In this document: positions 1 to 32,505 of the stretch, one piece after another
Layout: every line of letters starts with the position of its first letter
Numbering within the stretch: position 1 is the stretch's first letter
From: a virus
IMG/VR virus record: IMGVR_UViG_3300020401_000012
Location: 1 to 32,505 of that record
Reading direction: 5' to 3' (one strand)
DNA length: 32,505 bases
Notes under the pieces: generated by a model
The model's input: the letters and a program-made list of their open reading frames with translations, nothing else
Database searches by the model: none
Told to the model about the DNA's origin: nothing
Made by a program: the position numbers and the translations under genes

Positions 1-77
1 TGAACATCATCTCCTTTTTGAATGAGCATGCAGGCAGTACCCACCGCTAAATCTAAAAGAAACTCACCTATTGCTAA
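1..77. repeat. Terminal direct repeat, copy 1 (circular assembly overlap)
   Basis: These 77 bases are identical to the last 77 bases of the window. The open reading frame of the portal gene is continuous across the joined ends, which shows that the contig closes on itself. A 77-base overlap is a common assembler k-mer size, so it is more likely an assembly artefact of a circular or permuted genome than a biological terminal repeat. Confidence 0.95.
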
Positions 78-443
78 ATCAAAACCAGACTGGCGCATTA
101 CACTAAACATTTTAGTAGTGTAATTATCTAATATTTGTTGTGCCTCTATTCTTCGTTCTGGTGGTACATCTGGACCAGGCCTCAGCCTACACCATTGCTG
201 TTGAGGAGGAAACAAAGCTGATTGTATTCTGTTAGCGAACCTTGATGTTGAGTGGATAGCTGTACTATCAAACACTCTCTTCATCTTGTTCTGGCCTGGT
301 GTATTTTGCTCATAATACCCATCATAAAGATTGCGCATTGGTAAGCAAAACTCATATGCCTCTTCGTATATAGAGCGCCACATTTCCTTCCTTGTTTCAC
401 AAGTCTTATAGCGCTTTTTTAATTCTTTAACTTCTAATGCCAT
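1..443 (-). CDS. Portal (head-to-tail connector), N-terminal part; continues at the other end of the window
   Basis: This is the first part of the dodecameric portal through which DNA is packaged and ejected. Translation from ATG at 443 gives MALEVKELKKRYKTCETRKE, followed by a segment with WRSIYEEAYEFCLPMRN and later DSTAIHSTSRFANRIQSALF, which is typical of the T7-type head-to-tail connector family. The frame is open to base 1 and joins exactly to the frame running from 32428 down to 31198, giving a full protein of 557 residues, the usual size for this family. The ribosome binding site is weak; the start follows the stop of the upstream gene at once, so coupling is likely. The family assignment is by recognition, not by alignment. 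Confidence 0.9.
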   Translation of the reverse strand, partial: MALEVKELKKRYKTCETRKEMWRSIYEEAYEFCLPMRNLYDGYYEQNTPGQNKMKRVFDSTAIHSTSRFANRIQSALFPPQQQWCRLRPGPDVPPERRIEAQQILDNYTTKMFSVMRQSGFDLAIGEFLLDLAVGTACMLIQKGDDV

Positions 444-444
444 A

Positions 445-717
445 TTATGCCGCTTTATGCTTAGCTACAAAAGCCTTGGCCTCAGCAACGCTGTTGAAAC
501 CCCATGCTTTTAGTGCTAGTGCTTTTCTAGTTGGATTGCCTTTTTCGTCCTTCATAGGACCTTCTACACCAGCCATACGAGCAGCAAAACTAATGCGCCT
601 AGGGCTAGTACCAGACGAAAGCGGTTTTTTGAGATTGGCACCTTCAGTCTTTTTAAAATGGTCTCTTCCAGCTTGATTAAGGCCCCCTTCAGGGTTTTGA
701 AATTTTTTAGCGACCAT
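445..717 (-). CDS. Small basic protein resembling the DUF6321 family
   Basis: This 90-residue protein begins MVAKKFQNPEGGLNQAGRDH and carries the pattern GGLN-x-GR-x-HF-K-x-EGANLK followed by SFAARMAGVEGPMKDEKGNPTRKALAL. This pattern recurs in many phage and environmental-virus proteins usually labelled DUF6321; the function is unknown. It is basic, consistent with nucleic-acid binding, but that is inference. It sits directly upstream of the portal (stop at 445, portal start at 443) in the packaging cluster. Confidence 0.75.
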   Translation of the reverse strand: MVAKKFQNPEGGLNQAGRDHFKKTEGANLKKPLSSGTSPRRISFAARMAGVEGPMKDEKGNPTRKALALKAWGFNSVAEAKAFVAKHKAA

Positions 718-726
718 ATCTTAGTC

Positions 727-846
727 CTATGCCATAGCTGGTTTTTTCTTACCATATTTCTTAGCCATTGCTTTCTTTAGGTTTGTTTTGGACTTCTTGT
801 TTTTGTCCTTGTCTTTTTTGTTCGCCATTCCGTAATGAGTTGGCAT
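727..846 (-). CDS. Very lysine-rich 39-residue peptide
   Basis: ATG at 846 is preceded by a strong ribosome binding site (GGAAGGGGGGAATA). The product begins MPTHYGMANKKDKDKNKKSK and ends KKYGKKKPAMA, with about 40% lysine. It resembles small lysine-rich proteins found near terminase and portal genes in marine podoviruses. No function is known; a DNA-binding or condensing role in packaging is possible. It shares 86 bases with another short frame at 761-910. Because of its good ribosome binding site I favour this one. Confidence 0.6.
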   Translation of the reverse strand: MPTHYGMANKKDKDKNKKSKTNLKKAMAKKYGKKKPAMA

Positions 847-910
847 TATTCCCCCCTTCCGTAGTAGGTCTTTTGTGTTTTGGGTTTCTGATGTAAGTTC
901 GCCTAGGCAT
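761..910 (-). CDS. Possible overlapping 49-residue basic peptide
   Basis: ATG at 910 starts one base after the stop codon of the upstream gene (912-914), an arrangement common in this genome. The product begins MPRRTYIRNPKHKRPTTEGG and becomes Q/K/N-rich where it overlaps the 39-residue gene at 727-846 in another frame. It is polar and basic with no recognisable domain. It may be a real short gene, or only the spacing frame in front of the lysine-rich gene. Confidence 0.35.
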   Translation of the reverse strand: MPRRTYIRNPKHKRPTTEGGNNANSLRNGEQKRQGQKQEVQNKPKESNG

Positions 911-911
911 G

Positions 912-1160
912 TTAGCCCCTAGGGTTTCTTACATCATTATTCCCAAGTTTTGTATTAGACGCCACATTAGTTCCACCAGCTGTTGGTGATACCCTAACTT
1001 GTGTCATCAGCTGCCTTCCAGCGCCACTTCTGGCTAACCTTCTTGACCTTATCTTCCTTCTCTCCCTTCTCTCATCTTCCTCAAGCTGTTGACTTCTTCT
1101 GTCAACTTCTGGAGTTGGTGGAGGTGGTGGGGGAGAGGGACTGCTAAATAATCCGCCCAT
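912..1160 (-). CDS. Proline-rich small protein of the packaging cluster
   Basis: This 82-residue protein starts MGGLFSSPSPPPPPPTPEVD, followed by a charged helical segment (LEEDERRERRKIRSRRLARSGAGRQLM) and a G/N-rich tail. The layout of short hydrophobic start, polyproline and charged arginine-rich helix is common in uncharacterised proteins next to terminase and portal genes of marine podoviruses. It lies between the GNAT-fold gene and the small basic proteins, with only one base between it and the upstream stop at 1162. The function is unknown. Confidence 0.7.
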   Translation of the reverse strand: MGGLFSSPSPPPPPPTPEVDRRSQQLEEDERRERRKIRSRRLARSGAGRQLMTQVRVSPTAGGTNVASNTKLGNNDVRNPRG

Positions 1161-1161
1161 A

Positions 1162-1653
1162 TTAAAATATCCTTGCCATCATATAATAGTCATCTCCTTG
1201 AGGTCCCCAATGTTTAGCGGTTCCCTCTATTGTAAAGTAGCATACCTTGGCCCAGCGCACAGCCAGAACATTCTCAGTACATACCATAATTTGTAACCTC
1301 TTTATTCGTAGTTTGTTCGCAGCATGCTCAAAAAATAGTTTACTTCCTCTGTGAAATCTAATTGTTCTCCTGGAGATATGCTTACTTGGAATTAGCCAGG
1401 CCTCATACACTCCGTCCCATAACTGCCATATTCCAAACATTGCATATATGGTATCGCCTTCCATAGCTGTAAAAGCTAGGCCCTTATCTATAAGCTGCTC
1501 AAACTGCCTCATTCTTGAGCCATAGAGGGCCATATTACGCTGGTCAAAACTATTTAGGTCAATCATATCAAAATGAGCAGGGTGCCATTTTACGACCCTC
1601 TGAAGGGGATATAGCAAGCGCATTACTTGATTGAGTTCATTAGGAGAAAACAT
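1162..1653 (-). CDS. GNAT-fold acetyltransferase-like phage protein
   Basis: The product has 163 residues from ATG at 1653; a longer reading from 1698 would add a tail fully inside the terminase gene, so I chose 1653, which overlaps the terminase end by 14 bases. The C-terminal half reads like a GNAT domain: strand segment TAMEGDTIYAMFGIWQLWDG, a basic helix after SRRTIRFHRGSKLFF, then ENVLAVRWAKVCYFTIEGT and the end motif GPQGDDYYMMARI. Similar proteins sit beside terminases and in virions of T7-like phages (T7 gp13 region). The substrate is unknown. Confidence 0.65.
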   Translation of the reverse strand: MFSPNELNQVMRLLYPLQRVVKWHPAHFDMIDLNSFDQRNMALYGSRMRQFEQLIDKGLAFTAMEGDTIYAMFGIWQLWDGVYEAWLIPSKHISRRTIRFHRGSKLFFEHAANKLRIKRLQIMVCTENVLAVRWAKVCYFTIEGTAKHWGPQGDDYYMMARIF

Positions 1654-3172
1654 CAAAGTCCAATACCTTTGCTTTTGGCTGTTGCATTTTTGCAACATTG
1701 TGTTTCCTTGTTACCATATCCTTATGTTCTCCACCGCCTAGCAAGCAATAACCAGCAGCGTCCCCAATATGAGAATGTTCATTTTTATTTGGTGTACTTC
1801 TGTATCTCTCTTGTCCAGCACCCATAGATATCCGTTTAAAATGATATCCGCCTGCTAGTGCCTTCCTTAATCTTTCGCATTTTTTATTTATAAGGAACCC
1901 TGGCTTGCCATGTATAAGTCTCTGCATTGGTATAGCCATAGCCTCACGCCTCACCTTAAAATCGTTTGTTGCTGTTGGCCTGGCTACTATGTCCATTGTT
2001 CGCATATGGTCAAATGCAGTTGTTTCGTATATCTGGTCCCTTTGCTGTCCAGCTGGGTCTCCCCATACATAGAACTGATACTTAGGAAAATATATTCCCA
2101 TCTCTTCTTTGAGCATGGTTACAAATCTATTCAGACCCATATCAAATGTTACCAGTTCATGTAAGACATGCCAGGCGCCATTCTTCATACGCTGAGCAAA
2201 TACAGCAGCTGGTGTAAGTCCAAAGTCCAAACCAACTTGAACTGGTACGCCTGGCTCTGGTTCTAAATCAGCTGCCATAGTAGTATCATCATATTCTGGC
2301 CAGATAGGCATACCTTCTTGAACATAGGTGTATTTGCCTTGCGCATAGCATTTTATCCAGTCAAGGTTCTTGCCACCTAGCAGTTGTTCATAATAGCCAG
2401 TAGGAAGGTTTGGCAAATTTTCTGCTTTTGGGTTTGTACGCCACCACTTGCCAGCAGCTTGTAAAAATCCGTTTGCCTCTGGCATGTCCTCTGGAATGTC
2501 CTTTAAATCCATTTCAAGCACCCCTGGAGGCTGTTTAAAGAACTCCCAAGCGTATTTGCCTTTGGGTCTGTCTTTTCCTTCTGCAAGATGAAAATACCAA
2601 TGGTCTGTATCACAAGGGTTGCTGTCCAGGATTACACCATGCCAGGTGGGTCCTCCGTCTGCCTTGCTTGGATATCTGCCTACCCTATGAGTTAAACCAT
2701 CAATAACTGCCTTTGGCAGTTCTCTACATTCGTTAACCCAGGCACCAGTAAGTTCCAGCGATAAAAGTTTCCTTACATCTTTAGGGTCATCAAGCGCTAA
2801 GAAAATAACTTCGCAGTTTATTCCAGCAGCATCTCCCTTGCTTGGTAGTTTGATATGGTGAGTGATAGGCGGTGCATATTTTACATTACCCCAGATATGC
2901 TCTGGCATAAGTTCAAGCCATGTCTTGAGCGTAGTGGTTCTCAACATTGGGTGGGTATTACGGACTATCGCAAACCTGGTATGTTTGATACCATCTCTGG
3001 GAGAGGGCTTTTGCTGTATCGCTCTGCGCCATAGTTCAGCGCAACAAGCGTAGGACTTGCCACTCCCTACTGGTCCCATAAGTCCTCTCACAAAACCTTT
3101 TGACTGCATGAAGTCCGCAACAATGGGACTACGGCTAAAATCAAGTTTTGTTACTGCTGGTTTTTCCTTCAA
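1640..3172 (-). CDS. terL: Terminase large subunit (packaging ATPase/nuclease)
   Basis: This is the motor that pumps DNA into the capsid through the portal and cuts it. The 510-residue protein has Walker A GPVGSGKS at residues 33-40, a Walker B-like segment LTGAWVNECRE at 141-151 with catalytic E148, and an RNase H-like nuclease domain with acidic residues in VGLDFG (D316), GDPAG (D372) and HSHIGDAAGY (D471). All expected motors and nuclease residues are present. The start is TTG at 3172 with a strong ribosome binding site (AAGGAG) 7 bases upstream; the first in-frame ATG (M22) lies only 11 residues before Walker A, so TTG is preferred. It overlaps its upstream neighbour by 32 bases. Confidence 0.96.
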   Translation of the reverse strand: MKEKPAVTKLDFSRSPIVADFMQSKGFVRGLMGPVGSGKSYACCAELWRRAIQQKPSPRDGIKHTRFAIVRNTHPMLRTTTLKTWLELMPEHIWGNVKYAPPITHHIKLPSKGDAAGINCEVIFLALDDPKDVRKLLSLELTGAWVNECRELPKAVIDGLTHRVGRYPSKADGGPTWHGVILDSNPCDTDHWYFHLAEGKDRPKGKYAWEFFKQPPGVLEMDLKDIPEDMPEANGFLQAAGKWWRTNPKAENLPNLPTGYYEQLLGGKNLDWIKCYAQGKYTYVQEGMPIWPEYDDTTMAADLEPEPGVPVQVGLDFGLTPAAVFAQRMKNGAWHVLHELVTFDMGLNRFVTMLKEEMGIYFPKYQFYVWGDPAGQQRDQIYETTAFDHMRTMDIVARPTATNDFKVRREAMAIPMQRLIHGKPGFLINKKCERLRKALAGGYHFKRISMGAGQERYRSTPNKNEHSHIGDAAGYCLLGGGEHKDMVTRKHNVAKMQQPKAKVLDFDVFS

Positions 3173-3317
3173 TGTCTAACTCCTTTTTTAAAACTTCGTA
3201 TATGTACCTCTCTGATACCTCCTCTGTTTTTGTATATTCTGCACAGAGGTTAAAAATTTTTTTTGCCAGCCAATGTATGTTATGCTTAGTAACTCTTATA
3301 GACCAGACTGGTTCCAT
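3141..3317 (-). CDS. Hypothetical 58-residue protein upstream of terminase
   Basis: ATG at 3317 overlaps the stop of the preceding gene (TGATG). The product starts MEPVWSIRVTKHNIHWLAKK and continues as a mostly helical, charged protein (EEVSERYIYEVLKKELDIEG). I do not recognise a family. The ribosome binding site of terL lies inside its end, so its translation may control terL expression. It is supported by the tight chaining of three short frames between the two terminase genes. Confidence 0.5.
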   Translation of the reverse strand: MEPVWSIRVTKHNIHWLAKKIFNLCAEYTKTEEVSERYIYEVLKKELDIEGKTSSNKT

Positions 3318-3451
3318 CACACCCCAAAAAAATGGGCTGGATATCTAAGATACTCCAGCACCTCTACAATCAATAATCCAGCTAACAATATCACAATAGC
3401 AGTATGGTAAGCTGTCCACAATATTTCATATTTTTTATCGTTCTTTTTCAT
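3317..3451 (-). CDS. Hypothetical 44-residue single-span membrane protein
   Basis: The product is MKKNDKKYEILWTAYHTAIV followed by a hydrophobic run ILLAGLLIVEVLEYL and a short tail RYPAHFFGV. A basic N-terminus and one membrane span of about 20 residues can be seen. Its end overlaps the next start (TGATG) and its start lies inside the end of the gene at 3435-3608. The function is unknown. It is not near the lysis cluster, so a membrane role during infection is only a guess. Confidence 0.5.
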   Translation of the reverse strand: MKKNDKKYEILWTAYHTAIVILLAGLLIVEVLEYLRYPAHFFGV

Positions 3452-3608
3452 TCACATACCTTTCAAGTTCTTTACAAAGAGCAGCTGCTCTCTGCTGTAT
3501 ATTCATATCAGTAGCAACGCCATCAACCTTATTTTCCATTTTCTGAAAAATAGGCAGCAAATCTACCTGGTGTTTTAAGTCATACGCTAAGATTAATATT
3601 TCTTTCAT
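3435..3608 (-). CDS. Hypothetical 57-residue helical protein
   Basis: ATG at 3608 overlaps the stop of the small terminase subunit (ATGA overlap), which supports real coupled translation. The sequence begins MKEILILAYDLKHQVDLLPI and looks like one or two amphipathic helices (FQKMENKVDGVATDMNIQQR, AAALCKELERYVNEKE) with coiled-coil character. No family is recognised. The position between terS and terL could mean a packaging accessory. Confidence 0.5.
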   Translation of the reverse strand: MKEILILAYDLKHQVDLLPIFQKMENKVDGVATDMNIQQRAAALCKELERYVNEKER

Positions 3609-4015
3609 TTGGTATCTTTCTTATCATCTGGCATAACCATTTGGATATCTACGACAGCTGGCTTATCAGCATCTTTTTCTGTATCCAGAAGTCCAGCAGA
3701 CTTTGCCAGCAGCTGCATGATACGGACCTTATCTACCATTTCTATTTCAATGATATCTTCTCCGTCCTGGCGTGGCGTAATTTTAATTTTTTTTATGGCA
3801 GCCAAAGCATGCTCTGGAATATCCTTAACATCTTTGAGGGAAAGCTGTTGACCTTCCCAATCAAAGATATCAGTTATCCTAGCCTTGGCCAGGCCCAGCA
3901 TTTCACTTGCCAGGCCATCTCTGTTATCATAAATAATTTGAGAACCTCTGAGGCGTTTGCGGACTTCGCCCACGCCTCCAAATCTCCCAACTGGTGGAAC
4001 TACCCTTTTACCCAT
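3605..4015 (-). CDS. terS: Terminase small subunit
   Basis: The 136-residue protein begins MGKRVVPPVGRFGGVGEVRK. ATG at 4015 is preceded by GGGAG at good distance, so I prefer it to the TTG one codon upstream. The middle part (GLASEMLGLAKARITDIFDW ... IPEHALAAIKKIKIT) and acidic end (IEMVDKVRIMQLLAKSAGLL) match the general plan of small terminases that recognise DNA and regulate the large subunit: an N-terminal arm, helical oligomerisation core, and a C-terminal tail that contacts TerL. Position upstream of terL supports the call. The DNA-recognition motif is not obvious. Confidence 0.75.
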   Translation of the reverse strand: MGKRVVPPVGRFGGVGEVRKRLRGSQIIYDNRDGLASEMLGLAKARITDIFDWEGQQLSLKDVKDIPEHALAAIKKIKITPRQDGEDIIEIEMVDKVRIMQLLAKSAGLLDTEKDADKPAVVDIQMVMPDDKKDTK

Positions 4016-4271
4016 CAAACAATCTCCCTTGATTAGGGTCCTCTGTTAAAGGCTTGAAGGTAATATCCACTAGCTGATAGGTGCCGCCAAACTTTGACTG
4101 CAATGGCATACCACTTGGCTTGAGGGTTGATAATTTTTCTACATCTAAAAACATTTTGTCTTTACCATGAGATATCATCAAACCGCCACGCCTTATAGCA
4201 TTTTTTAATTCGTAATCCCTTATGGATACAAATTTGCCTAGCCATAGTTTTTTAACTTTTTTATTTAACAT
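4008..4271 (-). CDS. Hypothetical 87-residue protein before terS
   Basis: It begins MLNKKVKKLWLGKFVSIRDY and has an alternation of basic and hydrophobic residues (KNAIRRGGLMISHGKDKMFL) followed by a beta-like end (GGTYQLVDITFKPL). It is coupled to its upstream gene by TAATG and overlaps terS by 8 bases. No family is recognised. The small basic beta-rich character would fit a nucleic-acid-binding protein, but there is no specific evidence. Confidence 0.6.
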   Translation of the reverse strand: MLNKKVKKLWLGKFVSIRDYELKNAIRRGGLMISHGKDKMFLDVEKLSTLKPSGMPLQSKFGGTYQLVDITFKPLTEDPNQGRLFDG

Positions 4272-4531
4272 TACCTATCTCCCCAGGGCGGAGTTACAAC
4301 ATTGTCCGTAGCATTACCATAAGACTTGTTCTCTTTTGGCTTTTGCTCAAACAATCGTATCCAAACCTCCCCTTTGTTGTCTGGAAGAGGTAACGCCTCC
4401 AGCTTTATGCCAGTAATCCTTCCCTCCTTCTCAAACGCTATGCCTAAATTTTGCCACCTGGTTATAGGCTTACCAGTTTGTTCGTCCAGCTTGTCAGTTT
4501 CCTTTGGCTGAACTACATCAAATATTTTCAT
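4271..4531 (-). CDS. Small beta-rich phage protein, possibly DNA-associated
   Basis: ATG at 4531 has a near-perfect ribosome binding site (AGGAGG, 5 bases upstream), which decides against the longer reading from 4690. The 86-residue product MKIFDVVQPKETDKLDEQTG ... ITRWQNLGIAFEKEGRITGI ... PDNKGEVWIRLFEQ resembles a small family seen in replication and packaging regions of many phages and plasmids, with a conserved W-x-N-(L/V)-G-(V/I)-AF pattern and a KGE-(V/I)-W end. Function is not established. A single-strand DNA binding or host-modulating role is only speculation. Confidence 0.6.
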   Translation of the reverse strand: MKIFDVVQPKETDKLDEQTGKPITRWQNLGIAFEKEGRITGIKLEALPLPDNKGEVWIRLFEQKPKENKSYGNATDNVVTPPWGDR

Positions 4532-4719
4532 CTTAACCTCCTTTTCTGTTTGTTTTGATGAAAACTCCAAAATATTTTTGTGAAACCCCCCATACGATAG
4601 GCTATGGGCGGCCCCCCCAAGGTCGCATTTTCTGCTGTAATCGTTGCTGAGCCTAGCGTACAGATTTTTTTTTGTATCGCAGCGTAACAAACTCTGAATG
4701 TTCGTTTGGTGTTTGTCAT
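4528..4719 (-). CDS. Hypothetical 63-residue basic protein
   Basis: The frame is joined by ATGA overlaps to both neighbours: its start overlaps the stop of the replication gene at 4716 and its stop overlaps the next start at 4531. This favours a genuine coding frame in an otherwise empty 184-base gap. It starts MTNTKRTFRVCYAAIQKKIC and ends in a basic tail NKQKRRLR. The DNA contains two runs of 6-7 G in 20-30 bases. No family is recognised. Confidence 0.45.
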   Translation of the reverse strand: MTNTKRTFRVCYAAIQKKICTLGSATITAENATLGGPPIAYRMGGFTKIFWSFHQNKQKRRLR

Positions 4720-5642
4720 TTTAACTTCATTCTGTTTGCTAAATGTTTAACGATATCCATGCTGGACGCTTGACCCTGGGCCATTCCCTGGGATTGTTTA
4801 CGCTTTAGAAAGTATTGCAGGCTGTATGGCGGTTGCTGGTTCTTATTTCTTTTCCATTTAATAACGCCAGCTGCATCAGTCTTGAATGTCTCAGCTGTAT
4901 AACCCAGGCTAAGTAAATCCCTGGCCAATTCAATCTGTCTCATGTCATAACTGAATGGCTTGCCATAGTGTTCAAGCAGTATCTGGGAATAGATATTGCA
5001 CAAGTTTCTACAATCATATTCTTTTATATTCCCCTTAGTATTTATATTAGTTAAATTAGTAGAGTTATTCACTAGCTGGGCCTTGTTATCTAGTACAACC
5101 CCTGGCTTGTTATTTGTCTCTTTACCTTCTTTTATACCAGCTGCATCTTGTACAACATGGGCCTTGTTCTTTTGTCCCTTAGGTCCAGTTATCCCCAGGC
5201 TATGCCTTGCTATCTCAGCCTCTAATTCTGGGTCTCTGTCCTGGGCTGGTTGCATTGCTATTGCATCATCAAGCGTTTTTGTAATGTCATATCTGATACG
5301 CCAAAGGGCGCCCTTCTTACCATACTTCCTGCGAATATCAGCGTTGCGCAGTTTCTCAATATATTCCCATTGTAGTAACCGCTGCATATGCTGGCTTACT
5401 GCCTGCTGGCTGCATTGTAAAACCTGGGCTATATATTTCTGGTTAGGGAAAAATATACCAGTCCAGCTGTTAGCATGGGCGCAGCATATACTGAAGGCCC
5501 TTAGTGTCATGGGGAATTGATTAAACCTATTATCACCATACGCCCTGCCAGGTATAATTAAATGTGGCCCTGGCGCCTGGTATTCGCCCTGGTTTTTTGG
5601 TGGGTCCCTTAGTGGGTCTGGCGTTATCTTACTCTTTTTCAA
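4716..5642 (-). CDS. Replication initiator-like protein with winged helix
   Basis: The 308-residue protein has a helix-turn-helix/winged-helix segment at about residues 45-110: TLRAFSICCAHANSWTGIFF, then NQKYIAQVLQCSQQAVSQHM and a wing around LRNADIRRKYGKKGALWRIR. This is the pattern of plasmid and phage replication or partition regulators. A polar linker follows (150-205) and a C-terminal helical domain (LCNIYSQILLEHYGKPFSYD and onward) of the kind found in phage O-like replication proteins. It is encoded just after the DnaA domain IV protein, so together they probably mark and open the origin. The start is TTG at 5642 directly after the upstream TAA; there is no ATG before residue 45. Confidence 0.65.
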   Translation of the reverse strand: MKKSKITPDPLRDPPKNQGEYQAPGPHLIIPGRAYGDNRFNQFPMTLRAFSICCAHANSWTGIFFPNQKYIAQVLQCSQQAVSQHMQRLLQWEYIEKLRNADIRRKYGKKGALWRIRYDITKTLDDAIAMQPAQDRDPELEAEIARHSLGITGPKGQKNKAHVVQDAAGIKEGKETNNKPGVVLDNKAQLVNNSTNLTNINTKGNIKEYDCRNLCNIYSQILLEHYGKPFSYDMRQIELARDLLSLGYTAETFKTDAAGVIKWKRNKNQQPPYSLQYFLKRKQSQGMAQGQASSMDIVKHLANRMKLK

Positions 5643-6080
5643 TTACAGCCCCAGCCTATCCAGGACCGCTTGGAGTGTTCCCTTTAAAAATGGTTGCGCA
5701 ATACATTTACGATTGAAGGCCCTATATCCTGCTATGATTGTTGAATGGTCCCTATTTAATACCCTGCCAATTTGTGGGTATGATAAAATGGTATATTCAA
5801 CAGCTATCTTGTAAACAATTTGCCTGGCTAGTACAGCTGGGACCCTGCGCCTGGGGCTTATTATTTCCCTGGGCTGGACGCCAGTAATATCAGCTGCCGC
5901 AGTAATAATATCTCTGAGCGCAGGGCCTTGGCTGAAATTTCCAGAATGTCCAGCGCTGGATACAGCAGCCTGGTTGCCTTTATCTTTAGTTTGTAAATGT
6001 CTGTTTTGTACCCTTTTATTTCTATTATCTGGGTCTGTTCCTGGTCTGTTATTATCTTGAAGTCTGCTATGTAATGGCAT
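5643..6080 (-). CDS. Stand-alone DnaA domain IV (DNA-binding) protein
   Basis: Residues 54-122 of this 145-residue protein match the C-terminal DNA-binding domain of DnaA: LRDIITAAADITGVQPREII, SPRRRVPAVLARQIVYKIA, then YPQIGRVLNRDHSTIIAGY with the signature RDHSTI at 110-115 that contacts the DnaA box. The AAA+ ATPase is absent. Residues 1-52 are polar and unordered (N, D, R, Q, K) and coincide with 220 bases shared with the DUF1064 gene in another frame. No other start exists between 6080 and the domain. It likely binds DnaA-box-like sites on phage or host DNA and either recruits host replication proteins or competes with host DnaA. Confidence 0.85.
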   Translation of the reverse strand: MPLHSRLQDNNRPGTDPDNRNKRVQNRHLQTKDKGNQAAVSSAGHSGNFSQGPALRDIITAAADITGVQPREIISPRRRVPAVLARQIVYKIAVEYTILSYPQIGRVLNRDHSTIIAGYRAFNRKCIAQPFLKGTLQAVLDRLGL

Positions 6081-6247
6081 AAATGCTTACCCCCTATTGT
6101 TAATTTTATTCTGGGCTGCAATTCAACAGCCCTTATGTTACCAGCTGCAAGGCCTGGCAGAATATGGCACAAATAAAAAGCGCCTTCTGCCCTGCTGCTG
6201 AACCGCTGGCCATTTATAGTTACAGCCCTGGCCTTATACTTTGTCAT
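5861..6247 (-). CDS. DUF1064 family protein, PD-(D/E)XK nuclease fold
   Basis: The 128-residue product starts MTKYKARAVTINGQRFSSRA and matches DUF1064 throughout: RFSSRAEG with E21, ELQPRIKL, HYIADFKI with D62, and IIEIKGYKTDIYKLK with E76-x-K78 followed by K81. These give the metal-binding D...ExK core of restriction-like nucleases. Members occur in phages and are proposed junction-resolving or mismatch-type endonucleases; the exact activity is not established. It overlaps the RHH gene by 14 bases upstream and the DnaA-IV gene by 220 bases downstream. The conserved core continues into the shared region, so the overlap is real for this protein. Confidence 0.8.
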   Translation of the reverse strand: MTKYKARAVTINGQRFSSRAEGAFYLCHILPGLAAGNIRAVELQPRIKLTIGGKHLCHYIADFKIITDQEQTQIIEIKGYKTDIYKLKIKATRLLYPALDILEISAKALRSEILLLRQLILLASSPGK

Positions 6248-6434
6248 TCTTTGCCAGGGCCTGGGCTAGTAATATTTCAACCATACTGGCAAGGCTGCGC
6301 CTCTGCTGGCTGGCTAATTCTTTAACCTGGCTTTTTATTTTTTCGTCTATTTCAGCGTACAGCGGCACCAAATTAGATTTTTTTTTGATTTTTTTTTCAT
6401 GCAAAAAAGCCTGGTTTCTTGCGGTGTTTGGCAA
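6234..6434 (-). CDS. Ribbon-helix-helix (Arc/CopG-like) regulator
   Basis: This 66-residue protein is first in the minus-strand unit. Residues 21-60 show the RHH plan: a short strand NLVPLYAEI, helix A DEKIKSQVKELASQ and helix B SLASMVEILLAQAL. Residues 1-20 are strongly basic. Start is TTG at 6434 with a GGGGG ribosome binding site 7 bases upstream. RHH proteins act as dimers and usually repress their own promoter. Being adjacent to the divergent control region with two CTCTATAA repeats, it is a good candidate for the repressor of that region. Confidence 0.75.
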   Translation of the reverse strand: MPNTARNQAFLHEKKIKKKSNLVPLYAEIDEKIKSQVKELASQQRRSLASMVEILLAQALAKNDKV

Positions 6435-6473
6435 TTTTCAATCCCCCTCTATAAAAAATATTATATTCATATG

Positions 6474-6501
6474 TTGACAATATCATAGCAATATATATAT
6501 T
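6474..6501 (+). promoter_or_regulatory. Sigma70-type promoter for the antirestriction unit
   Basis: A perfect -35 (TTGACA) and a 5/6 match -10 (TATATT) are spaced by 16 bases, 41 bases upstream of the ardC-like start. It is the best consensus promoter noticed in the genome and would be read by host RNA polymerase, so early expression is likely. Confidence 0.7.
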
Positions 6502-6512
6502 TATCTCTATAA

Positions 6513-6540
6513 GAACATTTTGATAACAGAAAGGAAACAG
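6513..6540 (+). promoter_or_regulatory. Candidate operator and leader, copy 1
   Basis: GAAC at 6513, seven bases, TAAC at 6524, then AGAAAGGAAACA. The same arrangement is found at 9016-9042 before the recombinase gene. GAAC-N7-GAAC is the inverted form of the alphaproteobacterial SOS box GTTC-N7-GTTC; this differs at one base. It overlaps the expected transcription start and the ribosome binding site AAGGAAA. Confidence 0.5.
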
Positions 6541-6542
6541 AA

Positions 6543-7451
6543 ATGAGTAAACAAAATGAACACTTAAAGAAAATCCAGGCAGCTATCTTAGCTGAGATGG
6601 ATAACCATGGGACAGACTGGTTAAAGCCTTGGGCTGCTAAAGCAGCTGAAGGGTTCCCTTACAATGCTATCAGCAAAAAACAATACAATGGTTTTAACCC
6701 ATTCTGGTTGTCAGCTGTTAGCCTTGAGCGTGGGTATAAGTCTAGCCAATGGGCTACATTCAAACAATGGACTGATAAAGGCGGTAGTTTAAAAGGCGCT
6801 AAGGGTAAAGGCGTCCCAGTCTTTTACTGGTCTGTATCTGAATACAAAGATAAGAATGACCTGGACGATAGCGGCAAGCCTAAAGTTAAAAAGGGTTTTA
6901 TCTTTAAAAACTACATTGTCTTTAATCGTGATGAAGTTACTGGCCTGCCAGCTGAAGAGAAACTAGCGGACCCAGTTGCTGTATTTGACCAGGTAAATGT
7001 CAATCAGTTTGTTGACAATACCCAGGCCAATATAATTTATGGCGGAAATCGTGCCTGCTATATTCCAGCCCTGGACCAAATCAATATGCCTAATGCTAGC
7101 GATTTTAAAGGGACCAAAACTAGCAGCGCTGAAGAGGCTTTTTATTCTACGCTGTTACATGAATTGGTACATTGGACTGGCGCAGATAAAAGGCTAAAGC
7201 GTGGCAAGGGTAATGCCTTTGGCAGCAGCGAATATGCTTTTGAAGAATTGGTAGCTGAAAGTGGCGCTATCATGTTGTCAGTATTGCTGGGCGTATCACC
7301 AGCACCAAGAGCAGACCATGCACAATATTTGAATGGCTGGAAGAAGGCAGTTAAAGATAATCCAAAAGCTATCTTTAGCGCCTTTGGTAAGGCTGGCAAG
7401 GCTGTTGAATATTTACAATCACTACAACAAAAGGAAGAGCAGGCAGCCTAA
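6543..7451 (+). CDS. ardC: ArdC-type antirestriction protein with zinc metallopeptidase domain
   Basis: The 302-residue protein combines the N-terminal ssDNA-binding domain of ArdC/TraC1 (residues 5-130: QAAILAEMDNHGTDWLKPW, YNGFNPFWLS, KGGSLKGAKGKGVPVFYW, FIFKNYIVFNRDEVTGLP) with a C-terminal zincin-like domain: HELVH at 206-210 and a third ligand in EELVAE at 234-239. The family protects incoming DNA from restriction. It is the first gene after the strongest promoter, as expected for an immediate-early antidefence protein. Complete active-site residues suggest a working protein. Confidence 0.9.
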   Translation: MSKQNEHLKKIQAAILAEMDNHGTDWLKPWAAKAAEGFPYNAISKKQYNGFNPFWLSAVSLERGYKSSQWATFKQWTDKGGSLKGAKGKGVPVFYWSVSEYKDKNDLDDSGKPKVKKGFIFKNYIVFNRDEVTGLPAEEKLADPVAVFDQVNVNQFVDNTQANIIYGGNRACYIPALDQINMPNASDFKGTKTSSAEEAFYSTLLHELVHWTGADKRLKRGKGNAFGSSEYAFEELVAESGAIMLSVLLGVSPAPRADHAQYLNGWKKAVKDNPKAIFSAFGKAGKAVEYLQSLQQKEEQAA

Positions 7452-7459
7452 GGGCTGCC
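7442..7459 (+). other. Stem-loop over the ardC stop codon
   Basis: GGCAGCC and GGCTGCC form a perfect 7-base-pair stem with loop TAAG that contains the stop codon. There is no following T run, so it is not a normal terminator. It may stabilise the message end or damp expression of the downstream gene. Confidence 0.4.
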
Positions 7460-7475
7460 CTGCTAGGGGGTTATT

Positions 7476-7664
7476 ATGATTAAATTTATATCCAAACATT
7501 TTGATTTACTCATGTTCATACTGCCAATGCTTGGCCTTATGAGTATGGTAACGCTGCCCTTCATACTGGGTTTTGAAATAGGTATGCTTATAGCAATCGC
7601 TTGGTTTTTCCTTGGCACCATTGCAACCGCTATAAGTTTTATAAAAATAGACCAGGGAAGATAA
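7476..7664 (+). CDS. Small two-span membrane protein
   Basis: The 62-residue protein starts MIKFISKHFDLLMFILPMLG and has two hydrophobic segments (about 9-32 and 35-56) ending SFIKIDQGR. Ribosome binding site AGGGGG lies 6 bases upstream. It follows the ardC-like gene in the same early unit. Small early membrane proteins of phages often act in superinfection exclusion or entry defence, but nothing in this sequence identifies the function. Confidence 0.6.
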   Translation: MIKFISKHFDLLMFILPMLGLMSMVTLPFILGFEIGMLIAIAWFFLGTIATAISFIKIDQGR

Positions 7665-7674
7665 AGAAGGAAAC

Positions 7675-7926
7675 ATGACAAATAAAACAATGACAAAAGA
7701 CGAGCAAATAAAAGAACTCAAAGAGCAGTTAGAGTTCTACAAAGAAAACTCTGTAATGATATGTGGCTTTTCCTCTGATGATGATGATGGAGAAAGAGCG
7801 GAAGAGTTAGGACTAGCAGAGGGTGAAACCTTTTTTGATTTTGATGAAGAAGGTTTTATAGATGACGCCCTTTATCAACTAGGCCAAAAATATGACAGAG
7901 TTTTTCAAGCAGGGGAGGAGGTATAA
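7675..7926 (+). CDS. Small highly acidic protein
   Basis: The 83-residue product begins MTNKTMTKDEQIKELKEQLE (a likely coiled coil) and then becomes very acidic: SSDDDDGERAEELGLAEGET and FFDFDEEGFIDDALYQLG. Aspartate and glutamate make up nearly a third of the residues and outnumber lysine and arginine about three to one. Ribosome binding site AAGGAAA is present. An acidic small protein next to ArdC could be a DNA mimic that inhibits a DNA-binding defence protein, but no known DNA-mimic family is recognised. Confidence 0.6.
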   Translation: MTNKTMTKDEQIKELKEQLEFYKENSVMICGFSSDDDDGERAEELGLAEGETFFDFDEEGFIDDALYQLGQKYDRVFQAGEEV

Positions 7927-7930
7927 AAGT

Positions 7931-8080
7931 ATGGCTAAAGTAATTGTTTATCATGCAGTCAATGAAGAAGAAAAAGAAATTCTAATTGATATACATGAAA
8001 TTCAACAAGAGTGTATTAGGGAAATGAAAAAAGAATATCCCAAATATAAAGTAGAAATTGTTGACGACCACCCACTATAA
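7931..8080 (+). CDS. Hypothetical 49-residue protein
   Basis: ATG at 7931 has a strong ribosome binding site (GGAGGAGGT), which favours it over the upstream frame start at 7892 inside the previous gene. The product MAKVIVYHAVNEEEKEILID ... IQQECIREMKKEYPKYKVEI looks like a small alpha/beta protein. The family is not recognised. It belongs to the accessory block between the antirestriction gene and the terminator at 8950. Confidence 0.55.
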   Translation: MAKVIVYHAVNEEEKEILIDIHEIQQECIREMKKEYPKYKVEIVDDHPL

Positions 8081-8108
8081 AAACTTCAACACTTCACAAT
8101 AATAACAA

Positions 8109-8128
8109 GGCGCCCTGGACTGGGCGCC
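8109..8128 (+). other. GGCGCC stem-loop between small early genes
   Basis: GGCGCCC and GGGCGCC make a perfect 7-base-pair stem with a 6-base loop TGGACT, 25 bases before the next start. No T run follows, so readthrough is likely. It may insulate the next message or act as a processing site. A similar stem lies at 8659-8682. Confidence 0.45.
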
Positions 8129-8153
8129 TACATTAGAAAAGGAAACAAACAAA

Positions 8154-8639
8154 ATGAAAAAGAAAATATATCTAAGAACAACCAGAAACTTGTACGCCAT
8201 AGAAGAGAATGGCCTAAAGGTTTTTTATTCATACAGCACGCCAGTTGCTTTTCAATACAAGGGCGCCTTGTATATATCTGAAAATGTCTGGTCTGTAACA
8301 ACCGCCAAACATTTAAACTGGATTGAAGATTATTGTAATGTTACCAGAAAAAAACACAGATGGAACAATGCAATATTTGAAGAGCGCTTAGCTGAGTATA
8401 TGCAGCTGCGCCAATTCAACAAGGCTGCGCCAGAACCAGTTGACAATTTAAAAGTTGTTAGCGGTGTAGCTGCTGCCTTTGGATTGTTAGCAGATAACAA
8501 AGAACAGAAGAACAAATTTCAAAAGCGGTTCTTTGAAACTATCCCAGGAATATCTTTTCCCCAGGACTGGGACCAGCTGCCAGAAGAAGAAAAAGAAAAG
8601 AGACTAGCCGCAGTCATAAAGGCTGGCCGCAATGCTTGA
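8154..8639 (+). CDS. Uncharacterised phage protein with a VTTSKH-like motif
   Basis: The 161-residue protein begins MKKKIYLRTTRNLYAIEENG. Residues 24-52 (VFYSYSTPVAFQYKGALYIS ... WSVTTAKHLNWI) match a small uncharacterised family of phage and bacterial proteins with the pattern SY-x-T-x-VA ... W-x-VTT-(S/A)-KH. A helical C-terminal half follows, ending FPQDWDQLPEEEKEKRLAAV. The function is unknown. It has ribosome binding site AAAGGAAACA and overlaps the next gene by 8 bases. Confidence 0.65.
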   Translation: MKKKIYLRTTRNLYAIEENGLKVFYSYSTPVAFQYKGALYISENVWSVTTAKHLNWIEDYCNVTRKKHRWNNAIFEERLAEYMQLRQFNKAAPEPVDNLKVVSGVAAAFGLLADNKEQKNKFQKRFFETIPGISFPQDWDQLPEEEKEKRLAAVIKAGRNA

Positions 8640-8820
8640 GAATGTAACCAATAGAACAAGGGCGCCAAAGAATGGGCGCCCTATCGTTTGCCCTAAATGT
8701 TATAGGGTCCAGGTTGTTTTTACTTTTGCCTGGCCCAGGTCTCTAAGGGTTTGCGATAATTGCGGCAAGGGTAGCCTTAAACATAAATGGTTAACGCTTA
8801 ACATAAACAACCATAAATAA
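8632..8820 (+). CDS. Small zinc-ribbon protein
   Basis: The 62-residue product contains two knuckles, CPKC at residues 20-23 and CDNC at 41-44, separated by a hydrophobic beta segment (RVQVVFTFAWPRSLRV), which is a Cys4 zinc ribbon. Similar short zinc-ribbon proteins are common in phage early regions and may bind nucleic acid or host polymerase. It starts inside the end of the upstream gene. A GGCGCC stem-loop (8659-8682) lies early in the coding sequence. Confidence 0.65.
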   Translation: MLENVTNRTRAPKNGRPIVCPKCYRVQVVFTFAWPRSLRVCDNCGKGSLKHKWLTLNINNHK

Positions 8821-8866
8821 AAAAATGAAACAGCTAAGGGCAGCGAAATCAAAAGTTATTGAAAGT

Positions 8867-8895
8867 TTTGTAAAATCAAAGTATGGTTTTACAAA
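8867..8895. repeat. Inverted repeat upstream of the serine recombinase, candidate crossover site
   Basis: TTTGTAAAA (8867-8875) and TTTTACAAA (8887-8895) are perfect inverted copies with an 11-base spacer. Serine recombinases act on sites with imperfect inverted arms next to their own gene, so this could be an attachment or resolution site. It could equally be an operator. Confidence 0.45.
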
Positions 8896-8949
8896 TCATG
8901 GGGGGGAATGTTTCCTTCTATGTTCTTTAGCTCACCCTCCCAGAACTAG

Positions 8950-8983
8950 CCCTGGTCCTAGAAATAGGCCAGGGTTTTTTTTT
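8950..8983 (+). terminator. Rho-independent terminator
   Basis: A 10-base-pair stem (5' arm CCCTGG-CCTA with one bulged T, 3' arm TAGGCCAGGG) closes a GAAA tetraloop and is followed by nine T. This is a textbook intrinsic terminator ending the transcript that starts near 6510. Confidence 0.92.
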
Positions 8984-9002
8984 CTTTGATTAATATTTTA
9001 TT

Positions 9003-9042
9003 TGTGATAATTTAAGAACAAGAACATAACAGAAAGGAAACA
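9003..9042 (+). promoter_or_regulatory. Extended -10 promoter with GAAC-N7-TAAC operator and leader, copy 2
   Basis: TGTGATAAT at 9003-9011 is an extended -10; the -35 is weak. GAAC at 9016, TAAC at 9027 and AGAAAGGAAACA at 9031-9042 repeat the leader at 6513-6539. The same regulator and ribosome binding context therefore seem to control both plus-strand transcripts. Confidence 0.5.
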
Positions 9043-9046
9043 AAGT

Positions 9047-9745
9047 ATGTATGATGATAAAGAAATAGTATGTTTGCTGAGAGTATCCAGGAAGGTACAG
9101 CAAAACGAGAACCAGGAATACCTGGTTAGAAATGCTTTTCCCAATGCCAACATAACCTGGTTTAAAGAGCATGGCGTTAGCGGAAAAACATATAACAAAG
9201 ATAGGCCCCAGCTGCTGGCCGCAACAAAGCAAGCAATCAAAATGAATGTGCCTTTTGTTGTTGCCAATATTTCCAGGCTAGGCAGGGACCTTGCAGAAGT
9301 TTCAGCCTGGTATAGAGACAATGTTATGTCTGGTAAACTTCAGTTGATAGCATTGGACCAGCCAGGATTAGAACAAGAAACCGCAGGAATATTTTTTACT
9401 ATTCAACAGACAGAACGAATAAAGATATCCCAGCGTACCAAGGCAGCCTTGGATAGGAAACAACAAGAGATAAAAGAAAAAGGTTTCTTTATCAGTAAGG
9501 CTGGCAATCGTATTGAGCGCCTTGGTAATACAACTAAGGCCAACGGATTGAAGGGTGCAGCGACAAATAAAAAGAACGCTGAAGAGTTTGCGCAAAAGTA
9601 TTTGCCAATCATTACTCACCTAAAATCAGAAGGCCTTACAATAAAACAAATAGCTGAGGACCTAAATGCCAAATCTATCCCTACTGCAAGAGGTGGGTTG
9701 TGGCATACATCATCAGTTATGAATATCCTAAGGAGGGCTGCATGA
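9047..9745 (+). CDS. Serine site-specific recombinase
   Basis: The 232-residue protein has the resolvase/invertase catalytic domain: LLRVSRKVQQ with nucleophile S14, FKEHGVSGKTYNKDRPQL, and ISRLGRDLAE at 75-84 with the R77/R80 pair. A helix (TERIKISQRTKAALDRK) leads to a C-terminal DNA-binding part LTIKQIAEDLNAKSIPTARG, WHTSSVMNIL, as in the recombinase family. It is near resolvase size, much smaller than large phage serine integrases. Possible roles are resolution of multimers, DNA inversion or integration. An inverted repeat at 8867-8895 lies just upstream. It heads an operon with the exonuclease/annealase genes. Confidence 0.88.
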   Translation: MYDDKEIVCLLRVSRKVQQNENQEYLVRNAFPNANITWFKEHGVSGKTYNKDRPQLLAATKQAIKMNVPFVVANISRLGRDLAEVSAWYRDNVMSGKLQLIALDQPGLEQETAGIFFTIQQTERIKISQRTKAALDRKQQEIKEKGFFISKAGNRIERLGNTTKANGLKGAATNKKNAEEFAQKYLPIITHLKSEGLTIKQIAEDLNAKSIPTARGGLWHTSSVMNILRRAA

Positions 9746-9885
9746 TAATTAAAACTATCTTAGAGGGCATGGCATTTGTGGCCATGCTTGTTTGTTTGTA
9801 TGTACTCATTATGAGTGCATGCGCTTTGAACGATAAATGTTTCTGTTACTACAAGGGAGATGAACTATGTCAGAAATTAAAATAA
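9742..9885 (+). CDS. Small cysteine-containing membrane protein
   Basis: The start ATG at 9742 overlaps the recombinase stop (ATGA) and has the ribosome binding site AGGAGGG; the longer frame from 9700 lies inside the recombinase gene. The 47-residue product MIIKTILEGMAFVAMLVCLY and onward has one membrane span, then SACALNDKCFCYYKGDELCQ with five cysteines in all after the span start. A weak lipobox-like MSAC occurs. The function is unknown. Confidence 0.5.
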   Translation: MIIKTILEGMAFVAMLVCLYVLIMSACALNDKCFCYYKGDELCQKLK

Positions 9886-10814
9886 GCGGTAAGAAAACTA
9901 TAACTGGCCAGGTGCTTTCAGCAAGCCAGGTGCCTTGTATCTTACTAGGCAAGGACGCTTACAATACTGCAAACGAAATGCTGGACATGCACCGCAAGGC
10001 GAAGGCTGGCGTTGAGGTAATAAATAAAAAAGTCTTTTCAAAAAATGCTTTGTTGAGGGGTGCCTACCTGGAACATGCAATAGTTCCCTGGTATCTACAT
10101 ACACTCAAGGACGAAGGCATAGAGGCTAAGACTGAAGAACCTAAGAAGGCATTTATCCTGGAGGATATAAAGCTGGGCGCCACGCTGGATAGAATAATTA
10201 AACTATCTAAGGGCAGCGAACTTACCATTGGGGATAACACCTTTACTGGTAAAGGTTGCATGGAAGTAAAGACAGACTGGTATCATAAAGATTTTAAGAT
10301 GGAATGGAAAATCCAACTCAATACTCAAATGATATGTAGCGGTCTTGAGTGGGGTATTGTTGTATGTCTTGATGGACAAGCAGGCAAGTTAAAAGTCTGG
10401 GGTTTTCATAAAGACGAAAAGCTATGTCAAATAATTATAGAGGCATGCAAACAATTCTGGACAATAGTTGATGACCCAGAGGACAGCTATCCAGAGCCAG
10501 AGCCAGAGCAAGAGGACCAGCCAAAGGTAATGGTTGTTGAGCCGCAGCAAGATAATTTAAATCTTGATGTTGTTATCAATGATTACAAGAAGGCGTCAGC
10601 TGAGGCGGCCTCCTGGACCAAGATAAAAAAAGAAAATCAAGAACTACTGGAACTTCATATGGACGGAATAGGTGCAGAGATAATGGTTGTTGGCAATCAC
10701 TCTGTCCAGGCTACCACAAAGTCTGTACCTAAAAAGAAATATGTTGAGGTCCCAGGAGAATACACCACCAGGTCAACATTTAAAATTTCAACAAAGGAGG
10801 AAACAGATGAATAA
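9867..10814 (+). CDS. YqaJ-type viral recombination exonuclease
   Basis: This 315-residue protein resembles lambda-exonuclease/YqaJ nucleases: N-terminal segment with SQVPCILLGKDAYNTANEM, RGAYLEHAIVPWYLHTL, then the PD-(D/E)XK core with D108 in GATLDRI and E133-V-K135 in CMEVKTDWYH, and the following helix EWKIQLNTQMICSGLEWGIV with the conserved glutamine. A Pro/Glu-rich linker (about 202-215) and a C-terminal helical domain follow. It degrades one strand of duplex DNA to expose tails for the annealing protein encoded next. Ribosome binding site AAGGGAG is present, overlapping the previous gene by 19 bases. Confidence 0.85.
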   Translation: MSEIKISGKKTITGQVLSASQVPCILLGKDAYNTANEMLDMHRKAKAGVEVINKKVFSKNALLRGAYLEHAIVPWYLHTLKDEGIEAKTEEPKKAFILEDIKLGATLDRIIKLSKGSELTIGDNTFTGKGCMEVKTDWYHKDFKMEWKIQLNTQMICSGLEWGIVVCLDGQAGKLKVWGFHKDEKLCQIIIEACKQFWTIVDDPEDSYPEPEPEQEDQPKVMVVEPQQDNLNLDVVINDYKKASAEAASWTKIKKENQELLELHMDGIGAEIMVVGNHSVQATTKSVPKKKYVEVPGEYTTRSTFKISTKEETDE

Positions 10815-11724
10815 AGACCTATCACTATATAAGCCAGATAACATTCAGCAGGCAATGGAGTTTGCAGAAGTCATATGTAAGTCTGGCCTGGTCCCAGATA
10901 GTTTCCAGGGCAAGCCGCACAATGTAGTTGTGGCTGTGCAATGGGGCGCTGAGATTGGATTAAAACCTATGCAGAGTTTACAAAACATTTCTGTTATTCA
11001 AGGAAGGGCTGCCCTTTGGGGAGATAGTGTCCTGGCCCTAATCAAGCAGCAGCCAACATTCAATGGCTGTACTGAAACAACAACTGGCAAGCTGTCTGAT
11101 AAGTCAATGGTTGCCAGGTGTGAGATGGCTAGGGTTATGCCTTCTGGTAAAGAGGAAGTAACTATCAGAGAGTTTAGTATGGAGGACGCTCAACAAGCAG
11201 GCCTGCTGAACAAGAAGGGACCCTGGCAGCAATACACCAAAAGAATGTTACAACTAAGGGCAAGGACATTCTGTGCAAGGGACGCTTTCCCAGACGCCTT
11301 GAAAGGTTTGACGACAGTTGAGGAAATGCAGGACTATCCAGAGCCGCAGAAGGTAAAGATAACTGAGCCAGTAATAAAGCCAGATGAGGTAAAGAAGGTG
11401 CTTGAGGCGCCAAGTGATGGCAACCTAAAACTACCAACAACTAAACTTGACCTAAAGATACCAGGCAAGGAAGGTGCAACAACTTATGAACAACATGAGT
11501 TTGCTAATGAGTATGCTGGTCTCATGCTTGATATGTTTAAGTGTAAGCTGGACCCAGCTGAAAAAAGAACTAGGCTCAAGGAACTAGAAAAGGTAAACAT
11601 TCAAAGCCTGCATAAATTAGATGATAAAGATGTAATGAATGAACTCTTGAAAAAGAGATTGTCATACAACAAGTCCTTATCAATAGAGGCCAAGGAACTG
11701 GAGGCAAACAATGAACCAGATTAG
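10807..11724 (+). CDS. recT: RecT-family single-strand annealing protein
   Basis: ATG at 10807 follows AAGGAGGAAACAG, a strong ribosome binding site, and overlaps the exonuclease end by 8 bases; the longer frame from 10687 is inside the exonuclease gene. The 305-residue protein has the RecT pattern VQWGAEIGLKPMQSLQNISV, QGRAALWGDSVLALI, CEMARVMPSGKEEVTIREFS and PWQQYTKRMLQLRARTFCAR. It pairs complementary single strands after exonuclease resection and would support recombination-dependent replication. The C-terminal 100 residues are charged and less conserved. Confidence 0.9.
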   Translation: MNKDLSLYKPDNIQQAMEFAEVICKSGLVPDSFQGKPHNVVVAVQWGAEIGLKPMQSLQNISVIQGRAALWGDSVLALIKQQPTFNGCTETTTGKLSDKSMVARCEMARVMPSGKEEVTIREFSMEDAQQAGLLNKKGPWQQYTKRMLQLRARTFCARDAFPDALKGLTTVEEMQDYPEPQKVKITEPVIKPDEVKKVLEAPSDGNLKLPTTKLDLKIPGKEGATTYEQHEFANEYAGLMLDMFKCKLDPAEKRTRLKELEKVNIQSLHKLDDKDVMNELLKKRLSYNKSLSIEAKELEANNEPD

Positions 11725-11959
11725 AATTGGTCTTACACCTAGACAAGCTGAAGTATTACACTATATCAAAGTGTACTATAATGAGTATGGATACTATCCA
11801 ACTGTCAGAGATATCTGTAAGGGTAAGGTGTCTAACCAAAAGGTTATCAAGCCTATGGTTGCAACATCAAACGCTCATAGAATATTGAATGTCCTAAAAG
11901 ATAAAGGTTACATTCTAAAAGAAGTAGCAAGCGCCAGGGGAATTGCTATAATCAAATAG
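11711..11959 (+). CDS. LexA-like DNA-binding domain protein without protease domain
   Basis: The 82-residue protein matches the LexA N-terminal winged helix: GLTPRQAEVLHYIKVYYNEY, GYYPTVRDI, then HRILNVLKDKGYILKEVASA, RGIAIIK. A complete LexA would continue with a self-cleaving S24 domain of about 120 residues, which is absent; the stop at 11957 is followed by structured non-coding DNA. It may repress or compete at SOS-like boxes without being inducible. Candidate targets are the GAAC-N7-TAAC motifs at 6513 and 9016. Ribosome binding site GGAGG is 7 bases upstream and it overlaps the recT end by 14 bases. Confidence 0.8.
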   Translation: MNQIRIGLTPRQAEVLHYIKVYYNEYGYYPTVRDICKGKVSNQKVIKPMVATSNAHRILNVLKDKGYILKEVASARGIAIIK

Positions 11960-11997
11960 GTCTTTAGGGGGTTTCACCTATTCAAAACGAAACTCCC
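11955..11997 (+). other. Possible H-type RNA pseudoknot between converging units
   Basis: AATAGGT (11955-11961) pairs with ACCTATT (11976-11982); GGGGGTTTC (11967-11975) pairs with GAAACTCCC (11989-11997) with one G-U. The arms interleave in the order 1-2-1'-2' with loops of 5, 0 and 6 bases, the classical H-type layout. It includes the stop codon of the LexA-like gene. The G-U pair becomes C-A on the other strand, so the plus-strand RNA fits better. Confidence 0.5.
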
Positions 11998-12003
11998 ACC
12001 AAT

Positions 12004-12183
12004 CTAATTAGCAGATATCCTATCTATAAAATTATAAATCCTGCCAATCTGTTTATCAATATTCAGCAGTTCGTTCTGCATCATACTAACGAGTGTCTGT
12101 AATTCTACCAATGTAATTAGAACCCAAGTAGATAATCCCATGAGGATTGTTCCAACCAGGGGTACTAACCATTTTTGTTTCAT
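12004..12183 (-). CDS. Small holin-like membrane protein with coiled coil
   Basis: The 59-residue product starts MKQKWLVPLVGTILMGLSTW, with one membrane span (about 5-27), followed by an amphipathic, coiled-coil-like segment ELQTLVSMMQNELLNIDKQI. This is the XhlA-like layout of lysis-associated proteins. It is the last gene of the minus-strand unit, directly after another small membrane protein and the endolysin. The exact role (holin, antiholin or spanin) cannot be told. Confidence 0.6.
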   Translation of the reverse strand: MKQKWLVPLVGTILMGLSTWVLITLVELQTLVSMMQNELLNIDKQIGRIYNFIDRISAN

Positions 12184-12303
12184 TTACTTCCACTTGTTTC
12201 TTATCCATCTGTAAGCTGCATATGTTGCCAGCCCAATGATGATATATAAGAACCCATCAGTCCATGAAAGATTGTGAAGTTCTGTGAATAGTTCAGCGCT
12301 CAT
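12184..12303 (-). CDS. 39-residue membrane peptide of the lysis cluster
   Basis: ATG at 12303 overlaps the stop of the endolysin gene (ATGA). The product MSAELFTELHNLSWTDGFLY and onward has a single hydrophobic run (about 18-32: FLYIIIGLATYAAY) ending in RWIRNKWK. A small single-span protein with a basic C-terminus next to an endolysin suggests a lysis regulator or pinholin-like peptide. No family is recognised. Confidence 0.55.
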   Translation of the reverse strand: MSAELFTELHNLSWTDGFLYIIIGLATYAAYRWIRNKWK

Positions 12304-12752
12304 ATCAATTCAAAGTGAGGCGCATCAATGAATGGGCGCCTGCCCTCTGCCCTTCTTAAATCTACATAGTTGTCTGTTGCTGCCTGCATGGTATCACCCC
12401 ATGCTCTTATGTCTGGTATATGCCAGGCTGCACCCCAACGAATACCAACATCTAATTCAGTCGCAGCATCTTTGAAGGCGTCAGCTATATCGTCATATAA
12501 ATTTATTTCCCAGCTGCCCCTGCTACCTACATAAGCCATTACATCTATGGCCCTACCTTCCAGGTGTTTACTTGCCATAGTTTGTGAGGCCCCACTATCA
12601 TACAACGCTTGTTGTTCTTCCATAGTTCTTAGGCCACAGATAACGCCAAAGTCTATTTTAGTTTTTGTTATTGCTAGTTGTGCTACTTCTACTAAAGAAG
12701 GGTCAACTCCTCCTAATCTTTCCAGGGACCTTTGGCTTAAACTAAACGCCAT
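12300..12752 (-). CDS. M15-family peptidoglycan peptidase (endolysin)
   Basis: The product has 150 residues from ATG at 12752 (MAFSLSQRSLERLGGVDPSL), the start typical of this endolysin family; a TTG start at 12773 is less likely. It has the M15/VanY zinc site: SKHLEGRAID with H63 and D70, and DAPHFEL with H146. These enzymes cut the peptide of peptidoglycan (L-alanyl-D-glutamate or D-Ala-D-Ala type), as in the T5 endolysin. There is no signal peptide, so a holin is needed; candidates flank it. It overlaps the previous gene by 11 bases, and its GGAGG site is 14 bases upstream, farther than ideal. Confidence 0.9.
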   Translation of the reverse strand: MAFSLSQRSLERLGGVDPSLVEVAQLAITKTKIDFGVICGLRTMEEQQALYDSGASQTMASKHLEGRAIDVMAYVGSRGSWEINLYDDIADAFKDAATELDVGIRWGAAWHIPDIRAWGDTMQAATDNYVDLRRAEGRRPFIDAPHFELI

Positions 12753-12975
12753 ATGGATTACCCATTCCTCCAAGCCTACTTCCAGAAGGTGCAGCTGCCA
12801 TTACTTGCATATTCTTTTTACGCCTGCTAACAACAGCAGGGTCCCTTACTGGTTTTGGTCTGGCATTTTGAAAGTGTCTTGCCATTGCGCTCTTCAACGC
12901 CTGGGCGCTTTGTTTACTTGGCTTGGCATGAAACATCAAGCCAGCTGCAAAAGCCTTATTATCTTGTACTGCCAT
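12742..12975 (-). CDS. Hypothetical 77-residue basic protein
   Basis: The product begins MAVQDNKAFAAGLMFHAKPS and continues with basic helical stretches (SAQALKSAMARHFQNARPKP) to a Gly-rich end SGSRLGGMGNPYGV. Coupled to its upstream neighbour by TAATG. It belongs to a run of short basic proteins ahead of the endolysin. No family is recognised; a virion or DNA-associated role is possible. Confidence 0.6.
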   Translation of the reverse strand: MAVQDNKAFAAGLMFHAKPSKQSAQALKSAMARHFQNARPKPVRDPAVVSRRKKNMQVMAAAPSGSRLGGMGNPYGV

Positions 12976-13169
12976 TATGCTAAATCCTTATCTGCCTTTT
13001 TGACTGAGGCCCTGCCTTCAGCGTGAGCCTTCAGCCTACCCACCGCCCATTGGTGAGCAGATACTTTGGGCCTACTGCCGCTGGAATAATAGGCCCCAAG
13101 GCCTCTCTTGTAGATAGTGTTTGCCTTCTTTGCGCCAAACATTTTCTTATATTTTTCTGGTGCAGACAT
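12975..13169 (-). CDS. Small basic protein, DUF5824-like
   Basis: The 64-residue product begins MSAPEKYKKMFGAKKANTIY and contains KRGLGAYYSSGSRPKVSAHQ followed by WAVGRLKAHAEG and a D/K tail. The pattern (Y-x-RG-x-GAYYSSGSRP-x-x-(S/T)A-x-x-WA-x-x-R) recurs in marine phage proteins often labelled DUF5824. It is chained by TAATG to both neighbours. The function is unknown. Confidence 0.6.
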   Translation of the reverse strand: MSAPEKYKKMFGAKKANTIYKRGLGAYYSSGSRPKVSAHQWAVGRLKAHAEGRASVKKADKDLA

Positions 13170-13354
13170 TATCCTTTAGCCCTCTCTTCAGATATCTTAT
13201 CCATCTGAGCCGCAGATAATTTACCCATCTTATAAAGGCGCCTGGTTCGTCTAATCTCTTTGGCTCTTTTGCCTTTGTTCTTTGCACCACTTAGATATTT
13301 CTTTGGAATATCTTTGTAGTCCTTATCCTTTTCTACTGGTGAAAACTTAGCCAT
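13169..13354 (-). CDS. Small basic protein of the tail-lysis region
   Basis: ATG at 13354 has GGGTGGA 7 bases upstream and is preferred over the GTG at 13366. The 61-residue product MAKFSPVEKDKDYKDIPKKY then LSGAKNKGKRAKEIRRTRRL, YKMGKLSAAQMDKISEERA is strongly basic and helical. Proteins of this style, with KKYLSG and a basic KR-rich helix, occur in many phages without known function. Confidence 0.6.
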   Translation of the reverse strand: MAKFSPVEKDKDYKDIPKKYLSGAKNKGKRAKEIRRTRRLYKMGKLSAAQMDKISEERAKG

Positions 13355-13421
13355 AGTACAATCCACCCATAAAAGAGCAGCCCCATACTACTAGAGTTAT
13401 GTATATAAATTGACTATCCAT
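13347..13421 (-). CDS. Tiny 24-residue membrane peptide
   Basis: ATG at 13421 is preceded by AAGGT. The peptide MDSQFIYITLVVWGCSFMGG then LYYG is one membrane span, and its stop overlaps the start of the next gene by 8 bases (GGCTAA inside ATGGCTAAG). The short hydrophobic frame with a ribosome binding site between holin-like and basic genes suggests a real micro-protein, perhaps a lysis modulator. Confidence 0.45.
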   Translation of the reverse strand: MDSQFIYITLVVWGCSFMGGLYYG

Positions 13422-13434
13422 ATTTTACCTTAAC

Positions 13435-13833
13435 TCATTTTTTATTTTTCTTCAACAAGTTAGCTGCTTGTCCTACACCCTTGATACCAAAGCTAGCTGA
13501 TATCGCAATGTATAATAAATGCTGGTAGTATTCTGGTAGTTGTGCAAGAACTTCAAAACCTTCTTTGACATATTCTCTCATACCAGGAATAAAGACTAGA
13601 ATTGCAGGCGCCAGTAAAACAACTAAAGCAAATTCGTCCTTCCAGGAATTATCACTTGCAGCTGCCATAGTGTTTTCCCACTCAACTTCACCAGCTGCTA
13701 CCTTCTCTGCTACGCTTGCTCTTGCCTTGGCCTCTGCTATCTTTACAGCGCCTTCAGCTTTTGTCTTTTCAACTTTGTTTTGAAACCAGGTGCCAACCAG
13801 GTTTGCTACTGGACCAATCAAACTTCCAATCAT
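13435..13833 (-). CDS. Holin of the GTA 3TM type
   Basis: The 132-residue protein has an amphipathic N-terminus (MIGSLIGPVANLVGTWFQNK), a charged helix rich in A, K and E, the conserved WKDEF (64-68) leading into a membrane span (ALVVLLAPAILVFIPGM), and a second hydrophobic span (LLYIAISASFGIKGVGQAAN). This is the layout of the gene-transfer-agent 3TM holin family, which permeabilises the inner membrane to release endolysin. The family is best known in alphaproteobacteria. Ribosome binding site AAGGAAAGGGG; ATGA overlap with the upstream gene. Confidence 0.75.
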   Translation of the reverse strand: MIGSLIGPVANLVGTWFQNKVEKTKAEGAVKIAEAKARASVAEKVAAGEVEWENTMAAASDNSWKDEFALVVLLAPAILVFIPGMREYVKEGFEVLAQLPEYYQHLLYIAISASFGIKGVGQAANLLKKNKK

Positions 13834-14300
13834 ATAACCCCTTTCCTTTGGAGATAAACAACAAGCAGGAATAAAGCTGCTGCTGCTACTGCTACTCCAA
13901 ATAAAATTAATAAACCTATTTTAATATTCTCATATAAATCATCTAAACTTTTTTGTCTGTCCTTTGCCTCTTGTTGCCTACGCTTTCTAGCCTCTACTTG
14001 AAACCTTACCCAATCACTATGCAGGCCTGGCCTTCCCAAGTAAATCATTAAGCGTTTAAGTTCCTCCTCCTTCTGTTTAATATCTTCAAGGGCAAAAAAT
14101 TCATCTAAATCATTCTCTTCTTTTCCAGTAAACTTGGCCCAGATACTATTCTTCTTTTTATTCTTTTGTTCAGCCAGGCTATCAGCTGCATGGGTAAACT
14201 TTGATATATGTTTTGCAACGCTGCCAAGTTCCCTGCCATTCTCAATCGCCTTCTTTATTACGCTGTAAGCTGCATTTGCAGCGGCTACATATTCTAACAT
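13830..14300 (-). CDS. C-terminally anchored helical membrane protein of the lysis region
   Basis: The 156-residue protein begins MLEYVAAANAAYSVIKKAIE, has a basic linker (EQKNKKKNSIWAKF), a charged coiled-coil region (about 65-125: EDIKQKEEELKRLMIYLGRP, VRFQVEARKRRQQEAKDRQK) and a C-terminal membrane span (about 129-150). Similar proteins sit next to holins in marine podoviruses. It could be a spanin-like or holin-regulating protein. The function is not established. Confidence 0.6.
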   Translation of the reverse strand: MLEYVAAANAAYSVIKKAIENGRELGSVAKHISKFTHAADSLAEQKNKKKNSIWAKFTGKEENDLDEFFALEDIKQKEEELKRLMIYLGRPGLHSDWVRFQVEARKRRQQEAKDRQKSLDDLYENIKIGLLILFGVAVAAAALFLLVVYLQRKGVI

Positions 14301-14306
14301 CTCTCA

Positions 14307-14471
14307 TTACTCAGCTGCCTTCTCCTTAGACTTACGCCCTCTCTTCTTAGGCATAGCAGTCTGAGGTTCTACATCAGAAGGCAGAGTATCCTCTGCTTTT
14401 TCAATGTTAGATTTTTTTTTATAAACTTTTTTTGTTTTTAGTTGTGGGTTCAATTCGTACAAATGTGGCAT
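14307..14471 (-). CDS. Small lysine-rich 54-residue protein
   Basis: ATG at 14471 has a clear ribosome binding site (GGGAGGTT). The product MPHLYELNPQLKTKKVYKKK then SNIEKAEDTLPSDVEPQTAM, PKKRGRKSKEKAAE has two basic clusters; the second (PKKRGRKSK) is an AT-hook-like GRP/RGR-type motif. It is directly downstream of the coiled-coil membrane gene. DNA binding is plausible but unproved. Confidence 0.55.
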   Translation of the reverse strand: MPHLYELNPQLKTKKVYKKKSNIEKAEDTLPSDVEPQTAMPKKRGRKSKEKAAE

Positions 14472-14720
14472 CTAACCTCCCTTAAAATTAAACCAGCCTT
14501 GCATCATTGCTAAGACTGTTCCTATTATGCCTCCCAGCCATAATAAAACTTTTAGTCCTCCCTTACCCATTGCAACCTGGGTCCTAAGGGATTTAATTTC
14601 TTGTTGGTTTTGTATAGAAACCTTTTGTATGTTCTCAACCTTTTCTTCTAGCCTAGCTAAACTTGTCTTAATATCTTGCATGTGAGTAGATTGAACCACT
14701 TTTGGTCTCCCTCTTGGCAT
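14472..14720 (-). CDS. Coiled-coil single-span membrane protein, XhlA-like
   Basis: The 82-residue protein starts MPRGRPKVVQSTHMQDIKTS, has a coiled coil at about 16-52 (LEEKVENIQKVSIQNQQEIK) and one C-terminal membrane span at about 58-76 (LLWLGGIIGTVLAMMQGWF). This is the haemolysin XhlA-like layout found next to holins and endolysins. It is coupled by TAATG to the upstream gene. The precise role in lysis is not known. Confidence 0.6.
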   Translation of the reverse strand: MPRGRPKVVQSTHMQDIKTSLARLEEKVENIQKVSIQNQQEIKSLRTQVAMGKGGLKVLLWLGGIIGTVLAMMQGWFNFKGG

Positions 14721-15133
14721 TATTCAACATTCCATACTTCAGCCCATTTATCATCAATGGCTTTATGTAATGCAGTTATATCTGCTTTTATTTCATCAGT
14801 AGGTACAGCTAATTCAGAGGCATTATATTTATCTGTTACTGCTCTGTCTTTTTGCTGTCTGATTAATGGTTCGTACATAGCTTTTACTGCATTGATTGCA
14901 GCATCATCAGCTATAACAAATTTGTTTTTATTACTCTCATTATATTTTGATTTATATTCAGACCAAAATGTTACATACACCTTGTCTCCGTCAAAGTGCC
15001 AGTTAACTGGTGGAACAAACTCTTCATCTTTACCAGGACCTGGTTGAGAGGGTAATAGCGTAGGGTGAACTATATTTTCTTTCTTGAGAGTAGTTTTATA
15101 TAGCTTTCTTTCTAGGTGTGCTTTGTAAGTCAT
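14720..15133 (-). CDS. Hypothetical protein after the RCC1 tail protein, possible fibre chaperone
   Basis: This 137-residue protein begins MTYKAHLERKLYKTTLKKEN. A Pro-rich segment PTLLPSQPGPGKDEEFVPPV leads to WHFDGDKVYVTFWSEYKSKY and a helical acidic C-terminus (LHKAIDDKWAEVWNVE). Position directly after the tail receptor gene, the size and the helical C-terminal half resemble tail-fibre assembly proteins, but no specific family motif is seen. Ribosome binding site TTAGGAGAT. Confidence 0.5.
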   Translation of the reverse strand: MTYKAHLERKLYKTTLKKENIVHPTLLPSQPGPGKDEEFVPPVNWHFDGDKVYVTFWSEYKSKYNESNKNKFVIADDAAINAVKAMYEPLIRQQKDRAVTDKYNASELAVPTDEIKADITALHKAIDDKWAEVWNVE

Positions 15134-15141
15134 ATTATCTC

Positions 15142-17208
15142 CTAAGGGTTAATTTTGTGCCAGAACCTAAAGGTAGTATTGTAATTGGTTCCATGTTGAT
15201 AATAATAGTTGTTGCCAATACCCCATAATGAGTTATCACTAAACCTAGCAAAGTGAGACCAGTAACCAGAGTAGTGATGACCTATGGAATATATATCTTC
15301 AAACCTAATATCATCAGAACCTAACCACCAAGAAGTCTGGCCAGTTAGCGTATGCTGATTACCAGCTGGGTACATAAAGGCATTAGTAAAATTTCTTGCG
15401 GCTGTATTGGCTTGATACTCATATGGTTGAGCCATATAGCCCCATATCCATAGACGCCTTTGCTTATCTAATCCCCACCAACCAGGCGCATTGTATCCGC
15501 TGGTTCTAAATGGGAAACAAGCAATCATTTCATTTCTAGGAAATAGAACATTGTTTGTCTGAATAACACCATCAGCAGAAGAGGTAACTGTTTTATGATA
15601 ATTGCTGCCATGGGTAGTTGTTTGAGGGTCTAGGACAGCGGAGTTTGCAGTTGTGTTTCCTTGCATTAAGGCACCATGTCCATTGTATCCTATAACATTA
15701 AATGACATACCAGTATTATTGGCAATCGTATAAGTGTACATATCACCTGGTCCATCAACTCCAGAAGGATTACCCTTCCAGGCTACTACACTTGTAGTTG
15801 AGGCATTACCAGCTACTTGTACAGCTGCATAATTCTCAGAGCCGCCTATCTGGGTCCAGGAAGATAAATCAGTTGTATTACCTTGGCCTAGATTTCCAGA
15901 GGCATTTTCGCCAATTCCATAAAGATTGCCAGAGGTATCAATGTAATATCCATTAGCTGCAATATTTCCATTATAATAGTAAGTACAATTACAAAGTATC
16001 TGTGCGCAGTTTGATACAGCTGTCATTTGTTGAGGTGAGGTATGAGCAGCGCCTAATGATGATATACCGCTAGTATTTGAACCGCAGAAAAAAGCATTGC
16101 CGCTACTATCAACAAAGTAAGTACAGCTATATCCAGCTGATATCTGTACAATGTTGCTTAATCCACTAAGTTTTGTTGGTACACTTGTATTATTGGTATT
16201 TCCAAGACCATGACTTCCAGAGCCTCCCCAGCCAAAAGAATAAACATCTCCATTATGAGTAATAACAAAGTAATGAGTATTACCCATACCCTGGTATCCT
16301 TTAGCATCATTCGTTGCCACACAAGATACTTCCATACTCACAGAGTTTTGGGTTGCATCTGGTCCAAAGTAAGGGTTCCTTACAAGTTGGTACCTATCTG
16401 TTGTATCCCCCAATCCCAACTGGCCAGAGCCATTTTCTCCGCCAACCCATATATTGCCTTTATTTGTAAGTAAAACAGTAGAATGAGTATTGAACCATTG
16501 CCTTACAAAATATTCATCAGCGGCCATTCCGCCAAATTCCATACTCAACTGAGCGTAATGGTGGCTCATCTCATATGTTCCAGTATTAGTACCAGAACCT
16601 AAACCAGGTTGCTGGTATCCAGCAGTCATAGGTTCGTTCTTACCATTAATCCAATGTAATGAAGTTGTTGTGCAAATATGTTGGTCTGTGTCTCTTTTGA
16701 CTGGACCGCATCTTCCGTTAATCATTCCGTCTTGAGGTATCCAATCAGCATTAGCACCAGACTTACCATTGTATCTTGCTAACCAGGGATATTTACCATC
16801 AGTTCCTCCAAGCGTACTATTGCTTGTATTGGCATATAGAGGAATATTACAGCTTAAAATATCTTGCCCTTCAAAACCTCCAACTGTTCCAAAGCCTAAA
16901 GTGTTTGCGCTTGTAACTTTTACAGCTGAACCAACATTACCAACTGGTACCCTTATGGCATTGTTACCATCATGGCTTAGTAAATCGCCTGCTGTTGTCA
17001 AAGGCAGAGTTCCGTCTGCCATCAAGTTCCAATGAGTGGTGTTACTATTAGAAGGTGCGCCTGCCGCAGAACCAGTCTTGTTAGTCGTGTTTACATATAT
17101 CCAGGAACTACCAGAATGACTTACAACATCATCTGCCTCATATGTATTGCTGGTGGAGAAGGCCCCTCTCCAATGAAATTTTATTTTGCCTAAATCAACT
17201 GTTGCCAC
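15142..17208 (-). CDS. Tail protein with RCC1-type beta-propeller repeats, probable receptor binder
   Basis: The start is GTG at 17208 behind a strong AGGAGGT. Residues 10-63 (FHWRGAFSTSNTYEADDVVS, HSGSSWIYVN, WNLM) look like a small carbohydrate-binding module seen at the N-terminus of marine phage tail proteins. From about 240 there are RCC1-like repeats: GNIWVGGENGSGQLGLGDTT (251-270), GDVYSFGWGGSGSHGLGNTN (320-339), GNAFFCGSNTSG, GNLYGIGENASGNLGQGNTT (427-446), and a last one NSLWGIGNNYYYQHGTNY. A propeller would form a rigid tip for host surface binding. No enzymatic motif is seen. Confidence 0.8.
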   Translation of the reverse strand: MATVDLGKIKFHWRGAFSTSNTYEADDVVSHSGSSWIYVNTTNKTGSAAGAPSNSNTTHWNLMADGTLPLTTAGDLLSHDGNNAIRVPVGNVGSAVKVTSANTLGFGTVGGFEGQDILSCNIPLYANTSNSTLGGTDGKYPWLARYNGKSGANADWIPQDGMINGRCGPVKRDTDQHICTTTSLHWINGKNEPMTAGYQQPGLGSGTNTGTYEMSHHYAQLSMEFGGMAADEYFVRQWFNTHSTVLLTNKGNIWVGGENGSGQLGLGDTTDRYQLVRNPYFGPDATQNSVSMEVSCVATNDAKGYQGMGNTHYFVITHNGDVYSFGWGGSGSHGLGNTNNTSVPTKLSGLSNIVQISAGYSCTYFVDSSGNAFFCGSNTSGISSLGAAHTSPQQMTAVSNCAQILCNCTYYYNGNIAANGYYIDTSGNLYGIGENASGNLGQGNTTDLSSWTQIGGSENYAAVQVAGNASTTSVVAWKGNPSGVDGPGDMYTYTIANNTGMSFNVIGYNGHGALMQGNTTANSAVLDPQTTTHGSNYHKTVTSSADGVIQTNNVLFPRNEMIACFPFRTSGYNAPGWWGLDKQRRLWIWGYMAQPYEYQANTAARNFTNAFMYPAGNQHTLTGQTSWWLGSDDIRFEDIYSIGHHYSGYWSHFARFSDNSLWGIGNNYYYQHGTNYNTTFRFWHKINP

Positions 17209-17220
17209 TTTATACCTCCT

Positions 17221-18195
17221 TTATGGTAAATCTATTAGTAAGTGTCCATCACTAGACCTTAGCGTTAGTCCTACTGAACCAGTCGCAAAGAAATAAGTCT
17301 CATAATCTGATAGGACTAGGTTTTCAGAACCGCCCACTAATGTATGCTCTTGTTGTAATATTGTACGACCAACACCGCTGGTTGTTTCTACTATCTTTTT
17401 AACACCAAAGAACTTAGACGCTACTGCTGATATACCAGATACCTGGGCGTTGATTGCCTCTTTAACTCTAAGAGGTGTCATACCCTTTGTATTTTCTGTA
17501 CCAGTCTGAGCCTCTAGCTGTGTAGCTATGGCATTAAAAACTCCGTTGTTACCAGCTGCACCTTGGGCGCCTTGAGGCAAACCAAAGGTAAAGTCTATTG
17601 CGCCAGTAGTAGAATTGTATGTTGCTGTTGCTGTTGCAGCGCTGCCTGGTGCGCCAGTAGTAACATTGGATACACTAGCAGAAGATACCGCAGCATCTTG
17701 TATTACTGGGTCTCCGCTTGTTGCATCAAAACCAAGTAGCTTGCCCTTCCTGGTTTCCTTTTTAGGAAGGGTCATATCTACATCAGCAGGGTCATTTACT
17801 GGTGCCTTTAAACTTCTGTTCAAAGTTTCATCAGCGTCCCCCAGGGCCATAACAATTCTATCAAAGTCAGCCTCTAATGACGCTGCTGTAATGTTACCAC
17901 CAGAGGTGTAAACACTAGCCCTTGATAGAGGTACATCTGATTTTATTGAAACTGTTACATTGTTTGCTGGTGCTGAATTAAATCTTACTGTTCCAGTACC
18001 ATCAGCGTTTAGACCAGCTGCGCCTGCGCTTGTAACTATTGTGTAATCTGAAGTAAGTTGTTTTGCTACACCATCTAGGGCTACATCAATGTCAGTAGTA
18101 GCGTTTACCTGGAAGTTAAAATCAAAGTCAACCAGGTTCCCATTAGCTGTTGCTGTAACTTTCCTTACATTATCGTTTACATCAAATAGTGCCAT
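17221..18195 (-). CDS. T7-type tail fibre N-terminal protein
   Basis: Residues 1-125 (MALFDVNDNVRKVTATANGN ... LSRASVYTSGGNITAASLEA, DFDRIVMALGDADETLNRSL) match the T7 gp17 N-terminal domain that fixes the fibre to the tail. A short collagen-like segment lies near 206-218 (LPQGAQGAAGNNG), followed by PLRVKEAINAQVSG and a small C-terminal beta domain with LVLSDYETYFFATGSV and DGHLLIDL. At 324 residues it is shorter than full fibres, so the receptor-binding part may be on the separate RCC1 protein. GGAG ribosome site 8 bases upstream. Confidence 0.88.
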   Translation of the reverse strand: MALFDVNDNVRKVTATANGNLVDFDFNFQVNATTDIDVALDGVAKQLTSDYTIVTSAGAAGLNADGTGTVRFNSAPANNVTVSIKSDVPLSRASVYTSGGNITAASLEADFDRIVMALGDADETLNRSLKAPVNDPADVDMTLPKKETRKGKLLGFDATSGDPVIQDAAVSSASVSNVTTGAPGSAATATATYNSTTGAIDFTFGLPQGAQGAAGNNGVFNAIATQLEAQTGTENTKGMTPLRVKEAINAQVSGISAVASKFFGVKKIVETTSGVGRTILQQEHTLVGGSENLVLSDYETYFFATGSVGLTLRSSDGHLLIDLP

Positions 18196-18255
18196 AATAT
18201 TTTCTCCGTATAAATATTACCAATAATCTCATTATTAACAATCAGAACAAAAAAA

Positions 18256-21200
18256 TTACTCTAATGCTTTTCTATTCTCCTGGATTGCCTTTTGTATATC
18301 GTAGATATCTGGGTCCGTAAGGTTTCTTGGGTTTTCTCCAAATACCTTTTTAAACTCATCTCTCTCTATGAGTAATGCTTTTAGTTCTGGATATTCTAAT
18401 ACCAGCAAATCTTTTGCATATTTTCTATGTGCATTATCCACACCTTTTAGTTGTTCTATTTTATGGGCTGGAGGTGCATCTTCTAAACCAGTTATACCTT
18501 TAACTTTCTGATAGCCTTCACTATCAATAATTATTTTAAACTCTTCCAGAACATTGCCTGGCATAAGTTTATCACCGCCTACATAAACATTACTTTTAAA
18601 ATATTCTTTGGCAAATTTACCTCTTTGAGGATAATTATATAGTTCAATATATCTGTCAAACTGCTCTCCATTTAATTTTATTTGAGGTTCTCCCATAGTG
18701 ATACTAAGGGGGGCTAGACCCAGGTTAAGTTTTGCTAGTTCCTGGTTAACAATATTAGCATGAGGTAAATCAATAACCTTATACGGAGAAATATATTCCC
18801 AACCAGCACCTCTAGTTTGTGGAATTGGCTCATACCATCTGTTGGTTTTAACTGGTAAGTCAGCTGAGCAGCCTATTGTCTTAGAGCAAATAGTATTTAA
18901 CATTTCGTACCATGCTCTCATTACTGGTTGCAAACCAGCTGGTCTATTCCACCAAGGAATATTTACATCATCATATTGATTAGAAGGTAAGGTGCTAGAC
19001 GCCATCTCTGAGCCAACTGTCATATCACCAAACTTAGCGCTTTCACCATATCCAGAGCGTTCTATTGAACCCTCAAGCATAATACCTACACCAGGGAAAT
19101 CAGCTGGCCCTTTGAAGTTATCACCTACACCAAAGGTTACATGCTCTTTAACAATGCCTCCTGCTGCAAACATTTGTTTAGCTAGAAGTTGTGTAACTCT
19201 TTCTACCTGGCTTTCATGGCTTTGGAATGGAGAACCCATAAGGTCTATAAACTCTCCTATGAATTGTGTCATAGGTAAGGCAGTAGAAGTATATCTCATA
19301 GTGGCTAGTCCAGCCCCAGTCAGCATATCTAATATTGTGTCCTCATCATTTACATTGAATATGGCATCATTAAAATCACCAGCCATAGCCAATATTCCAG
19401 ATAATGGGTCATATCTAGCATAGCTTACCCAGGTCCATTCATCTAACCACTCTCCATCTGCACCTTTTTTTCTTACACCAATAGAATATGGTCTATGATT
19501 TTCTAACCAGGTTTTTCTAATTTTTGGGTCTCTTGGTCCATAACCAGTAATAGCATAGCCTTCGTTCATGCCACCAGTACCAGCGTATGCTAAACTTGCA
19601 AACATAGCTGTACCAGTCATCATTCTTACCATAGCCTCTCTTTTTTCAGTAGCATTGCCATTGATAAGTTTCTTGTAAAAACCAGGCATTACTAAAGCAA
19701 GAGGACTTCTTTCTGATACTCTTCTTACAATTTGTGAAGGTGTTTTATAAAACGGAACCCATATCTTTACCATTGGTAGGTTAAAGAATGGCATTGCAGA
19801 TTGGAATATTCCTGGCAAGTCATCTTGGAAAGTAAGCATTTTGCCAAACTCTGTACCCTGCCTAAAGGTTTCATCAGAGTTTATAACCTTTAAATATGTC
19901 TCTATGCTAAAATCATAGGCCTCTCTTTTTAAAGCCTCTTCCCCAGTAAATGTTTTCTTAGTGCCTTTTTCTGGGTCAATGATAGCTGTGTATTTATATT
20001 TAGATACATCAATACCTTCATTTGCTATCTTCTCATTTAGTTCTTTTAGCTTATTGGAATAGGCCTCAGATTTAGCCCTCATTCCAATACTTTCTATTTC
20101 TACGCCTCTGGCCATAGTTTTAAAAAATTCATCAATCGCTATCATTGGACGATAGCCCAACATTCTAAATGTTATACCCAAACCATCTATGGTAAGAGCA
20201 GCTGCGCTTTCTCCCAGGCCTCCGCCTTCTGCTCTGTTTCTAAGACCAAAGCCTTGTCTAGTAACAGTCCGTCCAGACATATCTAATTTACTAGAGTTTT
20301 CTGTTAGAGATTTTTCATGTATAAGGGCATGGGTCATGTTTCTTATAGCTTGGGGTAAATAAGTTACATGGCCTTTCAACATAGCAAACGCTGATTGAAA
20401 TGAGGCTTTGTCCCCAGTAAGACCTACTAAAAACTTTTCTGCCATTAGCATTTCATAAAACGCTATCTGAGAAACTGTGTTATAGGCATGAGTTACACCA
20501 GATGATAACAATGCAGAAGTATATATTTCTACTAATGCTCTAGGCGTCATCTTAGCCCTATCAAGCATTGTCATTTTTAAGAACTTGTTTTTAGATACAT
20601 CATTAGGTAAAGCCTTGTAAGCTGCAAGCATTGTTGTTACAGCAGCCTCACCTCCATTAGCCTCAAAGTATTCAGCTAAATTTTTCTCTGTAAGTACAGC
20701 AGTAAACTCTCCTACTCTGTTTGTATCAGACCAGGTTTTTAATGCTTGTATTCTTGATTGTCCTGGAGAGGCTATAATTTTATTTGATACTTGAGTTCTA
20801 GCTATTGCCTCTTGTACGCCTACTAATTGTATCTGTGCATAACCAGCAATGTTTAGAGCCTGGTGGGCCTTAGCTAAATCCATAGGACTGCCAGACTTCT
20901 CAAAGGCTTGCATTGCTTTTTCAGCAACAATAGTAAAAGACAAAACTGTTCTTTTAGCTGCTAGTAATTCTGCATCAGTAAATGGTCTATCTTTTGCCTC
21001 TCTTGTTAAGAGTTGCAACATAATATCAACAGAACCAATTTTGTTAGCGTCATTAATTATATCTTGGAAAGTACGACCAGACTTGCTTTGACCTTTATCT
21101 ACAACTTTGCCTTGTTTGTATTGCTTGCCGCCTTTGAGTATCTTGTCTCCCTTTACATCTTTAGCACCTTTGTAATGCTCATACATAGCCCCAATCAGTT

Positions 21201-21747
21201 TTTTAAACTGAACATCAGCTGTATCGTCAGACTTGCTGCTACTTATTTTATTGAGATTAGGTAGTACAACATCAAAGTCTATATCACTCTGCATATAGGT
21301 TTTGACATTTTGTAAATCTTCAGCAGACATAGGTTTGAAGAAAACAGTTCCATCATCTGCTTGTATGAAAGGCGCCTCACCCTCAGCCTCACTTCTTAAT
21401 TTTTCATTAGCTTTTTTCTGTGCCTCTTTTTCTTTTTTTACAGATGGAGTAGTAGTAGCATCAACAGCACCAGTCTTTTCATTCCAAAGTTCAATACCAC
21501 TATCAATAGCTTTACCGCCTTTCTTGACGATAGTATTAATAGTGCTACCTAAACTTGCTATTTGTACTGGTTCTGTAAGAGATGATTTGTCTTGCTCTGA
21601 TACATACTCACCACCACCGCCTGCCATGTCTCCAGTTAATGGCGGTTGGCTTTCATCACTAAATAGATTTACTGTATCTTTGTTTTGATTTTTTTTATTG
21701 GTAAATTCGCCTGCTACAACAGCGGTTTCGTCTTTAGGTATAGACAT
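18256..21747 (-). CDS. Large internal virion (ejection) protein, gp16-like position
   Basis: This is the largest gene, 1163 residues. It starts MSIPKDETAVVAGEFTNKKN with a low-complexity polar N-terminus, followed by long helical stretches and hydrophobic, Gly/Ala-containing segments (for example TPRALVEIYTSALLSSGVTH, MTGTAMFASLAYAGTGGMNE). Gene order, size and helical content correspond to the T7 gp16 DNA-ejection protein. I see no lytic transglycosylase motif. Start is coupled by TAATG to the previous ejection gene. A chance perfect DnaA box lies within at 18434-18442. Confidence 0.7.
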   Translation of the reverse strand: MSIPKDETAVVAGEFTNKKNQNKDTVNLFSDESQPPLTGDMAGGGGEYVSEQDKSSLTEPVQIASLGSTINTIVKKGGKAIDSGIELWNEKTGAVDATTTPSVKKEKEAQKKANEKLRSEAEGEAPFIQADDGTVFFKPMSAEDLQNVKTYMQSDIDFDVVLPNLNKISSSKSDDTADVQFKKLIGAMYEHYKGAKDVKGDKILKGGKQYKQGKVVDKGQSKSGRTFQDIINDANKIGSVDIMLQLLTREAKDRPFTDAELLAAKRTVLSFTIVAEKAMQAFEKSGSPMDLAKAHQALNIAGYAQIQLVGVQEAIARTQVSNKIIASPGQSRIQALKTWSDTNRVGEFTAVLTEKNLAEYFEANGGEAAVTTMLAAYKALPNDVSKNKFLKMTMLDRAKMTPRALVEIYTSALLSSGVTHAYNTVSQIAFYEMLMAEKFLVGLTGDKASFQSAFAMLKGHVTYLPQAIRNMTHALIHEKSLTENSSKLDMSGRTVTRQGFGLRNRAEGGGLGESAAALTIDGLGITFRMLGYRPMIAIDEFFKTMARGVEIESIGMRAKSEAYSNKLKELNEKIANEGIDVSKYKYTAIIDPEKGTKKTFTGEEALKREAYDFSIETYLKVINSDETFRQGTEFGKMLTFQDDLPGIFQSAMPFFNLPMVKIWVPFYKTPSQIVRRVSERSPLALVMPGFYKKLINGNATEKREAMVRMMTGTAMFASLAYAGTGGMNEGYAITGYGPRDPKIRKTWLENHRPYSIGVRKKGADGEWLDEWTWVSYARYDPLSGILAMAGDFNDAIFNVNDEDTILDMLTGAGLATMRYTSTALPMTQFIGEFIDLMGSPFQSHESQVERVTQLLAKQMFAAGGIVKEHVTFGVGDNFKGPADFPGVGIMLEGSIERSGYGESAKFGDMTVGSEMASSTLPSNQYDDVNIPWWNRPAGLQPVMRAWYEMLNTICSKTIGCSADLPVKTNRWYEPIPQTRGAGWEYISPYKVIDLPHANIVNQELAKLNLGLAPLSITMGEPQIKLNGEQFDRYIELYNYPQRGKFAKEYFKSNVYVGGDKLMPGNVLEEFKIIIDSEGYQKVKGITGLEDAPPAHKIEQLKGVDNAHRKYAKDLLVLEYPELKALLIERDEFKKVFGENPRNLTDPDIYDIQKAIQENRKALE

Positions 21748-23381
21748 TACTCACCTCCCTCAAGAGGTGGCACCTCTATATCTTTGTTGTTCGTTTGGCT
21801 GCTGCTGCCTCTTTTGCTAGCGTCCTGCTGGACTTCTCCACCAATTTCCAGCCTGCTTTCTGTAAACTTTTTGCTAAGCTGTTCATTAGTTCCTTTTGTG
21901 GAGATTTGCTGTCCAATGTCATAAGTTCCACTTGCTTTGAGTTTTTTAATTCCATCTATCGTAAATACCAAGTCAAAGTTTTCTAAATTAAATATTCCAT
22001 ACTGATTACCAGCCCTTGCAATATACAATGCCTTATCAAGGTTGTCAACACGAATAGAGGCATCTAACTCAAACTGCTGAGTATCTGGGTTTTTCCAGGC
22101 CCCAGCATATACTTGACCCTCTGAACCTTCTAGGGCTTTATCTAACGCTTTGACATTTATTGCTAATTCTGCAAGGTCATTCATATCAAACTCTTTAGCG
22201 TCAAACTTTAGTTCTGTTTGTTTTAGAGGCGCAAGCATATAACCTTTTTTAAATCCTAGGTCCTCTGGAGTTTTGCCATCAAGTGTAATACTAAAGCCAT
22301 CATCATCTTTCATTTTAGTAATGGCAGAGAATAAATTATCAGCTTGTTTCTTCGTTATTATATTTTCTATCTTTTTGGTTTCAGTAATATCCAGGATTGG
22401 TGTAATTGATTGTAAGGCTCTTTCTTCTGGCTTAACTAAATCCATACCTTTCTCAACTACCCTTTTTACACCAGTACCAGCAGCCTCAAGTGTTCTTCCT
22501 AATATTGGGCCAGCTACTGCACCAGTTGCACCCATTGTAGCTGTTTGTCCAAGATTGTATTCTTCTTGTTTGTCAGCCCTCATTCTTGCAGTCTGGGCGC
22601 CATAATCAAAACCCATCATATAAGTCATACCTTCTACGCCTAGAGCAATCTCAGCAGCGTCTGGTTTTCTTTTTACTAAGTTTTTAAGGTACTCTCTAAA
22701 TGCAACTTTCGTCATCTGTTTACCGCCTTGGCGTCCAATCAAACCTACACCAAGCGTAGCCAGGCCTACAAGATTGCTGTAATCCATAGCAGTATAATAA
22801 AGACCATTGATAAAGTTATCTAAAAGAATACCTTTTCTATCTGAGGTTTCCAAAAGATAATACATTGCAGCTGCTACTGGTGCTGGCGCACCATCTAATT
22901 TGTTTGTATCAATTAACATATTAGTAAAGTTGTTTTCAAAGCTGGACATATAATCTATACCCCACTCTGCAAAGTCTTTATCAGTAGTTAATTTTTCTTC
23001 ATTCTCATCATCTCTTGTATATAAAATATTTCTATTTTGATTAGCCATATATTTGTGTAAAATCTTAGACGCCCTTATCCAGGCCTTATCATTTACAACA
23101 TCTTCCTGGCGCCCCTCTTTTTTTTGTTTAATAAAATTATCGTCTAAGAATTGACCAGGCATGCCATAGACTTCTATTTGCTTTTGTTTATATTCCAAAG
23201 CCTCTGGTGTACCATCTTCTATTTCTGGTGGCAGCCCAATCTTTAGAGGCAACTCACCTTGATAGTAAGCCACTTCATTAGTGTAAGGGTCCCTATATAC
23301 AGAGTATTCCTCCTCACTTGTCATCACAAGGAGTTCTCTATACGCCTTACTAAAATCATCATTTACAAAATCATCACTCAT
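21747..23381 (-). CDS. Internal virion protein, middle ejection protein
   Basis: The 544-residue protein begins MSDDFVNDDFSKAYRELLVM with an acidic N-terminus. A central region has two hydrophobic Gly-rich segments, LVGLATLGVGLIGRQGG and TATMGATGAVAGPILG, that could enter the membrane during ejection, then an alpha/beta C-terminal domain (about 330-510) and a polar tail. Its position between two long helical proteins and TAATG coupling on both sides suggest that it forms part of the T7-like ejectosome. No direct family match is claimed. Confidence 0.6.
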   Translation of the reverse strand: MSDDFVNDDFSKAYRELLVMTSEEEYSVYRDPYTNEVAYYQGELPLKIGLPPEIEDGTPEALEYKQKQIEVYGMPGQFLDDNFIKQKKEGRQEDVVNDKAWIRASKILHKYMANQNRNILYTRDDENEEKLTTDKDFAEWGIDYMSSFENNFTNMLIDTNKLDGAPAPVAAAMYYLLETSDRKGILLDNFINGLYYTAMDYSNLVGLATLGVGLIGRQGGKQMTKVAFREYLKNLVKRKPDAAEIALGVEGMTYMMGFDYGAQTARMRADKQEEYNLGQTATMGATGAVAGPILGRTLEAAGTGVKRVVEKGMDLVKPEERALQSITPILDITETKKIENIITKKQADNLFSAITKMKDDDGFSITLDGKTPEDLGFKKGYMLAPLKQTELKFDAKEFDMNDLAELAINVKALDKALEGSEGQVYAGAWKNPDTQQFELDASIRVDNLDKALYIARAGNQYGIFNLENFDLVFTIDGIKKLKASGTYDIGQQISTKGTNEQLSKKFTESRLEIGGEVQQDASKRGSSSQTNNKDIEVPPLEGGE

Positions 23382-25369
23382 TAATTATCGTCCAGTTTAT
23401 AAAATGGTATTTGTTGACTATCAAAATTAGGGTCTGCAACCAACTCATCTAATATTTCTTTATCTCTTTGTAGGCGTTCAGCTATTTCTGTTTGTCCGTC
23501 TGATACAGCTTTTCTAATTAACCTATTAAGCATACTTCTTGTATGAGTTTTGTAATGAGTAAGGAAAGCTGTCTGTCCCCCTAATGTATATGGATTACCC
23601 TGGTTATTGAGTTTACCTTGAAATGCTGAATGTAATACTTGTCCAGGAATTGGATTTTGATTTGCTGTGTTCCTAACAACTTCTGGCATATTGTTTTCAA
23701 CCCAAGCTAAGGGGTCAAAATCATTTCCAGCAGCTTTTTTGTCCAGGATATATTTACTAAGGGTTGCGGTATATATTTTATTTTTTTGCGAGGTTAGAAA
23801 CTCTTTATCAACATAAAAATTGTCAGACATATCTAACTTATTTTTTATTAGTTGTATTGCTGCCTTGTCATCATTTGACAAATTGGCTTTGTATTTTTCA
23901 GCTAAATCAAGATAGGTTTTTAAAGTTAATTGATTTTTATTAAATGCTATTTGAACATCAGCAACAGACATAGCTGGATTTATATTAGCCAAGTCTGTTT
24001 GAAACCTTGTTAGAACATCAGTATTGTCAAACAATGCCATTGAGTTGTAACCAGTTACGCCATTGTCTGTACTGGTTCTTGTTACCTTGTCAAATGTAGT
24101 TTTAAATACTCCGTACTCTTCTGTAAAACCTTGTTGTTGAAAAACACTCAAGGCCTCCGTCATCATTGTCAGACCATTACTTTTATCTTGCTCTATCTCT
24201 AAATCAGTATTGCCTTTAGGAAACATAAACTTCATTAATCCAGTATTGAAGTTATCTGTATTTTTATCTTTAGTATGACCTCTAATGTTTGACCTATGAG
24301 CAATAACTTTATTGTCATTATCTAACTGCTCAAACCAATTAGTCCTGGCCATATTTATCAATGTAAGCTGGTCCTCTCCCTCTGAAGAAAACAAAGCATT
24401 AAATACCTCTGGTGGTAATTCTTTTGCTACATTAGAATTTGGACCTTGCTGTAAGGCGCTTTCTAATCTTTTAAAGAATGTACCTCTTTGTCCTTGAGGT
24501 ATAGTAACCAACTCATCTTTAATAATATTCTTTTTTATATTCAATATTCTCTTGTCAAACTCTTCTGCCAGGGTGCTTATTTCTGGTGCGGAATAACCAA
24601 GAGATTTTGCTTTGAAAAGAATTAGCTTTTTCTTTTCTCTTATCATTGTTGATAGTTGTTCTGTTGGAGGTTGTAAATCCACCTCTGCACCAGTCATACC
24701 TGGCGGTAAATCGCTAGGTAATACTGGGGTCATATTTTTTATAATGGTAGAGAGTTCTCCTCCGTCCATTGTAATCATTTCAAATGAACTTTGGAAAGCA
24801 GCCTTTTGTTTTTTCTTTTCTACTTTGAGATATTCACTCATCTCCCCTTGCATTTTTGTATAAGCATATATGCCAACATCTGCTCTAAACTTTCCTGCAA
24901 GGGCTGGGCTTTGCTCATCAAAAACACTAGCATACCCATTGATGATAGTATCAAAGTGTTCTGTTAATCCGCTGGGGTCTAGTTCTTTTTTCTCATAGTC
25001 TATGATATGGTCTAATATTTTCTTTTTAGCTGAGAACTCTAAATCATCATACAAAGATGTTAGCCCAGCATTTTTAGCTGCTCTACCAAAAACAGTAAAG
25101 TTATCACCTGGGAATTGAAGTTCGTCTAGCGTATCATTCTTTATAGCATCATCAATTTGTTGCTGTGTAGGCATGTTGGCAGCACCATACTCAGCACCTT
25201 CTATCTTGGCCATACCTTCAGCCTGGCCCATAAAGAATGTACTCATCTGGTCTAGCTTATTAGACAATGCAGTATAGCCAGCGCTAGCCTCTCTTTGTCC
25301 AGCAAAGTCAATATTTTTGGGTACTGCTAAAACACCCGTACTTTCATATCTTTCTCTAGCTTTGGCCAT
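23381..25369 (-). CDS. Internal virion protein, gp15-like position
   Basis: The 662-residue protein starts MAKARERYESTGVLAVPKNI and is helical and charged throughout (for example GYTALSNKLDQMSTFFMGQA at about 33-52). Size and position next to the gp14-like gene correspond to the T7 gp15 ejection protein that forms a channel across the periplasm. No transmembrane span or enzyme motif is visible. Two near-identical copies of ATGTTACAAA lie just upstream of the start (minus strand), together with a weak ribosome site AAAGG. Confidence 0.65.
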   Translation of the reverse strand: MAKARERYESTGVLAVPKNIDFAGQREASAGYTALSNKLDQMSTFFMGQAEGMAKIEGAEYGAANMPTQQQIDDAIKNDTLDELQFPGDNFTVFGRAAKNAGLTSLYDDLEFSAKKKILDHIIDYEKKELDPSGLTEHFDTIINGYASVFDEQSPALAGKFRADVGIYAYTKMQGEMSEYLKVEKKKQKAAFQSSFEMITMDGGELSTIIKNMTPVLPSDLPPGMTGAEVDLQPPTEQLSTMIREKKKLILFKAKSLGYSAPEISTLAEEFDKRILNIKKNIIKDELVTIPQGQRGTFFKRLESALQQGPNSNVAKELPPEVFNALFSSEGEDQLTLINMARTNWFEQLDNDNKVIAHRSNIRGHTKDKNTDNFNTGLMKFMFPKGNTDLEIEQDKSNGLTMMTEALSVFQQQGFTEEYGVFKTTFDKVTRTSTDNGVTGYNSMALFDNTDVLTRFQTDLANINPAMSVADVQIAFNKNQLTLKTYLDLAEKYKANLSNDDKAAIQLIKNKLDMSDNFYVDKEFLTSQKNKIYTATLSKYILDKKAAGNDFDPLAWVENNMPEVVRNTANQNPIPGQVLHSAFQGKLNNQGNPYTLGGQTAFLTHYKTHTRSMLNRLIRKAVSDGQTEIAERLQRDKEILDELVADPNFDSQQIPFYKLDDN

Positions 25370-25407
25370 TGTTTACCTTTGTAACATTTTGTAACATTCT
25401 GTTCTCA

Positions 25408-25998
25408 TCAAGCATATACTGGTACTGCTGCGGTGGTGTTATAATTCATTAGATTGGTTTTTGTTATTGTTGAGGTAGTATTTGTTGCAGCATTAGCATT
25501 TGGTAAGAATACATTTTTGCCACCAGTAAATCCTCCAGTACCATAAATAAATCCTGCTTGCGCTACACTCATACCTACATTAATAACAGCCATTCGTTGA
25601 GCGTTCTTAACCGCTACTTTACCAGCATAGTTGTATTGGTCTGCCTGGTAGTTGGCCATCTTGATTGCCATAGTTTGGTTGTCTCTGGAGATTGTAAAAT
25701 CATTTACACCTTGTCTAAGTGAGTAAGTGTTAATGATATCTGGTGAACCTCCACTAGAGAATGGGTCTATGTTTCCAGAGGCAGCCCTTGCAGTATTAGA
25801 CGCCAGGACATAGTTTAACTTTTTAAGTTTATCTACACCCTCTTTCTTATATTGAAGGGCAGTAACTTTACCTTGTATTCTTGTAGCGTTAGCTTGCATA
25901 TCATACATTTTCTTTTTTTCTTTAGCTGCTTTGATTTGTGCATAACCGCTTACTACGCTTGAGGCTACTGCCAATACTGCTAATTCAACACCACTCAT
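25408..25998 (-). CDS. Internal virion protein, gp14-like
   Basis: The 196-residue protein begins MSGVELAVLAVASSVVSGYA, a hydrophobic N-terminal segment, followed by a long helix QIKAAKEKKKMYDMQANATR and later GYTGK-type Gly-rich and Asn-rich ends. This layout (short membrane-entering N-terminus, helical centre, AARAASGNIDPFSSGGSP) is typical for T7 gp14-like internal virion proteins, thought to form the outer-membrane channel at DNA ejection. It directly follows tail tubular protein B, as in T7-like genomes. Confidence 0.8.
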   Translation of the reverse strand: MSGVELAVLAVASSVVSGYAQIKAAKEKKKMYDMQANATRIQGKVTALQYKKEGVDKLKKLNYVLASNTARAASGNIDPFSSGGSPDIINTYSLRQGVNDFTISRDNQTMAIKMANYQADQYNYAGKVAVKNAQRMAVINVGMSVAQAGFIYGTGGFTGGKNVFLPNANAATNTTSTITKTNLMNYNTTAAVPVYA

Positions 25999-26014
25999 AA
26001 TATTAGTCCTTCCG

Positions 26015-28078
26015 TCATTGTCCCAAACTAACCTTATATGCCAAACTCAAAAGAGTTAAAAAGACTGGTTCATTTTGGGAGATTGTTATTACACCATCTC
26101 TGTCATAGCCTAAGAACCCATGAGTTCTTTTCTTGCCAGTAAAGGTTTGCACTCCGCCAGCGCCAGACAATGGACCACTAGCTAAATCAATAGTTCTATT
26201 GTTAATTACTAAGTTTTGTGATTTGTAAAGATTAGGAGTAATCTCTAATATTCTTTTCTTTTGACTGGCAATAGTACCGCTAGATAACCTGGTCTCTACT
26301 GGATTTGTTTTTACTTCTACATCATAATTTAAACCAGCCTCTAAATATAACTGAGGTTGTCCACCAGCTGTAACATTGCCTCCAGAAACAGTATGGTCTG
26401 GGTCAACAATATCATCTCTTATAACCTTAACTGATTTACCTTCTATGTGAGAATAACCAGAATAAGTTGAGCCAGAGAAACCAGTTAGGACTTGTGTAGC
26501 GCTATCAGTAGTGAAGTCATCATCAAACACCTCAATATAATATTTATCTACTCCGCCTATGTTTCTTTTTACAATGCAATAAATTGTATCAACATCAACA
26601 GCTACATCTTTAAAAACGCCATCTGTTACCAGGTGAGAAGGCGCCACAATGTTTTGGCCCTTGTTCAACATAAAAGCTGCAAGCTGTCCAGTAAATGGCA
26701 AGCTAGCTGCTCTATAACCAGAACTATCCTCACCATTTAAAATAAGCAGTAAGTCTCCCTCTGTTGTATCCGTAGCTGCTCTCAATGCAGTTTTGATAGG
26801 GTCCACTATTAAATGAGAAGATAAAAGGGATATGTTATTGGCAACATAAGATAGTTCAACATCAGAGAACAATAATTCTCTTACTGCCTTACCTTGCCTT
26901 TGAATAAATAATGTACCACCTTCAGCTGCCTGGGGCCTTACATAAGCCTTAGCACCTCTTTTTGTACTAGACTTTGCAACAACATTAGAAGGAGTGATTG
27001 GGTCTAAATCTCCCTGGGGAATAAAGAACTCTGCACCAGTCGTAAAAACTTGTAAGTCTCTACCAGACCTCATGCCAGTAATTGTGTTAACACTATCTGT
27101 TGCCAGGGTAATTTTTATAGCATCATCATCAAGTCCTTCAGCTGCCTTGAAGTTAAAAAATTGTCCAACCTTGGAACCAAATAAAGTTGATGGTAAGGAA
27201 CCGCTGCCTCCAAAGTATAAGCGTCCTTCATGGAAGGTAGCAGAGATAGGCCAGCCTCTGTTATTACTCCAGCTATCTTCGTAGCCACTTTCTAAAAACC
27301 AGTTTTGAGATGGTATAGCTGAGGTATCAAAGAATGGTACTTCTACAAAAGCCTCAACAACAGTAGAAGAAACAAAGTTAACTATCCTTGCTCTACCAAA
27401 ACCATCTTCTGCCTCAATAAATTGGTCAACATCATTAGCAGTAAATATACCACTACCAGCTGTTATCTCTACTGTTCCATCTACTTTGCTTGGAGTTATA
27501 GTTGTAGTTGGTTTAGTTGTTACAAGATTGAAAGCATGCTTAGGAATGGTAAGTTCTGAAGTAAGAAGAGATGTTGTCCAGTCTGTATTCGTAGCCCCTC
27601 TCTGTACTTTGAATGGTGCTATATTAGGGTGGACCATTATCAAAGTGTCAGCTGATTGAGTATAATACAATCTTGAAATATCGTAGTTAGTAACTGCATA
27701 TAGACTGCCAACTTCTAGGTCTATATAATCATTATTGCTACTATTTAAGTTTGTTAATTGTTGTCCGTTCTGGAAAAAGAACATTCTGATTTTAGCACCA
27801 GGGTTGTCTGTTTTCAGAGCAGTCATACATATCATAAAACTCTCATCAATAGAGAACTCAAAAGGTACTAAGTAATGTCCATCAGCTGCACCATGACTTG
27901 TAATGTCTGTTAGAAATCTTAATCCTGGGCGCCTGCTAAAACCTCCTTGCGGTTCAAATATTACATTCTTTGCTGATTGAACAGAGTTATAGTATTGTTG
28001 TAGGTCAATCCTACCCTGCAACAATGGGTCCAGTTCTCCAATAGTAAATGACGCTTGATACTGCTGTACTCTACTCAT
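26015..28078 (-). CDS. Tail tubular protein B (tail nozzle)
   Basis: The N-terminus MSRVQQYQASFTIGELDPLL QGR, then DLQQYYNSVQSAKNVIFEPQ and GGFSRRPGLRFLTDI, is characteristic of the podovirus tail nozzle protein (T7 gp12-like and stabilisation proteins of BPP-1-like phages). The 687-residue length is usual. A beta-rich body follows, with the segment GWPISATFHEGRLYFGGSGS that is conserved in the family. It overlaps tail tubular protein A by 4 bases (ATGA). It forms the distal tube on which fibres are mounted. Confidence 0.9.
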   Translation of the reverse strand: MSRVQQYQASFTIGELDPLLQGRIDLQQYYNSVQSAKNVIFEPQGGFSRRPGLRFLTDITSHGAADGHYLVPFEFSIDESFMICMTALKTDNPGAKIRMFFFQNGQQLTNLNSSNNDYIDLEVGSLYAVTNYDISRLYYTQSADTLIMVHPNIAPFKVQRGATNTDWTTSLLTSELTIPKHAFNLVTTKPTTTITPSKVDGTVEITAGSGIFTANDVDQFIEAEDGFGRARIVNFVSSTVVEAFVEVPFFDTSAIPSQNWFLESGYEDSWSNNRGWPISATFHEGRLYFGGSGSLPSTLFGSKVGQFFNFKAAEGLDDDAIKITLATDSVNTITGMRSGRDLQVFTTGAEFFIPQGDLDPITPSNVVAKSSTKRGAKAYVRPQAAEGGTLFIQRQGKAVRELLFSDVELSYVANNISLLSSHLIVDPIKTALRAATDTTEGDLLLILNGEDSSGYRAASLPFTGQLAAFMLNKGQNIVAPSHLVTDGVFKDVAVDVDTIYCIVKRNIGGVDKYYIEVFDDDFTTDSATQVLTGFSGSTYSGYSHIEGKSVKVIRDDIVDPDHTVSGGNVTAGGQPQLYLEAGLNYDVEVKTNPVETRLSSGTIASQKKRILEITPNLYKSQNLVINNRTIDLASGPLSGAGGVQTFTGKKRTHGFLGYDRDGVITISQNEPVFLTLLSLAYKVSLGQ

Positions 28079-28704
28079 CTTATATCAGTAAGCAAATAGT
28101 CCCCTACAACAGATGGAGTTTGTCCTCCACTATCTATTGACGCTGCTTGTCTAAAGTATCCGCCTCTAAAATTTTCAGCAGCTGTTCCTAATGCTATACC
28201 CCTCCAATATTCCGCTTTGGCTGTTTGGTCTGTTATTATTTCTGCTAAATGCCAAGCCATTTGATATCCAAGTAATTGAATAAAATAACTAGGCATGTTT
28301 CCTTCACTTACTACTCTTTGATAATCAATATGAATTTCTGTTGCCTCTGTCATCAAGACAGCATATGTACCAGCTGCTTGACCTATCTCCCAGTTTTTAA
28401 ATAGCTGTCCACCTGGAGACTTAGTAGTTCGTACTGCCTCTGGCACTCCATTTAAAATATCGTTTGGTAATAGATACTGGTATGTCCATTCACTATTTGG
28501 ACTAACTGTATCTCTTGCTAATTCTTTTTTTGCTATTGTAAAGGACCAACGATACATACCTAATGTAGTTCGTTTTGTATCCTCATATATTGTAGAACAT
28601 GCCTGGGCTGCTGGCGTTCCGTCTGAAAAGCTAGTAATAGGTTCTGCACCTAATAGTAATAATGCTTTGTTACAAACAGTAACATTAGTATCTCCCTGGG
28701 CCAT
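28075..28704 (-). CDS. Tail tubular protein A (adaptor/gatekeeper)
   Basis: The 209-residue protein starts MAQGDTNVTVCNKALLLLGA and has the family pattern NKALLLLGAEPI, CSTIYEDTKRTTLGMYRWSF, YLLPNDIL and a C-terminal helical region MAWHLAEIITDQTAKAEYWR. It matches T7 gp11-like adaptor proteins that bind the portal and connect to the nozzle. Start follows a GAGAGGAG site. It is separated from the upstream head gene by a strong stem-loop, the only clear break within the morphogenesis genes. Confidence 0.9.
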   Translation of the reverse strand: MAQGDTNVTVCNKALLLLGAEPITSFSDGTPAAQACSTIYEDTKRTTLGMYRWSFTIAKKELARDTVSPNSEWTYQYLLPNDILNGVPEAVRTTKSPGGQLFKNWEIGQAAGTYAVLMTEATEIHIDYQRVVSEGNMPSYFIQLLGYQMAWHLAEIITDQTAKAEYWRGIALGTAAENFRGGYFRQAASIDSGGQTPSVVGDYLLTDIR

Positions 28705-28724
28705 GTTTCTCCTCTCATAATGAG

Positions 28725-28744
28725 GAGGGGGCTGTTGCCCCCTC
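28725..28744 (-). other. Strong stem-loop between head and tail genes
   Basis: GAGGGGGC and GCCCCCTC form a perfect 8-base-pair GC-rich stem with a 4-base loop, just after the stop of the capsid-adjacent gene and before tail tubular protein A. The following RNA lacks a T run, so it is more likely a partial terminator or a message-stabilising end that keeps capsid mRNA more abundant than tail mRNA. Confidence 0.55.
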
Positions 28745-28752
28745 TTCTGTTA

Positions 28753-29028
28753 TTAGTCAGCGTCAGCGACAGTAATTGCTGTACCATCTGAAACATCAAC
28801 TACTGTTCCAGTATTACTTAGCACAACCACCATATTCATAGTTGGTGTATTACTATCGTAAACAAAGATGATATCCCCTACTGTAACTTCTTTAGCTACT
28901 TCATTAAAATAGCCTTCAGAATTTACAGCTGCGATAGCGTCTGCACTCTTGTATGAAAACATCTGAGGTGCAGAGCCTTTTTTAGATTGGCCGCCAATAG
29001 GGTTCCAACCAGTTCTTGCAAAAGCCAT
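28753..29028 (-). CDS. Small protein following the capsid gene, possible head decoration protein
   Basis: ATG at 29028 has AAGGAGGT 7 bases upstream; the longer frame from 29055 overlaps the capsid end and is rejected. The 91-residue product MAFARTGWNPIGGQSKKGSA then PQMFSYKSADAIAAVNSEGY, FNEVAKEVTVGDIIFVYD is beta-rich. Proteins with the pattern G-(Q/N)-S-x-x-G-x-APQ-x-(F/W)-x-Y and A-x-V-x-x-x-GYF follow the capsid gene in many marine podoviruses. A head decoration or stabilising role is likely from position and size, but unproved. Confidence 0.65.
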   Translation of the reverse strand: MAFARTGWNPIGGQSKKGSAPQMFSYKSADAIAAVNSEGYFNEVAKEVTVGDIIFVYDSNTPTMNMVVVLSNTGTVVDVSDGTAITVADAD

Positions 29029-29039
29029 ACTATACCTCC

Positions 29040-29900
29040 TTAGCTTTCCCTGCAAACAACATCAACAATTCCATCAGCGTCAATCGCAACACTACCCATA
29101 GATAGTTTTGCTGTAACTAGGAATGAAGTTTTCTCTGCAATGTAGTTAATTTCCGTTGAGGCTGGCATACCAACCGCAACACCCATAGATGATTGATGAA
29201 ATGCAAAACAAGTTCTGTCATTACTTCCATCTTTAGACAAACCGCCTTCATCTCTATCTCCAAGGATATGGAAGGTAAAGCCCATCATTTGGCCTACCTG
29301 GCCACTTACTAAGGCTTGGATTGTCTGGAAGTCAGAACTAATTGCTCTCTCATCTCCCAATAACGCTGCAAGGTTATTTGCATGAATTATCATATGCCTT
29401 CCTTCAGCAGGGACATTTTTAGCGTCCAATGCTTTTTTGGCTGCAATGATTTTTCCTACATTGAAATCACTTGCGGTAGCGTTACCGCTAGTTACGACTG
29501 TGTTTGCCACAGTTGAACCAGCACTAGCTGCTGCTAGAGCGTCTAACAGAATTTGGTCTTGACGCCTTCCAATAGCTGAACCAACAACTTGGGCCAACTC
29601 TCTTCGTTCATCAAAGTTAATCTTCTGTTGTAAAAAGATATCGCTATACTCAGCCGCATAAAAATCCGTAAGCGAACATGCTACGGAACTGAATGAGGTG
29701 TTAAGTGGTACGACATCAGTAGCTGGCGTTCTCACGCTTGCCTGCCCTTTTCCTACCTTAGGAAAATTGACAGTAGAACCCACTACTCCAGTTCTTATTC
29801 TTGCTGCCCCAGTCAAGACTGCACTTCCTTGATATGCCTGGTGAACCTCAGCATCAAAGAGTTGCACGAAAGCAGGGGACAGATTTGCTTGTGTTGTCAT
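29040..29900 (-). CDS. Major capsid protein
   Basis: The 286-residue protein begins MTTQANLSPAFVQLFDAEVH and has FDAEVHQAYQGSAVLTGAAR, GSTVNFPKVGKGQASVRTPA, TDVVPLNTSF and DQILLDALAAASAG, a pattern of BPP-1-type HK97-fold capsid proteins (Phage_capsid_2 group). No N-terminal delta domain is seen; a separate scaffold gene lies upstream. It has a good AGGAGG ribosome site 7 bases before the ATG, fitting high expression. Confidence 0.92.
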   Translation of the reverse strand: MTTQANLSPAFVQLFDAEVHQAYQGSAVLTGAARIRTGVVGSTVNFPKVGKGQASVRTPATDVVPLNTSFSSVACSLTDFYAAEYSDIFLQQKINFDERRELAQVVGSAIGRRQDQILLDALAAASAGSTVANTVVTSGNATASDFNVGKIIAAKKALDAKNVPAEGRHMIIHANNLAALLGDERAISSDFQTIQALVSGQVGQMMGFTFHILGDRDEGGLSKDGSNDRTCFAFHQSSMGVAVGMPASTEINYIAEKTSFLVTAKLSMGSVAIDADGIVDVVCRES

Positions 29901-30075
29901 ATTTGCCTCCTAGCAAAAGTTGTTAACTTAACAGCGCAACAGTTGTCCAGAAGGTCTGGGCTGAAACTACTCAAATAGGCCTTGAGCCAGCCGCAAGTTT
30001 CCTTGCTACCAGAAAGGCTGTGTTCCAGTTATCTTTCAATTACAAGATATACACTACAAGATGGACCTTGTAAAG
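29901..30075 (-). other. 175-base untranslated leader of the capsid gene
   Basis: The gap between the scaffold and capsid genes holds no supported gene. On the minus strand it can form GCAAG-GAAA-CTTGC (29993-30006), a small stem with a GNRA loop, a 5-base stem ACAAG/CTTGT around 30055-30070, and a GTTAACTTAAC quasi-palindrome near 29922. It ends in the capsid ribosome site. I see no convincing promoter; it may be a structured leader that raises capsid translation. Confidence 0.45.
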
Positions 30076-30906
30076 TTATTTATACCTTTCGTAAAACCTT
30101 TTCTCAACAGACTTAGTATATGCAGGGTCTGTCCCATATCTTGGGTCCTTCATCATCTTACTTGTTTCTGCTTTGAAATCATCTTCACTCTCTGGAAGTT
30201 CTGGAGTTTCAGTTCTTGTAGGAATGGTAATACTATCTCCAGCCAGGTTCCTCATCTTGATAAGAAGTTTTTGTCCAATAGCTGTACCGCCCCATATATC
30301 TATCTCATCTCTCTCCTCTTCAGAGATAATACCTTTGCGCAGTAAGCTATCAGACCAGCCTATATTACCTTTGATAATTTCATCAGCGTTTGTTCCTAGA
30401 AGTGCTTTTTGTTGTTTAACATCTAGGTCAATACTTTCTTGTTGTCCTTGAGCCTGGCTCAAAAACTGATTTGTTATTTCATCATATGCTGATTGTGTAA
30501 GACCATTCTTCTTGGCCCAGTCATCAAAGAATGATACAAGAGGGTCATCATCTGGAATACCAGCTTTCTCCACTATACTTTTATCATACTTCTCTGGGGT
30601 CTTATGGTCTCCCTTATGAAACTTCTTTTCAAGTTCATTATAGCTAGCAGCCATCTTTTCCAGGTCTGGACCATCATCTTCCCAAAACTTATCTGGAAAC
30701 CAATCTGGCCTATCGTAAGGACCTTCATCATCATTATCCTCAGTAGGCGTCTGCTCTAGGTGCGGTGCTGGTTCATTTGTTTCTTGTGAAACATCTTCTT
30801 CCGTTCTGGGTTGTGTCTCCATCAATCCTTTTGGCTCTGGTTGTTGCTGCTCTTCAGTCTTTTCAACTTCTGTATCAGCAGCCAGCGCCTCATTAGCTTG
30901 GCTCAT
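30076..30906 (-). CDS. Capsid scaffolding protein
   Basis: The 276-residue protein starts MSQANEALAADTEVEKTEEQ. Residues 1-75 are acidic, disordered and Gln/Glu/Pro-rich. The centre has DRPDWFPDKFWEDDGPDLEK, MAASYNELEKKFHKGDHKTP, a pattern common in podovirus scaffolds, followed by helical segments and a basic C-terminus (DPAYTKSVEKRFYERYK) that would bind the capsid shell. Placement between portal and capsid genes supports the call. It overlaps the upstream gene by 14 bases. Confidence 0.85.
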   Translation of the reverse strand: MSQANEALAADTEVEKTEEQQQPEPKGLMETQPRTEEDVSQETNEPAPHLEQTPTEDNDDEGPYDRPDWFPDKFWEDDGPDLEKMAASYNELEKKFHKGDHKTPEKYDKSIVEKAGIPDDDPLVSFFDDWAKKNGLTQSAYDEITNQFLSQAQGQQESIDLDVKQQKALLGTNADEIIKGNIGWSDSLLRKGIISEEERDEIDIWGGTAIGQKLLIKMRNLAGDSITIPTRTETPELPESEDDFKAETSKMMKDPRYGTDPAYTKSVEKRFYERYK

Positions 30907-31195
30907 TTGCTCTCCTTATTCGTTGTTGTATCTCTCTCACAATAGAGTTCTGGCCTTCTCTAGCATAGCCATAGCTGCTATCAGCACCAGGAACCCAGCA
31001 AGGTTGGTCAAGAGTTATTTGTTTTAAGTGTTCCAATACTTCCTTGCCTTCTTGAGTTTGAAAACACTTTCTATAAACAATATCCAGCCTACGCTGAATA
31101 TCATCATCACTTATCCTAAACTGGGCTACATTACTATCTAATCCGTCCCAGCCTGGAGAATTGATATCTCTAATCTTTTCTGCATTGTTTGCCAT
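30893..31195 (-). CDS. Bbp19-like small phage protein
   Basis: The 100-residue product contains ISDDDIQRRLDIVYRKCFQT, QEGKEVLEHLKQITLDQPCW, VPGADSSYGYAREGQNSIVR, EIQQRIRRA. The order (acidic start, F-x-T-x-x-G-x-x-VL-x-x-L, then EGQ-x-S-(I/L)-V-R-x-I) is that of a small family between portal and scaffold genes in many podoviruses, named after Bordetella phage Bbp19. Role unknown; possibly head assembly. Two bases separate it from the portal stop. Confidence 0.75.
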   Translation of the reverse strand: MANNAEKIRDINSPGWDGLDSNVAQFRISDDDIQRRLDIVYRKCFQTQEGKEVLEHLKQITLDQPCWVPGADSSYGYAREGQNSIVREIQQRIRRANEPS

Positions 31196-31197
31196 AA

Positions 31198-32505
31198 TTA
31201 TCCTTCCGCTGGCCTATCTGGGGCTGCACCTTCTACATCTGGATTTGGACCGCCAGGCGGTGCGCCTTCACTTTCAGCCATCATTTGTTGAACATCTGGA
31301 GGACGCCCTGCTGCTGCTGCTGCACCAGGCCCCTCAGCTGGTGGACCCCCAGGACCAGCCATTCCTTGTTGCTGCGCCAGCATCTGCTGAGCCTGCTGTA
31401 TAATTTGCGCTCTCTGTTCTGGAGTAGTTCTAAGGTTGGCATCAATACCTAAGTTGTCTAATAAGTAATCCCCAACAGCCTCTGGATTTATTAGGGCGCC
31501 ACCAGCACCACCCAGAGCCTGGGATATCTGCATAAATTGTAATATGTTTCCAACCTTCTCCATATTCTGTGCCATAGCCAAAGGAGACTGAGGTTCAATC
31601 TGTACTTCTAATCCATTTAATTTTAGTGGTAGTTCTATCAAACCTTCTTGGTCCATTAACTCTAAAGTCCTGGTAATGATTGGCGTCATAGTTTCGTTAA
31701 TCAATCTACCAAAAGCAGAACCTAAGTTTTGACTTAACTCTTTCATTCGTTCTACAATTTCAGTTGCAGACCTTGCACTCATGTTATCTGGAGGCAGGCT
31801 TTCATCTAAAAGAGTTTTCTTAATATTCATTCGTAAATCATTTGCTATCAATGAAGATAGGTTAGCATCTCCACTTCTAGGCAATGGTGCTAAACTTGGA
31901 CCCCTTGGGCCTCCGTTACTAGATACACCTATGATAGCACCAGGTACTATTTGAATAGCTTGAGGATTAAGAACGCCATCATCTACCGCAGTAAATACTC
32001 CACCAATACTTAGGCTGGCATTTTTTAAGTTTAATTCTACAACTTTGTTCAGCGTCTTAATATCTGGTAAGGCATATAAACAAACACCTCTTCCATATAT
32101 TTCACCAGGCGCAACCATGTACCTGGATATAATCCAAGGAAAAGATTTTAATGTTTTATGAAGGATTTTATAATCCCCCTCCATTGTCATTAAACAATAA
32201 TCAAAATCTCCATCATCATTTGGATAAGTAGCCTCTAAGAGTTCAACTCTTTCCATAGGCCTTTCTTGATATTTCTGAGCAAGTTCTTCTGGTATATCGC
32301 TTTCTGGAAATTCTTTTTGTATAGCCTCAAAAGGTTTTTTAAATTTTCTAAATACAAAATTAGGTTTACCCATAGGCCCTTCGTCAAAAGTAACCTGGTA
32401 CATAGGTATAGAAGTAAACTTTATAGGCTGAACATCATCTCCTTTTTGAATGAGCATGCAGGCAGTACCCACCGCTAAATCTAAAAGAAACTCACCTATT
32501 GCTAA
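31198..32505 (-). CDS. Portal (head-to-tail connector), C-terminal part
   Basis: This is the continuation of the portal gene that starts at 443 on the circle; bases 32429-32505 duplicate 1-77. The apparent GTG start near 32472 is internal. The core has the connector-family features of an extended beta/alpha body (for example YGRGVCLYALPDIKTLNKV) and a stretch near DNMSARSATEIVERMKEL. The C-terminus is rich in Q, A, G and P (LAQQQGMAGPGGPP and onward), probably a flexible tail. It ends 2 bases before the start of the next gene at 31195. It acts at the unique capsid vertex and should bind the terminase encoded at 1640-3172. Confidence 0.9.
   Translation of the reverse strand, partial: LAIGEFLLDLAVGTACMLIQKGDDVQPIKFTSIPMYQVTFDEGPMGKPNFVFRKFKKPFEAIQKEFPESDIPEELAQKYQERPMERVELLEATYPNDDGDFDYCLMTMEGDYKILHKTLKSFPWIISRYMVAPGEIYGRGVCLYALPDIKTLNKVVELNLKNASLSIGGVFTAVDDGVLNPQAIQIVPGAIIGVSSNGGPRGPSLAPLPRSGDANLSSLIANDLRMNIKKTLLDESLPPDNMSARSATEIVERMKELSQNLGSAFGRLINETMTPIITRTLELMDQEGLIELPLKLNGLEVQIEPQSPLAMAQNMEKVGNILQFMQISQALGGAGGALINPEAVGDYLLDNLGIDANLRTTPEQRAQIIQQAQQMLAQQQGMAGPGGPPAEGPGAAAAAGRPPDVQQMMAESEGAPPGGPNPDVEGAAPDRPAEG
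32429..32505. repeat. Terminal direct repeat, copy 2 (circular assembly overlap)
   Basis: Exact copy of bases 1-77. Removing one copy gives a 32,428-bp circle. It lies inside the portal coding sequence, and a true packaged terminal repeat inside that gene would be unusual. Confidence 0.95.

Follow-up and report, generated by a model that had tools for sequence, protein, structure and literature searches.

We begin by considering the early region of the window, by which we mean the whole 32,505-nucleotide stretch of viral DNA that was analysed. Two plus-strand gene units lie here, one behind promoter P1 and one behind promoter P2, with the following features.

6234-6434, minus strand: ribbon-helix-helix-like (RHH) protein, 66 aa, divergent from P1 and a rival candidate for its regulator (Pfam RHH_5, E 1.4e-4, below the curated cut-off)
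6474-6501, plus strand: P1, early promoter, TTGACA-16-TATATT, 11/12 consensus matches; TTGACA at the same position in closer relatives
6513-6527, plus strand: O1, candidate operator, GAAC-N7-TAAC, a LexA-box-type direct repeat directly 3' of the P1 -10; gap-7 repeat kept at P1 across the lineage
6528-6539, plus strand: AGAAAGGAAACA in the ArdC leader, the ribosome-binding part, complementary to the RNA loop at 8909-8917
6543-7451, plus strand: ArdC-like anti-restriction protein, first gene of the P1 unit (Pfam ArdcN and MPTase-PolyVal; phrog_7245)
8859-8887, plus strand: possible promoter of the hairpin RNA, TTGAAA-17-TATGGT, weak (9/12)
8893-8985, plus strand: predicted RNA of about 90 nt, a hairpin with the anti-leader loop GTTTCCTTCTATGTTCTTTA, then a terminator hairpin and U tract (z -2.4)
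9003-9011, plus strand: P2, extended -10-like TGTGATAAT in the window letters, weak -35; in relatives TTGCAA...TATATT or a similar sequence stands here
9016-9030, plus strand: O2, candidate operator, GAAC-N7-TAAC, directly 3' of the P2 -10; 7/8 or 6/8 versions at P2 in most close relatives
9031-9042, plus strand: AGAAAGGAAACA in the recombinase leader, the ribosome-binding part, complementary to the RNA loop
9047-9745, plus strand: serine recombinase, 232 aa, first gene of the P2 unit (Pfam Resolvase and Recombinase)
9867-10814, plus strand: RecE/YqaJ-like exonuclease (phrog_434)
10807-11724, plus strand: RecT-like annealing protein (phrog_561; Pfam RecT just under cut-off)
11711-11959, plus strand: LexA82, consisting of the LexA DNA-binding domain alone and encoded by the final gene of the P2 unit (Pfam LexA_DNA_bind, E 2.9e-9, above cut-off)

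The initial annotation had described a twin block, GAAC, seven bases, TAAC and then AGAAAGGAAACA, and this is what the window letters give at both places: 6513-6539 reads GAACATTTTGATAACAGAAAGGAAACA and 9016-9042 reads GAACAAGAACATAACAGAAAGGAAACA, with a ribosome-binding site contained in the AGAAAGGAAACA part. Its placement right after the -10 elements also holds, O1 following the good promoter P1 and O2 the extended -10-like sequence of P2. The question is "could such a pair arise by chance?" The window has exactly two copies of GAAC-N7-TAAC against a shuffle expectation of 0.87, and the motif alone is weak evidence because 21% of the shuffles also reach two or more. The 17-mer ATAACAGAAAGGAAACA common to both leaders is the sole exact 17-base direct repeat within the window, the genome-end repeat aside, and at least one such repeat appears in 12% of dinucleotide shuffles of the window. 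Leader similarity between P1 and P2, compared within and between genomes, is weakly significant (P 0.034). Intergenic matches to GAAC-N7-GAAC at 7 or more of 8 letters, on both strands of the window, number three: O1, O2 and 8911-8925 on the minus strand. The window motif by itself is within chance, and the significance of the GAAC repeat therefore rests on the relatives.

These form a marine podovirus lineage, with terminases 67-92% identical, that keeps the recombinase-YqaJ-RecT-miniLexA block. A motif search across related phages, proposed earlier as a check, does bring out a conserved direct repeat of period 11, kept in phages that keep the mini-LexA gene. GAAC is present in 18 of 20 representative P1 leaders, and at gap 7 a second half-site with at least 3/4 letters of GAAC follows in 15 of the 18 (null 1.7; 0/5000 shuffles), counts that are not independent, as the phages share ancestry. 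Gap 7 is the only peak in this anchored test; the distant set alone gives 7/10 and the near set alone 8/8. The spacers vary (ATGACAC, ATGGCAC, ATGAACA, GTAATCA, GTTTGTT, AGTTTAC) while the half-sites stay, always just downstream of the P1 -10. Several relatives, among them the L013 type, have the perfect GAAC-N7-GAAC at P1, of which O1 and O2 are 7/8 versions, a point absent from the initial annotation; one (L122) has three tandem GAACs of period 11, and P2 sites in relatives keep 6-7 of 8 letters. Plain observations are the direct repeat itself, the exact gap and position that it has, and its conservation with the gene. A generic period-11 self-match test (5.5 against a null of 4.3 of 7) confirms the period; we use the anchored test instead because the generic one partly caught a second period-11 repeat, GCTATC-N5-GCTATC, which lies at the -10 of several RHH-bearing distant phages.

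Three other impressions were discarded. The motif seemed at first absent from the closest relatives (L003-L011), where P1 precedes an extra gene, and L005 was then found to carry GAACATTATATAAAC at P1 before that gene. An operator at the LexA82 start codon was suggested by sites matching 7/8 in the window and 8/8 in L013, but other lineages do not keep it, and a third operator in the hairpin loop (8911 on the minus strand, 7/8) loses the N7 spacing in relatives.

We turn our attention to the protein. The last gene of the P2 unit indeed encodes the LexA DNA-binding domain only, 82 aa without a protease domain: the S24 self-cleaving, dimerising C-terminal domain has no Pfam match in LexA82, which ends after 82 residues. 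Its AlphaFold model (pLDDT 80.6) has the LexA fold, the nine best PDB fold matches all being LexA. LexA82 corresponds to a full LexA repressor in the N-terminal winged-helix domain only, the C-terminal domain being missing, and it belongs with the truncated phage LexA homologues, as a phage gene encoding the LexA DNA-binding domain alone. Orthologues are 73-111 aa long and, in close relatives, 56-72% identical; the gene is present in every fetched contig that reaches through the end of the recombinase-YqaJ-RecT-miniLexA block. A scan of viral contigs with the single LexA82 protein gave no matches, and a 17-member alignment was too diverse for use as a scan query. In MEP301, the nearest cultured relative, no LexA match was detected, and the corresponding leader lacks a GAAC repeat. 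The Pelagibacter phages HTVC103P and HTVC104P, like the present lineage, are marine and carry a short LexA-like protein ('putative transcriptional repressor LexA', 36% identical), but they are a different phage type (54 kb).

What kind of site is this repeat? The published alphaproteobacterial LexA site is GTTC-N7-GTTC (PMC3323433), in agreement with the initial annotation, which took GAAC-N7-GAAC for the reverse of the alphaproteobacterial SOS box. As a direct repeat on either strand at a promoter, 7/8 in the window and perfect in relatives, the GAAC-N7-GAAC of the phage lineage is, by its letters, an alphaproteobacterial LexA box. In four alphaproteobacterial genomes the LexA helix is SKSG[VI]HRLI and the fetched lexA locus has a GTTC-N7-GTTC box; a Vibrio LexA with SANAAEEHL goes with CTGT-N8-ACAG, the site of beta- and gammaproteobacterial LexA (PMC3323433). 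The recognition helix of LexA82 is TSNAHRIL (NGMHRIL and GGIHRIL in relatives), and at the level of residues SNAHRIL resembles the alphaproteobacterial SGVHRLI. LexA82 shares with alphaproteobacterial LexA (PMC3323433) this similar helix and the operator architecture, in reverse-complement orientation, but differs in lacking the self-cleaving dimerisation domain, in a longer helix 2-3 turn and in being phage-carried. Under a post hoc grouping, sites of at least 7/8 are found in 17/17 phages with an alphaproteobacterial-like LexA82 helix versus 2/8 others, or 11/11 versus 1/5 by lineage. The initial annotation had named relatives that keep the gene and lose the motif as evidence against its proposal; most lineages keep the motif, and the exceptions are the L082 group, L106 and L112, in which LexA82 has a different recognition helix and the GAAC repeats are weak or absent.

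The host LexA could itself be the binder, tying the early promoters to the host SOS state, with LexA82 as a decoy or competitor or acting elsewhere. In its letters the site matches the SOS box of alphaproteobacteria exactly, and such use is known for phages like GIL01 (PMC6182141). The nearest cultured phage, however, infects an OM43 methylotroph, while beta- and gammaproteobacterial LexA reads another site (CTGT-N8-ACAG); the MAG-derived relatives are binned with unrelated bacteria, and, in the post hoc grouping, the site goes with the recognition helix of the phage's own protein. A terminase search of bacterial genomes for the host returned, as close matches, short contigs in MAGs of unrelated groups and no host. 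We consider a host binder unlikely, while giving it some weight.

Ribbon-helix-helix proteins often regulate the adjoining divergent region and are capable of binding tandem sites spaced by about one turn. An RHH-like gene adjoins P1 in the window and most relatives, and in three of the lineages that lack it the repeats are weak or absent, as would be expected if its product bound the GAAC repeat. Yet L057, L062 and L069 lack an RHH gene beside P1 and keep GAAC-N7-AAAC, L116 has the gene and carries the same site as L069, and the GCTATC repeat at the -10 of RHH-bearing distant phages is a better RHH candidate. As the GAAC site also fits the alphaproteobacterial LexA precedent directly, binding by the RHH protein is improbable.

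The reading that we prefer, at a probability of roughly 0.58 and on the strength of sequence comparison, is that LexA82 is a non-cleavable phage repressor of its own early promoters P1 and P2, acting in delayed negative feedback. This phage-owned LexA-type winged-helix protein would bind GAAC half-sites that lie side by side at a distance of one helical turn, overlapping the P1 and P2 transcription starts, and would block RNA polymerase there; since the repeat lies just downstream of the -10, a bound repressor would prevent initiation. Without a dimerisation domain, tight repression would need cooperative tandem binding. Because LexA82 is the last gene of an early unit, it would accumulate late and then shut off its own unit, so that delayed feedback would end early expression. 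Normal LexA has a RecA-triggered release, and the shut-off proposed here would do without it. Binding to the sites, repression, timing and RecA independence are what we infer; the degenerate window sites (7/8), the P2 sites of relatives (6-7 of 8) and the three distant LexA82 lineages without a clear GAAC repeat count against this reading. The feedback circuit suggested in the initial annotation is partly supported, by the conserved repeat of SOS-box type, its place just after the -10 and its retention in phages that have the mini-LexA gene. To our knowledge, almost no gene-control circuits are known for uncultured marine podoviruses. From its sequence features, the mini-LexA circuit probably lets the virus turn down its own early genes, and a conserved mini-LexA with an alignable operator across the whole lineage is a directly testable regulator, with natural variants available, since the site occurs in perfect, degenerate, tripled and altered forms that are paired with altered recognition helices. 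If true, the phage would use the DNA-reading head of LexA without the SOS release mechanism and, were the host an alphaproteobacterium, it could sit on that host's SOS boxes.

The closest precedent, and the only experimentally studied phage mini-LexA found, is gp6 of the Bacillus thuringiensis tectivirus GIL01, a truncated LexA homologue that binds phage promoter DNA as an activator (PMC6182141). Both proteins are phage-encoded and consist of the LexA DNA-binding domain only. Since gp6 activates the late promoter P3 (PMC6182141), LexA82 might likewise be an activator, or a late-gene regulator, instead of a repressor of P1 and P2. But gp6 reads a palindrome, GaCACAnnTGTGaC, overlapping the -35, whereas in these unrelated podoviruses the conserved site is a direct repeat 3' of the -10 at two early promoters, a repressor position, and not an upstream palindrome of the gp6 kind. 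The window holds no third intergenic operator apart from the one within the hairpin loop, and there is very little chance that LexA82 works in this way.

The ribosome-binding half of the shared block is better explained by the predicted antisense RNA at 8893-8985, another point absent from the initial annotation. This RNA may start at the weak promoter at 8859-8887 or form the 3' end of the transcript from P1. Its position and architecture are repeated in five other sequence types (L003/L005, L022, L025/L028, L026, L058). Both leaders contain sequence complementary to the loop, and this takes in their ribosome-binding sites; in the types of the window and of L005, blocks of 8-9 nt are complementary to both halves of both leaders. 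Pairing of the loop is better with leaders of the same genome than with those of others (permutation P 0.003 and 0.013), and 1/1000 shuffled loops reach the observed loop-leader sum. By single-gene duplex energies the two leaders rank 6th and 4th of 44 and are not singled out. Could the twin block then act only as RNA, as the target of a hairpin RNA that hides both ribosome-binding sites, with the GAAC repeat as a by-product? The genome-specific pairing would fit, but the gap-7 repeat is kept in phages that have no such hairpin in front of the recombinase gene (L013, L029 and the distant set), and a fixed 11-base period is a signature of DNA binding, not antisense. In addition, L022 and L058 have the two complementary blocks in opposite order and numerous further ribosome-binding sites can pair with the loop, so that a purely RNA role is highly improbable. 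Alongside repression by LexA82, the small RNA between the units probably adds a second, translational brake on both leaders. A tentative extension is that the 27-base leader, present twice, would be both the DNA operator of the non-cleavable mini-LexA and the RNA target of the phage small RNA, the two feedbacks acting on one element that evolves under both constraints.

The predicted RNA has no match in Rfam. It resembles the alpha-r14 and cuckoo sRNAs of alphaproteobacteria (PMC3927594, PMC10746234) in its anti-Shine-Dalgarno hairpin loop, and the L058 type has CCUCCUCCC. Those RNAs have three hairpins, each with a CCUCCUCCC loop, whereas the phage-encoded RNA has two hairpins and one anti-Shine-Dalgarno loop (UUUCCUUCU in the window), which varies and follows the phage's own leaders. 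OppZ and CarZ of Vibrio are autoregulatory sRNAs derived from 3' UTRs (PMC7398697), operon-end RNAs that act back on their operon as proposed here; the phage RNA differs from them in being predicted only and in that it may have its own weak promoter.

The 32.5-kb record belongs to a podovirus and, judging from its identical ends (bases 1-77 and 32429-32505), is probably a complete genome, either circularly permuted or terminally redundant. Among cultured phages the closest is MEP301, which infects an OM43 methylotroph (terminase 65% and tail protein 46% identical). The features considered here are:

minus strand: terminase, portal-like head-tail adaptor and tail tube genes
plus strand: early block of an ArdC-like protein, small genes, a serine recombinase, a RecE/YqaJ-like exonuclease, a RecT-like protein and an 82-residue protein
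6474-6501 (+): P1, early promoter ahead of the ArdC-like gene
6513-6539 and 9016-9042 (+): 27-base blocks in the leaders of P1 and of P2 (the promoter ahead of the recombinase gene), each with a GAAC-N7-TAAC candidate operator
8893-8985: predicted phage small RNA of two hairpins, the first with a loop of 25-30 bases and the second a strong terminator with a U tract
11711-11959 (+): LexA82, the 82-residue protein

Two further minus-strand genes were noted. One (5643-6080) encodes a small protein matching Pfam Bac_DnaA_C (1.2e-14), the C-terminal DnaA domain that binds DnaA boxes; it overlaps a DUF1064 gene and is kept in many relatives' genomes. The other (15142-17208) encodes a tail-region protein whose RCC1-like beta-propeller repeats match Pfam WD40_RLD and RCC1.

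Both 27-base blocks are found exactly where the initial annotation placed them. On the window alone GAAC-N7-TAAC is unconvincing, since its two occurrences (0.87 expected) are matched in 21% of shuffles. Apart from the 17-mer common to the blocks (6523 and 9026), the window has no internal exact repeat of that length, and 12% of shuffles contain at least one; the ribosome-binding site inside the last 12 bases of the block could explain part of the likeness.

Relatives were collected by scans with RecT, the recombinase, ArdC and terminase. A lineage with terminase 70-92% identical, widened to 67% by the MAG contig L122, retains the gene order recombinase, YqaJ, RecT, LexA82. The P1 leader, which precedes the first gene on the plus strand, was read in 29 genomes, and among the relatives the half-sites and gap are unchanged though spacers and flanks have diverged. 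Close relatives carry perfect sites: GAACATGACACGAAC (L013, L028, L029), GAACATGGCACGAAC (L022), GAACATGAACAGAAC (L025) and GAACGTAATCAGAAC (L026); L058 has the GAAC/TAAC form of the window (GAACATGACGATAAC). The distant relatives read GAACAGTTTACGAAC (L086), GAACACCACATGAAC (L114), GAACGATGTATAAAC (L062, L069, L116), GAACGTTTGTTAAAC (L057) and GAACATTAGCTGAAT (L078), and L122 has three consecutive half-sites (GAACGTTAGATGAACGTTGTTTGAAC). L114 may also hold a third half-site, in three period-11 units (GAACACCACATGAACGCAGTGCGAAT, at about 15125-15151 in reverse-complement coordinates). At P2, most close relatives show versions matching 7/8 or 6/8 letters of GAAC-N7-GAAC. The related contig L015 is without ArdC and has, inserted between its recombinase and YqaJ genes (7688-9250), a gene that by eye resembles a cytosine-5 DNA methyltransferase.

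The spacing was examined in 20 representative leaders by fixing one GAAC and scoring a second GAAC (at least 3/4 letters) at gaps 0 to 17. The motif search across related phages suggested by the initial annotation finds the repeat kept in most: gap 7 is occupied in 15 of the 18 leaders that contain GAAC (near genomes 8/8, distant 7/10) and every other gap in 0 to 3, while shuffling the sequence 3' of the anchor gives a mean of 1.7 and reaches 15 in 0 of 5000 trials, counts that are non-independent draws from genomes sharing kinship. The same genomes, sampled at random in 75-base windows, show a site of at least 7/8 in 2.7% of them and a perfect site in 0.27%.

What reads this repeat? LexA82 is, as was first proposed, a LexA DNA-binding domain (Pfam LexA_DNA_bind, 2.9e-9) from which the protease domain is absent, and the nine top PDB matches of its AlphaFold model (pLDDT 80.6) are all LexA entries. 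Lacking the defining protease domain, LexA82 does not count as a full LexA repressor. Nor is it a copy of GIL01 gp6, the nearest precedent among phage mini-LexA proteins, which is an activator with a palindromic site (PMC6182141). The turn preceding the recognition helix is longer than in cellular LexA. The helix itself (TSNAHRIL; SNVHRIL, NGMHRIL or GGIHRIL in relatives) is similar to SKSG[VI]HRLI of four alphaproteobacterial LexAs, whose lexA loci contain GTTC-N7-GTTC in one orientation or the other, but unlike the gamma/betaproteobacterial SANAAEEHL; the Vibrio lexA locus has CTGT-N8-ACAG. The same class rule is given in PMC3323433. GAAC-N7-GAAC is the alphaproteobacterial SOS box reversed.

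Host LexA could read the same repeat, and is kept as a rival since host assignment gave no host. Among 25 phages, a site of at least 7/8 accompanies the LexA82-type helix in 17/17 and other helices in 2/8 (by lineage 11/11 and 1/5), an association that is only suggestive because helix types were grouped after the data had been seen; it favours the phage protein over host LexA. The ribbon-helix-helix protein encoded beside P1 (6234-6434, minus strand) is another potential reader, weakened by L057, L062 and L069, which keep the GAAC site with no such gene beside P1. Five distant relatives (L063, L072, L078, L083 and L094) have a further direct repeat of period 11 at P1, GCTATC-N5-GCTATC (TGCTAGCACCGTGCTATC and similar). 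It overlaps the -10 region, about 45-75 bases ahead of the first plus-strand gene, and may be where the neighbouring ribbon-helix-helix protein binds.

If LexA82 is the reader, its binding at a conserved operator directly after the -10 should block transcription initiation. As the block's last gene, its level would rise after those of the other early genes, giving delayed negative feedback, and without a cleavable domain it would not be released by RecA.

The element at 8893-8985, directly upstream of P2, suggests a further control. Its two hairpins occupy the identical place in five further sequence types (L003/L005, L022, L025/L028, L026, L058), with folding z-scores of -3.2 to -5.5 where tested, and it has no Rfam match. 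In the window, the recombinase leader holds AAGGAAACA and AAGAACATA, of which the loop blocks TGTTTCCTT and TATGTTCTT are the exact reverse complements; the ArdC leader matches the loop over 9 and 8 bases. Loop and leaders are altered together in the L005 type (AAAGGAAGG or AAGGAAAA, and AGAACAAAA). Across genomes, a loop pairs more closely with the leaders of its own genome than with those of other genomes (permutation P 0.003 at P1, 0.013 at P2). The complementary blocks stand in reversed order in the L022, L025 and L058 types, making a single continuous loop-leader duplex impossible there; several other ribosome-binding sites also pair with the window loop. We predict that the element is a phage small RNA whose loop is both anti-Shine-Dalgarno and anti-leader and which ends in a terminator; if expressed, it would brake translation of the P1 and P2 units as an antisense RNA. 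Anti-Shine-Dalgarno loops of a similar sort occur in alphaproteobacterial sRNAs (PMC3927594, PMC10746234).
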